A stretch of DNA of 64,000 nt from assembly GCA_029245245.1 (NCBI GenBank), contig JAQWPT010000034.1, forward strand, positions 62,001 through 126,000, written 5' to 3'. Source of the stretch: Phycisphaerales bacterium (lineage in GTDB: Bacteria > Planctomycetota > Phycisphaerae > Phycisphaerales > SM1A02). Positions 1 to 64,000 of this stretch are shown piece after piece. The translations under genes were made by a program, and so were the position numbers. Within the stretch, counting starts at the first letter, position 1. Every line of letters starts with the position of its first letter. The notes beneath the pieces are model-generated. The model ran no database searches. It saw only the letters and a list, made by a program, of their open reading frames with translations, and was not told the origin of the DNA.

Positions 1-1150
1 GATGGTCTACGACGACAATCCTCCGGAAGGCACACCCGGCGCCGATCAATGGTGTACCCACGGAATCAAGATCCCCTACCAATTCGAACTCTCCCAGGTC
101 TCCTTCTGGCGGGACAACTGGTGCCAGATGGAGGACAAGACCGAGCAGTTCCTGCACGGTTCCAATCATGATGCTTATGACCCCGAGACGGACGGCCCCT
201 TCATGGAATACCCACTGGTCAGCCTGATCACGATGGGGCGGAATCATTGCGGAAGTCGTGACAATCCGGACGAACCTGCGTCATACGACTACATCCGAAG
301 ATACACGGCGCACCCTGCAGGCTTCTTCAACAGCATCGAGTCCTACAACGGTCAGTGTCTGCACAAGTTCAACGCATCCCCTGACGGCCACGGCCAGGTG
401 CTGGACTGGATCGGCTACGCCGGCGGTTCGTTCGCGACCGGACACGTCCAGGGCGTAGATACAGGAGAGTTCACCCAGACCTTCATCGGCATGCAGAACC
501 TCTACCACAACGGTTTCAGCTGGGGCGAAGCCGTCTACACCTTTCTGAAGGTGGGTGGATACAACTCCCCCATCGGTGATCCGCTGGCCCGCACGGTGCT
601 CATCCGACCGGACATCAACAATGACTTTGTCGTCAACGATGACGACCGGGAGATCGTGATTGCACACATGGGCACGAGTGGCCCCGAAGGTGACGTCGAT
701 GGCAGTGGTCTCGTCGATGAGGCGGACCTGGCCGAAATCGACATCGCCTTTGGTCGCGAACGACCCGACATTGAAATTCCGGACCCCTACACAGGACTTG
801 GTGCCTGCGGTGACGTGAACTGGGACGGAGTGACCGACGTCGGGGACATACTCATGATCATTTCCTGGTGGGGTGAATGCCCCCTGCAGGGCGACTGCCA
901 TGCAGACACTGACGGCGACTACCAGGTTGCAGTCAATGACCTGCTCACCGTGATTTCCAAGTGGGGCTGGCTCCCCGGCGACCTGGATGGTGACGGTGAC
1001 ATCGATGTCAACGACCTGCTGATGATCATCGAGATGCTCGGCGCTGTTCCCGGCGACGAGAACTGGAACGAACAGGCGGACACGAACTGCAACGGCATCA
1101 TTGAAATCGTCGACATGGCCTACATCATGGTAATCGTGGATACGAGCTGA
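1..1150 (+). CDS. Secreted TIGR03790-like protein with dockerin-type repeats, C-terminal part (5' truncated by window edge)
   Basis: The reading frame is open at the left edge and ends at TGA 1148-1150. The ATG at base 2 is internal: the next gene is a close paralogue that has about 240 more residues before the same point. The first ~200 visible residues match the second half of a TIGR03790-type domain, including a 'GGSFATGHVQG' stretch and a 'SPIGDPLAR' end. The remainder holds six D-x-N/D-x-D/N-G-type calcium loops, for example DVDGSGLVDEAD, DVNWDGVTDVGD and DLDGDGDIDVND, as in dockerin-like domains. In cellulosomes dockerins bind cohesins; in planctomycetes they are common on exported proteins of unknown partner. 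Only 2 bp separate it from the paralogue, so co-transcription is likely. The function is unknown. Confidence 0.85.
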   Translation, partial: MVYDDNPPEGTPGADQWCTHGIKIPYQFELSQVSFWRDNWCQMEDKTEQFLHGSNHDAYDPETDGPFMEYPLVSLITMGRNHCGSRDNPDEPASYDYIRRYTAHPAGFFNSIESYNGQCLHKFNASPDGHGQVLDWIGYAGGSFATGHVQGVDTGEFTQTFIGMQNLYHNGFSWGEAVYTFLKVGGYNSPIGDPLARTVLIRPDINNDFVVNDDDREIVIAHMGTSGPEGDVDGSGLVDEADLAEIDIAFGRERPDIEIPDPYTGLGACGDVNWDGVTDVGDILMIISWWGECPLQGDCHADTDGDYQVAVNDLLTVISKWGWLPGDLDGDGDIDVNDLLMIIEMLGAVPGDENWNEQADTNCNGIIEIVDMAYIMVIVDTS

Positions 1151-1152
1151 AC

Positions 1153-3021
1153 ATGCAATACACTCACACACCTGCTTCCCTGCTTGCCCTGATCATTCTC
1201 GCATCACCAGTCGCCGCCGCGATTGAAGAAGAGAACCTGCTGCTGCTCTACAACAGCCAGGTGCCCGTTTCGCTGGCCATTCGCGACGCCTACATCGCGC
1301 ACCACCCCGGCGTTCACCAGTTCGACCTGGACCTGTCCTATCCCGTGGCCGACGAGAGCTGGCCCGATTCAACCCCTCCCCCTGAGGGCATGACGAACTA
1401 CTACATCACCTCGGCGAAATTCACCGAACTCTTCGTTGATGATGCGGGAGACTTCCAGCAGTACCTCACCGCGAATCCTGAAGTTGTCGCCATCGCGACA
1501 ACCCGGGGCCTTCCCGCAGCCATTACGGACAACTTCGATCCCCCGGTGAACCATGCAGCACCATCACCCGACATGTGGGGAAGTTTTGAAAGCCACCTCT
1601 GCCGCTCTGCCACCGGCATCTTCAAGTGGCAGGACGAAACGGACACTGACACCCAGAATCTCTATCGAGGAAGCGAGCGTCCCTTCCTGGAGGAACTGGC
1701 CGAGTGCGAAGATGGAGGCATCTGCCCTGGTGATCTGCACCTGGTGACGAGGCTCGACTCGGGTCGCGGCAGCGTGGATGTCGATGGAGACGGAGTGAAG
1801 ACCCCACTCGACGGTGTTCTCGCCATGATCGAACGCTGCGTTGAACCGATCCCGGTCAACACCTACGCCACGACAATGATCTATGACGACAATCCCACCG
1901 ATGATGATCCGGATTTCGGCGAGTGGTGCACCCATCCGATCAACTTCTACCACAATTTCCTCGGTGCGATGATCTCCTTCCGTCGTGGAAACTTCTGCCA
2001 GATCCTCGATCGCAGTGCTCAGTTCCTGCACGGCCCCAATGACAATGCGTTCGATCCGGCAACCGATGCCGACGCCCAGGCCTACCCCATCCTGAGCCTG
2101 GTCACCATGGGTCGCAATCATTGCGGCAGCACCACCAATCCCGATGAGCCGGTGAATGCCGACTACATCCGGCGGTACGAAGCCCACCCCGCCGGGTGGT
2201 TCACGAGCATCGAGTCCTACAACGGCCGCTCGCTCCACCAGTTCAATGCGTCACCAGGCGGACACGGGCAGGCGCTGGACTGGATCGGCTACTCCAATGG
2301 CTCGTTCGCGACCGGACACGTCCAAGGTGTCACGACCGGGGAATTTTCCGCGACCTACATCGGCATGCGCAACTTCTACCAGTCCGGGTTCAGCTGGGCT
2401 GAAGCGGTCTACACCACACTGGGGACCGGTGGCTACACCACGCCGATCGGCGACCCGCTTGGACGCGTCCGCCTGGTCAAGCCGGACATCAACCTTGACT
2501 TCGTCGTGGATGACCTCGACCGGGCCTATGTCGTTCATCAACTCGGCACACCCGGTCCCGAAGGTGACATCGACGGCAACGGGATCGTCGACGAAGTCGA
2601 CCTGGCCGAACTTGACGCCGCCTTTGGTCGCGCAAGGCCGAACATGGAACTCGATCCCGTGGTCTCGACATCAGCGTGCGGCGATGTGACCCGGGATGGC
2701 ATTGTCGACATCGAGGACATCCTCGGTCTCATCTCACAGTGGGGCGACTGTTCACCGTTCGACGATTGCACAGCGGACACCAATGGCGACGACCTGGTCG
2801 AGATCAATGATCTCCTGCTCATCATCAGCCGCTGGGGGTGGATGGCCGGTGATCTCAATGGAAACCTGCTCGTCGACATCGACGACCTGCTGCTGATCAT
2901 CTACGCCATGGATGCGGTGCCCGGTGATCCGCAATGGAATGACGGTGCCGACACCGACTGCAGTGGCCTGATCGACGTCAAGGACTACATGTATGTGATC
3001 GCCCAGATCGAGGGTTTCTGA
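1153..3021 (+). CDS. Secreted TIGR03790-like protein with C-terminal dockerin-type calcium-loop repeats (tandem paralogue)
   Basis: This 622-residue protein starts with a signal peptide (hydrophobic LLALIILASPVAAA, predicted cut after about residue 22). Residues ~25-430 resemble the TIGR03790 family of planctomycetes and acidobacteria, with 'LLLLYNSQVPVS', 'AIATTRGLP' and 'GDLHLVTRLD' landmarks. A calcium-loop-like DVDGDGVKTPLD lies inside that domain near residue 217. Six further dockerin-type loops follow (DINLDFVVDDLD, DIDGNGIVDEVD, DVTRDGIVDIED, DTNGDDLVEIND, DLNGNLLVDIDD, DTDCSGLIDVKD). It is strongly similar to the preceding gene, so the pair is a recent tandem duplication. No good ribosome-binding site precedes the ATG, which suggests translational coupling to the upstream gene. 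No catalytic role can be assigned. Confidence 0.9.
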   Translation: MQYTHTPASLLALIILASPVAAAIEEENLLLLYNSQVPVSLAIRDAYIAHHPGVHQFDLDLSYPVADESWPDSTPPPEGMTNYYITSAKFTELFVDDAGDFQQYLTANPEVVAIATTRGLPAAITDNFDPPVNHAAPSPDMWGSFESHLCRSATGIFKWQDETDTDTQNLYRGSERPFLEELAECEDGGICPGDLHLVTRLDSGRGSVDVDGDGVKTPLDGVLAMIERCVEPIPVNTYATTMIYDDNPTDDDPDFGEWCTHPINFYHNFLGAMISFRRGNFCQILDRSAQFLHGPNDNAFDPATDADAQAYPILSLVTMGRNHCGSTTNPDEPVNADYIRRYEAHPAGWFTSIESYNGRSLHQFNASPGGHGQALDWIGYSNGSFATGHVQGVTTGEFSATYIGMRNFYQSGFSWAEAVYTTLGTGGYTTPIGDPLGRVRLVKPDINLDFVVDDLDRAYVVHQLGTPGPEGDIDGNGIVDEVDLAELDAAFGRARPNMELDPVVSTSACGDVTRDGIVDIEDILGLISQWGDCSPFDDCTADTNGDDLVEINDLLLIISRWGWMAGDLNGNLLVDIDDLLLIIYAMDAVPGDPQWNDGADTDCSGLIDVKDYMYVIAQIEGF

Positions 3022-3044
3022 ACCCAACCCACTTCGAGCAGGCA

Positions 3045-3118
3045 TCATGCACAACCAGCGAAGTTGTCCACATGCTTTGCACTCGTTCATCCACATGGAT
3101 TTCACCAACTTATCCACC
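3045..3118 (+). other. Cluster of four DnaA-box-like 9-mers, three spaced exactly 23 bp
   Basis: TCATGCACA (3045-3053), TTGTCCACA (3064-3072), TCATCCACA (3087-3095) and TTATCCACC (3110-3118) each differ from the TTATNCACA consensus at one position. All point the same way. The last three begin at 3064, 3087 and 3110, a constant 23-bp period of about two helical turns. This is what a DnaA-binding array in an origin or a DnaA-titration site can look like. No dnaA, dnaN or gyrase gene is nearby, no AT-rich unwinding element is obvious, and chance or another regulator cannot be excluded. Confidence 0.4.
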
Positions 3119-3258
3119 CCGCCACCCTGGGAACGCAGCGAGAAGCGAAGTACCTAGGATCTGTCCATCGTCATTCGTCCGTGCGAAGCGCGATCGAGGA
3201 CGATGGCCTGAGGGGAGAACGGCTTCACGCATGCGAAGCTGAATCCAACGGCCCAAGC

Positions 3259-3288
3259 AAACCCCGGATCGGAAACGATCCGGGGTTT
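3259..3288 (+). terminator. Perfect 13-bp hairpin with GAAA tetraloop, probable intrinsic terminator
   Basis: The arm AAACCCCGGATCG (3259-3271) pairs completely with CGATCCGGGGTTT (3276-3288) across a GAAA loop. The 3' arm ends in only three T residues. The symmetric A/T ends would let it act in both directions. It lies 238 bp after the dockerin gene and 63 bp before cstA, so it may end the dockerin transcript or an unrecognised small transcript. Confidence 0.7.
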
Positions 3289-3351
3289 CCGCATTCGGGC
3301 CCGAACCTTCCAACCTCTCATGCACAACGATGCCGATAGAGTGCAGGTTCC

Positions 3352-5205
3352 ATGGTTCCCCTGCTGATCGCCATCCTGTCGGGCCTCGGGTTCATCGTCG
3401 CCTACAACACCTACGGGCGGTGGCTGGGGCGGCGCATCTTCAACCTTGCCTCGGGAAACCAGACCCCGGCCAGCCGACTCGAGGACGGGCATGACTACGT
3501 GCCCACGAGGCGGAGCATCATCTTCGGGCACCACTTCACCTCGATCGCCGGGACCGGTCCCATCGTCGGACCCGCCATCGGCGTGCTCTGGGGCTGGCTG
3601 CCCGCCCTGCTGTGGGTCGTCCTCGGCTCGATCTTCATCGGCGCCGTGCACGATTTCGGCAGCCTGCTGGTCAGTCTCCGCAACAACGGGCAGACCATCG
3701 GTGATGTTGCCGGCCGCCTCCTGAATCACCGGGTCCGCCTGCTCTTCATGATCGTCCTGTTCATCGGACTCACGATCGTGCTGGCGATCTTCGGGCTCGT
3801 CATCGCCGCCGTCTTCAAGATGTTCCCAGCCGCAATCTTCCCGTGCCTCGTGCAGATCCCCCTGGCGGTGTGCATCGGCAGCTGGCTGCAGCGTCGCGGA
3901 GCCGCCCTGCTGCTGCCCTCCCTGCTTGCCCTGCTCCTGATGCTCCTGAGCGTGATCTACGGTGACGTGGGCATCCTTGGAAGTTTCAACGACGCCCTTG
4001 CCGCCCTGCCCATGATCGCCTGGGTGGGCATCCTGCTGGTCTACGCCTACATCGCCTCGGTCCTGCCGGTGTGGATGCTGCTGCAGCCACGCGACTACAT
4101 CAACGCCCTCCAGCTCATCGGATCGCTCGGACTGATCGTGGTGGGCCTGGTCGTGGCCGGCCTGGCCGGTGGAACGCCGGTTGGAGACGATGCCGTACGC
4201 CCGCCCCTGGAGATCGTCGCCCCCATCTTCCAGTGGGATCCCGAGGGTGCGCCGTTGATCATCCCGTTCCTGTTCATCACCATCGCCTGCGGAGCCATCA
4301 GCGGCTTCCACTGCCTCGTCTCCAGCGGGACCACCAGCAAGCAACTTGCCAGTGAAGATGATGCCCGCTTCGTCAGTTACGGCAGCATGCTCACCGAGGG
4401 CTTCCTGGCCGTACTCGTGATTCTCGCCTGCACGGCCGGCCTGGGGCTGGGCATCACCAGCAGCTCGGGCGGGATCATCACCGGCGAAGCCGCGTGGGCC
4501 GAACGATACGGATCCTGGGAGATGGCAAATGGTCTGGGGTCGAAGGTCGGCGCCTTCGTGGACGGAGCGGCCAACTTCATCGGCTCACTTGGCATTCCCG
4601 CGGGCATCGCCGTGGCATTGATGGGTGTGTTCGTGGCGTCCTTCGCGGGAACCACGCTCGACACGGCGTGCCGGCTCCAGCGCTACGTGGTCCAGGAACT
4701 GGCCTCGACTCCGGGAGCGGCGTTCAAGCCGCTGCGCATCTTCCGCAATCCCCACGCCGCCGCCGGCCTCTCCGTACTGCTGGCCGCCGGTCTCGCAGCC
4801 GCCCCCGCCACGGGCGACTGGTCCTGGGCCTCGATGGGCACGGGCGGCCTGATCCTCTGGCCACTCTTCGGGGCCACGAACCAGTTGCTGGCCGGCCTGG
4901 CGTTCCTGGTGATCGCCTGCTGGCTCTGGCGAAGGAACAAGCCGGTGTGGTTCCTCAGCGTGCCCCTGCTGATCATGCTGGTGATTCCGATGTGGGCGAT
5001 GATCGACCAGGTGTTCCTGGGCACCGGCCATGACGCCTCATGGCTGCACGACGAGCAATGGCACCTGGCCACCATCGGCATCGTGACCATCCTGCTGGAA
5101 GGCTGGATGATCATCGAGGCGGTGTTCTTGCTGCCACGCATCCGCGGGGTGCTTGAGGACACGGCCTGCGAACTGGATCAGTTGAAGATGCCGGCGAGGA
5201 TGTAG
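3352..5205 (+). CDS. cstA: CstA-family carbon starvation / peptide-pyruvate transporter
   Basis: This is a 617-residue polytopic inner-membrane protein with about 15 hydrophobic segments. The CstA signature lies around residues 58-80, with 'HHFTSIAGTGPIVGPAIG'. The N-terminal 'YNTYGRWLGRRIF' and the 'TTLDTACRLQRY' region (~residue 425) are also typical. Family members import peptides or pyruvate under carbon limitation. It is shorter than the ~700-residue E. coli protein, as in many non-enteric members. The start has an AGG a few bases upstream. It converges on the phosphate permease gene, and the last 28 bases of the two coding regions overlap. The exact substrate cannot be read from the sequence. 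Confidence 0.93.
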   Translation: MVPLLIAILSGLGFIVAYNTYGRWLGRRIFNLASGNQTPASRLEDGHDYVPTRRSIIFGHHFTSIAGTGPIVGPAIGVLWGWLPALLWVVLGSIFIGAVHDFGSLLVSLRNNGQTIGDVAGRLLNHRVRLLFMIVLFIGLTIVLAIFGLVIAAVFKMFPAAIFPCLVQIPLAVCIGSWLQRRGAALLLPSLLALLLMLLSVIYGDVGILGSFNDALAALPMIAWVGILLVYAYIASVLPVWMLLQPRDYINALQLIGSLGLIVVGLVVAGLAGGTPVGDDAVRPPLEIVAPIFQWDPEGAPLIIPFLFITIACGAISGFHCLVSSGTTSKQLASEDDARFVSYGSMLTEGFLAVLVILACTAGLGLGITSSSGGIITGEAAWAERYGSWEMANGLGSKVGAFVDGAANFIGSLGIPAGIAVALMGVFVASFAGTTLDTACRLQRYVVQELASTPGAAFKPLRIFRNPHAAAGLSVLLAAGLAAAPATGDWSWASMGTGGLILWPLFGATNQLLAGLAFLVIACWLWRRNKPVWFLSVPLLIMLVIPMWAMIDQVFLGTGHDASWLHDEQWHLATIGIVTILLEGWMIIEAVFLLPRIRGVLEDTACELDQLKMPARM

Positions 5206-6662
5206 TAGAAGACGATTGCCAGGCCCGCACCGGCCGGGATCGTCACCACCCAGCTGACCGCGACATCTCGAACGGTTCGCAGGTTGAGTGCACCGATGCC
5301 ACGGGCAAGGCCGACTCCAAGGACCGCGCCCACGAGCGTATGCGTCGTAGAAATCGGCAGGGCAAGCCATGAGGCGAACACGATGGTCGTGGCCGCTCCG
5401 AAGGTGGCACTGAAACCGCGACTCGGAGTCAACTCGGTGAGCTTGGTGCCCACGGTCCGCATGACCCGCCAGCCCCATGTCGCCAGGCCGATGGTGATGG
5501 CAATGCCACCCAGTGCCAGGAACCAGCCTGACACGGCGACCTGCGTACCGACAACACCTTCCTTGATCGTCTCCCAGGCTGCCGCCATGGGGCCGATCGC
5601 ATTGGCGACATCATTTGAGCCGTGTGCAAAGGCGATGAAACAGGCACTGATGACAACAAGGTAGATGAAGATACGCTCGACCTTCCAGACGGAACTTCGC
5701 TGGTTGACCGTCGAGACCGGCTCCTGCTCCATCGCGGCACTCAGCATGTCCACCTTGTTGAGGACTTCCTTGACTTCATCCTCCACCGCCCCGCTGGACA
5801 TGCCCTTGGCTCGTCCGAGGTGCTTCTTGGCCCGGCTCAACGCGCGACTGAGGTACAACTGCCTTGCAGAGTTTTCTTCAACCTCGCCATCGGCATCGTC
5901 GACATCGATGCGGCGCACCAGGATCGCAGAGATGAAGGCGGCGACCAGGCCGATTCCACCGGAAATGAGCAGTGCTTCCCACAGCGGCAGGTCAACGCCC
6001 TTGAGTCGGTGCTTGAGGCCCTTCATGACGAGCACCATCGACAGAATGGTGAACACCACGAAGACCATGCAGGGAGTAAATCGGCGCGCAGCCTCCACCG
6101 GTCTCGGATTATGGAAGATCTTTCGCATGATGATGTTGAAGATGAAGTAACTGATGATGCCACTGAGAACAGGTGACACGATCCAGCTGGCGGCAATGGT
6201 CCCGACCTGGCCCCAGTAGATTGCATGGAAGCCCTTGTAGACGATTCCGAAACCAAGGATGGCCCCGACAATCGAGTGCGTCGTGGACACCGGCCAGCCG
6301 AAGTAGGAGGCGATCAACAGCCATGTGCCCGCAGCGAGCAGGGCGGCAAGCATGCCGCATACGAAGAGCGTCGGTTCCGCCGAGAAGATCTCCGGATCGA
6401 CGATCCCCTTGCGAATGGTGTTCGAAACACCGGCACCGGCAAAGTAGGCACCGGCAAACTCGAACACGGCTGCAATGATGACCGCTCGCCGGAGTGTCAG
6501 TGCTCCGGACCCGACGCTGGTCGCCATCGCGTTGGCGACATCGTTGGCACCGATGTTCCACGCCATGTAGAAGCCGAAGACGATGGCCAGGATCATCAGG
6601 GTGTTCGGGTCGGCCACCCCCGCGATGGCATCCGAAACAGTGGTTGCAAGCGTAAGCATCAT
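5178..6662 (-). CDS. pit: Pit/PHO-4 family inorganic phosphate permease
   Basis: This 494-residue membrane protein has the internal duplication typical of PiT transporters. 'NIGANDVANAMATSVGSG' (~36-53) is mirrored by 'AHGSNDVANAIGP' (~346-358). The paired 'STTHSIVGAILG' and 'STTHTLVGAVLG' motifs also recur in the two halves. A cytoplasmic charged loop lies around residues 250-320. It takes up phosphate, probably as a metal-phosphate/H+ or Na+ symporter. It begins 19 bp after the DUF47 gene, an arrangement typical of Pit systems where DUF47 acts as accessory or regulator. Two consecutive ATG codons begin the gene, and the outer one is used here. The 3' end overlaps cstA convergently. Confidence 0.95.
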   Translation of the reverse strand: MMLTLATTVSDAIAGVADPNTLMILAIVFGFYMAWNIGANDVANAMATSVGSGALTLRRAVIIAAVFEFAGAYFAGAGVSNTIRKGIVDPEIFSAEPTLFVCGMLAALLAAGTWLLIASYFGWPVSTTHSIVGAILGFGIVYKGFHAIYWGQVGTIAASWIVSPVLSGIISYFIFNIIMRKIFHNPRPVEAARRFTPCMVFVVFTILSMVLVMKGLKHRLKGVDLPLWEALLISGGIGLVAAFISAILVRRIDVDDADGEVEENSARQLYLSRALSRAKKHLGRAKGMSSGAVEDEVKEVLNKVDMLSAAMEQEPVSTVNQRSSVWKVERIFIYLVVISACFIAFAHGSNDVANAIGPMAAAWETIKEGVVGTQVAVSGWFLALGGIAITIGLATWGWRVMRTVGTKLTELTPSRGFSATFGAATTIVFASWLALPISTTHTLVGAVLGVGLARGIGALNLRTVRDVAVSWVVTIPAGAGLAIVFYYILAGIFN

Positions 6663-6681
6663 CTTTCAGCGTCTCGACGTG

Positions 6682-7359
6682 TTACTTGATTGCGAGCATG
6701 ATGCGAACGCGATTCGCCAGTTTTTCGGAGTAGTTGCTGAGCCCACCGATGTCCCGCAGGAGATTCCGCCACAGCAGGAACTCACCCTTGGACAGATCGT
6801 CCTCGTTGGCAAAGAGCGCCTGGAGCATCTCTCGCTGGATGACATCAGCCTCGTGTTCGAAGAGCGCCACCTGGTCGACCATCTGCTCGACACGACTGGC
6901 CTCTTCCCCGCCAAAGCCCATCTCCGCCAGTTCGTCCAGGTCGGCGATGATCTTCCGAACGACACGGAATGCCTGGACGTTCTTTTCGATGAAATCGGAG
7001 AAGTGCTCCTTGAGCGGATCGATCAGGGGCAGCTCCTTGAAGGTCAGGAGCACGCCGATGTCCTCCGCCTTGTCGGCAATGGAATCCTGGTCCGCGAGCA
7101 TCGCCATCAACGTGGCACGGTCGACCTGCATGAAGAGGCCGCGGGGCAGCGAGTTGCGGATGTCGTTCTTGACGAGGTCCGCATTGTGCTCGAGCTTCGA
7201 GACATGCTTGGCCTTCTCGCAGATCACATCGTGGGACATGCCTGCCATGAACCCCTCGAGGATCTCCACGATGCCATTGACACATTCCTCAACCTGCTCC
7301 ATGTGAACCTGAAGCGGGGTCAGAGGCGAACGACCGAAAAGCTTTGCTACACCGCGCAC
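6682..7359 (-). CDS. DUF47 family PhoU-like Pit accessory protein
   Basis: This 225-residue, almost wholly helical soluble protein belongs to the DUF47/PhoU-like family (TIGR00153 type). It has repeated acidic helices such as 'HMEQVEECVNGIVEILEG' and 'FLLWRNLLRDIGGLSNYSEK' that build the PhoU-like bundle. Such proteins bind metals and modulate or chaperone the adjacent Pit permease. The start is a GTG preceded by an AGGA at a good distance. The gene lies immediately upstream of pit on the same strand, so the two form a two-gene phosphate uptake operon. It diverges from pntA across a 288-bp regulatory interval. Confidence 0.92.
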   Translation of the reverse strand: MRGVAKLFGRSPLTPLQVHMEQVEECVNGIVEILEGFMAGMSHDVICEKAKHVSKLEHNADLVKNDIRNSLPRGLFMQVDRATLMAMLADQDSIADKAEDIGVLLTFKELPLIDPLKEHFSDFIEKNVQAFRVVRKIIADLDELAEMGFGGEEASRVEQMVDQVALFEHEADVIQREMLQALFANEDDLSKGEFLLWRNLLRDIGGLSNYSEKLANRVRIMLAIK

Positions 7360-7647
7360 CTGTTATGTCCTGTGCATGCCTGATCTGAAGACGATTTTGT
7401 GGGAAGCGTACCCGATCCAGACTGGTGTGACCATGCCCCACCACTGTTCGTGTGGACAGCCCAGACTGGTTTCCAGGAGACTGCCGATCCAACTCCCCCC
7501 CAGCCCACTCCACGACCACCAAGACGCCAAATCAGGTCCCGTTTGACCCCGGGACCTTGGTCCGTCAGGATGTCCCGTCCACACCATGCTGGCCCTGCCC
7601 AGATCCCCGCCACGGCCTGATCCCGGCCAGAAAGACATGCAGTTCAG
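7360..7647. promoter_or_regulatory. Divergent control region between the pit operon and pntAB
   Basis: No gene is visible here. The nearly palindromic decamer CCAGACTGGT occurs twice in the same orientation, at 7417-7426 and 7461-7470, 44 bp apart. Each contains CCAG-A-CTGG, so each could be an operator half-pair. Further right, GGTCCC (7535-7540) pairs with GGGACC (7551-7556), and a GGACC-TT-GGTCC inverted repeat occupies 7552-7563. A TTGACC at 7543-7548 could be a -35 for pntA, but no good -10 follows. All of this is suggestive only. Confidence 0.35.
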
Positions 7648-9213
7648 ATGAAGGTCGGCATCCCCCTCGAAATCCACGAGAGCGAGCAGCGGGTCGCAGC
7701 CGTACCTTCAACGGTACAGCAGTTGATCAAGCTTGGATTCGAGGTCCAGGTCGAGGCAGGAGCCGGGTTTGGTGCCAGGATCTCCAATGGCTCCTACTCC
7801 CAGGTCGGCGCCACGGTGGTCGAGGACACCAAGGAACTCTGGAGCACCAGCGACCTGATTCTCAAGGTTCGCGCCCCGGAGCAGAATGAAGCCGGTCTCC
7901 TTGCCGACGGGGCGAGTTTGATCAGTTTCATACAACCGGCAACGAATGCCGCGCTGCTGGAGCAACTCGCGGCACGGCATGCCACGGTCTTTGGTGTCGA
8001 CTGCATTCCACGCATCAGCCGGGCGCAGAAGATGGATGCCCTGAGCGCCATGGCCAACATCGCCGGTTACCGGGCGGTGATCGAAGCTTCCTACGCCTAC
8101 CCCCACTTCCTCGGTGGACAGATGACGGCGGCCGGTCGCATTGATCCAGCCAAGGTCCTGGTCATCGGCGGCGGCGTTGCGGGACTTGCTGCAGTGACTG
8201 CTGCCAAGGGACTTGGAGCCATTGTCCGGGCCTTCGACACACGCATGGCCGTCAAGGAACAGGTTGAAAGCCTCGGAGGTGAGTTCCTCGTGCTCGACTT
8301 CGACGAGGCAGGTGAAGGAAGCGGCGGCTACGCGAAGGTCATGAGCAAGGAGTTCATCGAGGCCGAGATGGCCCTGTTCGCCCAGCAGGCCATCGAGGTC
8401 GACATCATCATCACCACCGCCGTGATTCCGGGGCGCGATGCCCCGAAACTGATCACCGGTGGCATGATCGAAACCATGCGACAGGGGTCGGTCATCGTCG
8501 ACCTGGCCGCTGAGTTCGGTGGCAACTGCGTACTCACCGAACCGGGCCGGATGATCGAACATCATGGCGTGAACATCATCGGCTTCACGGATCTGCCGAG
8601 CCGGATGGCCACCCTCTCCAGTCGCCTCTACAGCAATTCCGTACTCAAGTTCATCGAAGAGATCGGCGATGCCGGGAACTTCAACATCGATCATGGCAAC
8701 GAGGTGGTCCGAGGCGCACTGGTGCTTGAGAATGGCGAAACCCGCTGGCCCCCGCCCAAGGTGGTCAAGCCCGAGGGCGATCCCTACTCGGTGGATGTCG
8801 GCGAGCGCCCAGCCAAGGTGAAACCGGCCGAAACTTCCGACGCAGCCGTCGAATCGAATACGAACTCGATCAGCGTGGTGCAGACGTCCGGCATCATCCT
8901 GGGCATCCTGGTGCTGATCGCGATCGGCCTCTGGGCCCCGGCGGACTTCGTGTCCCACTTCACCGTCTTCGTGCTGGCCTGTTTCATCGGCTGGCAGGTC
9001 GTCTGGAACGTGAGTCCTGCCCTCCATACCCCGTTGATGAGCGTCACCAACGCCATCAGCGGCATCATCATTCTCGGCGGCATGCTCCACCTCTCAGCGG
9101 ACTCGACCACTGCCGCCATCGTGCTGGGCGTCTTCGCCGTCTTCTTCGCCACCATCAACATCTGTGGCGGATTCCTCGTCACTCGGCGAATGCTCGCCAT
9201 GTTCCGCAGGTAG
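7648..9213 (+). CDS. pntA: NAD(P) transhydrogenase alpha subunit
   Basis: This 521-residue protein carries the NAD(H)-binding domain I, with '[22 protein letters not shown]' near residues 170-190. The family motifs 'SLISFIQPA' and '[16 protein letters not shown]' are present. About three C-terminal membrane helices (from residue ~410) form part of domain II. The fused alpha chain matches the E. coli-type layout rather than the split alpha1/alpha2 form. With PntB it couples hydride transfer between NADH and NADP+ to proton movement and supplies NADPH. pntB follows 9 bp downstream. The ATG is the first codon that preserves the MKVGIPLE N-terminus typical of the family. Confidence 0.97.
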
Positions 9214-9222
9214 CCCACGACC

Positions 9223-10632
9223 TTGAACGAAACCCTCGTCACCATCGCCTACCTCGTCGCCGCCGTGCTCTTCATCCTGAGCCTCGGCGGGCTGTCGAAG
9301 CAGGAGTCGGCTCGTCGCGGAAACGCCCTGGGCATCGCCGGCATGATCCTGGCACTGCTCGTGGCCGTGCTCAGCGACGACGTATCACGCTACGGGTGGC
9401 TGATCCTCGCCATGGCCCCGGCCGTGGTCATCGGTGCCGCCCTGGCCGCACGCGTGCAGATGACGCAGATGCCCCAGCTGGTCGCCCTGCTCCACTCCTT
9501 CGTCGGGGCCGCCGCCGTGCTCGTGGGCTTCGCCAGTTTCGTCGACCCCCATGCGGGCATGACGACGTCGGCCGAACTGATCGTGCACTCGATCGAGATC
9601 TTCATCGGCGTGGGAGTCGGTGCAATCACCTTTACCGGCTCCATCATCGCCTGCCTCAAGCTGCATGGCTCGATGTCGGGCAATCCGTTGATTCTGCCCG
9701 CGAGGCACCTGCTGAACCTGCTGGTCCTGCTCGTGACGGTCGGACTTGGCATCTGGTTCGTAATCGGCCACGACCACCTGACCCTCGGCATCGTGCTGCT
9801 GATCATCGCCACGATCCTGACAGGCCTCTTCGGCATCCACATGGTCATGGCCATCGGCGGCGCAGACATGCCCGTGGTGGTCTCGATGCTCAACTCGTAC
9901 TCCGGATGGGCCGCGGCCGCCGCCGGCTTCATGCTCGGAAACGACCTGCTGATCATCACCGGGGCACTGGTGGGCAGCAGCGGCGCCATCCTCAGCATCA
10001 TCATGTGCCGCGGCATGAACCGATCGTTCATCAGCGTCATCCTCGGTGGCTTCGGCACGGACAGCGGTGGCGGTGGTGGCGGCAGTGCCGCCACGCCCGA
10101 GGGCGATGTGACCTCGATCGAGGCCAGCGAAGCCGCATCGTTGATGCGACAGGCCAAGCGCATCGTGATCGTGCCGGGCTACGGCATGGCCGTCGCCCAG
10201 GCCCAGCACGTGCTCGCAGAAGTCGTCCGACTGCTTCGCGACGACGGCATCGAGATCCGATTCGCCATTCACCCGGTCGCCGGCCGCCTCCCTGGACACA
10301 TGAACGTCCTGCTCGCCGAGGCGAACGTGCCCTATGACATCGTCATGGAAATGGACGAGATCAACGATGATCTTCCCGAGACCGACCTCACCCTGGTCAT
10401 CGGGGCCAACGACATCGTCAACCCCAGCGCCGAGACCGATCCCCACAGCCCCATTGCCGGCATGCCGGTGCTGCAGGTCTGGAAGGGAAACAAGGTCATC
10501 ATGATGAAGCGAGGCATGGCCACCGGCTACGCCGGCGTCGGCAACCCCCTCTTCTTCAATGACAACACCTCGATGCTCTTTGGCGATGCCAAGGACAATG
10601 TCGACGGCATCCTGGCCGCATTGAAGAACTGA
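9223..10632 (+). CDS. pntB: NAD(P) transhydrogenase beta subunit
   Basis: This 469-residue protein has about nine membrane helices (domain II), with a conserved '[23 protein letters not shown]' region near residue 70. The soluble NADP(H)-binding domain III follows from about residue 300 ('[15 protein letters not shown]', '[20 protein letters not shown]'). A glycine-rich linker ([11 protein letters not shown]) joins the two. The start codon is TTG: no earlier in-frame ATG or GTG fits, and the following residues match family N-termini. The gene follows pntA closely and must be co-transcribed. Transhydrogenase function in the inner membrane is secure. Confidence 0.96.
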
Positions 10633-10641
10633 ACATCGACC

Positions 10642-10992
10642 TCACGGTGATGGCGCCGGCTCCAGCCGTTCTTCCACCAGTTCAACGGCTCCTTCGATGT
10701 CGCCCTGCTCCCGGATCATCTGGTTCGCTTCGCTGATCGCGGCCTTGACCTGCTGGACCTGGTCGGCGGCAAGTGCGCGGTCCGTGTCTCGAAGCAGGTT
10801 CTTGATGGTGATGGCCTCGCGGTACTGCGATGAGATTCGACCGAGTTCGTACCCGACCACGCCACAGACGATGCACGACCATGCCAACGCGAAGATGATG
10901 AAGCCGATCTGTCGCCGGCGGGGCATGTCGCGAAGCATCAGAAGGATCGCGATGACGGCGGCAATTGGAATGAGCAGCAGGAGTATTGTCAT
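10642..10992 (-). CDS. Small membrane-anchored protein of unknown function
   Basis: The ~116-residue product has two close hydrophobic segments. The first is 'MTILLLLIPIAAVIAILLML', the second 'IGFIIFALAWSCIVCGVVGY', separated by a basic DMPRRRQ turn. A polar, probably helical C-terminal tail of ~65 residues follows ('REAITIKNLLRDTDRALAADQ'). The N-terminus may face the outside, with the tail on either face. I chose the ATG at 10990-10992, because the TTG 39 bases upstream would add an unconvincing hydrophilic prefix. It converges on pntB. No family is recognised. Confidence 0.6.
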   Translation of the reverse strand: MTILLLLIPIAAVIAILLMLRDMPRRRQIGFIIFALAWSCIVCGVVGYELGRISSQYREAITIKNLLRDTDRALAADQVQQVKAAISEANQMIREQGDIEGAVELVEERLEPAPSP

Positions 10993-11113
10993 GTGATCAG
11001 TAGACCAGGCAGGGAAGGCAGGAACCTTCAAAACCGCACGCTTCTAGGATACCCCTGATTCCGTCGCCGCAGGGCGTCGACAGAACTACAGCCGGATTGA
11101 GTACGATCACCAC

Positions 11114-13684
11114 ATGCCGCGCCGCATCGCATGCCTGTTGTCAGTCTTTACGTTGGTCTCGTGCCCAGTGCTGGCCCAGCAGGGCGACCGATCCGGGGAG
11201 GCGCAACCTCCACTGCCGGACACGCTGGATATCCCCCACGCTCTCCCCCTGTCACCCGAAGACGCGTTGCGGAACTTCAGCACCCACGAGGGCCTTCGAG
11301 TCGAACTCGTGGCTGCGGAACCGCTGGTGATCGCACCCGTTGCCCTCGACCTCGCCCCGGATGGACGGATCTGGGTGGTGGAGATGCCCGGGTACATGAC
11401 CGACCTCGAGGGCAGCAAGGAACTGGAACCCAACGGTCGCATCGTCGTACTCGAGGACGAAGACGGTGACGGTCGCATGGACCGCCGAACGGTGTTCCTC
11501 GACGAACTCGTGCTGCCCCGGGCCGTGCACGCCCTCGACGATGGTGCACTCGTAGTTGCCCCTCCGAATCTCCTGCATGCCCGTGACACTGATGGCGACG
11601 GCGTCGCCGATGAAACGATCGTGCTGGACGACACCTTTGCCGGGCTGCACAGCCCCGAGCACGCCGGCAACGGGCTCCGCTTCGGCATGGACAACTGGCT
11701 GCACTGCTCGCAGCATCCCTGGGAATACCGGTTCATCGACGGCACGATGCAGCGGCGAGCCGTACCGGCCCACGGCCAGTGGGGAACGACTCGTGACGCC
11801 TGGGACCGCTGGTACTGCACACCCAACTCCTACCCGCTCATGGCCGATCTGCTCCCGAAACACTACGCGAAACGCAACTCCGCCTTCCACTGGTTTGACG
11901 GGGTCTACGCACGCGTGCCCGCCGACACCGGCATTCACCCGGCTCGGATCAACCCCGGTGTCAACCGCGGCTACCAGGATGCGACCCTGCGTGACGACTA
12001 CACCCTTGCGTCCTTCACCGGAGCCTGTGGCCCGGAGATCTACCTCGACGACACCCTCGGCGAGCCGTACCGCAACTGCCTGTTCGTCTGCGAACCCTGC
12101 GGCAACTGCGTGGAACTTCGCCGCATGATCGATCACGGACCCGACGCACCGGAAGCCCGCGTGCTTGACGACGGTCGCTCCCCGCTGGCATCGACCGATG
12201 AACGGTTCCGGCCGGTCCATGCCCACGCAGGAGCCGATGGCGGCCTGTACGTGGCCGACCTGTACCGCGGCATCCTCCAGCACAAGATCTTCATGACCAC
12301 GTTCCTTCGCAACCAGGTCATCGACCGGAAACTGATCACCCCGGTGGATCGAGGACGGATCTGGCGGCTGGTTCCCGACGACGACACCATCCGAGCCCTG
12401 CCCGACCTTGCAGACCTCAAGGGAACGGAACTCGTCGGCATGTTCGAGGACGATCGGGGCACCGTACGCCTGCTCGCCCAACGCAGCATCGTGGAACGCA
12501 ATGACCTCGCTGCAATTGAATCACTCCAGTCGATGGCTGATGGCGACGCACCGGCAATCTCCCGGGCCCATGCCCTCTGGACCCTGGCCGGACTCGATTC
12601 ACTGGACGTACCGCGTATTGCCGCAGCCATCACCGACCCGGACCCCCAGCTTCGAATCCAGGCAATGCGACTGGCCGAGCACTTTCCGGATTCGTCGCCG
12701 CTGCACGAAGCGGTGCTCACCGGGCTGGAGGATTCCCACCCCGGCGTCCGCCGCCAGGCCGCCGCCTCGCTCGGCACGATCGCCCCGGGTCGATCCGCGA
12801 ACGCACTGGCCGAAGCGATGGCCACACATCCCGACGATCGAATCCTTCGTTCCGCCGCCATCGCCGCTTCCTCCACGACCGAGATCGACCTGCTGGAGAT
12901 CCTGGCCTGGCATGATCGGTGGTCCCGCCCCAGCCCCGCGGGCATGACCACCCTGCAACTGCTCGTGCGAACGATCCTCGAACGAAAGGATTCCGCATCC
13001 ACGCTTCGCCTGCTTGAACTGCTGGCGTCGCTTCCCCCGGATCGCGACTGGATGACCGAGTCGATCGCCACGAACATCGTCGACGTCCAGCGACTGCGCA
13101 CGGACAGCCCCCGCCCCCTGCAAGTGGACGAGGCACCGTTCGACTGGGAGGCCCGTCTCGCCGAGACCCCAGATGTCGCCGGAGGCCTCCTGGGCCTGGT
13201 CGACCTGCATGCCCGCTGGCCCGGCCGCGAGGGCTTCGAAGTCGAACTGGAGACCAGGGGCCTTGATCCCGACGAGGTCGCGCTGCTGACACGGGGAGCC
13301 GAACGCTACACCCACTGCCTCGGATGCCACCAGGCCAACGGGCGGGGACTGCGAGGGTTCTACCCTCCCCTGCGGGACTCATCGATCGTCACCGGGGACG
13401 CCGAGCCGCTGGTCGCCATCCTGCTCCATGGCATGGAGGGGCCGCTGACGATCGATGGTGTCACGTATGACCAGCCGATGCCTCCAGCTCCATTCGCCGA
13501 TGACACGGACATCGCCGCGGTTGCCACGTTCATCAGGACTTCCTTCGACAACGATGCCGGCGCCATCGCCGTAGACGAGGTTGGCCGCATCCGCGCGTCG
13601 ATCTCGGATCACAGGGGCCCTTGGACACTGTCCACACTGCGAGCCCGGTTCCCCGATGCCCACTGGCCGAACGTGCAACCCTAG
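11114..13684 (+). CDS. PVC-type propeller/HEAT/cytochrome c protein (putative membrane-bound dehydrogenase family)
   Basis: This 856-residue exported protein has a Sec signal peptide, residues ~1-21 ending VLAQ. Residues ~50-440 look like the PVC-specific beta-propeller ('APDGRIWVVEMPGY', 'LHSPEHAGNGLRFGMDNWLH', 'HAHAGADGGLYVADLYRG'). They include two acidic DxDGDG loops. Residues ~460-700 form HEAT-like helical repeats. A c-type heme site, CLGCH (735-739), lies in the C-terminal domain. This architecture is almost confined to Planctomycetes and Verrucomicrobia and is thought to take part in periplasmic redox or carbohydrate breakdown; the substrate is unknown. Its stop lies one base from that of the convergent sulfatase gene, so the two may relate to the same polysaccharide metabolism, though the opposite orientation rules out an operon. 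Confidence 0.9.
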   Translation: MPRRIACLLSVFTLVSCPVLAQQGDRSGEAQPPLPDTLDIPHALPLSPEDALRNFSTHEGLRVELVAAEPLVIAPVALDLAPDGRIWVVEMPGYMTDLEGSKELEPNGRIVVLEDEDGDGRMDRRTVFLDELVLPRAVHALDDGALVVAPPNLLHARDTDGDGVADETIVLDDTFAGLHSPEHAGNGLRFGMDNWLHCSQHPWEYRFIDGTMQRRAVPAHGQWGTTRDAWDRWYCTPNSYPLMADLLPKHYAKRNSAFHWFDGVYARVPADTGIHPARINPGVNRGYQDATLRDDYTLASFTGACGPEIYLDDTLGEPYRNCLFVCEPCGNCVELRRMIDHGPDAPEARVLDDGRSPLASTDERFRPVHAHAGADGGLYVADLYRGILQHKIFMTTFLRNQVIDRKLITPVDRGRIWRLVPDDDTIRALPDLADLKGTELVGMFEDDRGTVRLLAQRSIVERNDLAAIESLQSMADGDAPAISRAHALWTLAGLDSLDVPRIAAAITDPDPQLRIQAMRLAEHFPDSSPLHEAVLTGLEDSHPGVRRQAAASLGTIAPGRSANALAEAMATHPDDRILRSAAIAASSTTEIDLLEILAWHDRWSRPSPAGMTTLQLLVRTILERKDSASTLRLLELLASLPPDRDWMTESIATNIVDVQRLRTDSPRPLQVDEAPFDWEARLAETPDVAGGLLGLVDLHARWPGREGFEVELETRGLDPDEVALLTRGAERYTHCLGCHQANGRGLRGFYPPLRDSSIVTGDAEPLVAILLHGMEGPLTIDGVTYDQPMPPAPFADDTDIAAVATFIRTSFDNDAGAIAVDEVGRIRASISDHRGPWTLSTLRARFPDAHWPNVQP

Positions 13685-13685
13685 A

Positions 13686-15128
13686 TCAGCGGCCCGGTGT
13701 ACTTCCCTCGGCAGCGCGAATGCGATCCAGGTCCGCCTGCATGGTCGCCACGATCTCCGGATGCTCGGCGTAGAGGTTGGTGGTCTCCCCGGGATCGACC
13801 GCAAGGTTGTACAACTGTCCCGCCGGCTCACCGGCTTCAGGTTCGAGCCGCCTCGGTGCCGTGAATCCTCCCGAGCCACGACCCTCGATCAGTTTCCAGG
13901 GGCCGCTGCGAACCGCGAACATCCCGTCCATCGAGTGATGGATCGTCGCGTCACGCAGCGGCTTCAACATCGGCACGCCCTTGAGCAGCAGTGAGAGATC
14001 CATGCTGTCTTCACCACCGGGCCCACTGGCCTCGATTCCTGCCAGGGCTCGGCACGTTGCGTACCAGTCGACGAGGCAGACGACCTGGTCACAGGTGGAA
14101 TTTGCCGGCACATGTCCCGGCCATCGCACGAGCATGGGGACACGATGCCCCCCCTCGTGGATGTCCGCCTTCTGGCCTCGCCAGGTCCCGTTGGCTGCAT
14201 GCCCCCACTGCTCGATGTCCTCGGGCAACCAGTGGGCCCCGTTGTCACTGGTCAGGACCACCAGGGTGTCATCAGCGATGCCCTGGGCATCGAGCGCATC
14301 GAGGATCACACCCAGGGTCGCATCCACTTCCGTCACGAAATCGCCGTACCACCCCGCTTCACTGGCCCCTTGGTACGGCTCCGTGGGCATCCACGGAGTA
14401 TGTGGTGCCGTCAAGGGAACGTAGAGCAGAAACGGAGACGCATCCTGGGCATGCTCGGAAATGAAGGTGACTGCCTCGCGGCCGATGCGAGGCAGGACAT
14501 CCTCGAAGTCGAATCCCGGGGACATCGCCCCGGCCCGGATGAACCCGTCTCCGCCTCGACGACGCGGCTCGCTCTTGCCGACCTGCTCCGTCAACGGCGC
14601 TTCAAGCCTGTCATCGATGATCCAGCCGTAGGGTGGAATGTCCAGTGACGACGGGATCCCGACGTACCGGTCGAACCCGAACGTCGAGGGGCCCGGTACG
14701 AGCGGAGCATTGAAGTCGGCGGGCTTGGCATCGCCCAGTCCAAGGTGCCACTTGCCGATTCCCCCGGTGCTCCATCCCGCATCGGACAGCATCGACGCAA
14801 TGGTCGGACGATCCGGTTCCAGCAGGCAAGGATCATGCCCCCAGAGCACGCCGCTCTTGAGCGACGATCTCCAGGCGTACCGCCCGGTGAGCAGCGCGTA
14901 GCGCGTCGGGGAACATACTCCCGACGGCGAGTGCGCATCCGTAAAGCGCATCCCCTGGCGGGCGAGGCGATCCATGTGGGGCGTGCTGATCCTTGAAGAT
15001 GGATTGGCGTGTCCCGGGTCGCCTGAGCCGAGGTCGTCGGCCAGCACGATCACGATGTTCGGTGGTCTCGTGGCATCCTGCGCCGGTGCGGCGAGCAACG
15101 ACAAGGCGACAACGGCCAGCGACATCAT
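13686..15128 (-). CDS. Secreted sulfatase (arylsulfatase-type, formylglycine-dependent)
   Basis: This 480-residue protein has a signal peptide (MMSLAVVALSLLAAPAQDA). The metal-binding pair 'IVLADDLG' sits near residues 27-34. The sulfatase signature 'SGVCSPTRYALLTGRY' has Cys72 as the residue converted to formylglycine. 'SDNGAHW' and 'GQKADIHEGGHRVPM' follow in the usual places. It hydrolyses sulfate esters, probably of marine sulfated polysaccharides, and needs a formylglycine-generating enzyme not found in this window. The start at 15126-15128 overlaps the TGA of the upstream DUF1003 gene as ATGA, so translation is coupled. A longer in-frame extension upstream would lie inside the DUF1003 gene and was rejected. 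Confidence 0.92.
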   Translation of the reverse strand: MMSLAVVALSLLAAPAQDATRPPNIVIVLADDLGSGDPGHANPSSRISTPHMDRLARQGMRFTDAHSPSGVCSPTRYALLTGRYAWRSSLKSGVLWGHDPCLLEPDRPTIASMLSDAGWSTGGIGKWHLGLGDAKPADFNAPLVPGPSTFGFDRYVGIPSSLDIPPYGWIIDDRLEAPLTEQVGKSEPRRRGGDGFIRAGAMSPGFDFEDVLPRIGREAVTFISEHAQDASPFLLYVPLTAPHTPWMPTEPYQGASEAGWYGDFVTEVDATLGVILDALDAQGIADDTLVVLTSDNGAHWLPEDIEQWGHAANGTWRGQKADIHEGGHRVPMLVRWPGHVPANSTCDQVVCLVDWYATCRALAGIEASGPGGEDSMDLSLLLKGVPMLKPLRDATIHHSMDGMFAVRSGPWKLIEGRGSGGFTAPRRLEPEAGEPAGQLYNLAVDPGETTNLYAEHPEIVATMQADLDRIRAAEGSTPGR

Positions 15129-15712
15129 TCCTCGTGGCCCTGCCCATGCTCCTCTTCGAGGTGCTTCTGGAACATCGTCGTGAGCATGTGGATCTGTTGC
15201 TGCTGGATCTCCAGCAGTTCCTCCCACTTGTCGATGCGCAGCTCGTCGACCTTCTCATGCAGCGAGAGGATTTCCATCTCCGACTTGAGATTGACCTCGA
15301 AGTCCTCGGCAGCCGACATGCGATCATTGATCGCCTGCCTGTTCTGCGACATCATGATGATCGGGGCCTGGATGGCCGCGAGCATGGACAGGAACAGGTT
15401 CAGAAGGATGTACGGATAGGGATCGAACCCCTCCTTGTCCGCCAGCATCATGGGCAGCATGATCGAGTTGAGTACCACCCAGGCAATCAGAAATGCGGCG
15501 AACAGCAGGATGAACGTCCAGGAACCCCCGAAGGAGGCGACCCCGTCAGCCATGCGCTGGCCGAAGGTCAACTTTTCTTTGTCCGACTCCGTATCCGCCG
15601 CCTGCTTGGATCGATGAAGAATCTTTTCGATCGCGGCATGCTCGAAGTTCGAAAGCGTGTGATAGCTGCGCTGGAAGAAGTTCCGAATCCTGTGCTCTCT
15701 GTTGTCGTGCAT
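15125..15712 (-). CDS. DUF1003 family membrane protein
   Basis: This 195-residue protein has two membrane segments around residues 60-110 ('FILLFAAFLIAWVVLNSIML' and 'ILLNLFLSMLAAIQAPII'). The family motif 'FGGSWTFI' precedes them and 'IMMSQNRQA' follows. A long charged C-terminal helix (~120-190) is predicted to coil. DUF1003 members are widespread inner-membrane proteins of unknown role. The start at 15712 has a strong AGGAG six bases upstream. The terminator of tRNA-Asp lies just upstream, so this gene needs its own promoter. It overlaps the sulfatase start by 4 bp. Confidence 0.88.
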   Translation of the reverse strand: MHDNREHRIRNFFQRSYHTLSNFEHAAIEKILHRSKQAADTESDKEKLTFGQRMADGVASFGGSWTFILLFAAFLIAWVVLNSIMLPMMLADKEGFDPYPYILLNLFLSMLAAIQAPIIMMSQNRQAINDRMSAAEDFEVNLKSEMEILSLHEKVDELRIDKWEELLEIQQQQIHMLTTMFQKHLEEEHGQGHEE

Positions 15713-15780
15713 CGACTTCTCCTGGAGGTGCTTGAACCGAGGATAGTCCGCTCTCGAATCTCTACAACCTGAAGACGTTG

Positions 15781-15818
15781 AATAAAAAACGGCCTCGGCA
15801 TGCTGCCAAGGCCGTTTT
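15781..15818 (-). terminator. Intrinsic terminator of tRNA-Asp
   Basis: On the minus strand AAAACGGCCT pairs with AGGCCGTTTT. An inner TGGCA/TGCCG (one T-G pair) extends the stem to about 15 bp around a GCA loop. The stem is followed by TTTTTTATT. It begins a few bases after the tRNA 3' end, and is the most classical Rho-independent terminator in the window. Confidence 0.9.
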
Positions 15819-15822
15819 GAAG

Positions 15823-15896
15823 CGAGGCGGACGGGACTCGAACCCGCAACCACTGGATCGACAGTCCAGAACTCTAACCAATTGAGCTACCGCCCC
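15823..15896 (-). tRNA. tRNA-Asp (anticodon GTC)
   Basis: A 74-nt cloverleaf can be drawn. The acceptor is GGGGCGG/CCGCCTC (one G-T pair) with discriminator G73, as expected for aspartate. The D-arm region is TAGCTCAATTGGTTAGAG. The anticodon arm is CTGGA-CTGTCGA-TCCAG, with GTC in the loop. The T arm GCGGG-TTCGAGT-CCCGT contains the TTCGA motif. CCA is not encoded (CTTC follows), so the end must be added by CCA nucleotidyltransferase. A promoter lies upstream and a terminator immediately downstream, making it a monocistronic unit. Confidence 0.97.
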
Positions 15897-15905
15897 AGGT
15901 CTCTC

Positions 15906-15960
15906 CCACGCCCTCAAAGGCGTGGACGGGACAGTGTATCACCAGCCCCTCGGGGGTCAA
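15906..15960 (-). promoter_or_regulatory. tRNA-Asp promoter followed by a +1 stem-loop
   Basis: On the minus strand, TTGACC (15960-15955) and TACACT (15938-15933) are separated by 16 bp, giving a predicted +1 near 15926. The transcript would begin with the perfect hairpin CCACGCC-tttgag-GGCGTGG (15925-15906). This leaves a ~30-nt precursor leader for RNase P to remove. Confidence 0.7.
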
Positions 15961-15997
15961 GATGCCCGTTCTCCACGCTCTGAGCCCCTCCAGGGGG

Positions 15998-18811
15998 CTA
16001 CTTCGCCTCGAACCAGGATGGCCCGGCGGCCACGTCCACTACCAGCGGCACGCGAAGCCCCTTCATCGCCCCCTCCATGGTTTGAACCAACAGGTCCGTG
16101 GCGATTTCCACTTCATCCCCTGGTGATTCGATGACGAGTTCATCATGAATCTGGAGCAGCATTCTGGAACCCGGGCACGCCTCGGTCAGCCGGGAGGGAA
16201 GGTGAATCATGGCCAGCTTGATGAGGTCCGCCGCCGACCCCTGGACCACCGAGTTGATGGCGAGTCGCTTCCCGAGTTCCCGCACCTGCGGCTGGCTGGA
16301 TTCCAATTGCGGGATTGCACGCTGACGTCCCTGCATCGTGGTCACGTAGCCCTTGGATCTGGCCTCCTCGACGCATTGATCCATGAACGACTGCACACCG
16401 GAAAATCGGGTCTTGTACCCCTCAATGAACGAGGCCGCTTCTTCCACGTTCACGGCTTCGCCCAGTCGTCGAGCGAGACCCCAGGCTGTAATGCCGTAGA
16501 TGATTCCGAAGTTGATCATCTTCGCTGCATTTCGCTGATCGGAGTCCACGTCCTCCGGGGCCACACCGAACACCTCACCCGCCACCGCCTGGTGAATATC
16601 GTCTCCACGGTGGAAGGCGGCGATGAGTGCTTCGTCACCACTGAGGTGCGCCAAAAGTCGAAGCTCAACCTGTGAGTAGTCGGCGGCCACGAGCATCGAC
16701 CCTTCTGCGGCCTTGAAGGCACGGCGGATTGCACGCCCTTCCTCCGTCCGGATCGGGATGTTCTGGAGATTCGGATCCGATGAACTGAGCCGGCCCGTCG
16801 AGGCTCCCGTCTGGTGGAAGGAGGTATGCACACGGTGCGTGTCGGGGTCGATGGCGTCCTTGAGGGCAACGAGGTAGGTGCCCACGAGTTTGGCCAGTTG
16901 CCGGTACTCAAGCAGGATCGCGGGAATGGGCGTCGTGACGTCCGGGTTCGCATCGAGTTTCTCAAGCACCTCCTGGTCCGTCGATGGGCCGGTCTTGCGC
17001 TGCTTGATGGGCTTCAATCCGAGACCCGGAGGTTCGGCGCCCGGCGCGTTGAAGAGCACTGCGGCCAGTTGCTTGGGAGAATCGGGATTGAACGAATGGG
17101 GTGAAGCGTCGATGGCAGCAGCACGCAGTTCAGCGGCCCGCTGCGACAGTCGCTCACGCTGGGTGTCCAGTTCGTCGGGATCGACGCGGATGCCGGTGTA
17201 CTCCATGTCGGCCAGGACCGGGACCAGCGGCATCTCCAGGTCCTCGAACAGCGAACGCAACTTCTTCGCATCGAGTTCGGATGAGAAACGTTCGTACAGG
17301 CGCCAGGTGATGTCCGCGTCTTCGGCAGCGTAGATCGCCGCCGTGTCCAACTCCACCGTATCGAACGTACGCTGCGAACTTCCACTCCCGATCAGGACGC
17401 TGATGGGAATGCAGTCCAGGCCGAGCAGCCCCCGTGCCAGCGCATCCATCCCATGGCTGGGGCGGGACGAATCCAGTACGAAACTCGCGATCATCGTGTC
17501 GAAGAAGGGCCCCTGCACGCTGACCCCGGCATGGCGCAGCACGTTCATGTCGTACTTGAGATTGTGCGCGACCTTGACCAGGGAGTCGTCAGTCAACAGA
17601 GGCGAGAGCAGTTCCAGCACCACGGCGGGATCCAGGTGGGACGTCGCCTCCGGCGATCGCATCGGAACGTACCACCCCTCCCCCGATCCACAGGCAAGCG
17701 AGATCCCGCACAGGTCGGCCTGCATCGGATCCAGTCCCGTGGTCTCGGTGTCGAAGGTGAACACGCCGGCCGATCGCAACCGCTGGACAAGGGACTCCAA
17801 CTCGCCACGTGTCCTGACGCAGTGGTAGGTTGCCCCGGGGTCCGCGGGAGCAAGTTCGTCGACCGCTTCCCCGAAGAGTCCGCCCTCGATTACCGGCGCA
17901 CGCCTGGGCGCAGCCGCCGGAGTGGACGTCGCCCCCGCGATGGTTTCAAGTTCGCTGCCGAACGATCGGAATCCCAGGTCACGAAAGAGCGACTGGGCCT
18001 GGGAAACTGCAAAGTTGCCCGGCTCGACCACGCAGGCACCGAGTGCGAACTCCATCTCGACATCATCCCGGAGCTTGACCAGGTCACGGTTCAGGGGGAG
18101 AGCGTCCTTCGATGCCACCAGGTTCTCGTGCCGCTTGCCCTTGATCTCGTCGATGTGCTCGTAGATCCCGTCGATGCTGCCGTACTCGAGTACCAGCTTC
18201 GCAGCGGTCTTGGGACCGATCCCCGGAACCCCTGGAATGTTGTCGACGCTGTCACCCATGAGGGAAAGGATGTCCACCACCTGCGACGGCTCGACACCCT
18301 CGGTCTTGAAGACGTCCGACGGCGTCACGGAGACGTCCTTGTGGATGTCGAAGAGTTCCACCCCGTTGCGGAGCACCTGCGTGAGGTCCTTGTCCCGCGA
18401 CAGGATCCGGATCTCCAGGTCGGGATCCTCCTGTGCGAGTCGTCGAACGACGGTGGCGATGATGTCATCGGCCTCCATGCGCTCCACTCCAAGCACCGGA
18501 ACGTCCAGGAGTTCAAGAAGTTCAAGGCACCGGGACACCTGCGGTGGCAGGTCCTCGGGCGTCTCGCTGCGGTTCGCCTTGTAGTCCGGATACAACTCAC
18601 TTCGAAACGTACCGCGATCGCCGCCGATGTCGATCGCCACCGCCAGGTAGTCCGGACGGTAGTCGCGAAGCAACTTGATGAGCATCGCGGTGAACCCGTA
18701 CGTCAGGTTCGTCGGCTCCTGCGTGACCGGGGAGTTCATGCCGGTACGTATGGCGTGGTAAGCCCGGAAGAACTGCGCGTAACCGTCGATGAGGTAGAAG
18801 GTGCGGGCCAT
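15998..18811 (-). CDS. polA: DNA polymerase I
   Basis: This 937-residue, three-domain enzyme acts in gap filling and Okazaki-fragment processing. Residues 1-~290 are the 5' nuclease, with 'YLIDGYAQFFRAYHAI' and 'GDSVDNIPGVPGIGPKTA'. The middle 3'-5' exonuclease keeps its acidic residues in 'FTFDTETTGLDP', 'HNLKYDMNVL' and 'YAAEDADITW', so proofreading is probably intact. Polymerase motifs A ('ADYSQVELRLLAHLSGD'), B ('AAKMINFGIIYG') and C ('LLQIHDELVIESP') are present. The start at 18811 gives MARTFYLIDGY, with GAGGA eight bases upstream; a longer frame runs into the preceding gene. A GC hairpin (15983-15999) spans the stop codon but has no T-run. It lies downstream of the GlmU-like gene. Confidence 0.97.
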   Translation of the reverse strand: MARTFYLIDGYAQFFRAYHAIRTGMNSPVTQEPTNLTYGFTAMLIKLLRDYRPDYLAVAIDIGGDRGTFRSELYPDYKANRSETPEDLPPQVSRCLELLELLDVPVLGVERMEADDIIATVVRRLAQEDPDLEIRILSRDKDLTQVLRNGVELFDIHKDVSVTPSDVFKTEGVEPSQVVDILSLMGDSVDNIPGVPGIGPKTAAKLVLEYGSIDGIYEHIDEIKGKRHENLVASKDALPLNRDLVKLRDDVEMEFALGACVVEPGNFAVSQAQSLFRDLGFRSFGSELETIAGATSTPAAAPRRAPVIEGGLFGEAVDELAPADPGATYHCVRTRGELESLVQRLRSAGVFTFDTETTGLDPMQADLCGISLACGSGEGWYVPMRSPEATSHLDPAVVLELLSPLLTDDSLVKVAHNLKYDMNVLRHAGVSVQGPFFDTMIASFVLDSSRPSHGMDALARGLLGLDCIPISVLIGSGSSQRTFDTVELDTAAIYAAEDADITWRLYERFSSELDAKKLRSLFEDLEMPLVPVLADMEYTGIRVDPDELDTQRERLSQRAAELRAAAIDASPHSFNPDSPKQLAAVLFNAPGAEPPGLGLKPIKQRKTGPSTDQEVLEKLDANPDVTTPIPAILLEYRQLAKLVGTYLVALKDAIDPDTHRVHTSFHQTGASTGRLSSSDPNLQNIPIRTEEGRAIRRAFKAAEGSMLVAADYSQVELRLLAHLSGDEALIAAFHRGDDIHQAVAGEVFGVAPEDVDSDQRNAAKMINFGIIYGITAWGLARRLGEAVNVEEAASFIEGYKTRFSGVQSFMDQCVEEARSKGYVTTMQGRQRAIPQLESSQPQVRELGKRLAINSVVQGSAADLIKLAMIHLPSRLTEACPGSRMLLQIHDELVIESPGDEVEIATDLLVQTMEGAMKGLRVPLVVDVAAGPSWFEAK

Positions 18812-18821
18812 CGAGGCGTCC

Positions 18822-20024
18822 TCAGCCCCCGTCCCGCGCAGCCGCAGCCTCGGCAAGACGCTCCAGCGCTGCGGATTCACCCGGTCCCGGGCTCATGCTT
18901 CGCCGCGCCTGCACGGTGCGTGTCACGTCCATGAACTTGCTGAACCGGTACACCCTGGCTCCCTGGTCGGTCAACCAGCTGAAGGCGGGGACCGTGGTGG
19001 GCGGGGCCGCGGTGGTTGCGATCATGGATCCGGTCCCGATCACGGACCCCGTCATCAGTCGCGTGGAGATGGCGGTACGCACGTGGTCGCCGATGATCGA
19101 TCCCATGAACACCCGGCCGGTCTTGGCGGACTGGGACTCCGGATCCAATCGGACGATCACCTCGGAATAGGTGTTGAGCAGGTTCGAGTTGGTCGTCCCC
19201 GCCCCGAGATTGACCCAGGACCCCACGAGGCTGTCGCCAAGGTGGCCGTCATGGGACTTGTTCGAATGAGCCTGGAAGACCGTCGAGCCGACTTCACCGC
19301 CAACGCGGCAGTCGGGACCGAACGAGCATCGCGCCTTGATCACCGCCCCATCGGAGATCACCGTCCGGGGGCCGATGAAGCAGGGGCCAATCAACACGGC
19401 ATTGCAGCGGATGACGGCCTGGTCATCGATCACAACCGGTCCGGCCGTGGTGTCGGCCACCACGCCCGGCAGGACCTCTGCGGTTGGATGCACATGCACG
19501 GGATGGTCGCCATGGACATGCAGACGATCATCGGCCATCAGTGGAACGGGACACGTCGACAGGTCGTCCAGGATCGCCGCCTCGAGGTGATCGAGAATGT
19601 CCCATGGGTACCGATAGACCACGGCCTCCACAGGCGTCCTGGTCACGTCACCGGGCAGTGTTCCTTCCCGCAGCCAGGCTTCGGCATCGGCCCGGGGGAG
19701 ATTGGCCATCACCACTTCCCCATCGGCGTTCACCAGCACCGAGGATGCCCCGGGAGCCTTCATCGACTCGAGGCCGGACCAGCGTCCGTTGACGCACAGC
19801 AGTGCATCCCCCTCGGGCAGTTCGTTGACGGGGCGATGGGCCGTATCGGCATGCACGTCCGCGAGTGAATCCGGAACCCAACTGGCAACAGGTTCACGAG
19901 CCAGCCGGCGTGCGATGCGCTGCGATGTCCACTGGGCCCCGCTGCGGAGGCGGAAGGCGGGCCGGAGATCCGTCAGGGGACCAAAGCAGCCCTGGCCGTC
20001 GTCATGAATGATGAAACCCGACAT
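18822..20024 (-). CDS. GlmU-like putative sugar nucleotidyltransferase with left-handed beta-helix
   Basis: This ~400-residue protein resembles the TIGR03991 'alternative GlmU' group. The N-terminus reads 'FGPLTDLRPAFRLRSG', in place of the classical LAAGxGTRM nucleotide-binding loop. The C-terminal half (~residues 200-350) has imperfect hexapeptide repeats ('VVIDDQAVIRCNAVLIGP', 'VISDGAVIKARCSFG', 'GDSLVGSWVNLGAGTTNSNL') that build a left-handed beta-helix acyltransferase fold. By analogy it may activate or acetylate amino-sugar-1-phosphates for wall or lipid synthesis, which suits its place below mreBCD. The start at 20024 has GGGAG just upstream. It is separated from mreD by 25 bp. Confidence 0.8.
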   Translation of the reverse strand: MSGFIIHDDGQGCFGPLTDLRPAFRLRSGAQWTSQRIARRLAREPVASWVPDSLADVHADTAHRPVNELPEGDALLCVNGRWSGLESMKAPGASSVLVNADGEVVMANLPRADAEAWLREGTLPGDVTRTPVEAVVYRYPWDILDHLEAAILDDLSTCPVPLMADDRLHVHGDHPVHVHPTAEVLPGVVADTTAGPVVIDDQAVIRCNAVLIGPCFIGPRTVISDGAVIKARCSFGPDCRVGGEVGSTVFQAHSNKSHDGHLGDSLVGSWVNLGAGTTNSNLLNTYSEVIVRLDPESQSAKTGRVFMGSIIGDHVRTAISTRLMTGSVIGTGSMIATTAAPPTTVPAFSWLTDQGARVYRFSKFMDVTRTVQARRSMSPGPGESAALERLAEAAAARDGG

Positions 20025-20049
20025 GGTGCTCCCGAGTACGTCGCATGCG

Positions 20050-20619
20050 TCAGACCGTCGATCGTCGACCGACACCATAATCGAAACGCCACAGCGGCAT
20101 CAGTTGGAACAGCACCCAACCCACCGGGATGGCGAGCACCCCGGAGAGGATCGCATCTCCGGCCACACGGGCGAGTTCGCCCAGGCCGAAGGGCACCACC
20201 TCTCCCCCCGTAAACGGCAGCCAGTACCGCACGAGCCCGATGATGGTCATGACGAATCCACTGCTGAGTACGCAGAGCATGGTGCAGACCGCAACGGTCA
20301 GGATCCGGTTTCTGAACACCATGGATCGGATCGTGAGGATGATCCATGCCCCGAGCGTGAAGCCCAGGGCGTGTGGCCCGATGATGAAGACCAGTTGGGA
20401 TCCCTCCATGGAACCGGGAGTCAGATCGGTGATCACACCCAGGACCCAGGCTCCCCACAACACGCAGTCGGTACGACCGAAGAGTGCGATGAAGGCGACC
20501 AGGCAGCCCGCGAAACTGGGGGTGATGAACCCGAGGGTCCGCAGGGTCATCGCCCCGGACAATCCCATGTCGAGGGCGACTGCCAGGCAAGCGGCCACGA
20601 TGAAGACCATCCACCTCAT
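20050..20619 (-). CDS. mreD: Rod-shape determining protein MreD
   Basis: This 189-residue, highly hydrophobic protein has about five to six membrane helices and no extended soluble domain. It has the length and composition of MreD and lies immediately after mreC, overlapping it as ATGA. The hydrophilic signature is weak, as usual for MreD, so the call rests on hydrophobicity and gene order. It should complex with MreC and MreB in the inner membrane to guide lateral wall synthesis. Confidence 0.82.
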   Translation of the reverse strand: MRWMVFIVAACLAVALDMGLSGAMTLRTLGFITPSFAGCLVAFIALFGRTDCVLWGAWVLGVITDLTPGSMEGSQLVFIIGPHALGFTLGAWIILTIRSMVFRNRILTVAVCTMLCVLSSGFVMTIIGLVRYWLPFTGGEVVPFGLGELARVAGDAILSGVLAIPVGWVLFQLMPLWRFDYGVGRRSTV

Positions 20620-21518
20620 GGCTGAAGGTCCCCGGCGGCCAGGTCGTCAGTGTCACCGGCCAGCAGCATCACGTGGGGCAGTTCGAAGAGTTGGAACCGG
20701 GGGCGGATGATCACCAGATCCCGCAGCGGGGCCTCGTCAAGTTGGCGAACCGACTCCACGTTTCCCACATGCAGCGCCTGCGCCCAGGCCGGCCAGCCGG
20801 GGTCGGCAAGGACGACCTCGTCTCCGGGAGCCGTTGCGTATCGGTGGTTGATCTCGCCGGCGAAGGTGCCGTCACCCAGTGGCTTCAGCAGCATCCGGGG
20901 CGGCGGAGCCGCGAGATCCGGGTCCTGCGCATCCACCAGCACGGCCTGCACCGGACCGGTATCGGGATGCGTCACCGGCAGCACCGTGACGCGAAATGGT
21001 GAAATACGTACCACACGCCCCACGAGGTACTGATGCTTCCACGTCGCAACATCACCCTGGAGGACTCGATCCGCAATCTCCGGCACAAGGTCAAGTTCGA
21101 CGGCGGAGACCACGTCGCGTGGGTCCCGCCCGGTCACATCCGAGGGAAGGATCATCGGTGGACGCGGTGCACGGAGAACGGACTCGGGCAGGTGCTGCAG
21201 CAGTCGAAGCTGGGCCGCGAGTTCCTGGGAACGAAGCCGTTGTGCCCGATAGAGCCGCTCATAGCGATCCCGTTCGGTCTCCAGCAGTTCCAACCGGCCT
21301 CGCAAGTCCTCCGTGTTCAGCCCATCGGAGGCATCGACGGGGCGAAGCATGCCGGCCAACCGGTTGCCGGCATGCGCGACGGGAGTGATGGGCAGGCGAA
21401 TGACGTCGGAAAGATCACGAGTCCAGTACAGCCAGTTCGTCGGCAACAGGGCAGCCACCACCGTCAGCAGAAGCACGAAGGGGTAGACACGCGGTATGCG
21501 TTCCGTGGCTCGGAACAT
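20616..21518 (-). CDS. mreC: Rod-shape determining protein MreC
   Basis: The 300-residue product has an N-terminal membrane anchor ('VYPFVLLLTVVAALLP', ~10-27). A coiled-coil region follows at ~65-110 ('EDLRGRLELLETERDRYERL'), then a beta-rich periplasmic domain containing 'QYLVGRVVRISPFRVTVLP' and 'GDEVVLADPGWP'. This is the MreC plan. It links the cytoplasmic MreB filament to periplasmic wall enzymes. GGAG lies six bases before the ATG. It sits between mreB (28 bp upstream) and mreD (4-bp overlap). Confidence 0.9.
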   Translation of the reverse strand: MFRATERIPRVYPFVLLLTVVAALLPTNWLYWTRDLSDVIRLPITPVAHAGNRLAGMLRPVDASDGLNTEDLRGRLELLETERDRYERLYRAQRLRSQELAAQLRLLQHLPESVLRAPRPPMILPSDVTGRDPRDVVSAVELDLVPEIADRVLQGDVATWKHQYLVGRVVRISPFRVTVLPVTHPDTGPVQAVLVDAQDPDLAAPPPRMLLKPLGDGTFAGEINHRYATAPGDEVVLADPGWPAWAQALHVGNVESVRQLDEAPLRDLVIIRPRFQLFELPHVMLLAGDTDDLAAGDLQP

Positions 21519-21546
21519 CGTGGCTCCTCACCGGGGACTGGGCCGA

Positions 21547-22599
21547 TCAGAGATCGTCCATGTCCGATTCCATGGTGGACTTCCACTCTTCGAGGTTCTC
21601 GAGGTAGGTGCTGGTACCCCGTGCCACGCAAGTCAGTGGGTCGTCGGCAATCGAAACATCCAGTTTCGTCTCCTGGTTGATGACCACGTCGATGCCACGC
21701 AGCAATGCCCCGCCACCGACAAGGCAGATCCCGTTGTCGATGAGGTCGGCAGCCAGTTCCGGTTCGGCTCGATCGAGTGTCCGCTTGACCGCGTCGACAA
21801 TCGATCGGACGGGGTCCTGAAGTGCTTCCCGTATTTCCTCGCTGGTAACCTCGGTCCGTCCCGGCAGGCCGGTGGTATTGTCCCGTCCGCGGACTTCCAG
21901 CGTGGTGTCATCAGTGACTTTCGCAGCGGAGCCGATCTCGATCTTGATCCGTTCCGCGGTCTGCTCACCGACGGTGAGGTTGTAGGTCTTCTTCATGTGC
22001 TGAATGATGGCCTCGTCGAAATCGTCTCCAGCGACACGAACCGATTCACAGGTTGCGATGTCGGCCAGGGACATGATCGCCACCTCGGTCGTCCCACCAC
22101 CGATGTCGACCACCATCGATGCGGTCGGTTCGACGATGGGAAGCCCGGCCCCGATGCCAGCGGCCATCGGTTCCTCAACGAGGTACACCCGACGAGCCCC
22201 GGCACGCTCGGCCGAATCAAGCACGGCCCGCTTCTCAACCGCGGTGATCCCCGAGGGCACCGCGATGACGACGCGGGGACTGATCAAGCGAGAGCGACCG
22301 GTCGCCTTGCGAATGAAGTAACTGAGCATCGCCTCGGTGATCTCGAAGTCGCTGATCACCCCGTCCTTGAGTGGACGGATCGCGCTGATGGACCCCGGGG
22401 TCTTGCCCAGCATTTCCTTGGCTTGCCAGCCAACTGCGTTTCCATTGTTCAGAACCCTGTTGGTCCCCCGCTTTACCGCGACGACGGAGGGTTCATTCAA
22501 GAGCACACCTTCGCCACGCACGCTGACGAGCGTGTTGCAGGTCCCAAGGTCTATGCCCATGTCAACGCTGAACCAGCCGAGAATCTTATCCAGCAGCAC
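21547..22599 (-). CDS. mreB: Rod-shape determining actin homologue MreB
   Basis: The 350-residue actin-fold ATPase has phosphate-1 'MGIDLGTCNTLV' (14-25). The region around 'SRLISPRVVIAVPSGITAVE' is typical, as are phosphate-2 'MVVDIGGGTTEVAI' and the adenosine loop 'GICLVGGGALLRGID'. The N-terminal MLLDKILGWF is a plausible amphipathic membrane-binding helix. It polymerises under the membrane and directs cylindrical growth. The start is GTG, with a perfect AGGAGG seven bases upstream. A candidate promoter lies at 22615-22667, so the mreBCD-GlmU-like-polA block may be one transcript. Confidence 0.97.
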   Translation of the reverse strand: MLLDKILGWFSVDMGIDLGTCNTLVSVRGEGVLLNEPSVVAVKRGTNRVLNNGNAVGWQAKEMLGKTPGSISAIRPLKDGVISDFEITEAMLSYFIRKATGRSRLISPRVVIAVPSGITAVEKRAVLDSAERAGARRVYLVEEPMAAGIGAGLPIVEPTASMVVDIGGGTTEVAIMSLADIATCESVRVAGDDFDEAIIQHMKKTYNLTVGEQTAERIKIEIGSAAKVTDDTTLEVRGRDNTTGLPGRTEVTSEEIREALQDPVRSIVDAVKRTLDRAEPELAADLIDNGICLVGGGALLRGIDVVINQETKLDVSIADDPLTCVARGTSTYLENLEEWKSTMESDMDDL

Positions 22600-22614
22600 C
22601 GTTCGCCCTCCTGG

Positions 22615-22667
22615 CGCCCGGGTAAGGGCGTGTCGCCATCATACGGCAACGGCATCGAACCTGTCGA
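22615..22667 (-). promoter_or_regulatory. Candidate mreB promoter with +1 hairpin
   Basis: Minus strand: TCGACA (22667-22662), 18-bp spacer, TATGAT (22643-22638) within GTATGATGGC. The predicted +1 is near 22631. The transcript would start with CGCCC-ttaccc-GGGCG (22630-22615), directly before the AGGAGG of mreB. The -35 and spacer are imperfect. Confidence 0.45.
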
Positions 22668-22700
22668 CGCCGTGGAAGATTGTGGATGAACTGGAAGCCC

Positions 22701-22883
22701 TCAGTCCAGGACCTTGAAAACCCCGCCATCGTCGCTCGTGTCCGAGCTCGAGGAATACTGGATGTTGTGGAAGACCATGACGAGGCAACCGGCCAGCAGA
22801 ATCAGGGCCGCGACCCCGGCCAAGGCCGTGTAGATGTCCACTCCGTCGCCACTTCGCATCACTGGTGAGTTGAATCGACTCAT
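22701..22883 (-). CDS. Small single-pass membrane protein
   Basis: The 60-residue product has an N-terminal polar stretch and one strong membrane helix ('IYTALAGVAALILLAGCLVM', ~17-36). An acidic serine-rich tail follows, with SSSSDTSDDGG. A good GAGGA lies seven bases before the ATG. The gene sits 13 bp after the coiled-coil gene on the same strand, so it is very probably translated and co-transcribed. It lies directly upstream of the mreB promoter. No family is recognised. Its position suggests an accessory of the coiled-coil envelope protein or of the elongation machinery, which is inference only. Confidence 0.7.
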   Translation of the reverse strand: MSRFNSPVMRSGDGVDIYTALAGVAALILLAGCLVMVFHNIQYSSSSDTSDDGGVFKVLD

Positions 22884-22896
22884 CCTGGTCCTCCCC

Positions 22897-23787
22897 TCAA
22901 TCCTGGCCCATCAGGGCATAGGCCCGATGGCCGATCTGGACCGTGCCCCGCTCGGCATGCTCAAGGGAGAGAATGCCGGTCGAGCGATTGATGTCCACGT
23001 CGATGATTCGCAGCTTGCCGATGAAGGTGCCCGCATCCCCGATGGTGAGGATCCAGCCAGCCTGGACTCCGTCCCGGGATCCGGCATCGATTTCGACCAG
23101 GATCCGGTCATCCCCACGGCTCACATCGAGCACGGTGGATTCCAGGTTGCGATCGGGAGCAATGCCCTCATCAAGGCTCATGCCCTGATCGCCGAGAGCG
23201 CCGAACCGAGCGACGTACTCGGAGATCTTGTTCAGAGCACTCGCCTGCTGGTCGCGGAGATCCTTGAGTTCCTCCTCGAGCTTGCGGCGGGCTGCAAGGG
23301 CCACCTGCAGTTGGCTGTCACGCTCGCGGAGCGCGTCATCCAATTCGATCTTCTGCCGCTCGGCGGTGATCGCACGGGAGCGGAGTTTCTGAAGATCGTC
23401 GACGAGCACCTTGTTGAGCTCGCTGTTGGTCTGGAGACTCTTGACCATGGTGCGGCTGGTCGCGCCATGCTCGGTCAGGGTGAGGTTTGCCGTGAGCAAC
23501 TGCGACTCGAGATCGAGACGTCGCTTGTCACACTCGGAGATGCTGGACTGCAACTGGGACAGCCGCTGGCTGTAGTCCTGCAGTTCCTGCTCATGTCCTG
23601 CAACGGCTGCCTGATGATTCTGGCGCTCGCCCTGCAACTGGTTCGAAACCAGTCGATTGGACTGGGAAGAAGCCATGGCCTCGGACTTCCAGTGCTCCTG
23701 ATTCTTTGCCGACACAACAACCAGGGGAACCATGAAGATGGCGAGCAAGGTCACCAGCACGATGAATATTTTCGTGAGAATATGCAC
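22897..23787 (-). CDS. Membrane-anchored coiled-coil protein with C-terminal beta domain (MreC-like plan)
   Basis: This 296-residue protein has an N-terminal anchor ('IFIVLVTLLAIFMVPLVVV', ~7-25). A long heptad-rich coiled coil spans ~35-190. A compact beta-rich C-terminal domain (~215-290) contains 'VEIDAGSRDGVQAGWILTIG', followed by 'TFIGKLRIIDVD'. The last part resembles SH3-like or FlgT C-terminal-type modules. Anchor, coil and beta domain repeat the layout of MreC, though sequence similarity is weak. The start is GTG with GAGG seven bases upstream. It has its own strong promoter (23888-23916). Beside mreBCD it is a candidate scaffold in the cell envelope; its function is unproven. Confidence 0.8.
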   Translation of the reverse strand: MHILTKIFIVLVTLLAIFMVPLVVVSAKNQEHWKSEAMASSQSNRLVSNQLQGERQNHQAAVAGHEQELQDYSQRLSQLQSSISECDKRRLDLESQLLTANLTLTEHGATSRTMVKSLQTNSELNKVLVDDLQKLRSRAITAERQKIELDDALRERDSQLQVALAARRKLEEELKDLRDQQASALNKISEYVARFGALGDQGMSLDEGIAPDRNLESTVLDVSRGDDRILVEIDAGSRDGVQAGWILTIGDAGTFIGKLRIIDVDINRSTGILSLEHAERGTVQIGHRAYALMGQD

Positions 23788-23862
23788 GATGCAGCCTCAA
23801 TCAAACAGGGGGGCAGTCGGGTCCACCGCAGTGCAACCTGCGTCCACGATGGGAAGACCGAC

Positions 23863-23916
23863 GATCGCCGACACTCGGCGATCAAGTTTTGTATCCAACA
23901 CCCCGAGGTATGTCAA
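23863..23916 (-). promoter_or_regulatory. Strong promoter plus 9-bp +1 stem-loop for the coiled-coil/small membrane protein pair
   Basis: Minus strand: perfect TTGACA (23916-23911), 17-bp spacer, TACAAA (23893-23888). Predicted +1 is near 23882. The transcript opens with the perfect hairpin GATCGCCGA-gtg-TCGGCGATC (23883-23863), then about 75 nt of leader to the GTG start. The -35 overlaps the stop codon of the upstream HEAT lipoprotein gene. Confidence 0.75.
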
Positions 23917-25007
23917 TATACCTCATTTTCCTGCTGGACAATCGAGGGCGAACTGTTTCGCAGAGCGGCGGCGGCCGCGGCAACCTGGACCCTCGGATCC
24001 TGGTCCCGCATGAGCAGGGACAACTGGGGTCCATAACGGGCTGAATCCAGTGTTCCAAGGACGCTGGCAGCCTGAGCCCTGATCTCGGGCTGCTGGTGGC
24101 TGGTGTTGGCCAGAACGACCTCCACGGGAACCCGTTCGGGCTCAATTCGGGCCAATGCATCGCAGGCAAGCAACTGGATCTCGATCCCAGGCTGGCGGGG
24201 CCCCTGTCCGGTCGCAAGTTCCTGAAGATTTTGAACCATCATCGTGTCCCCACTGCGGCCGAGCATCTGGCACGCCATGGCGGTCAGTTCGCCACGCTCG
24301 CTGGGCGAGAACAGGGCCGCCCGGATCACTTGACGTTCCGATTCATCACCGAGTTTGACCATGGCCTCCGCCATCACGAGATCGATGGTCTGGACCCGAG
24401 CCGCCTCCACCTGTCGCATGTGCCGCCCCACCCCATTGCGAATCAGGGTGATGGCTGAAGGATTTCCAATTTCCCCGAGCACGTACGCAGCATTGGCCTT
24501 GTCGGTTGGATTCGATCCGAGCACCATCGACGCCAGCGGAGTGAGGTCGATCTCGATCCCGCACCGGTCGAGGCTGTACATGGCTGCCGCCTGAACCGAC
24601 GGGCTGGAGTCCTCGAGCATGGGCTGCATGAGATGGGACAGCGAGCAGAGATTTCGAAGTCCCACCGTCATCACGGCGACGAACCGGACGCCCTGGTTGG
24701 TGTCCACCATGCCCCGTCGAACAACCTCGTCGATCTGTTCGTCGACCGGCTGCAGTCCCTCGATGGCATGGGCTCGCATCAAGGGGTCATCCGACTCGGA
24801 CGCCTGCATCAGCAGGTCGATGGCCGAAACCCGGATCGATTCATCCAGGACCTGGATCTGCGGAAGCGTCTGGTGCTGCAGCGTGGGACTTCCCGGCCTG
24901 ATCACCGAATCCTCCCGGCTACTCCAGCGAGCACTGCCGGGGTTGGGTTGGCACCCCGTCAGCAGCAGCAGTGCACAGGTGGCGAACAAGTATTTCATGA
25001 TGAACAT
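23913..25007 (-). CDS. HEAT-repeat lipoprotein
   Basis: The ~364-residue product begins with a lipoprotein signal (MKYLFATCALLLLTGC): the LLTGC lipobox puts the lipidated Cys at residue 19. The rest is a run of HEAT-like helical pairs ('DDPLMRAHAIEGLQPVDEQ', 'SSPSVQAAAMYSLDRCG', 'PTDKANAAYVLGEIGNP', 'QQPEIRAQAASVLGTLD'). Such solenoids are usually protein-binding scaffolds. The first ATG (25005-25007) lies just after the lnt stop, and an ATG three codons later is equally possible. A much longer frame upstream lies inside lnt and lacks a signal peptide. Its direct neighbour Lnt completes lipoprotein acylation, so the two may be functionally as well as physically linked. Confidence 0.85.
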   Translation of the reverse strand: MFIMKYLFATCALLLLTGCQPNPGSARWSSREDSVIRPGSPTLQHQTLPQIQVLDESIRVSAIDLLMQASESDDPLMRAHAIEGLQPVDEQIDEVVRRGMVDTNQGVRFVAVMTVGLRNLCSLSHLMQPMLEDSSPSVQAAAMYSLDRCGIEIDLTPLASMVLGSNPTDKANAAYVLGEIGNPSAITLIRNGVGRHMRQVEAARVQTIDLVMAEAMVKLGDESERQVIRAALFSPSERGELTAMACQMLGRSGDTMMVQNLQELATGQGPRQPGIEIQLLACDALARIEPERVPVEVVLANTSHQQPEIRAQAASVLGTLDSARYGPQLSLLMRDQDPRVQVAAAAAALRNSSPSIVQQENEVY

Positions 25008-25008
25008 C

Positions 25009-26703
25009 CTACTCCCGTCTCGCACCGTTCGGTCTCCAAGTCCACACCAGCAGCATCCCGGCCAGAACGAACATGCACCAGGCGACGGCATCACCGATGT
25101 ACGCACCATAGATCGTAGACCGGCTGTCCAGTGCTGGCTCGACCGGCAACCATCCCCGGACCTGGATCGGCAGGGATGCGACACGCCGCCCACAGGAGTC
25201 AAAGAGCGCCGTCTGGCCCGTATTGACCGCCCGCAGCAGCGGAACCCGGTTCTCGATGCAGCGAAAACGAGCCGCCATGGCATGAGCCATGCGAGCTGGT
25301 CCATGGTCACCGAACCACCCATCGTTGCTGAGATTCACAAGGAGATCCGCCTGCTTGACCCCGTCGGGATAGACCAGTTGCCGACAGAGGGGAGCAATGG
25401 TGTCCTCGAAACAGATCGGTGTTGCCAACACGACGGGCGATGCCCCCACTCCGCCGAGTTCCAGTGGATCGTACGAGTCACCCCGGTTCAGGTCGAAGGT
25501 CATTCCGGCAGCACCGAATGCCATCACCTTGTCTTCCAGCCACGGCCAGTGCTCCACGTAGGGCAGGTACTCCCCGAACGGGGTCAGGACGATCTTGTCG
25601 TAGCGATCGATGCCGCCCTCCGGCCCGACGAGCACCGCGCTGTTGTAGCGGTGGATCGCTTCCAGTCGCCGGGTTCCATCCTCCTCTACGAGTTCCAGGT
25701 CGAGCCAGGTGGGGCTGCCCACCAGCATGGAGACATCCAGCAGCCGCGCAATCGCCGTGATCGACTGCGGCCAGTGAAACAGGTAGTCAAAGCCACCTCC
25801 CGCGCCCCTGATGAACTCGGTCGTCGGCGATTCGAATCCCAGCCCCGGGGCCATCGTCTCGGGCCAGACCACCAGGTCAGGCTGCTCCGCTTCGACCGCC
25901 TGCCGTGTCATCTCGATGAAACGAGGGACATCCTGCTGCTGGGCGGCCCAACTCCAACTCACCTTGTTGTCCTGGGGCAGATTCGTCTGGATCGCCACGA
26001 TCCGAGGCCCGGGCACGAAGACATCATGCTGCCCGAGCCGCCATGCCCCGTAGCCGATCGAACCGGCCAGAAGCAGGCACACCGTGATCAGGCTGCCGGT
26101 CGATCGACGCTCCTGGCTCAAGAGATCGAACAGAAGCCCGGCGACGGAAAAGACCAGGATGCTTCCCCACCAGGAACCCACGAGATCCGCCGCCTGTACC
26201 AGCAGTGGCCAGTGGATCAACGGGTGCCCGCTGTAGTACCAGGGGTACCCACCGAAGACCACGAGTCCTCGCAGGCACTCCACCGCAACGATGACCAGCG
26301 GGGCCACGATGGCCATGGGCCAGCCACCGATGATCGGATCGCGACCGAAACGGCGAAACATCCATGCCGACAGCACTGTGTAGAAACCGAGGTAGACCGC
26401 GAAGACCGGGTAGCCCGGAGCACTCACCGACATCGTCCACCGCTGGATCCACAGCCACACCAGGGTGAACACGACCCAGGCCGACAACAACAGCAGCAAC
26501 GTGCTTCGTGCCCCGGTGGCGGCGCGGATCACCGCCAGGGCCGAGATGACGACCAACGGCCAGACATCAAGCGGAGGAAAGGCCGCCCACCAGCACAGGC
26601 CCGCCACCACCACCAGCAGCCAGGTGATTCCGGCGCGGTCGAGACGCGGTTGCATCAGTTCGTGTGATGGATCCCCGGGCGTGCCGGATTCACTTGCCTG
26701 CAT
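25009..26703 (-). CDS. lnt: Apolipoprotein N-acyltransferase
   Basis: This ~564-residue protein has an N-terminal block of about seven membrane helices, including 'GGYPWYYSGHPLIHWPLLVQ'. A periplasmic nitrilase-fold domain follows, with the catalytic triad Glu in 'LVVWPETMAP', Lys in 'YDKIVLTPFGEYLPY' and Cys in 'TPICFEDTIAP'. 'NLSNDGWFG' is also a family landmark. It adds the third acyl chain to lipoproteins. The chosen ATG overlaps the end of accD by 14 bp; an ATG at 26655 is an alternative, and neither has a strong ribosome-binding site. Lnt implies a diderm lipoprotein pathway. Confidence 0.94.
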   Translation of the reverse strand: MQASESGTPGDPSHELMQPRLDRAGITWLLVVVAGLCWWAAFPPLDVWPLVVISALAVIRAATGARSTLLLLLSAWVVFTLVWLWIQRWTMSVSAPGYPVFAVYLGFYTVLSAWMFRRFGRDPIIGGWPMAIVAPLVIVAVECLRGLVVFGGYPWYYSGHPLIHWPLLVQAADLVGSWWGSILVFSVAGLLFDLLSQERRSTGSLITVCLLLAGSIGYGAWRLGQHDVFVPGPRIVAIQTNLPQDNKVSWSWAAQQQDVPRFIEMTRQAVEAEQPDLVVWPETMAPGLGFESPTTEFIRGAGGGFDYLFHWPQSITAIARLLDVSMLVGSPTWLDLELVEEDGTRRLEAIHRYNSAVLVGPEGGIDRYDKIVLTPFGEYLPYVEHWPWLEDKVMAFGAAGMTFDLNRGDSYDPLELGGVGASPVVLATPICFEDTIAPLCRQLVYPDGVKQADLLVNLSNDGWFGDHGPARMAHAMAARFRCIENRVPLLRAVNTGQTALFDSCGRRVASLPIQVRGWLPVEPALDSRSTIYGAYIGDAVAWCMFVLAGMLLVWTWRPNGARRE

Positions 26704-27541
26704 AGTCGATGAGACTGGAGATCTCGCTGCGAAGGTCGCTGCGATGCACGACCCGGTCGACGAAACCACACTCCAGGAGGAACTCGCTTCGTTGGAATCC
26801 CTCGGGCAGTTCCTGGCGGATCGTCTGCTCGATCACGCGTGGACCGGCAAAACCGATCAGTGCCTTCGGTTCCGCGAGGATGACGTCCCCCAGCATGGCG
26901 AAACTCGCGGTAACACCTCCGGTGGTCGGGTCGGTGAGAACGGAAATGAACAGGCCACCCATGTCGTCGAACCGCGCCAGCGCCGCAGAGGTCTTGGCCA
27001 TCTGCATCAGTGACAGGCCCGATTCCATCATGCGTGCTCCCCCGGAAGCGGCAACCACGATCAGTGGAAGGTTTTCCTCGGCCGCCGCCTCGGTGGCCCG
27101 GGCGATCTTCTCTCCCACGACCGACCCCATGGATCCGCCGAGGAACGTGAAGTCCATGACCGAGAGAATGACTTTCCGGCCCTTGATGAAGGCGGTCCCG
27201 CAATGCACGGCATCATTGAACCCCGTCTTCTTGCGGGCAGCGGTGATCCGATCCGGGTACGCCTTGATGTCGACGAACTCAAGAGGATCCAGAGAGATGA
27301 GCCCCTCGTCCATGCCGACGAACGTGCCGGGGTCGGCCAGTTGCTCGACACGCTGGGCACCGGTGAGACGGAAGTGGTGCTCACAGTCCGGGCAGACGTT
27401 GAGGTTGTTCTCAAGGGACCGGCGGAAGAGAATCGAACTGCAGGACGGACACCGAACCCAGAGCCCCTCCGGAACGGGCTTCTTGCCCGTGGGGTGCCCG
27501 GCATCGACATCGGACCAGCTTCTTGACTTCAAATCAGCCAT
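26690..27541 (-). CDS. accD: Acetyl-CoA carboxylase, carboxyltransferase beta subunit
   Basis: This 283-residue protein has an N-terminal zinc ribbon with Cys31, Cys34, Cys50 and Cys53 ('CPSC...CPDC'). The carboxyltransferase crotonase-like fold follows ('FLGGSMGSVVGEKI', 'VVAASGGARMMESGLSLMQM', 'DPTTGGVTASFAMLGD', 'AEPKALIGFAGPRVIEQTI'). It pairs with AccA to make malonyl-CoA, the first step of fatty acid synthesis. The start at 27541 gives MADLKSRSW, with GAGG five bases upstream; the frame continues upstream without support. accA is not in the window. Confidence 0.97.
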   Translation of the reverse strand: MADLKSRSWSDVDAGHPTGKKPVPEGLWVRCPSCSSILFRRSLENNLNVCPDCEHHFRLTGAQRVEQLADPGTFVGMDEGLISLDPLEFVDIKAYPDRITAARKKTGFNDAVHCGTAFIKGRKVILSVMDFTFLGGSMGSVVGEKIARATEAAAEENLPLIVVAASGGARMMESGLSLMQMAKTSAALARFDDMGGLFISVLTDPTTGGVTASFAMLGDVILAEPKALIGFAGPRVIEQTIRQELPEGFQRSEFLLECGFVDRVVHRSDLRSEISSLIDYAGK

Positions 27542-27694
27542 GTGGACCTCTCTGCATCGACACCAGCGCGTCAGCGGCTCCAATGACCCGAACCCGAAGC
27601 CACATCAAGTTGCTTCGGACAACGGTGCGAATGGTGACAACTGGGCGGGGCCTCGTAAAGCCCCCGGGTACTCGTTTTTTGAGTCGAACCGACC

Positions 27695-28381
27695 TCAGGC
27701 ACCCCTGAGGGCGGTAATGGTGGTTGCAAAATCCTCGGATCCGAAGATGGCGGAGGCCGCCACGAGCAGATCACAGCCCGCTTCGCGGCAGTCGGAGACG
27801 GTCTGGAGGTTCACCCCCCCATCCATCTCGAGCCGCTGATCATCGCGGAGTCGCTGGGAAATCGCCTTGGTCTTCTCCAGGACATCCCCGATGAACGACT
27901 GCCCTGAGAAGCCGGGATTCACGCTCATCACGAGTGCAAGATCCACCTCGGAAAGCCAGGGCTCGATCGACTCCCATGGTGTCGGCGGGTTGATGGCGAT
28001 GCCCACCGTGCAGCCGGCATCCCGGATGCACTTGATCACGTCGGCAGGATCCTCGTCGGCCTCGACGTGGAAGGTGATGTGCCCGGCTCCCGCCTTGGCG
28101 AACGCCTCCACGTAGAGCGTCGGCGCAGTCACCATCAGGTGGACATCAAGGAAGACATCCGGCAATCGGCGGTGCAGCGAAGCGCAGAGCGCCGGACCCA
28201 TCGTGACGTTTGGAACGAAGTGTCCGTCCATGACATCCAGGTGCAGGAGGTCGGCACCGGCGGCAATGGTCGCTTCGCAATCGGAACCCAGTGCCGCAAA
28301 ATCAGCGGACAGGATCGAAGGTGCAACGAGTGGTTTCGTAATCCGGCCCGTGATGGGATGCGTGCTGGACATGATCGACAT
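27695..28381 (-). CDS. rpe: Ribulose-phosphate 3-epimerase
   Basis: This 228-residue TIM barrel begins 'VAPSILSADFAALGSD'. It carries the catalytic and metal motifs 'LLHLDVMDGHFVPNVTMGP', 'DVHLMVTAP' and 'VMSVNPGFSGQSFI'. 'LEMDGGVN' carries the second catalytic Asp. It interconverts ribulose-5-phosphate and xylulose-5-phosphate in the pentose phosphate pathway. The start at 28381 is chosen for AAGGA seven bases upstream; a second ATG three codons later is possible. It follows the TlpA-like gene by 31 bp. Confidence 0.97.
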   Translation of the reverse strand: MSIMSSTHPITGRITKPLVAPSILSADFAALGSDCEATIAAGADLLHLDVMDGHFVPNVTMGPALCASLHRRLPDVFLDVHLMVTAPTLYVEAFAKAGAGHITFHVEADEDPADVIKCIRDAGCTVGIAINPPTPWESIEPWLSEVDLALVMSVNPGFSGQSFIGDVLEKTKAISQRLRDDQRLEMDGGVNLQTVSDCREAGCDLLVAASAIFGSEDFATTITALRGA

Positions 28382-28412
28382 GTGCAATCCTTGCGCGGTG
28401 TACTGAGTTGTG

Positions 28413-29471
28413 TCAATCCGAATCGGTGGAAGACGCCTGCAGTTCCGCCTGCTTCTTCCGGAATTCCTCGAGCTTCGGCCGGTACTCGCCCTTCTTGCGG
28501 GGCTTGGCCATGAAGTAGGCCTTTTCCTGCATGACAACCGCCTTGTCCACGTCGCCACGCTGGAAGTGAACGATGGCTTCCGACATCAGGAACCGGGGAT
28601 CGCCGGGACGCCCGTTGACACGAGCCGCCTGGGCAGCCTCGAGGGCGATATCGAGATTCCGCTGTGCATCGGGAATCTTCGGCTCGTTCGCGATCATGAT
28701 CGCCAGCCACGAAAGCAGTTCCGGATCGTCCGGGTAGGAATCAATGGCTTCCTGAGCGTGCTCGTAGGCCTTGGCGGGGTTCTTCTGCTCGTTCATGATG
28801 ACCATGAAACGATCAAGGACGAGGAAGTAGAAGATCCTCGGGTCACGCTGAATGACCTCATTGGTCAGGTCGTCGTACTGACCCCAGTTCTTGAGCTTGC
28901 GTGCCTTCTCGATGGCTTTCAGGTGGGAGGCCGCCTGATTCATCAACTTCCTGTTGTAGCGACCGGCAATGATCTTCTCGAGGATCTCGCCGAAATCAGC
29001 TTCCAGTGGGTTCCCGATGAACTGGACGTTGCCCTCGGGCCCGACGATGAATGCTGCGGGAATCCCCTTGAGCCCCGCGGCCTTGAACCAGGCCCGCTTC
29101 GTTGCCGCACGCTTGTCGACGGCGACGGTGTAGTCCATCTTCCGCCCCATCTTGCGAACGAACGACTTGACGAGTTCGGGGTCTTCATCGGAGATGCCGA
29201 TGATCCGCAACTGGTCCGGCTCGTACTGGCTCTGCAACTCGGTCAGGTGCGGGATCGATTTTCTGCATGGACCGCACCAGGTCGCCCAGAACTCGACGAC
29301 GTACGTGGTGCCGGGGTCGATCCCGGTCTCATCACCCTTGACCCACTCGGCAATGGAGAGTCCAGGGGCGGGATCTCCAACCTTGAGTCTCTGGCCGATC
29401 TGGGCCTCCGCCGGGCTTCCCCAGGCAAGACCGATAAGCACGATGGTGGTGAGACAGATTTGCTTGAACAT
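28413..29471 (-). CDS. Exported TlpA-type thioredoxin-fold protein with TPR-like C-terminus
   Basis: This 352-residue protein has a signal peptide (residues 1-23, ending AEAQ). The redoxin domain at ~30-165 has the active site 'FWATWCGPCRKSIPHL' (Cys66, Cys69) and the cis-proline region 'GLKGIPAAFIV'. The C-terminal ~180 residues are helical and TPR-like ('AYEHAQEAIDSYPDDPELLS', 'AIVHFQRGDVDKAVVMQEKA'). It probably reduces disulfides or heme-site cysteines in the periplasm, with the helical part binding partners. It could serve the cytochrome c proteins typical of these bacteria. AGGA precedes the ATG by nine bases. A candidate promoter lies at 29532-29538. Confidence 0.9.
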   Translation of the reverse strand: MFKQICLTTIVLIGLAWGSPAEAQIGQRLKVGDPAPGLSIAEWVKGDETGIDPGTTYVVEFWATWCGPCRKSIPHLTELQSQYEPDQLRIIGISDEDPELVKSFVRKMGRKMDYTVAVDKRAATKRAWFKAAGLKGIPAAFIVGPEGNVQFIGNPLEADFGEILEKIIAGRYNRKLMNQAASHLKAIEKARKLKNWGQYDDLTNEVIQRDPRIFYFLVLDRFMVIMNEQKNPAKAYEHAQEAIDSYPDDPELLSWLAIMIANEPKIPDAQRNLDIALEAAQAARVNGRPGDPRFLMSEAIVHFQRGDVDKAVVMQEKAYFMAKPRKKGEYRPKLEEFRKKQAELQASSTDSD

Positions 29472-29501
29472 GAATGGGGTCCTCTCAAGGTCGAACTCAG
29501 C

Positions 29502-29538
29502 CGCAGGAGTTGCCCTGCGAAGCGATATGCCATCATAC
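29502..29538 (-). promoter_or_regulatory. Candidate promoter of the TlpA-like gene with +1 hairpin
   Basis: Minus strand: GTATGATGGC places TATGAT at 29537-29532, with no clear -35. The predicted +1 is near 29525. The hairpin CGCAGG-gcaact-CCTGCG (29519-29502) begins about six nucleotides in. The GTATGATGGC decamer is shared with the mreB promoter. Confidence 0.4.
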
Positions 29539-29653
29539 CGCCCGATGGCCCTGCAGCATGAACTCTCCCGGCCCGGTTGGGCTTGAAAGGTGGTTCACGA
29601 TGCCTGCAGAGTGATCTTGGACGCGTAAAGGTAGCCAGGGTTCCCGGCTTCAT

Positions 29654-30862
29654 TCAGGCATTGTCCAGCAAATGCACCGACGGAAACGAGCGGCCCTCGA
29701 GCATCTGAAGGCTGGCTCCTCCCCCCGTGGACACATGGCTGACTCCCTGGGCACATCCGAAGGCCTCCATGGCAGCAGCCGTTTCACCTCCACCGATGAT
29801 GGAGATCGCTCCCTGACTGGTCGCAGACACGACCGCCTCGGCCACGGCGCGGGATCCCGTATCAAACGGAGGGACCTCGCAGACACCCATGGGACCATTC
29901 CAGACGATGGTGGAGGCGGTTCGAAGCAACGTGGCCGCGGCCGCTGACGACTCGGGCCCGATGTCAAGCCCCATCAGGTCACCCGGCATGTCCCCGGCAA
30001 TGGCTTGCGCATCCCCGGGATGCTTCGGAGACGGGGCGCAGAGGCTGTCCACCGGAAGCAGCAGTCGTGTTCCCGTCGACTCGGCCTGCTCCAGGATCCT
30101 GCTCGCCGCATCGACCATGTCCTCCTCGAAGAGGCTGCGACCGATCTCGACTCCCAGCACCGACAGGAACGTGTAGGCCATGCCGCCGCCGATGACCACG
30201 GCATCCACGCGTGGCAAGAGGTTGCCGATGGCACCCAACTTGTCGGAAACCTTCGCACCGCCAAGCACCGCCACGAAGGGCGGCCTGGCATGCTCGATGG
30301 ACTCCGAGAGGAAGGTGAGTTCCGCCTGAAGCAACCGACCGGCGACCCGTGGGCATCCAGCCATGGCCTCCGGAACACCGACCATCGATGCATGATCACG
30401 GTGGGCGGTACCAAAAGCGTCGTTGACGTAGATGTCGCCGAAGCCGGCAAGAACAGCGGCGAACTCGGGGTCATTCTTCTTCTCACCGGCATGGAATCGG
30501 AGGTTTTCCAGAAGCACGATGGAACCCGGCACCGACGCATCGACCGCAGCCCGCGCTGCCGGACCGATGCAGTCATCGGGAGCAAGGGTGACATCGACAT
30601 CCGGCAGGAGGTGCGCCAACCGCTCGGCGACGGGCTGAAGACTGTATTGCGATTCGAATCCCGTTCCGGAGGGGCGTCCCAGGTGGCTCATCAGGACCAG
30701 CCTGCCGCCGCGATCAAGGACCGACTGCAGCGTGGGCAGGGCCATCCGGATCCTGCGGTCGTCAAGCACGCCGCCGTCCCCGGTCAAGGGAACGTTGAAG
30801 TCCACCCGGACCAGGACCCGTTTGCCGGCAACGTCAACTGCATCGATGGGTACCTTGGCCAT
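29654..30862 (-). CDS. pgk: Phosphoglycerate kinase
   Basis: This 402-residue protein shows the Pgk landmarks 'KRVLVRVDFNVPL', 'LMSHLGRPSG', 'LLENLRFHAGEKKND', 'VNDAFGTAHRDHAS', 'VLGGAKVSDKLGAI', 'NGPMGVCE' and the C-terminal 'HVSTGGGASLQML'. It catalyses ATP formation from 1,3-bisphosphoglycerate in glycolysis. The start at 30862 (MAKVP) has GGAG at a better distance than the ATG two codons earlier. A weak hairpin (AGCCGGG/CCTGGCT, 29633-29649) directly follows the stop. The gene diverges from miaA. Confidence 0.97.
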   Translation of the reverse strand: MAKVPIDAVDVAGKRVLVRVDFNVPLTGDGGVLDDRRIRMALPTLQSVLDRGGRLVLMSHLGRPSGTGFESQYSLQPVAERLAHLLPDVDVTLAPDDCIGPAARAAVDASVPGSIVLLENLRFHAGEKKNDPEFAAVLAGFGDIYVNDAFGTAHRDHASMVGVPEAMAGCPRVAGRLLQAELTFLSESIEHARPPFVAVLGGAKVSDKLGAIGNLLPRVDAVVIGGGMAYTFLSVLGVEIGRSLFEEDMVDAASRILEQAESTGTRLLLPVDSLCAPSPKHPGDAQAIAGDMPGDLMGLDIGPESSAAAATLLRTASTIVWNGPMGVCEVPPFDTGSRAVAEAVVSATSQGAISIIGGGETAAAMEAFGCAQGVSHVSTGGGASLQMLEGRSFPSVHLLDNA

Positions 30863-30883
30863 GCACATGCTCCATGTTCAAGA

Positions 30884-30898
30884 CGGGTACGGTACCCG
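30884..30898. promoter_or_regulatory. 15-bp palindrome between divergent pgk and miaA
   Basis: CGGGTACGGTACCCG has two 7-bp arms around a single central base. It lies 22 bp from the pgk start and 24 bp from the miaA start. It could be an operator for one or both genes, or a chance palindrome. No known consensus matches it. Confidence 0.3.
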
Positions 30899-30921
30899 AG
30901 TTCGAACCGACGGGATGCGCC

Positions 30922-31878
30922 ATGACCACGACCCCTCCAGACCAGCAGACGATCCTCATCCTCGGCCCCACCGCCGGCGGGAAGACCTCCCTGGCCCTGG
31001 GCCTTGCCCGCCTCCTGGAACCACGTGGCGAATGCATCGGGGCGGACTCGATGCAGGTCTATCGCGGCATGGACATCGGAACCGCCAAGCCCGATGCGGC
31101 GGAACTCGGTGACATCCCGCACCACCTGATCGATGTCGTGGAGCCAACGGATGCCTTCACGGTTGACCACTGGCTCAAGTCGGCCGCACACTGCGAACAG
31201 GACATCATCAGCCGCGGCCGGGTTCCCATCTTCGTGGGAGGAACGAACCTCTACCTGCAATCACTGCTTGGGGGATTCCTGGAGGGACCGGAACCAGACC
31301 CCGTCCTTCGTGCCGAGTTCGACGCGTTGGACACTCCGGCCCTGCGAACACGACTGGAGTCCGTCGACCCGGCAAGTTGCCAACGGATTCACCCCAACGA
31401 TCGGCGCCGCACGATCCGGGCTCTGGAGGTGCATGCCCTGACCGGCAACCCCATCAGCATGATGCAAGGACAATGGGAGGCTGCTCCACGACGAACCGAC
31501 GTCCGGATCATCGGCCTCCAATGGGATCCCGAGGACATCAACCCCCGGATCAATGCACGAGTGAAGTTGATGTTCGAATCCGGCTTTGTCGAGGAGGTTC
31601 GAGCCCTCCGGGACGCCGATCGACTTGGCCCCCAGGCCGCTGAAGCCCTCGGCTACAAGCAGATCAATGAACACCTTGCCGGCCTTCGATCCCTCCAGGA
31701 CACCATCGAGGAGGTGAAGATCCGTACACGACGCTTCGCCAAGCAGCAGAGGACCTGGCTGAGGCGATTTCAGCATGTCTTTGGTGGATTCTGGTTCAAA
31801 CCTGCCGGTTTGGGCACGGAAGACTCTGTAAACAAAGCACTTACAAATATCAACTCCGGGCCCGCCTCCCCCGCTTGA
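30922..31878 (+). CDS. miaA: tRNA dimethylallyltransferase
   Basis: This 318-residue protein has a P-loop, 'ILGPTAGGKTSLALGLA'. 'IGADSMQVYRGMDIGTAKP' binds tRNA A37 and the substrate. 'DIPHHLIDVVEP', 'FVGGTNLYLQSLL' and 'NDRRRTIRALEV' also mark MiaA. It transfers a dimethylallyl group to A37 of tRNAs reading UNN codons, using DMAPP made by the isoprenoid pathway whose genes ispG and dxs lie nearby. The ATG at 30922 gives a normal N-terminus; an in-frame ATG at 30874 would add 16 unusual residues. Confidence 0.95.
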   Translation: MTTTPPDQQTILILGPTAGGKTSLALGLARLLEPRGECIGADSMQVYRGMDIGTAKPDAAELGDIPHHLIDVVEPTDAFTVDHWLKSAAHCEQDIISRGRVPIFVGGTNLYLQSLLGGFLEGPEPDPVLRAEFDALDTPALRTRLESVDPASCQRIHPNDRRRTIRALEVHALTGNPISMMQGQWEAAPRRTDVRIIGLQWDPEDINPRINARVKLMFESGFVEEVRALRDADRLGPQAAEALGYKQINEHLAGLRSLQDTIEEVKIRTRRFAKQQRTWLRRFQHVFGGFWFKPAGLGTEDSVNKALTNINSGPASPA

Positions 31879-31896
31879 ACTGGAAAAAACGGAGTT

Positions 31897-31924
31897 GGTG
31901 GGCCCAGGTCTCCACACCTTTTTT
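31897..31924 (+). terminator. Probable terminator after miaA
   Basis: GGTGGG (31897-31902) can pair with CC-a-CACC (31912-31918) with one bulged A, followed by six T residues (31919-31924). The stem is short but the T-run is clear. The topA promoter begins two bases later. Confidence 0.45.
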
Positions 31925-31925
31925 C

Positions 31926-31953
31926 TTGACAGAGCCAGAGACGCCGATACAAA
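31926..31953 (+). promoter_or_regulatory. topA promoter (sigma-70 type)
   Basis: Perfect TTGACA (31926-31931), 16-bp spacer, TACAAA (31948-31953). Predicted +1 is near 31960, leaving a ~113-nt leader to topA. That leader holds the hairpin GGTGCTG-ACGT-CGGCACC (32011-32028, one T-G pair). A supercoiling-sensitive topA promoter is plausible but not shown. Confidence 0.7.
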
Positions 31954-32072
31954 CACCCCCTACCCGGCGGCCGAGGTTCCATTCCTCCCGCTGGAGATCT
32001 GGGCGGAGATGGTGCTGACGTCGGCACCAACCGTTCCAGGCATGGTTCCCCGCAGGAGACTGATCAGCACCC

Positions 32073-34685
32073 ATGGCCACCCAACTGGTCATTGTTGAAT
32101 CCCCGGCCAAGGCCAAGACCATCAACCGGTACCTCGGATCGGGGTTCACGGTGGAGGCCTCGGTGGGGCATGTCCGCGATCTCCCCAAGTCAGCCAAGGG
32201 CCAGCCGGTCCCCGGCGTGGACATTGAGAACGGGTTCACCCCGACCTACATCCCCGTCACCGGCAAGAAGAAGGTCATCGCGGCACTTCGCAAACTCGCC
32301 AAGACCGCGGATGAAGTCTGGTTCGCGACCGACCTCGACCGCGAAGGAGAAGCCATTGCATGGCATCTCGCCGAGGAATTGAAGATCGATCCCACCAAGG
32401 CGAAACGCGTCGTCTTCAACGCGATCACCAAGAAACAGATCGAACAGGCCTTTGAAAAACCCAACGTGATCGACATGGATCGCGTCAACGCACAGCAGGC
32501 CCGCCGCATCCTCGATCGGATCGTCGGGTACCAGGTTTCCCCCCTGCTCTGGAAACGAGTCGCCGGCGGACTCAGCGCCGGTCGCGTCCAGTCCGTCGCG
32601 GTCCGCCTGGTCGTCGAACGCGAGAAGGAGATCCGGGCCTTCGTTCCGGACGAGTTCTGGCAGGTCGACGGATGCTTCGCACTTGATCCGAAGCGTCGCG
32701 AGGAACTCGAAGCGTCCTGGGCGACCCTGCACGCCGAAGCGGCTGCTGCGGAAGGCGCAAAGCCCGTCACGCAGAAGGAACAGAACCGCTGGCTGCGTGA
32801 TCACAACGCACTGTCCGCAGGCCTCGTCGAGATCGGCGGAGAGCGGTTCAACCTCAGGATCACCGCGGAGGGATTCGAAGCCGTCGTCGAGGAAACCGCA
32901 CGCCTGAGCAGGGACGACGCTCATGCAGAACACATCCGCTCACTGGCTGCTGCCATCGGCATCACTGATCCATCCGTGGAGACCACCGAGGATGCCAAGG
33001 GCGTCGGCCCCGCCACTCGTTGCATCAAGGTCGCGGGCTCGATCGATCCTGACGCCCGATACACAATCGACTCGATCACGCAGAAGAAGTCGAAGTCTCG
33101 ACCGGGAGCTCCCTTCATCACGAGTTCGCTGCAGGCTGCCGCCGCCAACAAACTCGGGTTCACCGCATCGCGGACCATGCGGGCCGCTCAGAAACTCTAC
33201 GAGGGAATCACGATTCGCCGCGAGGGCCAGGTCGGCCTCATCACCTACATGCGAACCGACTCGACGCACATCTCTCCGGAAGCAATCCAGCAGGTTCGTG
33301 CCCACATCGAGGATACGTACGGATCCAAGTACCTCCCGGCCAAACCGGTCCATCACAGTTCGACCAACCGTGCCGCCCAGGAAGCACACGAGGCGATCCG
33401 ACCGACCGATGTCGGGCGTCATCCCGATTCCCTTCCCGCATCCATCGACGAGGACCTGCAGAAGCTCTACCGCCTCATCTGGAACCGGTTCGTCTCCGGA
33501 CAGATGGTTTCCGCCGAGTGGGATCGAACGGAAATCAGGATGAAGCGCAGCGACGTCGACAGCGGCGCCGTGTTCCTGACGAAGGGACGCGTGCTCTCGT
33601 TCGACGGCTACTACAAGGTCTCCGGAGTCCCCGTGTCGGAGAACGAACAGACGCTTCCCATCCTGAAGGAAGGCGACGTGCTCGCCCCCTTCGCCCTCGA
33701 TCCTCGACAGAAGTTCACGGCTCCACCGTCGCGATTCTCGGAATCCTCGCTGGTCAAGCAGCTCGAGAAGGAAGGCATTGGTCGCCCATCCACCTACGCA
33801 TCGATCATCGACGTGATCCAGCGGCGCAACTACGTGGAGAAGATCGACCGCGCCTTCTGGCCGACCTACCTGGGCGAAGTGGTCACCGACAAGCTCATCG
33901 AAGCCTTCCCGCAGTTGCTGGACATCGGCTACACCCGATCGATGGAGGCCGACCTGGACAAGATCGCCTCGGGCAAGGCGGACTGGACCGAGATGCTGCA
34001 GGCGTTCTACGGCCCCTTTACGGAGGCCCTTGAATACGCCTACGAACACATGACCCATGCGAAGGCCGAGACCGAACCGGCCCGGTATGCCTGCCCGCAA
34101 TGCGGCGCAAGGACCGAATACCGACTCGGCAAGAACGGTCGATTCCTTTCCTGCACCGACTACCCCGACTGCACCTTCGCCGCCACCGTCGACCGCGACG
34201 ACCGACCGATGCTCGTGCAGCGTGTCAACGTTCAATGCCCGGAGGATGCGTCCGCCATGGTGCTTCGGACCGGACGGTTCGGTCCCTTCCTCGCATCGGT
34301 GAACTACCCCGAGACCAAGATGGTGGTGAACCTCGACAAGAAGGGACAGATCAAGTACCCGTCCATTCCTCCGCTGGAGACGGATCTTCCCTGTACCAAG
34401 TGCGATCGAATGCTCTACCTGCGGCGAGGCAAGCGAGGACCGTGGCTCGGCTGCAGCGGGTTCCCCAAGTGCCGGGGACGCGGCAAGTGGGCCGATCTCG
34501 AGGACGAGAAGAAGACTGGACTCGAGACCGCTCTCGAAGCACACGAACAGGAAAATCCCCAGGTCCTCATCAAGGATCTCGAGGGAACGGTGATCGAGGA
34601 AGGCACGCCCATCGACGTGCTCATGATCACCGAAGAGGAAGAACAGCTCGAGATCCACCCGGACGTCAAGAAGGAAGAGGCGTGA
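32073..34685 (+). CDS. topA: DNA topoisomerase I (type IA)
   Basis: This 870-residue enzyme relaxes negative supercoils. The Toprim domain is N-terminal ('LVIVESPAKAKTINRYLG', 'ATDLDREGEAIAWHLAEEL'). The catalytic Tyr392 lies in 'GLITYMRTDSTHIS', and 'AAQEAHEAIRPTD' and 'GIGRPSTYASII' follow. Three C-terminal zinc-ribbon-type modules are visible. Two are intact, with CPQC/CTDYPDC and CTKC/CSGFPKC. The middle one keeps one Cys only ('VQCPEDASAMVLRTGRFGPF') and is probably metal-free. The stop overlaps the start of the TetR-like gene as GTGA. Confidence 0.97.
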   Translation: MATQLVIVESPAKAKTINRYLGSGFTVEASVGHVRDLPKSAKGQPVPGVDIENGFTPTYIPVTGKKKVIAALRKLAKTADEVWFATDLDREGEAIAWHLAEELKIDPTKAKRVVFNAITKKQIEQAFEKPNVIDMDRVNAQQARRILDRIVGYQVSPLLWKRVAGGLSAGRVQSVAVRLVVEREKEIRAFVPDEFWQVDGCFALDPKRREELEASWATLHAEAAAAEGAKPVTQKEQNRWLRDHNALSAGLVEIGGERFNLRITAEGFEAVVEETARLSRDDAHAEHIRSLAAAIGITDPSVETTEDAKGVGPATRCIKVAGSIDPDARYTIDSITQKKSKSRPGAPFITSSLQAAAANKLGFTASRTMRAAQKLYEGITIRREGQVGLITYMRTDSTHISPEAIQQVRAHIEDTYGSKYLPAKPVHHSSTNRAAQEAHEAIRPTDVGRHPDSLPASIDEDLQKLYRLIWNRFVSGQMVSAEWDRTEIRMKRSDVDSGAVFLTKGRVLSFDGYYKVSGVPVSENEQTLPILKEGDVLAPFALDPRQKFTAPPSRFSESSLVKQLEKEGIGRPSTYASIIDVIQRRNYVEKIDRAFWPTYLGEVVTDKLIEAFPQLLDIGYTRSMEADLDKIASGKADWTEMLQAFYGPFTEALEYAYEHMTHAKAETEPARYACPQCGARTEYRLGKNGRFLSCTDYPDCTFAATVDRDDRPMLVQRVNVQCPEDASAMVLRTGRFGPFLASVNYPETKMVVNLDKKGQIKYPSIPPLETDLPCTKCDRMLYLRRGKRGPWLGCSGFPKCRGRGKWADLEDEKKTGLETALEAHEQENPQVLIKDLEGTVIEEGTPIDVLMITEEEEQLEIHPDVKKEEA

Positions 34686-35119
34686 CCGAATCGTCCACCC
34701 CTCGACTGAGCGCACCAGATCGTCGACGCACGCTTCTGGAAGTCGCCCTCGCGACCTTTCTCGAACGTGGCTACGCCAGGACCACCACCCGCCTGCTCGC
34801 AGATGCCGCCGGGGTCACGGAACCGATCCTGTACCGGCACTTCGATGACAAGGCCGATTGCTTCCTGTCCACGCTGCAGCATGTCGTCGATCACCTGGAC
34901 GACGAAGTCGGGATCGATGCGTTCGCCGGCCTGTGCATCGCCGCACTCGATGGACCGATGGATGCCGGATTCATTCGCCGACGCGATGCCCTCATCCAGG
35001 CCGGACTCACGGAACTGCAGCGGATTGATCCTCCAGGCAATGGACCCGACATCCGCAAGACGCTGGAAGCGGGCATTGGCCGGCTCGTCCTCGAACGAAT
35101 GCAGCACCGCAGCGGCTGA
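34682..35119 (+). CDS. Short TetR-family transcriptional regulator coupled to topA
   Basis: The 145-residue product has a canonical TetR DNA-binding region at residues ~10-60 ('RRTLLEVALATFLERGYART', 'LLADAAGVTEPILYRHFDDK'). Its C-terminal ligand/dimer domain is only ~85 residues, where 120-150 is usual. The start is GTG, overlapping the topA TGA (GTGA), with AAGGA six bases upstream. The stop is clean, and no continuation in other frames was seen before ispG 17 bp later, so it looks like a naturally short protein rather than a frameshift. It may regulate its own operon or a distant target; the ligand is unknown. Confidence 0.85.
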   Translation: MTESSTPRLSAPDRRRTLLEVALATFLERGYARTTTRLLADAAGVTEPILYRHFDDKADCFLSTLQHVVDHLDDEVGIDAFAGLCIAALDGPMDAGFIRRRDALIQAGLTELQRIDPPGNGPDIRKTLEAGIGRLVLERMQHRSG

Positions 35120-35136
35120 CCACCTACAATCCAGAG

Positions 35137-36387
35137 ATGGAACGACGACCAACACGAAGCTTCACGGTTGGAGATGACCGGACCGGCCGGGTCGGGATCG
35201 GCGGAGACAACCGCGTCTCGGTCCAGACCATGACGTCCGGGTACACCTGGGACATCGATGCCTGCGTGGCTGAAATCAATCGAATGCACGAGGCCGGCGC
35301 CGACATCGTCCGTGTCGCCGTTCCCCAGCGCAAGGACACCGAGGCCCTGACCGAGATCCTCGCCCAGACGAAGATTCCGATCGTGGCCGACGTCCACTTC
35401 CACTACAAGCGGGCCCTGGAAGCCGTCGAAGCCGGCATCCACAAGATTCGATTGAACCCCGGAAACATCAACGATCGCGACCAGGTCAACTCGGTCATCG
35501 ATGCCTGCCGTGAACGGGGCATCCCGATCCGCGTCGGCGTCAACGAGGGATCGATCATCGAGCGCAAGGACAAGTTGCAGCGAGCGGAGGAACTCGGAAA
35601 GTTCTTCGCCGACCGGCACCAGGGGCACCTCATCGCCCTGATGATCGCCAAGCTCGAAGAGTACATGGACATCTTCCAGGAGCAGGACTTCCATGACGTG
35701 TGCATCAGCGCCAAGTCCATGGATGCCCGCCTCGTCATTGAAATCTACCGCGAGATCTCACAGCGTTTCGACTACCCGCTCCACCTGGGCGTGACACACG
35801 CCGGCCCGAAGGAGACCGGAGCGATCCGAAGCGTCGTCGCCCTGGGATCACTGCTCTCCTCCGGCATCGGCGACACCATCCGGATCAGCTACGCCAGTGA
35901 CCCCGTGCACGAGGTCGAAGACGGACTCGAACTGCTCTACTGCCTCGGGCTTCGCAACCGGGTGGGCGCCGAACTCATCGCCTGCCCGACCTGCGGTCGC
36001 ATCCAGGTCGACCTCTTCACCCTTGTCCAGGAAGTCCGCCGCAAGCTCGCCAACGAGATCGAGGTACCCATCAAGGTCGCGGTCATGGGCTGTGTCGTCA
36101 ACGGACCCGGCGAAGCCGAGGGCGCCGATGTCGCCGTCTTCGCTGGTGACCGCCGGGGCATCATCTACGTGCAGGGCGAGCGGGTCGCCAACGTCAAGGA
36201 AGAGGAGATTCTCGATCGGCTCCTCGAGGAATGCTGCCGCTTCCAGGAACAGGTCCGAAACGGGGAAGCCAAGCTTGGAGAAAAGCGGGTCGATATCGTG
36301 CCTCCCGACCCCCTCGGGGAACTCGGCAGCGGCGTCGACAAGATCGCCGCTGGGCAGGTGGAACAGGTCACAATCGACAAATCCTGA
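35137..36387 (+). CDS. ispG: 4-hydroxy-3-methylbut-2-en-1-yl diphosphate synthase
   Basis: This 416-residue enzyme performs the penultimate step of the MEP isoprenoid pathway with a [4Fe-4S] cluster. The TIM-barrel part has 'VSVQTMTSGYTWD', 'PIVADVHFHYKRALEA', 'KIRLNPGNI' and 'PIRVGVNEGS'. The cluster cysteines lie in 'IACPTCGR' and 'VMGCVVNGPGEA' (~317-327). It is the compact two-domain bacterial form. A TACAAT just upstream (35127-35132) looks like a -10 but would start transcription at about the ATG. Otherwise it is read from the topA-tetR transcript. dxs lies 4 kb downstream in the same direction. Confidence 0.97.
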   Translation: MERRPTRSFTVGDDRTGRVGIGGDNRVSVQTMTSGYTWDIDACVAEINRMHEAGADIVRVAVPQRKDTEALTEILAQTKIPIVADVHFHYKRALEAVEAGIHKIRLNPGNINDRDQVNSVIDACRERGIPIRVGVNEGSIIERKDKLQRAEELGKFFADRHQGHLIALMIAKLEEYMDIFQEQDFHDVCISAKSMDARLVIEIYREISQRFDYPLHLGVTHAGPKETGAIRSVVALGSLLSSGIGDTIRISYASDPVHEVEDGLELLYCLGLRNRVGAELIACPTCGRIQVDLFTLVQEVRRKLANEIEVPIKVAVMGCVVNGPGEAEGADVAVFAGDRRGIIYVQGERVANVKEEEILDRLLEECCRFQEQVRNGEAKLGEKRVDIVPPDPLGELGSGVDKIAAGQVEQVTIDKS

Positions 36388-36446
36388 TTCTCCGACTCGA
36401 TCCCGGCGTAGACTTCCCTGCACAGCAGCATCACGGATCGCGCCCG

Positions 36447-37388
36447 ATGAACACACGACCTCGACACACGACCGCCTTCACGCTCATCGAGCTGCTGGTC
36501 GTGATCGCCATCATCGCGATCCTCGTGGCACTGGTCAGCGTGGCCATCCAGTCCGCGTATCGTTCCAGCACCAAGATCAGTGAACTCAACAATGTTCGCC
36601 AAGTGGGAAACGCCCTGCTGATGTACGCCGGATCCAACGATGATCGGCTGGTACGGGGATGGCAATCCACCGAGGTCCAGGCGCTGACCGAGAAAACCAT
36701 CGTCTACCCGGACTTCGTCGAGATTCCACCCGCTCCGACCTTTCGGCCCTCGGATGAGAACATCGCAGGGCCCTGGACATGGCACCTGGTGCCGTACATT
36801 GACGACGCCGATTCGATCATGCGGTCGCACCTGGACAGTGAAGACCAGAGACTGGACCACTACGTGGACCAGGGATACGAGTACGCCCACGAACCCGCCT
36901 TCGCCTACAACGGGTGGTACCTCGGCGGACAATGGGATTTCTGGGACCCCCACTTTCCCTCCCCGCAACTTCGATTCGCCAGCGTCGAACAACTCGACGG
37001 TTCAGTCGTGTCGCCGGTGGTGCGAACGATCCCCCACGTCAAGAATTCGACCGAGGTCGTTGCGTTCTGCTCCGCCTTCAAGGCGGATGGACCAATGAGC
37101 GGGCCGCTTGATTCGGAGTTCACCAAAGGCACCTGGCTCGTCGAGCCGCGATTGCTCGCCAACGAGATGCAGTGGGGCATCGACGAAGCCGGAGCATTGC
37201 ACATCCACGACGAGACACATGCCCCCCTGGGTCGCAACGGTGGTCCCCCGGTTGCCTGGTTCATCGACGGACACGCCGATACCCAGTCCTTCGAGGACCT
37301 TGCCGACCAGCGTCGTTGGATCGACCGTGCCAGGCCCGTCGGTGACCAGCTCGCCCGTGACTGGACCCACGAGGATGACGTGCGGTGA
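36447..37388 (+). CDS. Prepilin-type N-terminal cleavage/methylation domain protein
   Basis: This 313-residue protein has a type IV pilin/pseudopilin N-terminus, 'TTAFTLIELLVVIAIIAIL'. Cleavage is expected before Phe11, with Ala rather than Gly at -1, and the Glu5-equivalent is present. After the hydrophobic helix comes a beta-rich secreted part, with aromatic 'GPWTWHLVPYID', 'AYNGWYLGGQWDFWDP' and 'VAWFIDGHADT'. This resembles the DUF1559-like families expanded in planctomycetes. The ATG gives the short positively charged leader expected. It ends 3 bp from the convergent TraB-like gene. The function is unknown; surface display or secretion-system association is likely. Confidence 0.88.
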   Translation: MNTRPRHTTAFTLIELLVVIAIIAILVALVSVAIQSAYRSSTKISELNNVRQVGNALLMYAGSNDDRLVRGWQSTEVQALTEKTIVYPDFVEIPPAPTFRPSDENIAGPWTWHLVPYIDDADSIMRSHLDSEDQRLDHYVDQGYEYAHEPAFAYNGWYLGGQWDFWDPHFPSPQLRFASVEQLDGSVVSPVVRTIPHVKNSTEVVAFCSAFKADGPMSGPLDSEFTKGTWLVEPRLLANEMQWGIDEAGALHIHDETHAPLGRNGGPPVAWFIDGHADTQSFEDLADQRRWIDRARPVGDQLARDWTHEDDVR

Positions 37389-37391
37389 AAC

Positions 37392-38672
37392 CTAGTCGGT
37401 CTCTCCGGCTTCGTCGCGTTCCTGTGCTTCACGAGCCAACCGAGCCTTGCGTTTGATCTGGGCCAGCGCGAGACGCATCGACCTTCGGATCGACTTTCGA
37501 TCCCTTTCGCTGAGCGAGGACTTGGCGAGGTCGACCGAGATGGCGGCGTCCCAGCGTGTTTCAACTTCCTCGTATCCATGCCCCAGCGCGACCAGTTGCT
37601 CGGCCATGTCAGGCATGTGCGCCGCACCGTAGAGAATCGCGACCGACTTCACCGTCGGCTCACGTTCGATCATTCGATCAAGATCCTCAAGCGGCACGCG
37701 GTTGCGTTCGACCACGATGACTTCGTGGAACCCCTCCCCGAACTGCTGGTCGGCGACGTTCAGCACCCCGGGTGTTCCCAGGAGTTCGATGAGTACCACC
37801 TTGATGCCATCCGAGACGGCGCCATCGGACAGCGAATCGCCGATGGGGATCAGGGCCAGCATCATGTTGATCAACTGCGCAGGAATCGAGGATCCCGAGA
37901 GCATGTCACCCAGCACATCGAACTGCATGCCACGCTCGGCAAAGGCGGCTTCGATCTGGCCGACGCTCATGTCACTGACCCGCCAGTTGACCGCTTCGTA
38001 CGGCATGGACTCCAGTTGAAAACGAAGTCCCAGTGCATCGGCAAGCATGGCCTGCAGGTTCCGTGATGTCGTCGTCAGGTCGTCGCCCGTGAGAGGCTGG
38101 ACCTCGATCACCAGGTCGTCGTCCGTTCCGGGCTGTCCATCTGCAGCGACACTGGAGATCTGGAGCGTGTCGTTCTCCGCGTCATGCATGAATACCACTG
38201 GCCGACCCCAGGCATCCACCGTTGCGGCCCGGACCCAACCACCCATGCGAAGATCGATTCCCTCGGCGCACTCGGCGAGTTCCTCGGCCGATGCCGGTGG
38301 CTGATCACACCTGGCGGCGATGCCGGCGAGCAGGTCCAGCCCGTCCTGGGTGGACGAACGACGCTCGGTATCGTTGCCCGCCAGGTGGGGGCGGGCTCCC
38401 GCGGGCATCACCGACTCGTAGAGCACCACGTCCACGCTCGACAACATCGTCGAGAGCGAGTCGTAGTACCCGTCGTTGCCGATGTGGGTCACCCCCACCA
38501 GCCAGACGTCCGGTACACCGGAGTCGCCCGGCGCGGTGTAGCGACGTGATGCGATTTCAAGCACGGCCTCCTGGCCCGAACCATCCAGGCTGCGCGTCCA
38601 GAACTCCGATTCGGTCTGCGCATCGGATCCGACAAGCATCCCGGCAAGCAGGAGCAGGATGGCCCCACTCAT
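37392..38672 (-). CDS. Exported TraB/GumN-like protein with GspG-like insertion
   Basis: The 426-residue product has a short signal peptide (MSGAILLLLAGMLVGSDAQ). Conserved TraB/PrgY/GumN elements are present: 'VWLVGVTHIGNDGYYDSL' and 'VVLYESVMPAGARP' in the first 100 residues, and 'SVAILYGAAHMPDMAEQLVA' near residue 350. Between them, around residues 150-185, 'VDAWGRPVVFMHDAENDTL' followed by 'SSVAADGQPGTDDDLV' closely resembles the C-terminal calcium-binding part of the major pseudopilin GspG. The C-terminus is basic and helical. The family is thought to include metal-dependent proteases or pheromone processors. The start overlaps the exbB stop as ATGA, so the two are translated together. 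Confidence 0.8.
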   Translation of the reverse strand: MSGAILLLLAGMLVGSDAQTESEFWTRSLDGSGQEAVLEIASRRYTAPGDSGVPDVWLVGVTHIGNDGYYDSLSTMLSSVDVVLYESVMPAGARPHLAGNDTERRSSTQDGLDLLAGIAARCDQPPASAEELAECAEGIDLRMGGWVRAATVDAWGRPVVFMHDAENDTLQISSVAADGQPGTDDDLVIEVQPLTGDDLTTTSRNLQAMLADALGLRFQLESMPYEAVNWRVSDMSVGQIEAAFAERGMQFDVLGDMLSGSSIPAQLINMMLALIPIGDSLSDGAVSDGIKVVLIELLGTPGVLNVADQQFGEGFHEVIVVERNRVPLEDLDRMIEREPTVKSVAILYGAAHMPDMAEQLVALGHGYEEVETRWDAAISVDLAKSSLSERDRKSIRRSMRLALAQIKRKARLAREAQERDEAGETD

Positions 38673-39295
38673 TCTTCCGTGTTCCTCGCCGGCAGCCCGA
38701 TCTGCGCCGAGGCGATCAGGGTTTCCAAACGGCCGATCGCATGGGATGACTGAGCACGGAAGATCATGTACGGGAAGAGTGTCACCAGTGCCACGATCAA
38801 TCCGAAGGCAGTCGTGATCAGCGCCGCCGCGATCCCACCGGCGACTTCACGCGGGTCGGTGAGGTTGGACTGGCTCCCCAGCAGTTGAAAGGACTGGATG
38901 ATGCCGATGACCGTACCGAGAATGCCCAGCAGCGGCGCGGCGGTGATGATCGTCGAGAGCACCACCATGTATCGATCGAGACCACTGCGCACCGAGTCGA
39001 CCGCCTGCATGGCGACGGCATCGGACGATCCCTCCTTGACGAGCCGAAGGATGACCCGCCCGTAGGGGCTGCGATCGTTCTCGACCATTCCCTTGACCCG
39101 GGAGGCATCCCCCTGCCGCAGCGCCTCGTTGAGACCGTCCAGACGCTCAAGGTGGCTCCGGCCGGTCAAGGTGATCCAGAAGCAGATCCGCTCGATGATC
39201 AATGCCACGCTGCAGATGCTGAGGATCAGCAGCGGGATCATCACGTAGCCACCGCGGTCCAGCAGCATTTCCAGAGTGTCGAGCAGGTGTCCCAT
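38669..39295 (-). CDS. ExbB/TolQ/MotA-type proton channel protein
   Basis: This 208-residue protein has three membrane helices: 'YVMIPLLILSICSVALIIER' near the N-terminus, then two C-terminal ones around 'IITAAPLLGILGTVIGIIQS' and 'AGGIAAALITTAFGLIVALV'. This is the ExbB/TolQ pattern that energises an outer-membrane or periplasmic partner. No ExbD/TolR or TonB gene adjoins it; instead the TraB-like gene is translationally coupled downstream. No ribosome-binding site precedes the ATG. The -10 element at 39303-39308 would start transcription at or within a base of the ATG, suggesting a leaderless mRNA. Confidence 0.9.
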   Translation of the reverse strand: MGHLLDTLEMLLDRGGYVMIPLLILSICSVALIIERICFWITLTGRSHLERLDGLNEALRQGDASRVKGMVENDRSPYGRVILRLVKEGSSDAVAMQAVDSVRSGLDRYMVVLSTIITAAPLLGILGTVIGIIQSFQLLGSQSNLTDPREVAGGIAAALITTAFGLIVALVTLFPYMIFRAQSSHAIGRLETLIASAQIGLPARNTEE

Positions 39296-39300
39296 CGACG

Positions 39301-39328
39301 GTATGATACGGAACTGTGAACCTCACGG
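39301..39328. promoter_or_regulatory. Symmetric -10 element serving divergent exbB and prenyl synthase genes
   Basis: GTATGATAC (39301-39309) is palindromic around its centre. It reads TATGAT (39302-39307) on the plus strand and TATCAT (39308-39303) on the minus strand. Plus-strand +1 would be near 39314, where CTGTGA-acc-TCACGG (39314-39328, one T-G pair) could fold. Minus-strand +1 would fall on the exbB ATG. No good -35 is visible on either side. Confidence 0.45.
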
Positions 39329-39341
39329 GGACCGACACGCC

Positions 39342-40235
39342 ATGACCACCGGACACGCCATGCACGAGACCGACCTCTTCACAAGACCTGCCGCAACCGT
39401 CGAAGCGGCTCTGGCCGCTGCGGTGGATGGATCTGGACTGCCCGATCACCTCCTGGAAGCCACCCGCTGGGGCGTGCTGGGCGGCGGAAAACGGCTGCGG
39501 CCGGCCCTGGTCCTGCTCAGTTGCGAAGCCGTCGACGGGCGAACCGACGATGCCGTGCAAGCCGCCGTTGCGCTGGAATTGATCCACTGTTTCAGCCTCG
39601 TGCACGATGACCTGCCGGCACTGGACAACGACGAGCTCCGGCGTGGACAACCGACACTGCACGTCAAGTCGGGCGAAGCCATGGCGATCCTCGCCGGCGA
39701 CCTGATGCTGTCGATGGCATTCCAGCAACTGCTGGAATCACCCCTGGACGCGTCAATCACGTGCTCCCTGGTTTCGGAACTCGCCGGCGGCACCACCTCG
39801 ATGGTCGTCGGACAGGTCTACGACACGCTGGGTGGATTGCCCGAACAACTCGACCCCCGCGAGCAACTGCAACTGGTACATCGCAACAAGACCGGCGCAC
39901 TGCTTCGCGCAGCCTGCCGCATGGGCGGCTACTGCGGGCGGGCCGATGAACAGAGCCTGCAGAGCCTCACCAGTTATGGCGAAGCCGTGGGACTGATGTT
40001 CCAGGTGGTGGATGACCTGCTCGACGTAACCCAGACCGCCGAACACATCGGCAAGGCCACGGGCAAGGATCAGGACATGGGAAAACTCACCTTTCCCGGC
40101 CTCCTGGGAGTGGAAGCTTCCCGACAGGTGGTCGAGGAACTCGAAGAACGCGCCCTGGATGCCCTGAAACCACTGGGAACAAATGCAGATCCACTGCGTG
40201 ATCTGGGACGTTTCATGGCGATTCGAACGAAATAG
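39342..40235 (+). CDS. ispA: Polyprenyl diphosphate synthase (farnesyl/geranylgeranyl type)
   Basis: This ~297-residue, all-helical enzyme condenses IPP with allylic diphosphates. The first aspartate-rich motif is 'HDDLPALDNDELRRG' (Asp89, Asp90, Asp95). 'GGGKRLRPAL' binds IPP, and the second DDxxD is in 'FQVVDDLLDVTQTAE'. The residues before the first motif (LELIHCFSLVHDD) suggest a short C15-C20 product, but chain length cannot be settled by eye. The start at 39342 has GGGGA upstream; an ATG at 39360 is possible. dxs follows 83 bp downstream, so two isoprenoid genes are probably co-transcribed. Confidence 0.93.
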   Translation: MTTGHAMHETDLFTRPAATVEAALAAAVDGSGLPDHLLEATRWGVLGGGKRLRPALVLLSCEAVDGRTDDAVQAAVALELIHCFSLVHDDLPALDNDELRRGQPTLHVKSGEAMAILAGDLMLSMAFQQLLESPLDASITCSLVSELAGGTTSMVVGQVYDTLGGLPEQLDPREQLQLVHRNKTGALLRAACRMGGYCGRADEQSLQSLTSYGEAVGLMFQVVDDLLDVTQTAEHIGKATGKDQDMGKLTFPGLLGVEASRQVVEELEERALDALKPLGTNADPLRDLGRFMAIRTK

Positions 40236-40318
40236 ACTAGACTGAGGCACTTGAGGGGTCATCATGCGGGGGCAAACCGCGATCGTCCCCCATCCCAGGC
40301 GACGGAGATCAGCATCCA

Positions 40319-42271
40319 ATGGATTCCACCCCCCTCCTCCAGACCATCGGCTCTCCAGCCGATCTGAAGCAGTTGTCGGTCGACCAGTTGACCGACCTGG
40401 CGGCCGAGATTCGGAACGCCATCTGCGAGCAGGTCAAGAAGAGCGGAGGGCACCTGGCACCGAACCTCGGCGTGGTGGAACTCACGATCGCCCTGCACTA
40501 CGTGTTCGACTTCGGACACGACCGCCTGCTCTTCGATGTCGGGCATCAGTGCTATCCCCACAAACTGCTGACCGGACGAGCCAACCTGTTGCCAAAGCTT
40601 CGCCAGCGCGACGGCATGGCCGGGTTCCCGGAACCACGTGAATCGAACTTCGACCTGTTCTCCGTCGGCCATGCCGGCACCGCGATCTCCACCGCCGTGG
40701 GCATGGCCCGTGGCGACCAGCTCCGCAAGGAATCATTCTGCCGGGACAACCCGGACGGACGGCGCGTGGTGGCACTCATCGGCGATGCGAGCATCGTCAA
40801 CGGCGTCGCCATGGAGGGACTGAACAACGCGGGAACCCTGAATCGCCAGATGCTCGTCATCCTCAACGACAACGGGATGAGCATTGCCAAGCCCCAGGGC
40901 GCCGTGGCCAGCTACTTCGACCGCATCCGGATCAACTCCGCCTACCGGTCCATGAAGAAGACCGCCAAGGATCTCTTCAAGTCGATCCCGGGAGGCTCCA
41001 CCCTCCGCGACATGTCGCACCGGTTCAGCGAGATGGCCAAGGAAGCAGTGACCGAGGACAACTGGTTCGAGAAGTTCGGCCTCCTCACCGTCGGTCCCAT
41101 CGATGGCCACGACATCCCCACCCTCGTCGACATGCTGTCCGAGGTCCGTGACTTCGAGCACCCGATGGTGCTCCACGTGCACACCGTCAAGGGCAAGGGA
41201 TTCGAGTTCAGCGAAGGCGATGCCACGACCTTCCACTCTCCAAAGCCATTCTCGGTCAATGGGTGCCGCGTGGAACTGAAGTCCTCGGGCCGCAGTTTCA
41301 CATCCGCCTATTCCGACGCCATGTGCAACCTGATGGAACGGGACGAATCCATCGTCGCCTGCACGGCGGCCATGCCCGACGGCACCGGCATCAAGCAGTG
41401 CCTCGACCGCTTCCCGGATCGCACGTGGGATACCGGCATCTGTGAATCACACGCGATGGACATGATGGCCGGACTGGCCAAGTCGGGCATGAAGCCCTTC
41501 ATCGCCGTGTACTCCACGTTCCTCCAGCGAGCATTCGACCAGGTGTTCCAGGAAGTCGCCCTTCAGGGCCTTCCTGTCCGCCTCTGCCTCGATCGAGCCG
41601 GACTCGTCGGCGGCGATGGCGCCGTCCACCACGGTTTCTGCGACATCAGCATCCTCTCGGTCTTCCCGAACGCCGCGCTCCTGACGGCGATGGATGAACC
41701 GAGCCTCAACGCGGCTCTGGAGTTCATGCGGACCTACGACTCCGGCCTGTCCTGCATCCGGTATCCCCGCGACAACGTCAACAGTCGCTTCGAGGACGAA
41801 TGCCCACCCTTCGAACTCGGACGAGCCCGCCCACTGGTGACCCACGACGCTCCGGACATCGCCGTGCTCGGGTACGGCACCATGGCCCTGACGGCGATCG
41901 ATGCCGCCGAGGCGATCGGACCGGATGCGAAGATCGACGTATACGACGCGCGATTCGCCAAGCCCGTCGACACCCAGTTGATCAAGTCGCTCCTTGAGCG
42001 CAACATCCCCATCGTGACGATCGAGGATCACACGGTCACCGGCGGATTCGGCAGTGCGGTTCTCACGGCGGCCCACGACCTTGGGCTCGACACCCGCGGC
42101 ATCACCCGACTCGGACTGCCGGAAACGTGGATCTACCAGGGCTCACGCGATGAGCAGTTGGCCGAGGCAGGACTGGACACCGACAACGTCATCCGCGTCC
42201 TGCGGCAGGTCATGGCCGGGGATCCGATCCCGATGGTCCTGACCAGGCCGGTCCCGGCTACCACCGCCTGA
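40319..42271 (+). CDS. dxs: 1-deoxy-D-xylulose-5-phosphate synthase (variant motifs)
   Basis: This 650-residue, thiamine-diphosphate enzyme makes DXP from pyruvate and glyceraldehyde-3-phosphate. Family features are 'GGHLAPNLGVVELTIALHYV', 'DVGHQCYPHKLLTGR', 'LNDNGMSIAKPQGAV', 'DGHDIPTLVDML', 'HVHTVKGKGFEFSE' and the C-terminal 'TIEDHTVTGGFGSAV'. The ThDP/metal motif reads 'IGDASIVNGVAMEGLNNAG' instead of the usual GDGA, and the 'VGHSSTSIS' region reads 'VGHAGTAIS'. The catalytic Glu region is 'GICESHAMDMMAGLA'. The order of domains and the length are normal. GGAG lies ten bases before the ATG. Confidence 0.93.
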   Translation: MDSTPLLQTIGSPADLKQLSVDQLTDLAAEIRNAICEQVKKSGGHLAPNLGVVELTIALHYVFDFGHDRLLFDVGHQCYPHKLLTGRANLLPKLRQRDGMAGFPEPRESNFDLFSVGHAGTAISTAVGMARGDQLRKESFCRDNPDGRRVVALIGDASIVNGVAMEGLNNAGTLNRQMLVILNDNGMSIAKPQGAVASYFDRIRINSAYRSMKKTAKDLFKSIPGGSTLRDMSHRFSEMAKEAVTEDNWFEKFGLLTVGPIDGHDIPTLVDMLSEVRDFEHPMVLHVHTVKGKGFEFSEGDATTFHSPKPFSVNGCRVELKSSGRSFTSAYSDAMCNLMERDESIVACTAAMPDGTGIKQCLDRFPDRTWDTGICESHAMDMMAGLAKSGMKPFIAVYSTFLQRAFDQVFQEVALQGLPVRLCLDRAGLVGGDGAVHHGFCDISILSVFPNAALLTAMDEPSLNAALEFMRTYDSGLSCIRYPRDNVNSRFEDECPPFELGRARPLVTHDAPDIAVLGYGTMALTAIDAAEAIGPDAKIDVYDARFAKPVDTQLIKSLLERNIPIVTIEDHTVTGGFGSAVLTAAHDLGLDTRGITRLGLPETWIYQGSRDEQLAEAGLDTDNVIRVLRQVMAGDPIPMVLTRPVPATTA

Positions 42272-42287
42272 TCGACGAACACCATGT

Positions 42288-42325
42288 AAAAACCACGAAG
42301 CGCGTTCCTCAAGACGCTTCGTGGT
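42288..42325 (-). terminator. 11-bp hairpin terminator between convergent dxs and the glutamine amidotransferase gene
   Basis: ACCACGAAGCG (42292-42302) pairs perfectly with CGCTTCGTGGT (42315-42325). Read on the minus strand, the stem is followed by TTTTT (42292-42288), so it best ends the amidotransferase transcript, whose stop is 13 bp away. It may also stop dxs transcription without a T-run. Confidence 0.8.
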
Positions 42326-42337
42326 CATTGCGCCACG

Positions 42338-43078
42338 TCAGGGCAGGTGCCCGGCAAGGTGCTGTCGGCGATCCAGGGGCATCAGCAACATGGCGATCGT
42401 CTCGAAGAAACGATCGGTCAAGCGTTCGAATTGCGCGTAGTGCCGCTCGGTGTCGGCGTGCAGGCCCTCGAGATCCAAGCCGATCTCCCGGACAGTCGGT
42501 GCATCATCCTCGGCCCATGCTCCAACCTGGGCCGACTCGATCTCCGGGTGATTCTGCACTCCGTAACTTCGAACACCCAGACGCCAACTCTGGATATCTC
42601 CACGGTCACCACGACTGAGCACGCGTGCTCCTGCGGGCAGATCATTGGCGGCGTCGCGATTCCAGTGAAACTGCATCCCTTGCCAGGGCTGACCCTTGTG
42701 CAGGGGATCTTCTCTGCCATCAGGCGTCAGCTCTGTGGCCGCCCAACCCAAACGAGGTCCCTCGGCCATGGTCTGCACGCTTCCTCCCAGTGCTCTGGCC
42801 AGGACCTGTGATCCGAGGCAGACGCCGAAGATCGGTACCCCGGTTGCATGGGCGTTGCGAAGCAACTCCTGCAAGGGTTCCATCCAGGGCAGGGTGTCAT
42901 CGTTCGAGGACTGGGGGCCGCCGAAACAGAGCACCGCGTCCACATCGATGAGGTCGCCGGGTACGGCGTCCCCTCGGTGCAGCCGCCGGACATCGAGCCG
43001 GTGACCATGATCCTGGAGAATGGAACCCATGCGACGGGAACCGGCGAGATCGCTGCATTCAAAGACAAGGGTGGGCAT
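42338..43078 (-). CDS. Class I glutamine amidotransferase-like protein
   Basis: The 246-residue protein has the GATase1 fold. The nucleophile is in 'FGVCLGSQVLARALGG', the catalytic His-x-Glu in 'GVQNHPEIES', and the oxyanion-side 'VLCFGGPQSSND' comes earlier. 'MQFHWNRD' occupies the place of the QYH region of GMP-synthase-like free-standing amidotransferases. Such proteins hydrolyse glutamine or gamma-glutamyl bonds, with acceptors that vary. No synthase partner adjoins. It lies 53 bp downstream of the methyltransferase gene on the same strand and is ended by a strong hairpin. Confidence 0.9.
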   Translation of the reverse strand: MPTLVFECSDLAGSRRMGSILQDHGHRLDVRRLHRGDAVPGDLIDVDAVLCFGGPQSSNDDTLPWMEPLQELLRNAHATGVPIFGVCLGSQVLARALGGSVQTMAEGPRLGWAATELTPDGREDPLHKGQPWQGMQFHWNRDAANDLPAGARVLSRGDRGDIQSWRLGVRSYGVQNHPEIESAQVGAWAEDDAPTVREIGLDLEGLHADTERHYAQFERLTDRFFETIAMLLMPLDRRQHLAGHLP

Positions 43079-43131
43079 GCGCGGAGACTACGCCCGGATT
43101 CGATTGGCGGCAAGCCGGAAATCCAGAGGAT

Positions 43132-43776
43132 TTATTCCGGGATCCTGCGCATCGAGATGGTCGCGTCGTGCCCCCGGTAGTACGCCTGGGTAAATCGAAC
43201 CAACGGCGTCCTGGACAGGGCCCAATCGAGCCAGTCCACCGTTGCGAAACGCCGGGCTGGCGAAAGGTCGCGGTTGTTCCACTCCGGATGTGGTCGATTT
43301 GAAAGAAAGTTGAACGCAATGCCGATCCGTGCGGCCCGGAACGCCCGATCGACCAGTTCCCGTGCCGTCTCCTCCGCCATGGCGTTGAGGGTGCCGGAGA
43401 TGAAGACCCAGTCAGCCTCCGCCTCGTCCAGGCAGTCCGGCTGTCGAACGGGATCCGCAACGAGAAATCGGCAGCGGGGATCCTCAATGGACCGGGCTGC
43501 TGCGACCATGTCCTCGACGGCATCGATTCCAAGGTAGGAGGTGAAGGGGATCGACTCCTGGCACAGGTGCCGGGCGAGGTCACCCACTCCGCACCCGAGA
43601 TCGAGTATCGAACCACAGCCTGACTCCGTGATGTCGGCAAGTTCCAGCAGGACCTCGAATCGGCGCACCTGGCCCTGTCGCGAACTCCACAGGGTCGCAT
43701 CGAATCCAGCCCCCGAGCACTCGACCGCGTCGAGGTAGGGCTGAAGGTAGTCGGGTTGGGATCCAGGATCGATCAT
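43132..43776 (-). CDS. Class I SAM-dependent methyltransferase
   Basis: The 214-residue protein carries motif I, 'ILDLGCGVGDLARHL', with acidic motif II 'YLGIDAVEDMVAAAR'. 'RCRFLVADP' follows, then the post-motif strand 'ADWVFISGTLNAM'. The C-terminus includes 'FNFLSNRPHPEWNNRDLSP'. The substrate is unknown. The reading frame extends far upstream, but that part is antisense to the DUF4159 gene and has no methyltransferase similarity, so MIDPGSQ at 43776 is taken as the start. It diverges from the DUF4159 gene with about 60 bp between starts. Confidence 0.88.
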   Translation of the reverse strand: MIDPGSQPDYLQPYLDAVECSGAGFDATLWSSRQGQVRRFEVLLELADITESGCGSILDLGCGVGDLARHLCQESIPFTSYLGIDAVEDMVAAARSIEDPRCRFLVADPVRQPDCLDEAEADWVFISGTLNAMAEETARELVDRAFRAARIGIAFNFLSNRPHPEWNNRDLSPARRFATVDWLDWALSRTPLVRFTQAYYRGHDATISMRRIPE

Positions 43777-43836
43777 GGGGGCATTGTGGCAGGTGCGTCC
43801 TGCCGGAACGAGCCTCAGGATAGGATGATTCTCGAT

Positions 43837-46257
43837 ATGAAGCGATCGTTCCGCATGCTGCTGCTGGCCACGCTCCCCCTTCCTGCATTTGCACCAGGGG
43901 CCATGGCGATCGATCCGGATTCGATCAACGACACCCAGGTGCAGTCCGCACGCGCATCCATCATCGAGATGATCTGGCAGCACCAGCATCCGGACCGACA
44001 TTGGGATCCGGTCACCATGCCCCAGGGCGAAAGCACCAACCAGCACCTCGGTGGGTATACCGCCCTGACGGTTCTCGCCCTGGTCACTGCTGGAGAGAGT
44101 TACCAGGACCCCCGACTCAAGCAACCACTGGCCGACCTGCAGAAGGTTGAACTGCGGGGAACCTATGCGGTCTCGACCCGTGCCACGATCTGGGCCGCCC
44201 TTCCCGATCGGTTCAGACCCCTGCTGCAACAGGATGCCCAGTGGCTGTTGTCGAGCTGGAATCTCAAGGCCGCGGGATGGGACTATCGTGCCAACCCGGA
44301 GGGAACACTCAGTCGACCATCGCCCTCCGTACGCCACTTCGGAACGCTGGCACTGTGGGCGGCAAGCCGGCGAGGCATGACCATTCCTCCAGGCCTGCTC
44401 TCGGACCTGGAAACCGTCACCATCAACAACCAGCTCGAGGATGGCGCCTGGCACTATCCCGGCAGCGGGACACCGCGCAGCAGCGGTTCGATGACCGCGG
44501 CCGGTCTCGTGACGCTCTACATCACGCAGGAACTGCTTCATGCCCGCGATGCCCTGAAACTGTCCGATGCAGACCCCTCGCCGAGCGAAGCGGCGATCGA
44601 ACGTGGACTGGCATGGATGGACACGAACTACGACGCGCGAAGCAATCCTGGTGGCGGACGCGGATCGCGATTCCCCATGTACTACCAGTACGCGGTGGAA
44701 CGAGTGGGCCTGGCCAGTGGTCTGCGGACCTTCGGTGGCCGGGACTGGTTCCGTGAAGGCACGGGCGCGATTCTGGATCGGCTGTTCCTGGAACGCGGCG
44801 ACGAACTGGTGCTCAAGTCGGCCTACGCCCCGGGTGGGAATCCCGCCGCCCTGCGGGAACTCTGCTTTTCCCTGCTGTTTCTCAGTCGGGGTCGAGCTCC
44901 CATCGCGGTCAACAAGCTTCGATTCGACGGGCGATGGAACAACAGGCCGCGCGACATGGCCAACTGGTGTCGATGGATGAGCGAGGAGATGGAGACCGAT
45001 GTGAACTGGCAGGTGGTCGATCTCGACACCGAACCTGAGAGCTGGCTCGACGCGCCGATTCTCTCCATCGTGTCCGATCGGCCACTGCCCTGGCTTGAAC
45101 CGCACCGGGCCGAAATCCGAGCGTTCCGCACCGGTTCCAAGGCGTACCTGGAACGCCGCCGTGCCGGCACACTCACCGAAGGCGAACGCCCACCCAGACC
45201 ACCGTCGATTCAGGAAGTCGAGCAGTTACGCCAGTACATCGACCGTGGCGGGCTCATCCTTGCGATCAACGAGGGACGCTCCGATGCATTCAGTCGAAGC
45301 ATGCAGGACCTCGGAGCACTGCTCAACCCTGGTGCCGACTGGAACACGATTCCTGCCAACCACCCGATCTACCAGCATCCACAGAAGATCACCCGTCGGC
45401 CGAAGATCCTTTCCCTGCACAACGGAGTGCGGGACCAGATCCTGCTCCTTCCCAATGGGGACAGCAGCGCCGATCTGCAGATCGTGGATCGATCCTCGAA
45501 ACCAGTCCTGCAGACGCTCTCGAACATCCACGCCCATGCTTCGGGCATGCATCGGACCCGGCCACGACTCGACGCGCGGGCCCGACCCTGGACCAGAGGC
45601 CGCGGCTCAACGTCGGCGACCATCGTCCGTGGCGTGCACAACGGGCACTGGAAGTCGGAACCCCTGGCCCTCAAAGGCCTGCAGCATGCACTGGGTCGTG
45701 ATCACGACATCGCGTTGGAACTGCATGACCGACGCATCACCGACATGTCCCGCAGCGGCCGTCCCGACCTGCTCCTCCTCTCGGGAACCAGGGAGACGAC
45801 CCTGACGGAGCAGGACTGGGCCGCCATCGAGCGATTCGTCCGCGAAGACCAGGGCGTGGTGCTCTTCGAGCACGCCGGTGGCGGCGACGGCGGCATCTTC
45901 GCCGCCACCATGGAACAGGCCGCGATGGATCGATTCGGCACCCCGGTGCGCTCCGCGGTGCGTACCCCGGTGGTCACCGGCAAGGAACTGCCTGGCGCCG
46001 TGGACTGTACACGCGTGCAATGGACGCCCTACAGCATCATGGAAGTCTTCGGTGCCGCGGAAACCGCACCACGCCTCCGCTGCCTCGAGGTGGATGGACA
46101 TCCCGCCGTCTTCTTCAGCCGCGTTGATCTCAGCCATGCCCTGCTCGACCACCCTCGCTGGGGCATCCATGGCTACGACCATGAATCGGCCACGAACCTC
46201 ATGTCAAACCTCCTGCTGTACGGCAAGACCCGGCGTCCAACCGGTACGGCACCGTGA
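43837..46257 (+). CDS. Exported alpha/alpha-toroid (squalene cyclase-like) protein with DUF4159 domain
   Basis: This ~806-residue protein has a signal peptide (MKRSFRMLLLATLPLPAFA). Residues ~35-330 form repeated helical hairpins like prenyltransferase/squalene-cyclase toroids ('LGGYTALTVLALVTAGES', 'DGAWHYPGSG', 'FPMYYQYAVERVGLASGL'), but no DxDD catalytic motif is seen. From ~residue 350 comes a DUF4159-like part ('RQYIDRGGLILAINEGRSD', 'IPANHPIYQ', 'HNGVRDQILLLPNGD'). A final alpha/beta section follows with 'DLLLLSGTRETTL' and 'GVVLFEHAGGG'. The fold suggests a scaffold or binding role. The start codon is one of two close ATGs (43825 or 43837). The stop overlaps the next gene as GTGA. Confidence 0.85.
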   Translation: MKRSFRMLLLATLPLPAFAPGAMAIDPDSINDTQVQSARASIIEMIWQHQHPDRHWDPVTMPQGESTNQHLGGYTALTVLALVTAGESYQDPRLKQPLADLQKVELRGTYAVSTRATIWAALPDRFRPLLQQDAQWLLSSWNLKAAGWDYRANPEGTLSRPSPSVRHFGTLALWAASRRGMTIPPGLLSDLETVTINNQLEDGAWHYPGSGTPRSSGSMTAAGLVTLYITQELLHARDALKLSDADPSPSEAAIERGLAWMDTNYDARSNPGGGRGSRFPMYYQYAVERVGLASGLRTFGGRDWFREGTGAILDRLFLERGDELVLKSAYAPGGNPAALRELCFSLLFLSRGRAPIAVNKLRFDGRWNNRPRDMANWCRWMSEEMETDVNWQVVDLDTEPESWLDAPILSIVSDRPLPWLEPHRAEIRAFRTGSKAYLERRRAGTLTEGERPPRPPSIQEVEQLRQYIDRGGLILAINEGRSDAFSRSMQDLGALLNPGADWNTIPANHPIYQHPQKITRRPKILSLHNGVRDQILLLPNGDSSADLQIVDRSSKPVLQTLSNIHAHASGMHRTRPRLDARARPWTRGRGSTSATIVRGVHNGHWKSEPLALKGLQHALGRDHDIALELHDRRITDMSRSGRPDLLLLSGTRETTLTEQDWAAIERFVREDQGVVLFEHAGGGDGGIFAATMEQAAMDRFGTPVRSAVRTPVVTGKELPGAVDCTRVQWTPYSIMEVFGAAETAPRLRCLEVDGHPAVFFSRVDLSHALLDHPRWGIHGYDHESATNLMSNLLLYGKTRRPTGTAP

Positions 46258-47504
46258 AGGCACGGCAACCATCCTGGTTCCTCACGGGCACGATCGCGAT
46301 CGTCCTTGGTGTCGTGATCGGCGTATGGGTGGTACCGCAGTGGCGTGCCTCCGGGCGAATCAATGATGTCGTCGCGGAGGACGTCACGACCCGGACACAG
46401 GCCTGGACGTGGTGGACCGCATCCGATGAAACAGGCGAGCCCCGTGCCGTCATGGCACTGGACGACCTCAATCTCATCCTGGAGACCGGATCCGATGATG
46501 CACTGCTGCACGGATCCGACCAGTTGCACCGGCTTGGACTCTGGGGATGGGCCACGCAGCCACCACAACTCGTGGCCAGGCATCTCCGCCTGTTGACCTG
46601 GCGAGCCCATGTTCTGGATATCGATGATGCGATCGCCCTCGTCGAGGTCGCTCCGCTCGATGCGGATCCTGCCCACGTCGTCGTACCGGCTCAATCACTG
46701 CTCGACCACCCGGATCCGGTGGTCGCCGGAAATGCGTTTCGTGCCCTGATCGCCTGGGCCGGCATGAACCCTCGCCTGCAGCAGGTTCTTGCTCGCCTCC
46801 CCGAAACACGAACCACCTGGGGAAACGACTACCGTGCCTGGCTTGATTGCGGGCCCGGACCGATCCGGATCGCATCAAGCGACACCACCCCGTACCGGGC
46901 CACCAATGCCGGCACGGATCCGGCCGACCAGGTCGCACTCGGCGCCTTGATGCTCGAGCAGATCCATGTCCGCCAGACGAGCCTTGGTTCCATCTCCGCC
47001 AAACTGGATGATTCCGACCCCCACCGAAGACAGGTTTCCGCCCTCCTCGCCGCGCTCCTTGAGCACGATGACGTTGCGCTCGCCCAAGCCATGCTCGTCG
47101 AGCAGCATCCACGAACCCGGTTGACCATGCGACTCGCCCTGGATGCAATGGGCAGACCAACCAGTGATGATCATCCAGGCGAGTTCGCATGGCGAGCCGT
47201 CCACCTTGAAAACGGAAGACTCTGGCATCCCCCGATTCTCACCAGGCTGATCGCCGGAGACCCGGCCCTCCTCCAGCCGCTCTATGAATCGGCTCTCGAG
47301 GATCACCCCCTGGACCGGGCGGCAGCGTGGAACATGACGGATCGGTTCCTTCCCGGCTGGATCACGACCGACACCAGCGAGGGCATGGCATGCGAAGCAC
47401 TGGAACTCGATGCCTTCTTCCAGCGGCTGCTGGCCCGATGGCATCTGCAGCGGCGATGGCTGCATCAGGACGACTCCGGACGATTCCATGCCGCCGACTT
47501 GTGA
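46254..47504 (+). CDS. Single-pass membrane protein with helical repeats, partner of the DUF4159 protein
   Basis: The 416-residue product has an N-terminal anchor ('FLTGTIAIVLGVVIGVWVV', ~9-27). An exposed, helix-rich region follows with HEAT/TPR-like units ('LDHPDPVVAGNAFRALIAWA', 'VSALLAALLEHDDVALAQAM', 'LLQPLYESALEDHPLDRAAA'). The GTG start overlaps the upstream stop codon, so translation is coupled to the DUF4159 gene. No family is recognised. The arrangement suggests the two work together at the inner membrane, with this protein as the anchored member. Confidence 0.75.
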   Translation: MKARQPSWFLTGTIAIVLGVVIGVWVVPQWRASGRINDVVAEDVTTRTQAWTWWTASDETGEPRAVMALDDLNLILETGSDDALLHGSDQLHRLGLWGWATQPPQLVARHLRLLTWRAHVLDIDDAIALVEVAPLDADPAHVVVPAQSLLDHPDPVVAGNAFRALIAWAGMNPRLQQVLARLPETRTTWGNDYRAWLDCGPGPIRIASSDTTPYRATNAGTDPADQVALGALMLEQIHVRQTSLGSISAKLDDSDPHRRQVSALLAALLEHDDVALAQAMLVEQHPRTRLTMRLALDAMGRPTSDDHPGEFAWRAVHLENGRLWHPPILTRLIAGDPALLQPLYESALEDHPLDRAAAWNMTDRFLPGWITTDTSEGMACEALELDAFFQRLLARWHLQRRWLHQDDSGRFHAADL

Positions 47505-47533
47505 ACCGGACTCCGGGGCGCGATGATGTGGAC

Positions 47534-47947
47534 ATGAACGAACGCCCTGACGGCAATCTCGCCCTGCGTGTCCACATGATGCCCAAGCACACCAATGCAT
47601 TCGGCACCATCTTCGGCGGCGTCATCCTTTCACTGATCGACCAGGCCGGCTTCGACGAAGCCCGGAACCATGGGCTGCATCGCTACGTCACGGTGGCCTT
47701 CGAACGGGTGATCTTCCTCAAGCCCGTCTACACCGGAGACGTGGTCAGCCTCTACACGCACCTGATCGATTCCGGAACGTCATCCCTGAAAATCGGAGTC
47801 GAGGTCTACGCGGACCGATACAACTCCACCGAGACCGTGAAGGTGACCTCCGGCAGCCTGACGATGGTCAGCGTCGATAACCAGGGGCGCCCTGTTCCAT
47901 ACAAGAGCCCGTCGACACTCACGTCGGACAGGGAGCGGGAAGCGTGA
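47534..47947 (+). CDS. Acyl-CoA thioesterase (YciA-like hotdog fold)
   Basis: The 137-residue, single hotdog domain reads 'MPKHTNAFGTIFGGVILSLI' then 'DQAGFDEARNHG'. This is the N-terminal helix and catalytic Asn/Asp region of YciA/BFIT-type acyl-CoA thioesterases. 'FLKPVYTGDVVSLYTHLID' and 'VEVYADRYN' follow. It hydrolyses acyl-CoA in the cytosol. The chain-length preference is not readable. The start at 47534 lies 29 bp after the previous gene. The stop overlaps purN as GTGA. Confidence 0.92.
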   Translation: MNERPDGNLALRVHMMPKHTNAFGTIFGGVILSLIDQAGFDEARNHGLHRYVTVAFERVIFLKPVYTGDVVSLYTHLIDSGTSSLKIGVEVYADRYNSTETVKVTSGSLTMVSVDNQGRPVPYKSPSTLTSDREREA

Positions 47948-48573
47948 AGAGTACGATGCGCATCGCAGCCCTGCTCAGTGGTGGCGGACGCACCCTCATG
48001 AACCTCATCGACCGAATTGACGACGTCCAGTTGCCGGCACGCATCGACACGGTCATCAGTTCCCGCGCTGACGCACCGGGCGCCGAGCGGGCACGTGCAC
48101 GGGGTTTCAACGTGCACATCGCCGAGGATGGCGACGTCTCCAGCCTGCTGGATCCTGACCGACACGACCTGGTCTGCCTCTGCGGCTGGTTGCAGCACCT
48201 CCAGATCGAGCCATGGATGCGCGGCCGAGTCATGAACATCCACCCCTCGCTGCTGCCCGCGTTCGGCGGACGCGGCATGTACGGACAACGAGTGCATGCC
48301 GCGGTGATCGACGCCGGTGTACCCCACAGCGGCTGCACCGTGCACTTCGTGGACGAGGAGTACGATCATGGCCCGGTGATCCTCCAGCGCGCCTGCGCCG
48401 TGGAGCCGTTCGATACCGCCGAAACCCTCGCGACCAGGGTGTTCTCGCTCGAATGCGACGTGTATCCGGAAGCCATCACTCTGTTCTCACAGGGCCGGCT
48501 TCGCCTCAGCGGCGACAAGGTGCAGATCACTCCTCCCCCGCATGGAGAAGGTGCGAACGGCGATTCAACCTGA
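47944..48573 (+). CDS. purN: Phosphoribosylglycinamide formyltransferase
   Basis: The 209-residue protein matches PurN: 'IAALLSGGGRTLMNLID' at the N-terminus for phosphate binding, then the catalytic Asn/His in 'VMNIHPSLLPAFGGRGMYG' and the Asp in 'VDEEYDHGPVILQ'. It transfers a formyl group from 10-formyl-THF to GAR in purine synthesis. The start is GTG, overlapping the thioesterase stop; an ATG four codons on is an alternative. The glycine-rich motif reads SGGGRTL where SGxGSNL is usual, a change shared by several planctomycete-like sequences in my recollection. Confidence 0.93.
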   Translation: MKSTMRIAALLSGGGRTLMNLIDRIDDVQLPARIDTVISSRADAPGAERARARGFNVHIAEDGDVSSLLDPDRHDLVCLCGWLQHLQIEPWMRGRVMNIHPSLLPAFGGRGMYGQRVHAAVIDAGVPHSGCTVHFVDEEYDHGPVILQRACAVEPFDTAETLATRVFSLECDVYPEAITLFSQGRLRLSGDKVQITPPPHGEGANGDST

Positions 48574-48576
48574 GGA

Positions 48577-48602
48577 GTATGATGCGGCCGGATCGAGGAT
48601 CC
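48577..48602 (+). promoter_or_regulatory. Candidate promoter of the DUF502-hpf-ptsN cluster with +1 hairpin
   Basis: GTATGATG (TATGAT at 48578-48583) follows the purN stop directly; no clear -35 is seen. The predicted +1 near 48590 coincides with the start of GGATC-gag-GATCC (48590-48602). The hairpin is only 5 bp, so this rests mainly on the recurrence of GTATGAT. Confidence 0.35.
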
Positions 48603-48621
48603 CCGGAGCTCTCCACCCAGC

Positions 48622-49476
48622 ATGGCAGCGAACCGAAAGCACACAGCAAGAGGCCACTTCAAGCGGTTTTTCCTTCGTGGACTCGCGGTCGTCCTCCCAT
48701 CGGCCCTGACGCTCTGGATCCTGGTCAAGGCCTACCAGTGGATCAGCCAGGCCGTGGCGGTTCCCATCAACAAGGGCATTCAGTACTGCATCGGCCAACT
48801 CATGGTGATCTGGCCCTCTCTGGCCGAGTTCGCAGGCGCCGCCCCGGACCAGGCACGCCTCGAGGAACTTCGCCAGGCCGCCGGCCTCGGAGCGGATGTG
48901 ACCCGGCTGGATCCGACCCTCATCGTGGAATACCGCACGAGTGTCATCGCGAGTTGGTGGGACGACCACTGGTACATCCAGATCATCGGCCTGATTGTTG
49001 CGATCATCGCGGTCTACATCGCCGGGCGACTCGTCGGCGGCTTCGTCGGCCGGATGCTCTATCGGTACCTCGAACGAATGATCAAGGCCATTCCGGTCGT
49101 CGAGAAGATCTACGGCTACGTGAAGCAGATCGTGGACTTTCTCTTCAACCAGGACCAGCCCATCAAGTTCAACCGGGTGGTCGCCGCCGAATATCCGCGT
49201 CGAGGCATCTGGTCCGTTGGATTCCAGACCGGCGAATCGATGAAGTCCATTGCGACGAAATCTGGCAACTCCGTCACCGTCTTCATACCCAGTTCACCAA
49301 CTCCATTTACCGGGTACACGGTCACGATCCCGAAGGACGATATCATTGAACTGCCGATCACGGTCGAGGAAGCCATCGGCTTCGCGATCAGCGGCGGTGT
49401 CCTGAAGCCCCCCCACCAGATGACATCGAAAGATGTCGTCGATCTGCTCCCCGGCAGTGAAGAAGAAGCCAAGTAG
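48622..49476 (+). CDS. DUF502 family inner-membrane protein
   Basis: The 284-residue product has membrane segments at ~18-40 ('FFLRGLAVVLPSALTLWILV') and ~118-145 ('IIGLIVAIIAVYIAGRLVGG'). The DUF502 core is 'RMIKAIPVVEKIYGYVKQIV'. 'VTVFIPSSPTPFTGYTVTIP' and 'IELPITVEEAIGFAISGG' follow at the C-terminus. The family is widespread and of unknown function. The first loop is unusually long (~60 residues) and charged. The gene is 19 bp from hpf and probably shares its transcript. Confidence 0.92.
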   Translation: MAANRKHTARGHFKRFFLRGLAVVLPSALTLWILVKAYQWISQAVAVPINKGIQYCIGQLMVIWPSLAEFAGAAPDQARLEELRQAAGLGADVTRLDPTLIVEYRTSVIASWWDDHWYIQIIGLIVAIIAVYIAGRLVGGFVGRMLYRYLERMIKAIPVVEKIYGYVKQIVDFLFNQDQPIKFNRVVAAEYPRRGIWSVGFQTGESMKSIATKSGNSVTVFIPSSPTPFTGYTVTIPKDDIIELPITVEEAIGFAISGGVLKPPHQMTSKDVVDLLPGSEEEAK

Positions 49477-49495
49477 AAACCCACGAGTAGCGAAA

Positions 49496-49804
49496 ATGAA
49501 GATCAACATCATTACACGACACGCCGACATCACACCTTCCATCGAGGAATACGTGACGAAGAAGGCTGAACGACTCCCACGGTACTTCGACCAGATCGAT
49601 TCCATCGAAGTAGTGATCGACAAGATCCACAACGACTACCAGGTCGAGGTGATCTGCGCCATCGAACACGGCGATCCAATCATCGCCCGCTCGGAATCAC
49701 AAGACATGTATGCCTGCATCGATCTCTGCATGGACCGCGCGGTCCGCCAGTTGACGGATCACAAGAGCAGGCTTCGCGATCGCAAGCACAATCCAGGAAG
49801 CTGA
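49496..49804 (+). CDS. hpf: Short ribosome hibernation promoting factor
   Basis: The 102-residue product has the HPF/RaiA fold: 'KINIITRHADITPSIEEYV', then 'KKAERLPRYFDQIDSIEVVI', and the basic C-terminal helix 'AVRQLTDHKSRLRDRKHNPG'. The length is that of the short HPF class without the C-terminal dimerisation domain. It binds the decoding centre of resting ribosomes. It sits before a PTS EIIA gene, the same neighbourhood as hpf-ptsN next to rpoN in proteobacteria, but rpoN is not here. Confidence 0.93.
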   Translation: MKINIITRHADITPSIEEYVTKKAERLPRYFDQIDSIEVVIDKIHNDYQVEVICAIEHGDPIIARSESQDMYACIDLCMDRAVRQLTDHKSRLRDRKHNPGS

Positions 49805-49815
49805 AAGAACGACCC

Positions 49816-50292
49816 ATGAACCTGCTCGACATCGTCATCAAGGACGCAATCAACACCGATCTCCAGTCCACCGATCGTGAAGGCACACTGCTGGAAATGC
49901 TGACCCTCCTGGTCAGTAGCGGCACCGTGTCCGAGGATCTCAAGGGCGAGTTCCACAAGGCCATCATCAAGCGCGAGAAACGAGGCTCCACTGGTTTCGG
50001 CCATGGTGTCGCGGTTCCACACATCAAGCACGAAGCCATCAAGACGATGGCCGTGGCTATCGGCGTGTCGAAGTCCGGCATCGATTTCAACGCTCTTGAT
50101 GGCAATCCTGTGCACAGCATCTTCCTTCTGCTGAGTCCGGAGAACCAGCCGAACGAGCACCTGGAGGCGATGGAGGCGATCTTCGGGAACCTCAGCCAGG
50201 AGACGTTCAGGCGGTTCCTGCTGCAGGCCAACTCCCCCGAGGAGGTGCTTGTGCTCCTTGGCGAAGCCGATACCAGCCAGATCGACTCCTGA
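49816..50292 (+). CDS. ptsN: PTS EIIA-Ntr-like regulatory protein
   Basis: The 158-residue protein belongs to the fructose/mannitol-type EIIA family. The phosphorylatable His69 lies in 'GHGVAVPHIKH', preceded by 'REKRGSTGFG', the EIIA-Ntr arrangement. No membrane EIIC/EIIB gene is present, so the role is probably regulatory. It lies 11 bp after hpf. HPr follows 69 bp downstream, after a 9-bp hairpin that could set the ratio of the two products. Confidence 0.92.
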   Translation: MNLLDIVIKDAINTDLQSTDREGTLLEMLTLLVSSGTVSEDLKGEFHKAIIKREKRGSTGFGHGVAVPHIKHEAIKTMAVAIGVSKSGIDFNALDGNPVHSIFLLLSPENQPNEHLEAMEAIFGNLSQETFRRFLLQANSPEEVLVLLGEADTSQIDS

Positions 50293-50313
50293 TCCAGCCC
50301 CCCCGACCTTCAC

Positions 50314-50335
50314 GGCACCTGCTGCTGCAGGTGCC
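50314..50335 (+). terminator. 9-bp hairpin between ptsN and the HPr gene (terminator or attenuator)
   Basis: GGCACCTGC (50314-50322) pairs perfectly with GCAGGTGCC (50327-50335) over a TGCT loop. The downstream TTGCCCGTTTC is only modestly T-rich. It could end the DUF502-hpf-ptsN message, partly attenuate HPr expression, or protect a processed 3' end. Confidence 0.6.
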
Positions 50336-50361
50336 TTGCCCGTTTCGGTTGGAACCAGTCC

Positions 50362-50637
50362 ATGTCCTCATCCGCCACTGTCACCATCGTCAACCGACTC
50401 GGGATGCACGCGCGCCCGGCGATGATCCTGGCGGAGACCGCGCAGGAGTTCAATGCAGACATCACCATCCGCCGCATGGACCAGGACAACGTGGTCGATG
50501 CCAAGTCGATCATGCAGTTGATGATGCTGGCCGCGACCAAGGGCACGGCACTCGAGATCAAGGCAACGGGGTCCGATGCGGATTCCTCCGTCGATCGACT
50601 GGTTGCCTTGATCAAGAACGGGTTCAACGAGGAGTAG
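50362..50637 (+). CDS. Phosphocarrier protein HPr
   Basis: The 91-residue protein has the phosphorylatable His16 in 'NRLGMHARPAMI' and a regulatory-type Ser49 in 'VVDAKSIMQLMMLAATKG'. The latter is the site used by HPr kinase in bacteria that have one. The fold and length are normal. Enzyme I and HprK are not in the window. With the EIIA-Ntr-like protein upstream it forms part of a regulatory phosphorelay rather than a sugar importer. The 3' end overlaps the convergent gpsA by 14 bp. Confidence 0.95.
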   Translation: MSSSATVTIVNRLGMHARPAMILAETAQEFNADITIRRMDQDNVVDAKSIMQLMMLAATKGTALEIKATGSDADSSVDRLVALIKNGFNEE

Positions 50638-51697
50638 TCTCTCCGCCCCCGAAGAAGGGTGGATGATGCAGGCCGAGTTCCTCGGCCTTGAGATCGCGAT
50701 CCATCAACCGATCGATGGCCTCCCGAGGTGCCATTCCCTCGAACAGGATCAGGCTCACGGCCCGGGTGATCGGCATCTCGATGCCGATGCGGCCAGCCAG
50801 TTCCGCCACGGCACGAGCCGTGGCCACACCCTCGACGACGGAATCCGATCGTGCGGTGAACTCCTCAAGTGTCTCTCCCCTGCCAATCGCCTCGCCACAG
50901 GTACGATTCCGTCCGTGGGGGCTGAAGCAGGTCGTGGCAAGGTCACCGACTCCGGCGATGCCGAAGAATGTCTCGAGCCTGGCTCCCATCGCCTGGCCAA
51001 GCCGTGCAATCTCCGCCAGACCACGTGCCAGCAGCATCGACTTGGCATTGTCACCAATGCCAAGTCCATCAATCATTCCCGCCGCAAGAGCGATGATGTT
51101 CTTGGTGGCCCCTGCGATCTCGACGCCCACCGGATCATCGAGCGTGTAGGTTCGAATCCAGGGCACGTTCAACAGGTCCTGCACGATGTGGGCGCACGCG
51201 TCGGAGTTGGACGCGGAGATCAGTGCCGCGGGCAACCGCGCCGCCAACTCCGTCGCGATGGTCGGCCCGGAGAGCACGACAAGGTCCGATCGCTGACCGA
51301 GCACCGACTCCGCAAGTTCACCCAGAACTTCCGTTGGCCGAAGCAGCGTGCCGTTCTCCACGCCCTTGGCCGTGCTCACCAGTGGCGTGCCGGGGAGGCA
51401 GGCCGGCAGGAGCTTCGTCCAGGTAGAGCGAATGAACTGGGTCGGGATGGCATTGATCGCCACCGTGGCACCTGCGAAGGCTTCCTCGGGATCGGTGGTC
51501 AACTGCACCGCGTCGGGCAGGCGGAACCCTGGCAGACGGGCTGGAATCGCCCGCTCTTCCTTCAGTTGCTGGACGATTTCGGTGCGTGGTCCCCACATGG
51601 TCACCGCAGCTCCCCGGCTCACGATTGCATCGGCCATCACGAGGCCCATCTGGCCGGTACCGATCATCGCCACGTGGTGCTTGGTTGGCTGGGTCAT
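50624..51697 (-). CDS. gpsA: Glycerol-3-phosphate dehydrogenase [NAD(P)+]
   Basis: The 357-residue protein has a Rossmann GxGxxG in 'AMIGTGQMGLVMADAI', 'VSTAKGVENGT', and 'VVLSGPTIATELA' (GpsA SGPsfA region). The catalytic Lys is in 'EIAGATKNIIALAAG', and 'AGVGDLATTCFSPHGRN' follows. It makes glycerol-3-phosphate for phospholipids. The start at 51697 has AGGA nine bases upstream; the longer frame upstream is unsupported. It diverges from the P-type ATPase gene. Confidence 0.95.
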   Translation of the reverse strand: MTQPTKHHVAMIGTGQMGLVMADAIVSRGAAVTMWGPRTEIVQQLKEERAIPARLPGFRLPDAVQLTTDPEEAFAGATVAINAIPTQFIRSTWTKLLPACLPGTPLVSTAKGVENGTLLRPTEVLGELAESVLGQRSDLVVLSGPTIATELAARLPAALISASNSDACAHIVQDLLNVPWIRTYTLDDPVGVEIAGATKNIIALAAGMIDGLGIGDNAKSMLLARGLAEIARLGQAMGARLETFFGIAGVGDLATTCFSPHGRNRTCGEAIGRGETLEEFTARSDSVVEGVATARAVAELAGRIGIEMPITRAVSLILFEGMAPREAIDRLMDRDLKAEELGLHHPPFFGGGETTPR

Positions 51698-51814
51698 GGG
51701 AAGTGATCCTGAGATGGCATTGGAGCCGATCCCGTGTTCCACCGCAATCCAAGGACTTGCGAACCCCAGGGGCTGCTGGAGCGTAGCAATCCGGTGCCCC
51801 ATCCGGGAGGGGGC

Positions 51815-51820
51815 TATACT
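51815..51820 (+). promoter_or_regulatory. Candidate -10 element of the P-type ATPase gene
   Basis: TATACT lies 47 bp before the ATG and matches TATAAT at five of six positions. No convincing -35 is found 16-18 bp upstream. No +1 hairpin follows, unlike several other promoters in this window. Confidence 0.35.
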
Positions 51821-51867
51821 GCGTCCCTTTCACGGCATGCAGACTCAGGGATTCCGCGGAGCCACCC

Positions 51868-53901
51868 ATGTCCGAGACGACCGGCCTCGAAGCAGCATCA
51901 ATCAAACCCAGTGCCCTTGCCGATGAGCAGGGGCTCAATGCCATCGGGCTTGAACGTCGATTGCTGATCGCCATGAGCGGCGGCGTCTTTCTGGCCGCCT
52001 CGTGGATCGGAAGCCTTCTGGGCTCCAATGAACTTGTCTCGCAGTTCCCCGCCGCCATCGGCTCGATCATCCTGGTGATCCCCCTGCTCGTGGGAGCCTG
52101 GGGCGAGGTCACCCGCGGCCGCCCATCGAGTGATTCCCTGGCGTCCCTCGCCGTGCTCGCAGCCATGTCGTCCGAGATGTACCTTGCCGCCGGCTTCCTC
52201 GCGCTCTTCCTCTGGATGGCGAACCTGATCCTGAGCCGGACGGCCTGGGGTGCCCAGCGTGCGATCCGCGAACTCGTCGACCTGACCCCGGACATCGCCC
52301 GACTCCTGGGGACCGACGGATCCGAACAGGACGTCCACCTCTCCAAGTTGACCATCGGAAGCATCGTTCGCGTTCGTCCCGGCGAGAACCTCCCCGTCGA
52401 TGGACGGATCGTCTCGGGGCAAAGCGACATCAACCAGGCGTCACTGACCGGTGAAGCCGTGCCCATCGAGGTCTCGACTGGAAGCGAGGTCTACGCCGGC
52501 ACGGCCAACCTCACCGGACAGATCGACATCGAGGTGACGGCAGTTGCCGGAGAAACGACGATCGGCAAGGTGGAATCACTGATCCGCGAAGCCGAATCAT
52601 CCAAGACACAGCGACAGGAGTTCATCGAGCAGCTCGCCTCCTACTACTTCTGGGTGGTTCTCATGGTTGCCGCCCTGGTGTGGTTCTTCACTACGCGAAG
52701 TACCGACGAGGCGATTCAGGACCAGGCGGCCGTCCGCGCGATCATCGTGCTTGTCGTCACCTGCCCCGGTGGCCTGCTGATCTCCCACCCCACCGCCATG
52801 GTTGCCGCGTTCGCGGCATCAGCCCGGCTGGGCATCATGATCAAGCAGACACGGACCCTCGAGGCCGCGGCCGACATCGACACCGTGATCATGGACAAGA
52901 CCGGAACGCTGACCACCGGCCGATTCGAGGTCAGTCGACTCGCACCCGTCGATGGCATCGGTGGTGCCGATCTGCTCCAGGCTGCTGCCGATGGTGAGCA
53001 GTCATCGAACCACCCGCTGGCCCGCTCCATCATGGACACTGCGGACAAGGCCCGCATCGAACCAAGTTCCATCGACTCCTACGAGGAACACCACGGCCGT
53101 GGCGTCATCGCCCGGACTCCCAACGGCACCATCCATGTCGGACGCAGCACCTGGCTCCGGGAACTCAATCCCGATATCGAGGTCCACCTCGCCGAAGTCG
53201 AGGAGAAGATCGGCGGCATGTCCGGTGTGCACGTGATGCGTGACAACACGTACCTCGGCGCCGTCGGGCTCGAGGACAAGCTGCGACGCAACGCCATCAC
53301 CGCCGTGGAGGAAATGCGGGAGATCGGCTGTCGGCGCATCTGCATCTTCACAGGTGACCGCCTCTCAGTGGCCAAACGCGTCGGCCAGGCCGTGGGCGTG
53401 GACTCCATCGAGGCCGAATGCCTTCCAGAGGAAAAACACGAAGAACTCAAGTACCTCATCAAGAAGGGGCACCGCACCCTGGTCGTCGGCGACGGCATCA
53501 ACGACGGCCCCATCCTCGCAACCGCAGATGTCGGCGTTGCCATGGGCCTCTCTGGATCCGACATCGCGACGAACTCCGCCGGTGTCGCCCTGATGAACGA
53601 CGACCTGCGACACGTACCCTTCCTGCTGCAACTGGCCCGCCGTACCCGCCGGGTGATCAGCCAGAACATTTCGATGTCGCTGATCCTCGCCGTGGTCGGA
53701 CTGGCGTTGGCCGCCACCGGCACGATCCTCACCCTGTGGGTGGCCCCGTTCTACTACGCACTGGGCTACGTCATCGTCATTGCCAACAGCCTGCGGCTGG
53801 TGCGATTCGGCGAGGACTATTCGGAGCAGGAACAGTCGAGGCAACGTGTGGAAGCGGATGAAATCAACAGGCCGAGACGGCGTGCCGCCTCGATCGCCTG
53901 A
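51868..53901 (+). CDS. P1B-like heavy-metal P-type ATPase with CPG in place of CPC
   Basis: The 677-residue product has four or five membrane helices before the actuator domain and two at the C-terminus. The actuator has 'INQASLTGEAVPIEV'. The phosphorylated Asp343 is in 'VIMDKTGTLTTG'. 'SSNHPLARSI' is the His-Pro nucleotide-binding motif of P1B pumps. The hinge motif is 'GDGINDGPILATADVGVAMG'. The metal-site helix reads 'VTCPGGLLISHPTAM' (Cys299-Pro-Gly), whereas copper/zinc pumps have CPC and others SPC or TPC. There is no N-terminal CxxC metal domain. Export of a metal across the inner membrane is likely, but the ion cannot be predicted. Its neighbours give no clue. Confidence 0.9.
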   Translation: MSETTGLEAASIKPSALADEQGLNAIGLERRLLIAMSGGVFLAASWIGSLLGSNELVSQFPAAIGSIILVIPLLVGAWGEVTRGRPSSDSLASLAVLAAMSSEMYLAAGFLALFLWMANLILSRTAWGAQRAIRELVDLTPDIARLLGTDGSEQDVHLSKLTIGSIVRVRPGENLPVDGRIVSGQSDINQASLTGEAVPIEVSTGSEVYAGTANLTGQIDIEVTAVAGETTIGKVESLIREAESSKTQRQEFIEQLASYYFWVVLMVAALVWFFTTRSTDEAIQDQAAVRAIIVLVVTCPGGLLISHPTAMVAAFAASARLGIMIKQTRTLEAAADIDTVIMDKTGTLTTGRFEVSRLAPVDGIGGADLLQAAADGEQSSNHPLARSIMDTADKARIEPSSIDSYEEHHGRGVIARTPNGTIHVGRSTWLRELNPDIEVHLAEVEEKIGGMSGVHVMRDNTYLGAVGLEDKLRRNAITAVEEMREIGCRRICIFTGDRLSVAKRVGQAVGVDSIEAECLPEEKHEELKYLIKKGHRTLVVGDGINDGPILATADVGVAMGLSGSDIATNSAGVALMNDDLRHVPFLLQLARRTRRVISQNISMSLILAVVGLALAATGTILTLWVAPFYYALGYVIVIANSLRLVRFGEDYSEQEQSRQRVEADEINRPRRRAASIA

Positions 53902-53937
53902 TCCGGTTCATTCCAGGTCGATCGAACTCAAGGTGAA

Positions 53938-55014
<1,077 letters not shown>

Positions 55015-55126
55015 AGGTCGTCAGCTCCTTGCATGGGCGATCCGTAAGGGCATTCTAGCCGACTCGACCGCGTCGGACCGATTCAACCCCCCACTCCACC
55101 GACAGGGGCCCGTACCATGGGTGATC

Positions 55127-56263
55127 ATGCCCTCCCCGGTGTCCAATAAGAAAGTCCTTGTCGCCATGTCCGGCGGTGTTGACTCCTCCGTCGCGGCTGC
55201 CCTGCTGCTCCAGGAAGATCTTGAAGTCATCGGCTGTTTCATGCGTCTGGGGTCCCCGGGTGAAACCCTGGACACGCCGATCGCCCAGGCCACCGGGCCC
55301 TCCGGCAAGCCCCTTCGCATCGGCAAGCAGGGCTGCTGCTCGATCAACGATGCCGAGGATGCACGCCGCGTCGCAGGACGGCTCGACGTTCCGTTCTACG
55401 TCTGCAACTTCAAGAAGGATTTCGGACGAATCATCGACTACTTCGTCGACGAGTACAACGCCGGTCGGACGCCCAACCCATGCGTGCGATGCAACGACTG
55501 GCTGAAATTCGGACGACTCCACGACTACGCCGGCCAACTCGGCGCCGGATCGGTCGCCTCGGGACACCATGCCCGCATCGAGCAACGCGGCGGTCGGTCC
55601 CGACTCTGCATGGGCCATGATGCCGGCAAGGATCAGAGTTACGTGCTCTTCGGCGCCCCGATCGAACAACTGGATCACATGCGATTTCCGGTCGGCGAGT
55701 TCACCAAGGACGAGGTTCGGAACAAGGCGAAGGAACTCGGACTCCCGGTGCACTCCAAGCCCGACTCGCAGGAGATCTGCTTCGTACCGGACAACGATTA
55801 CGCGGGCCTCGTCGAACGCTCCACTCCCGATGCGGTCGAAGAAGGTGACATCGTCGATCTCGACGGAAACGTCATCGGAACGCATCCCGGACACCAGCAC
55901 TACACCATCGGCCAGCGCCGCGGCATCGGCGTCGCCCTGAGCCACCCCCTCTACGTCCTGAACAAGAACGCAGAGACCAACCAGATCACCGTGGGCGGCA
56001 AGGAGTTGCTCCAGTCCACCGGGTGCACCGCACGCGAAGCGAACTGGCACGAGGAAGCGACCACGGCATTCCGCCCCTGCACGGCGAAGATCCGCTACAA
56101 CGCCGAACCGATCCCGGCTCGTGTGCGATCCACTGCGAAAGGCGATCTCGAAGTGCGATTCGAATCACCACAGGAATCGGTCGCCCCCGGCCAGGCCGTC
56201 GTCTGCTACCAGGAAGACATGGTCATCTGCGGCGGCTGGATCCACCAACCCCTGGAAGACTGA
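55127..56263 (+). CDS. mnmA: tRNA-specific 2-thiouridylase
   Basis: The 378-residue protein thiolates U34 of tRNA-Lys, -Glu and -Gln. The PP-loop is 'VAMSGGVDSSVAAALL' and the first catalytic Cys is in 'TPNPCVRCNDWLKFG'. 'ASGHHARI', 'GKDQSYVLFGAP' and the second Cys in 'DSQEICFVPDNDY' follow. The C-terminal barrel has 'HPGHQHYTIGQRRGIG'. Between the PP-loop and 'GCCSINDAEDARRVAG' there is an extra ~20-residue segment rich in Gly, Thr and Pro, compared with E. coli MnmA. The start gives MPSPVSNKK. The stop overlaps the next ATG by one base (TGATG). Confidence 0.95.
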   Translation: MPSPVSNKKVLVAMSGGVDSSVAAALLLQEDLEVIGCFMRLGSPGETLDTPIAQATGPSGKPLRIGKQGCCSINDAEDARRVAGRLDVPFYVCNFKKDFGRIIDYFVDEYNAGRTPNPCVRCNDWLKFGRLHDYAGQLGAGSVASGHHARIEQRGGRSRLCMGHDAGKDQSYVLFGAPIEQLDHMRFPVGEFTKDEVRNKAKELGLPVHSKPDSQEICFVPDNDYAGLVERSTPDAVEEGDIVDLDGNVIGTHPGHQHYTIGQRRGIGVALSHPLYVLNKNAETNQITVGGKELLQSTGCTAREANWHEEATTAFRPCTAKIRYNAEPIPARVRSTAKGDLEVRFESPQESVAPGQAVVCYQEDMVICGGWIHQPLED

Positions 56264-57813
56264 TGCCTCCGCTCACCGCCTCGAACATGGTTGCCACAAG
56301 CCAGCCCGACGCCGTGCGGGTCGGCGTGGACATCCTCGCCCGTGGCGGCAATGCCATGGATGCGGCGATCGCCACCGCCATGGCCCTCACCGTCGTCGAG
56401 CCCTGTTCAAACGGCATCGGATCCGATGCCTTCGCGCTGGCCTGGATGGATGGTGCACTGCACGGACTCAATGCCTCGGGCCGATCCCCCGCCGCGTGGC
56501 CCGATGACATCTACGGTGACCGGGACCACATGCCGGTGCTGGGTTGGGAAGCCGTGACGGTGCCCGGCGCCGTGTCCGGCTGGGTTGCGCTCTGCGAACG
56601 TTTCGGAACCATGGACCTGCCGACCCTGGCCGAGGGAGCGATTCGACTGGCCCGCGAGGGATACGTGGTGACTCCGTTGACTGCGGCCTCGTGGGCGAGA
56701 TCCGCCAAACGATTTCACGACTTCCCGTCGTGGCGGAACACCTTCACGGCAGGTGGGAGAACCCCCGAGGAAGGCGAACGGTTCTTCAGCCCGGACCATG
56801 CCGAGACCCTGGCCTCCATCGCGGAGACGGGAGGAGAATCCTTCTACCGCGGCGCATTGGGCGAGCGCATCGCCGCCGATGCCCGGGCCCATGGCGCTTC
56901 CCTGAACGAACAGGATCTCGCCAACCACGCCCCCCAGTGGTGTGAGCCACTGCATGCCCCCTCGGGTGATCACCTGCTGCATGAACTTCCCCCCAATGGA
57001 CAGGGCCTGGTCGCGCTGGTGGCCGCCGGAATCCTGGATCGAATCGGACACCGCACCAACGATCTTTTCGATCCGCTGACACTGCACCTCCAGATCGAGG
57101 CGATGAAATGCGCCTTCCGCGACATCAAGGCCGTGGTCGGCGACCCCTCAGCCATGACCGTCGACCCCGCATCGCTCCTGGAGCCGGAACACCTCGATGC
57201 TCATGCCTCGGCGATCGACCCGGACGCAGCCCGTGATCCGGGACACGTCGTGGTATCCGACGCATCGACCGTCTACCTGTCGTGCGCCGACGCCCATGGC
57301 AACATGGTGTCGTTCATCCAATCCAACTACATGGGATTCGGATCGGGAGTGGTGGTCCCCGGAACCGGCATCGCACTGCAGAACCGTGGCGCCGGATTCG
57401 TACTGGCCGACGGACACCCCAATCGAGCCGGTGGCGGCAAGCGCCCCTACCACACGATCATCCCCGGTTTCGCAACCCGTGATGGCGCCCCGGAGATCTC
57501 CTTCGGCGTCATGGGCGGACACATGCAGCCACAGGGACATGTCCAGGTGCTCTGGCGAATGCTCGAACTGGGCCAGGATCCACAAGCGGCGCTGGATGCA
57601 CCTCGATGGCGAATCGCCCAGGGCCGACGCGTCCACCTTGAGCCCGGGTTTCCGCCTCAAACCATCGAGGCACTGGCGGCCCGGGGCCACGAACTGGAAC
57701 TGGCCGAAACCAGGTCCGTCGCCTTCGGTGGTGGACAGGTCATTCGTCGAGAAAAAGATGCCTGCATCGGTGGCAGCGACCCCCGCAGGGACGGATGCGT
57801 CGGAGTGTGCTGA
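56263..57813 (+). CDS. Gamma-glutamyltransferase-family protein (cytoplasmic form)
   Basis: The 516-residue Ntn-hydrolase begins 'MVATSQPDAVRVGVDILARG', then 'GGNAMDAAIATAMALTVVEP' and 'GIGSDAFAL'. The likely nucleophile Thr is in 'VSDASTVYLSCADAHGNMVS', where autoproteolysis would split large and small chains. 'SFGVMGGHMQPQGHVQVL' ends the pattern. No signal peptide is present, unlike periplasmic GGT, so the substrate may be a cytoplasmic gamma-glutamyl or acylated compound. Its start overlaps the mnmA stop (TGATG). Acyltransfer specificity is unknown. Confidence 0.9.
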   Translation: MPPLTASNMVATSQPDAVRVGVDILARGGNAMDAAIATAMALTVVEPCSNGIGSDAFALAWMDGALHGLNASGRSPAAWPDDIYGDRDHMPVLGWEAVTVPGAVSGWVALCERFGTMDLPTLAEGAIRLAREGYVVTPLTAASWARSAKRFHDFPSWRNTFTAGGRTPEEGERFFSPDHAETLASIAETGGESFYRGALGERIAADARAHGASLNEQDLANHAPQWCEPLHAPSGDHLLHELPPNGQGLVALVAAGILDRIGHRTNDLFDPLTLHLQIEAMKCAFRDIKAVVGDPSAMTVDPASLLEPEHLDAHASAIDPDAARDPGHVVVSDASTVYLSCADAHGNMVSFIQSNYMGFGSGVVVPGTGIALQNRGAGFVLADGHPNRAGGGKRPYHTIIPGFATRDGAPEISFGVMGGHMQPQGHVQVLWRMLELGQDPQAALDAPRWRIAQGRRVHLEPGFPPQTIEALAARGHELELAETRSVAFGGGQVIRREKDACIGGSDPRRDGCVGVC

Positions 57814-57834
57814 GAAGTCGCTACGCTGTGGACG

Positions 57835-58830
57835 ATGTTGATCTACGCGGGAATCGATGAAGCAGGATACGGACCGATGCTCGGTCCGCTCACCATCGGC
57901 TGCTCCATCTTCTCCATGCAGGACCATGATGCGGCGACAGGCGCCCCCGATCTCTGGTCGCGACTTGATCACGCGGTGTGCCGCGGCCGGCGGGACCGTG
58001 GCGGACGGCTGGCCGTCGACGATTCCAAGAAACTCAAGGGTGCCAAGGGAGGACGACGCCACCCCCTGCATCACCTTGAGCGTGGCGTGCTCGCATTCCT
58101 CGGAGCCACCGAGGATGCGGCGGACTGGCTTGGCGCACTGGATGACATCGATGTCCTTTCAAAACTCGGCGCCTCCGTGCCCGATCATGCCTGGTACCAG
58201 GGATGCACCTCGCTTCCACTGGGCGAGGACCGTGGACTGCTGGGCATCGCCTCCGCCCGGCTGAAACGGTCCATGGCCGAAGCCGGCGTATCCTGCCGAC
58301 GCCTGTCCTGTGAACTCATCGATGCGGATGCATTCAACCATGAGGTCGGGCGCACGGGGAACAAGGCCAGCGTCAACTTCGAGGCCGTGCTCCGCCGGGT
58401 CCAGGAACTGCGGACGGAATTCCGTGACCACGACCTGCATGTCGTGATCGATCGCCAAGGTGGCCGGACCCGCTACCGGCAGGACCTCCAGTACGCATGG
58501 CCCGATGACATGATCCAGGTGCTCGACGAGGATCCCCGTCTCTGCCGGTACCGACTCCGCACCAGCGGCTCCCACGACGGCGCCGGATGCTCCATCACCT
58601 TCGCACAGGGTGGAGAGGATCGACACCTTCCCATCGCGCTGGCTTCGATGACCGCCAAGTACTGCCGTGAACTACTGATGATCCGAATGAATACCTACTT
58701 CACGACTGCCTGCCCGGGCCTGGACCCCACAGCCGGCTACGTGCAGGATGCGAGGCGGTACCTGCAGGACATCGACGGCATCATCCAGGAACGTAATATC
58801 AACCGGGATCAACTGATCCGTTCCTGTTGA
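57835..58830 (+). CDS. RNase HII-like protein with large internal insertion
   Basis: The 331-residue product begins with the RNase HII motif 'YAGIDEAGYGPMLGPLTIG' (Asp8-Glu9). It has 'VDDSKKLKG', a third acidic strand 'LHVVIDRQGGRTRY', then 'ALASMTAKYCRELLM' and 'LDPTAGYVQDARRYL', matching the AASxxAKxxRD and GYGTxxH-region order of RNase HII. Typical RnhB is ~200 residues. Here about 110-130 residues are inserted between the second and third motifs, and Arg-Glu replaces Arg-Asp in the fourth. It probably still cleaves RNA in RNA/DNA hybrids, but a changed substrate is possible. It follows the GGT-like gene by 21 bp. Confidence 0.75.
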   Translation: MLIYAGIDEAGYGPMLGPLTIGCSIFSMQDHDAATGAPDLWSRLDHAVCRGRRDRGGRLAVDDSKKLKGAKGGRRHPLHHLERGVLAFLGATEDAADWLGALDDIDVLSKLGASVPDHAWYQGCTSLPLGEDRGLLGIASARLKRSMAEAGVSCRRLSCELIDADAFNHEVGRTGNKASVNFEAVLRRVQELRTEFRDHDLHVVIDRQGGRTRYRQDLQYAWPDDMIQVLDEDPRLCRYRLRTSGSHDGAGCSITFAQGGEDRHLPIALASMTAKYCRELLMIRMNTYFTTACPGLDPTAGYVQDARRYLQDIDGIIQERNINRDQLIRSC

Positions 58831-58847
58831 TCTCGCTGTATTTATCA

Positions 58848-58875
58848 TTGACAGCGGTCAATTGGTCGATAGAAT
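58848..58875 (+). promoter_or_regulatory. fusA promoter (sigma-70 type) with 8-bp hairpin close to +1
   Basis: Perfect TTGACA (58848-58853), 16-bp spacer, TAGAAT (58870-58875). Predicted +1 is near 58882. The perfect stem-loop GCCGAAAT-actg-ATTTCGGC starts seven bases later. The 16-bp spacer is shared with the topA and tRNA-Asp promoters. Confidence 0.75.
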
Positions 58876-58974
58876 CCCGTGCTACAAAGCCGAAATACTG
58901 ATTTCGGCCACAGTCACATCACGGCGAACTCGAGGGGGTACACCCCCCCTGACGAACCTGCAAGGAGGATTTCC

Positions 58975-59022
58975 ATGCAGATCGAAGATGACGAGATCGT
59001 CCGGCCCACCTGCGGTACTTGA
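58975..59022 (+). CDS. Possible 15-residue leader peptide upstream of fusA
   Basis: ATG at 58975 is preceded by AAGGAGG (58962-58968) at an optimal distance, the best ribosome-binding site in the window. The product would be MQIEDDEIVRPTCGT, stopping at TGA 59020-59022. The stop lies at the base of the first of three stacked hairpins. The +1 frame stays open from here to 59083 (VLDSLRESAQAEAG..., ending RWVT), so a +1 shift or a one-base sequencing error would give a ~36-residue peptide. No regulatory codon run is obvious. Confidence 0.4.
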   Translation: MQIEDDEIVRPTCGT

Positions 59023-59195
59023 CTCCCTAAGAGAGTCGGCCCAGGCGGAAGCCGGGCCACGAGCAGACAGGTGGGTCACGTGACGTGACCCCTCCACAAC
59101 CATGACCAGTGCCGACGGAAGCAGATGCTCCCGCCATGCACCTCCTTCTTCAAGTCTCAGAGACCCCGAGGGTCCTTCCCCAGGAATCCAGCACC

Positions 59196-61310
59196 ATGGC
59201 CATTGACCTCAACTACATACGCAACATCGGCGTCTGTGCCCACATCGATGCCGGCAAGACGACCGTCACCGAACGGGTTCTGTACTACACCGGTCGAAAC
59301 TACAAGATGGGTGAAGTGCACGAGGGAACTGCAACCATGGACTTCCTCGAGGAGGAACAGGAGCGCGGCATCACCATCCAGTCGGCTGCGACGACCTGCC
59401 CCTGGGACTTCCAAGGCAAGACCTACACCGTGAACCTGATCGACACCCCGGGCCACGTCGACTTCACCATTGAGGTGGAACGATCGATGCGGGTGCTCGA
59501 TGGTGCCGTGACCGTCTTCGATGGCAAGGAGGGCGTGGAAGCCCAGTCCGAAACCGTCTGGCGACAGGCCGACCGCTACAACGTGCCCCGCCTCTGCTTC
59601 ATCAACAAGATGGACAAGGTCGGCGCCAACTTCGAATTCAGCTTCAACTCGATCATCGAGCGACTCGGGGCCAACCCCATCGCAGTTCAGTTCCCCATTG
59701 GCGCGGGTGATGAACTCCAGGGCCTCATCGATCTCATCGAGATGCGAGCCTTCTACTTCGACAGCGGAGAACTCGGGGCGGTCATCGAGGAACGTGATAT
59801 TCCCGACGACATGGTGGATATCGCTGCACAGTGGCGACACCGCATGCTCGAATCCATCGCCGAACTCGACGATGAATTCATGGAGCAGTACCTCGAGGAC
59901 GAGGAGAGCGTCGATGAGGAATCCATCCGGCGTGTCCTGCGGGCCGGCACGCTTACCCGCGAATGCACCCCGACTTTCTGCGGCGCCGCCCTTCGCAACA
60001 TCGGCATCCAGCGCCTGCTGGACGGCGTCATCCACTTCCTTCCGAACCCGACCGAGGTCCCGCATGTCGAGGGAACGGATCCCAAGGACGAAGACACCAA
60101 GTTGACCCGCCCCAACGATCCTGATGCCCCCTTCTCGGCCCTGGTCTTCAAGGTGGTCTCCGACACCCACGGTGATCTCACCTACTGCCGGATCTATTCG
60201 GGCACGCTCAAGCAGGGCACCCGCGTACTGAACCCGGCCAATCGGAAGAAGGAAATCATCTCCAGGATCTACGAGATGCACGCCAAGGATCGCGAATCCC
60301 TGGATGAAGTCAGTGCCGGCCAGATCGTCGCCATCATCGGCCTCAAGCACTCGGTCACGGGCGACACGCTCTGCGATCAGGGTGACCCGATCGTGCTGGA
60401 ACGCATGCACTTCCCGGATCCAGTGATCTCGATGTCCATCGAGCCCATGACGACGGATGACAAGAAGAAACTGGGCGAAGCACTTGGCACGATCATGCGA
60501 GAGGATCCTTCCTTCCGCTCGAACTACAACGAGGACACAGGTGAAACGATCATCTCCGGCATGGGTGAACTTCACCTTGAGATCGTCAAGAACAAGCTTG
60601 TCCGGGACATGAAGATCGGTGTGAACATCGGAACGCCTCGAGTCAGCTACCGTGAAACGATCATGGGCGAGGCGAATGATGTCCGCGGCAAGTTCGTCAA
60701 GCAGACTGGTGGACGTGGCCAGTACGGCGACGTCGTCCTCAGCGTCGAGCCCATCACCGCCGATGAAGCCGAGGCCCAGGAACTGAAGATGAAGAACGGC
60801 ATCGTCTTCGTGGACTCGATCAAGCAGGGCGTGATTCCCCGCGAATACATCCCCTCGGTCGAAACCGGAATCCGATCCGCTGCCGTCTCCGGCATTCTCG
60901 GCGGATACCCCATGGTGAACGTCAAGGCCCAGCTGGTCTACGGTTCCTACCACGAGGTCGATTCAAGCCAGGTCGCATTCGAACAGGCAGGCGCCCTCGC
61001 CTTCCGACAGGCCTGCTCCCAGGCCGGGCTGACGCTTCTTGAACCCATCATGCGAGTCGAGATCACCACTCCGGAGGACTTCTTCGGTCCCATCAGCAGT
61101 GACCTTGCCAGCCGACGGGGACAGATCATCGACTCTGAGATTCGCGGCATCACCCGCATCATCTACGCCGATGTTCCGCTCTCGGAGATGTTCGGCTACA
61201 CCACGATTCTCCGCGGCATGAGCCAGGGCCGGGCATCCAGTTCCATGGAGCCCAGCGAATACCGGATCATGCCTCCAAATCTCACCGAGGAGGTCCTGGC
61301 CAAGACCTGA
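59196..61310 (+). CDS. fusA: Translation elongation factor G
   Basis: The 704-residue GTPase has G1 '[12 protein letters not shown]' (15-26) and switch I '[20 protein letters not shown]'. G3 is '[12 protein letters not shown]' and G4 '[13 protein letters not shown]'. Domain IV loops include '[14 protein letters not shown]'. The C-terminus ends '[20 protein letters not shown]'. The '[11 protein letters not shown]' switch and the C-terminal motif resemble the spdEFG1/mitochondrial EFG1 branch more than canonical EF-G. It catalyses translocation. It is not in a str operon here (no rpsL, rpsG or tuf beside it). The start [12 protein letters not shown] fits the family; the longer frame upstream has no support. 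Confidence 0.96.
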
Positions 61311-61429
61311 TTCGCCACGATCCCCTCCCCAACCCAGTCTCTCTCCCCCAACGCTCCCCTCTTCGCCAGAGCATGACCCCATGTTCTGGTACGGTGGGGA
61401 GTCGTTTCATAGGGGCCAGGACCCGAAGC

Positions 61430-62575
61430 ATGACGATCGCTCAAGCCACAATGGAAGTCGATGCACTGCTGCTGGACCGCGCTGCCCGCCGAGGACTGCG
61501 TGGACACGGGCACGTCGAACCCAACCCCATGGTTGGGTGCGTGGGCGTGGACACCGAAGGCCACGTCGTTGGTGAACGCCATCACCGGATCGTGGGCGGT
61601 CCACATGCCGAGCGGCTGCTCATCGAATCCTGTGGACATCGGCTTCGCAACGGAACGCTCTACACGACCCTTGAACCCTGCACCCACCAGGGACGAACCC
61701 CACCGTGTACCGAGGCCATTCTCGAAGCCGGGATCCGGCGAGTCGTCATCGGCTGCCTCGACCCGAATCCGGAAGCCTGTGGTGGAGCCGACCTGCTGCG
61801 AAGCGCAGGACTGGACGTGGAGATCATCGAACACCAGCCGTCCCAGGCACTCTCAGCGATCTTTCGCCACCGTGTCACGACCGGTCTGCCCTGGGTCATC
61901 GCAAAATGGGCCCAGACTCTTGACGGGCGACTGGCCACGCGAAGTGGGCACAGCCAGTGGATCAGCAGCGCTCGCAGTCGCCGGCTCGTGCATCGCCAGC
62001 GTGGTCGCGTGGACGCCATCCTCACCGGCATCGGGACCGTGCTCGCAGACGACCCCCGCCTGACAGCCCGGGATGGTCGACGTCGTCGCACGGCACGGCG
62101 GGTCGTCGTCGATCCCGACCTGCGCATCCCACGCGATGCCGCCCTGCTGCAGACTCTCGGTGATGCGCCACTGACCATCGCATGCAGCGATTCTTCGCAT
62201 GCAGGCAAGCCGGACCGGGTGACTGAACTGGCCGGGGCCGGTGTCGATGTGCTGCCACTGCCACCCGTCGAGGGCAGGCTTTCGATGGCAAATCTGCTTG
62301 TCCACCTTTCCGGCGTACACAACTGCAGTACCGTGCTGGTCGAATCGGGGCCAGGACTGTTTGGATCGCTGATGCAGGAAGGCCTCGTCAACGAAGCCAT
62401 GGTCTTCGTGGCGCCGATCCTCCTTGGAGATGGGGAGGCCATGCCCGTGTTGACCGGATTCGCTCCGGGAACGATCGCCGACGGGGACTCGATGACCCTT
62501 CGCTCGATGCATCGACGAGATGACGACGTCCTGCTGCGCTACGGCGTTTCGACCGGCGCAGGCACCAGCCCGTAA
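61430..62575 (+). CDS. ribD: Bifunctional riboflavin biosynthesis deaminase/reductase
   Basis: This 381-residue protein joins a zinc deaminase and a reductase. The deaminase has 'GGPHAERLLIESCG' (His59, Glu61) and 'LEPCTHQGRTPPCTEAIL' (Cys84, Cys93). The DHFR-like reductase starts at ~150, with 'VIAKWAQTLDGRLATRSGHS', 'RGRVDAILTGIGTVLADDPR' and 'LVESGPGLFGSLMQEGLV'. It performs two early steps of FMN/FAD synthesis. The start at 61430 has AGGA nine bases upstream. No FMN riboswitch is recognisable in the 119 bp before it, and no other rib gene adjoins. The 3' end overlaps the DUF4340 gene by 37 bp, convergently. Confidence 0.96.
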   Translation: MTIAQATMEVDALLLDRAARRGLRGHGHVEPNPMVGCVGVDTEGHVVGERHHRIVGGPHAERLLIESCGHRLRNGTLYTTLEPCTHQGRTPPCTEAILEAGIRRVVIGCLDPNPEACGGADLLRSAGLDVEIIEHQPSQALSAIFRHRVTTGLPWVIAKWAQTLDGRLATRSGHSQWISSARSRRLVHRQRGRVDAILTGIGTVLADDPRLTARDGRRRRTARRVVVDPDLRIPRDAALLQTLGDAPLTIACSDSSHAGKPDRVTELAGAGVDVLPLPPVEGRLSMANLLVHLSGVHNCSTVLVESGPGLFGSLMQEGLVNEAMVFVAPILLGDGEAMPVLTGFAPGTIADGDSMTLRSMHRRDDDVLLRYGVSTGAGTSP

Positions 62576-63888
62576 TCAACCGGACGCAGGTGCAGCACGA
62601 GGAACTCCGGGTGCACCCGCAGCACGTTGTCCCCGTTCTCCATCGCCCATTTACCTGTCTCCGGCTGCTCTCGAAGCAGCCGAACGGTATCCAGTGGCGA
62701 TCCGTCGAAGCCGAGAAACGTGACACGGGCCCGCTCAAGTTCGGCCGGGTAGTCGTCCCGTAATTCAATCTCGGTGGCCCGAAGCGTTGTCATGGACTGC
62801 AGCAGTTCCTCGACACGTTCCGGGGGCACTTCCTGGTCGTCGTACCCGGGAGCCACCCAGTACTCCAACGATCGCTGAAGACGGAACGTGCCATCGGGCC
62901 CCTCGATCTCGATCGTCTTGACGTCGGCAGGTCGCACTCGTGATGCACGGTGATCGATGAGCGTCGCGGGATCGGGAAGGATCGACGCCACGGTCCGTCC
63001 ATCGAGCGACAACACGACCGGCACCCCCTCGATCATCCCGGAACGGTCCTGGCTCGCACTGCCGAGACGATCACCCACGAGCAGAACCTGCGTTTCTCCG
63101 TTGCGTGTGATGGACAGTCGTGCCACGGGAGGGTCGAGTCCGTAGGTGGCAAGGTCTTCAGGTTCATCCATCAGCACATCCGTCCATGCGGCTCGGGCGA
63201 GATTGATCGCATGGGTCCCCATGGCCTCGGCGTCCACCCTCGTCTGGATCGGCTGAACGATCGACCATGTCCGACCCGAACGTTCGAAGACGACCTCGTT
63301 GTCACCCACGGAGCGTTCGATGCGATCGACCTCGATGTCCGCCCCCGGAAAGAGACTGTGCTCGCGCCACCGAACCGAATTGTCCTGGAACACCTTCCTG
63401 GGCAGTGCATCGTCGACGACGAGCACCTCACCACCACCGTCGAGGCGGATGTAGGCTCGTCCACCAAGACCCGACTGCCCCAGTTCGATCTGTATCGTCC
63501 GATCACCAGCTGAGTAGGCGATTGTTGCCCGTGGGGGCTGAAGCGACAGGCGGGCCAGATCTCCCTCCTCGATCTGCTCGATTCGATCGACGATCCGAGT
63601 CGTCAACGCCGCTTCAATCAACTCGAGCATCGACGTGTACTGCGCCGCGTGCCGGAACGGCGCCGTCATCCACCACTGTCCGTTCTCCCGTTGGAACTCA
63701 AGTGGCGTTTCACCCTCCACCCGCAACTCGATGCGATCGACCTCGTCACGTGGCAGCTCCTCGATCGCCACCAGCGGAGTCGACTCGATGCGTCGCCGCC
63801 GATCGGGATCCGATTCGTGGATCCACCATGCCCCGACCACCAGGGCGGCTGCACAAAGCACCAGGATGAGTGTTGCTGTCCAGCGCAT
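62539..63888 (-). CDS. DUF4340 domain membrane-anchored protein
   Basis: The 449-residue product has an N-terminal anchor ('TATLILVLCAAALVVGAWWI', ~4-23). Repeated beta-rich DUF4340 modules follow ('VDRIELRVEGETPLEFQREN', 'GQWWMTAPFR', 'ATYGLDPPVARLSITRNG', 'VKTIEIEGPDGTFRLQRS'). DUF4340 proteins accompany GldF/GldG-like ABC exporters, and the GldG-like gene here overlaps its start (TGATG). The start at 63888 has GAGG eight bases upstream. It is probably a periplasmic subunit of an ABC-type gliding/secretion-like complex of uncertain role. Confidence 0.9.
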   Translation of the reverse strand: MRWTATLILVLCAAALVVGAWWIHESDPDRRRRIESTPLVAIEELPRDEVDRIELRVEGETPLEFQRENGQWWMTAPFRHAAQYTSMLELIEAALTTRIVDRIEQIEEGDLARLSLQPPRATIAYSAGDRTIQIELGQSGLGGRAYIRLDGGGEVLVVDDALPRKVFQDNSVRWREHSLFPGADIEVDRIERSVGDNEVVFERSGRTWSIVQPIQTRVDAEAMGTHAINLARAAWTDVLMDEPEDLATYGLDPPVARLSITRNGETQVLLVGDRLGSASQDRSGMIEGVPVVLSLDGRTVASILPDPATLIDHRASRVRPADVKTIEIEGPDGTFRLQRSLEYWVAPGYDDQEVPPERVEELLQSMTTLRATEIELRDDYPAELERARVTFLGFDGSPLDTVRLLREQPETGKWAMENGDNVLRVHPEFLVLHLRPVDYGLVPAPVETP

Positions 63889-64000
63889 CAGGTTCGCCTC
63901 GCCATCCAGACTCCCACGCCCAGGAGCAGAACGATGCCCGGGAGTACGAGCATCAACAACCACCCCACGACCTGCAGTTCCGTATTCCCGATGCCCCGAA
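63888..64000 (-). CDS. GldG-like ABC exporter auxiliary protein, last 36 residues (cut by window edge)
   Basis: On the minus strand an open frame enters from the right edge and ends at TGA 63890-63888, overlapping the DUF4340 ATG. The visible tail is one membrane helix and a basic end ('VVGWLLMLVLPGIVLLLGVG', then VWMARRT). This is the usual C-terminus of GldG-type 'gliding motility auxiliary' ABC proteins, which commonly precede DUF4340 genes. The assignment rests on this tail and gene order only. Confidence 0.6.
   Translation of the reverse strand, partial: RGIGNTELQVVGWLLMLVLPGIVLLLGVGVWMARRT

Follow-up and report, generated by a model that had tools for sequence, protein, structure and literature searches.

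The leader before EF-G in many Phycisphaerales is a likely RNA switch, so far undescribed, that would respond to ribosome movement and may adjust EF-G supply

To our knowledge, few cases of acidic nascent peptides acting as regulatory sensors are known. Among described systems, MgtL and mgtQ are acidic upstream open reading frames (uORFs) that, according to the excerpts of their reports, act through ribosome drop-off or pausing and serve Mg2+ transporters (PMC11282234, PMC8092293). The locus studied here is the leader of fusA in a Phycisphaerales bacterium, within what we call the window, the whole 64,000-nucleotide stretch of DNA that was analysed. On balance, we read this leader as a leader-peptide attenuator with an acidic peptide. 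An earlier note on the window had claimed a 15-codon ORF with a strong Shine-Dalgarno (SD) sequence ahead of fusA, and this ORF is present as claimed. The note overlooked the two diagnostic features: the encoded peptide is acidic, and the tail of the uORF can pair with a downstream hairpin.

The fusA start is the ATG at 59196, preceded by an intergenic gap of 365 nt. The earlier note was correct that EF-G is separated from the str operon, since the S12 gene rpsL lies on another contig (C20) than fusA (C10). For the same reason the arrangement expected for S7 control of the str operon, with fusA downstream of rpsL-rpsG in one operon, was not found. Eighty fusA loci were fetched; five (L064, L078, L104, L105, and L110) were dropped because they had no usable upstream DNA, and the remaining 75 together with the window gave 76 leaders. 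In 55 of the 75 loci fusA is preceded by a relative of the RNase HII-like gene; this conserved neighbourhood takes the place of the str operon. The same genome (G000) also carries a second EF-G-type gene (L113, G000:C30:121757-123760), which is 36% identical and exceeds the NF009891 and NF009381 cut-offs. One locus, L089, comes from a contig labelled Gammaproteobacteria, but its EF-G and leader group with Phycisphaerales and it is probably mis-binned. The features of the window locus are listed in the table.

Table. Coordinates of the features at the fusA locus, in window positions.
Feature	Position	Strand	Details
RNase HII-like gene	57835-58830		Directly upstream of fusA; exceeds the Pfam RNase_HII cut-off but falls well short of those of the NCBIfam equivalogs
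Sigma-70-like promoter	58848-58875	+	TTGACA-N16-TAGAAT; 11/12 consensus positions
5′ hairpin (predicted by folding)	58889-58908	+	GCCGAAAU-ACUG-AUUUCGGC
Shine-Dalgarno of uORF	58962-58969	+	AAGGAGGA; near-perfect
Acidic leader peptide uORF	58975-59022	+	MQIEDDEIVRPTCGT; 15 codons; ATG 58975, stop TGA 59020-59022
Strand a (uORF tail)	58999-59005	+	GUCCGGC; complementary to strand d; A2 columns 41-47
Hairpin 1	59021-59037	+	GACUC-7 nt-GAGUC; begins inside stop codon; window genus
Hairpin 2 (c:d)	59038-59058	+	Conserved; 3′ strand d = GCCGGGC at 59051-59057
Possible second partner of uORF tail	59068-59075	+	CAGGUGGG; tail CCCACCUG at 59005-59012; window genus only
Hairpin 3	59073-59091	+	GGGUCACG-UGA-CGUGACCC; 8 bp; window genus
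fusA	59196-61310	+	Canonical elongation factor G (704 aa); TIGR00484, 909 bits vs cut-off 659.4

From the promoter, transcription would be expected to start near 58882. Both promoter hexamers are retained in all four nearest aligned relatives (L031, L032, L033, and L097), and a promoter in this upstream position argues against a transcription start below 59095, which the earlier note had named as a finding that would speak against it. Of 57 leaders, 37 have a promoter-like match in the 260 nt ahead of the uORF. When the alignment was read by eye, the arms of the 5′ hairpin differed yet remained complementary in the two relatives from the same genus.

The SD of the uORF has an energy of −11.4 kcal/mol. 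This site had been called the best of the window; it ranks high but is not alone, with 14 of the 6019 start triplets of the two strands, its own counted, reaching that energy. Among ATG-first ORFs of at least 150 aa in the window, 1 of 116 has an SD as good. Compared with fusA, the uORF has the better SD energy in 49 of 57 leaders (means −8.05 for the uORF and −3.31 for fusA). The starts of these 57 uORFs are ATG in 34, TTG in 22, and GTG in one, and the stops are TGA in 41, TAA in 14, and TAG in two. The window uORF stands 221 nt ahead of fusA, and its acidic codons (E D D E) occupy 58984-58995. The earlier note had stated that the +1 frame stays open across the hairpins, and it does run for 35 codons without a stop, but the frameshift product that the note allowed for is not supported: across relatives the distances from uORF to fusA are 221, 219, 218, and 225 nt, so a fused product is not conserved. 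An anti-SD sequence, CCUCCUU at about 59142, could pair with the uORF SD in the window; by eye, it is not retained in L031 or L032, and it was rejected.

The earlier note had made its reading depend on conservation of the mini-ORF and stems in relatives, and both are conserved. In the alignment, the ORFs of the four nearest relatives read MQLEEDEIARPTCGT, MQLDDDEIVRPTCGI, MQHEEDEHARLR, and MQNEDDEYARVR. A scored scan combined with reading by hand found a short ORF with an acidic N-terminus in 57 of the 76 fusA leaders, for example LQEDEEEARLH, MPNDEDDDARPR, MPGDSDNDDDAGC, and MDDDDEMSEW; the SD sites of some (L087, L091, L098, and L101) are weak. The conserved mini-genes have about a dozen codons. 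Twenty of the 76 scanned leaders were set aside by hand as non-acidic, with L076 (MDQIKEGNIQAPLR) being borderline, and L050 was restored by hand, leaving 19 of 76 in which the scan found no acidic uORF.

A strict, label-free criterion was also applied (SD of −5.5 kcal/mol or stronger, 7–16 codons, and at least four Asp/Glu in residues 2–11). Of the fusA leaders, 41 of 76 passed it; among the controls, 2 of 322 upstream regions of other genes did so, and of 1520 shuffled leaders about 0.14%. One of the two passing controls is the L079 fusA uORF counted twice, seen from a mis-set start. Twenty-four further leaders from six families of the order, for which the fusA starts are merely estimated, gave five clear passes (L159, L165, L168, L174, and L175). 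L006 from this sample has three acidic residues, and L160-L162, read by eye, have LNDEDD after the same SD-TTG as L165. No acidic uORF was found in 15 of the 24, including every sampled member of families f5 (three) and f6 (five).

Among 18 pairs of relatives, differences in the acidic codons fell 29 times in the third position and 7 times in the first or second (p = 8e-9 against 1:2), a count that took codons acidic in either member of a pair and was somewhat favoured by the preselection of uORFs for acidity. The L063/L071 pair was left out for unequal length, and L065 stands in two pairs. Length changes within the aligned part of the uORF are whole codons, except in L050. Judged from these sequence comparisons, the acidity of the peptide is under selection. 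The codon-position bias and the whole-codon indels also mean that the uORF must be translated. In L050 (1404-1519) the SD, TTG start, and hairpin are conserved, but a frame break, which may be either an assembly error or decay, cuts the uORF short after six codons.

As the earlier note had described, three consecutive stems adjoin the stop codon and the last has 8 bp; the first of them in fact starts within the stop codon. For the segment 59018-59095 the folding energy is −36.9 kcal/mol (z −3.37; none of 200 shuffles as good), and the 400-nt leader fold has z −4.07 (0 of 100 shuffles equal). Hairpin 1 is replaced in other subclades by an outer stem enclosing the c:d hairpin, and in several subclades these outer stems differ in sequence while complementarity is kept. 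The 3′ strand of the conserved post-stop hairpin holds a near-invariant GGG. The sequence CAGGUGGG is retained in L031 and L032.

Strand a, which corresponds to the Ala-Arg codons at the end of the uORF, can compete with the 5′ strand c for strand d. RNAalifold on 33 leaders (alignment A2) chose a:d unprompted over the c:d hairpin. A2 excludes the near-copies L049, L057, L077, L083, and L085, as well as L050, L086, and acidic uORFs without the Ala-Arg tail. The a:d pairing is formed in 90.9% of cells (shuffles 88.0; 1 of 500 as high) and c:d in 88.3% (shuffles 82.3; 0 of 500 as high), but because a and c are alike and both pair with d, core a:d counts alone do not prove alternative pairing. 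A slide of one column cuts both pairings to about half.

In many leaders the last seven nucleotides of the uORF also match the hairpin loop, which extends a:d. The earlier note had proposed covariation analysis of fusA upstream regions, and covariation of this loop extension is clear between clades (permutation p ≤0.0005 across 24 groups). Within clades, permutation with L136 omitted as a copy of L131 gave p 0.0115 in one clade but 0.70, 0.16, and 1.0 in the others and 0.17 over all strata; in the window's own group the covariation was not significant. This limitation to one clade indicates that common descent accounts for much of the loop-extension covariation. By these comparisons the alternative pairing appears well supported between clades and modestly supported within them. 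Against shuffled tails, the tail-hairpin duplex reached p<0.05 in 15 of 57 leaders (mean z −1.06), the test being weak in GC-rich leaders. With the tail free, folding pairs at least five of the 12 tail nucleotides to the hairpin region in 34 of 38 leaders. Constrained folds predict that a ribosome in the acidic codons leads to a:d and a ribosome at the stop to c:d.

A covariance model, R1, gave 27 strong matches (E ≤1.2e-8) in 251 genomes of the order, one per genome. All 27 lie upstream of EF-G and within the window's family. Seven of these genomes were outside the earlier set, and in them the uORF and the tail-hairpin pairing are present; as R1 itself includes seven a:d pairs, the independent support from these new genomes is limited to the extension. 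Across 294 genomes of the phylum, a strong match was found in the window's genome only. Occurrence of the element at other genes was rejected: of the weaker R1 matches (E at least 4.6e-5), all 7 that were fetched lay away from EF-G, and chance seems to account for such matches.

On the EF-G tree, from which L081 is absent, leaders of the Ala-Arg type group in a single clade of 39 rows (the frame-broken L050 and 38 others; SH-aLRT 99). L086 falls outside this clade though labelled so by the same text rule. The outgroups have acidic uORFs without the Ala-Arg tail, and the acidic peptide therefore looks older than the hairpin switch. Rfam 15 gave no match in the window leader at E ≤1 and none in 18 relative loci at the gathering score. 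In open-licence PMC papers, we found no description of a fusA leader peptide or autoregulatory uORF, a Phycisphaerae leader peptide, or a planctomycete fusA RNA motif.

The earlier note had suggested ribosome-sensing attenuation or translational control. With its upstream promoter and two exclusive pairings predicted to depend on ribosome position, the leader fits ribosome-sensing attenuation best, whereas masking of the fusA ribosome-binding site by the switch is not supported, as folding gave the same accessibility in both states (0.506 vs 0.501, p 0.09). The earlier note had proposed to look for a short terminated transcript ending near 59095, but an intrinsic terminator there is not supported by the sequence: no hairpin with a U-run stands before fusA, and a five-T run between uORF and fusA occurs in only 3 of 38 leaders, none of them recognised as a terminator. 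An attenuator of the trp/his type was also rejected, because the uORF codons are mixed Asp/Glu, the target is EF-G, and the U-run terminator is absent.

In the attenuator that we propose, a ribosome reaching the uORF stop would cover strand a and let c:d form. A ribosome that pauses or drops off in the acidic codons, or fails to initiate, would leave a free, and a:d would form. The acidic N-terminal nascent chain may be the sensor of whether ribosomes pass through, since chains of this sort make ribosomes pause or lose stability (intrinsic ribosome destabilisation; MgtL, mgtQ). The choice between a:d and c:d would then set read-through into the fusA message, or its stability. Since neither an intrinsic terminator nor RBS masking was found, Rho or an RNase would be the likeliest reader. 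The region between the hairpins and fusA (59089-59195) is C-rich and G-poor (C 0.40, G 0.22), in the nearest relatives too, and could suit Rho loading. Downstream C exceeds G in 37 of 57 leaders, but this is missing in AT-rich subclades.

EF-G drives translocation through the acidic codons, so feedback on EF-G supply would be a natural purpose. That EF-G is the sensed quantity is a tentative suggestion, and the same tentativeness applies to the leader being a translocation-speed meter for EF-G itself. Ribosomes would have to cross the destabilising acidic codons and open a:d before falling off; with ample EF-G they would reach the stop and fusA would be held down, while scarce EF-G would lead to drop-off, formation of a:d, and a rise in fusA. 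If true, EF-G would be under direct autogenous control, exerted through the reaction step for which it is itself the catalyst. Drop-off caused by excess EF-G was set aside, since the excerpt of the paper describing it links the effect to residues of low reactivity, for example Pro (PMC8934632).

A slightly less probable view, to which we give perhaps one chance among several, is that the uORF senses Mg2+ or ribosome stability as MgtL does, reporting 70S stability (Mg2+, bL31, ABC-F) with EF-G as a mere target. Early acidic nascent chains are described as behaving so in MgtL and mgtQ (PMC11282234, PMC8092293). The window's genome encodes bL31, but it has no ABC-F protein above the EttA cut-off, and what is regulated here is a translation factor instead of a transporter for Mg2+.

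Freeing a post-termination ribosome requires RRF and EF-G. It is conceivable, though rather unlikely, that the leader senses recycling, the post-termination ribosome at the uORF stop being what matters and the acidic stretch merely tuning traffic. When EF-G is short, ribosomes would linger at the stop, a would stay covered, c:d would persist, and fusA would be raised. The position of the stop, which abuts or lies within the first stem, is consistent with this, and the strong SD would keep ribosomes coming. However, acidity, the most conserved property across subclades with differing tails and hairpins, is left unexplained, and several outgroup uORFs are acidic without an Ala-Arg tail.

We think it improbable that EF-G or a ribosomal protein binds to the c:d hairpin in classic autogenous control, with the uORF being secondary, for instance as a ribosome standby site. 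The conserved hairpin with its near-invariant GGG agrees with such binding, and ribosomal protein leaders are described as acting in this way (PMC2965389, PMC2704228). Yet the uORF appears to predate the hairpin and is more widely distributed, and the codon-position bias and whole-codon indels require its translation. A functionless short ORF of ordinary chance in a GC-rich leader is hardly credible, for although DNA of this kind often holds short ORFs and GC-rich hairpins and two control regions passed the strict criterion, it is contradicted by the strict-criterion counts, the conservation, the selection for acidity, and the position-specific covariance-model matches.

If the acidic-peptide attenuator that we favour stands order-wide before a core translation factor, acidic-peptide destabilisation would have been recruited to govern the translation machinery itself. 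The family would also explain how the EF-G level is set outside the str operon.

Compared with known systems, the streptococcal fusA attenuator (PMC2965389) and the Pelagibacter rpsL motif (PMC2704228) are likewise structured leaders that can precede fusA. The former is described as an rpsL-leader with a terminator and the latter is a three-stem junction, and the excerpts of the two reports mention no uORF. The toiL uORF of topAI in E. coli is described as sensing ribosome stalling and refolding its leader, as proposed here; it acts on the topAI RBS, and acidity is not reported for it in the excerpt (PMC12121999). The mgtQ uORF of mgtB in Salmonella resembles the fusA leader in being acidic (8 aa) and in that ribosome occupancy selects alternative stem-loops, but as excerpted it acts inside an operon on the mgtB RBS (PMC8092293), whereas RBS accessibility in the fusA leader is equal in both states. 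MgtL of mgtA in E. coli has, in its excerpted description, an EPDP motif, a Mg2+ importer as target, and a Rho site of its own (PMC11282234); the fusA leader differs in its longer acidic run, its EF-G target, and a Rho site that is putative at most. The two are alike in layout: in both, acidic residues directly follow the start codon of a short uORF, and the ribosome drop-off by which MgtL refolds the RNA and determines whether the following gene is expressed (PMC11282234) is proposed for the leader of fusA.
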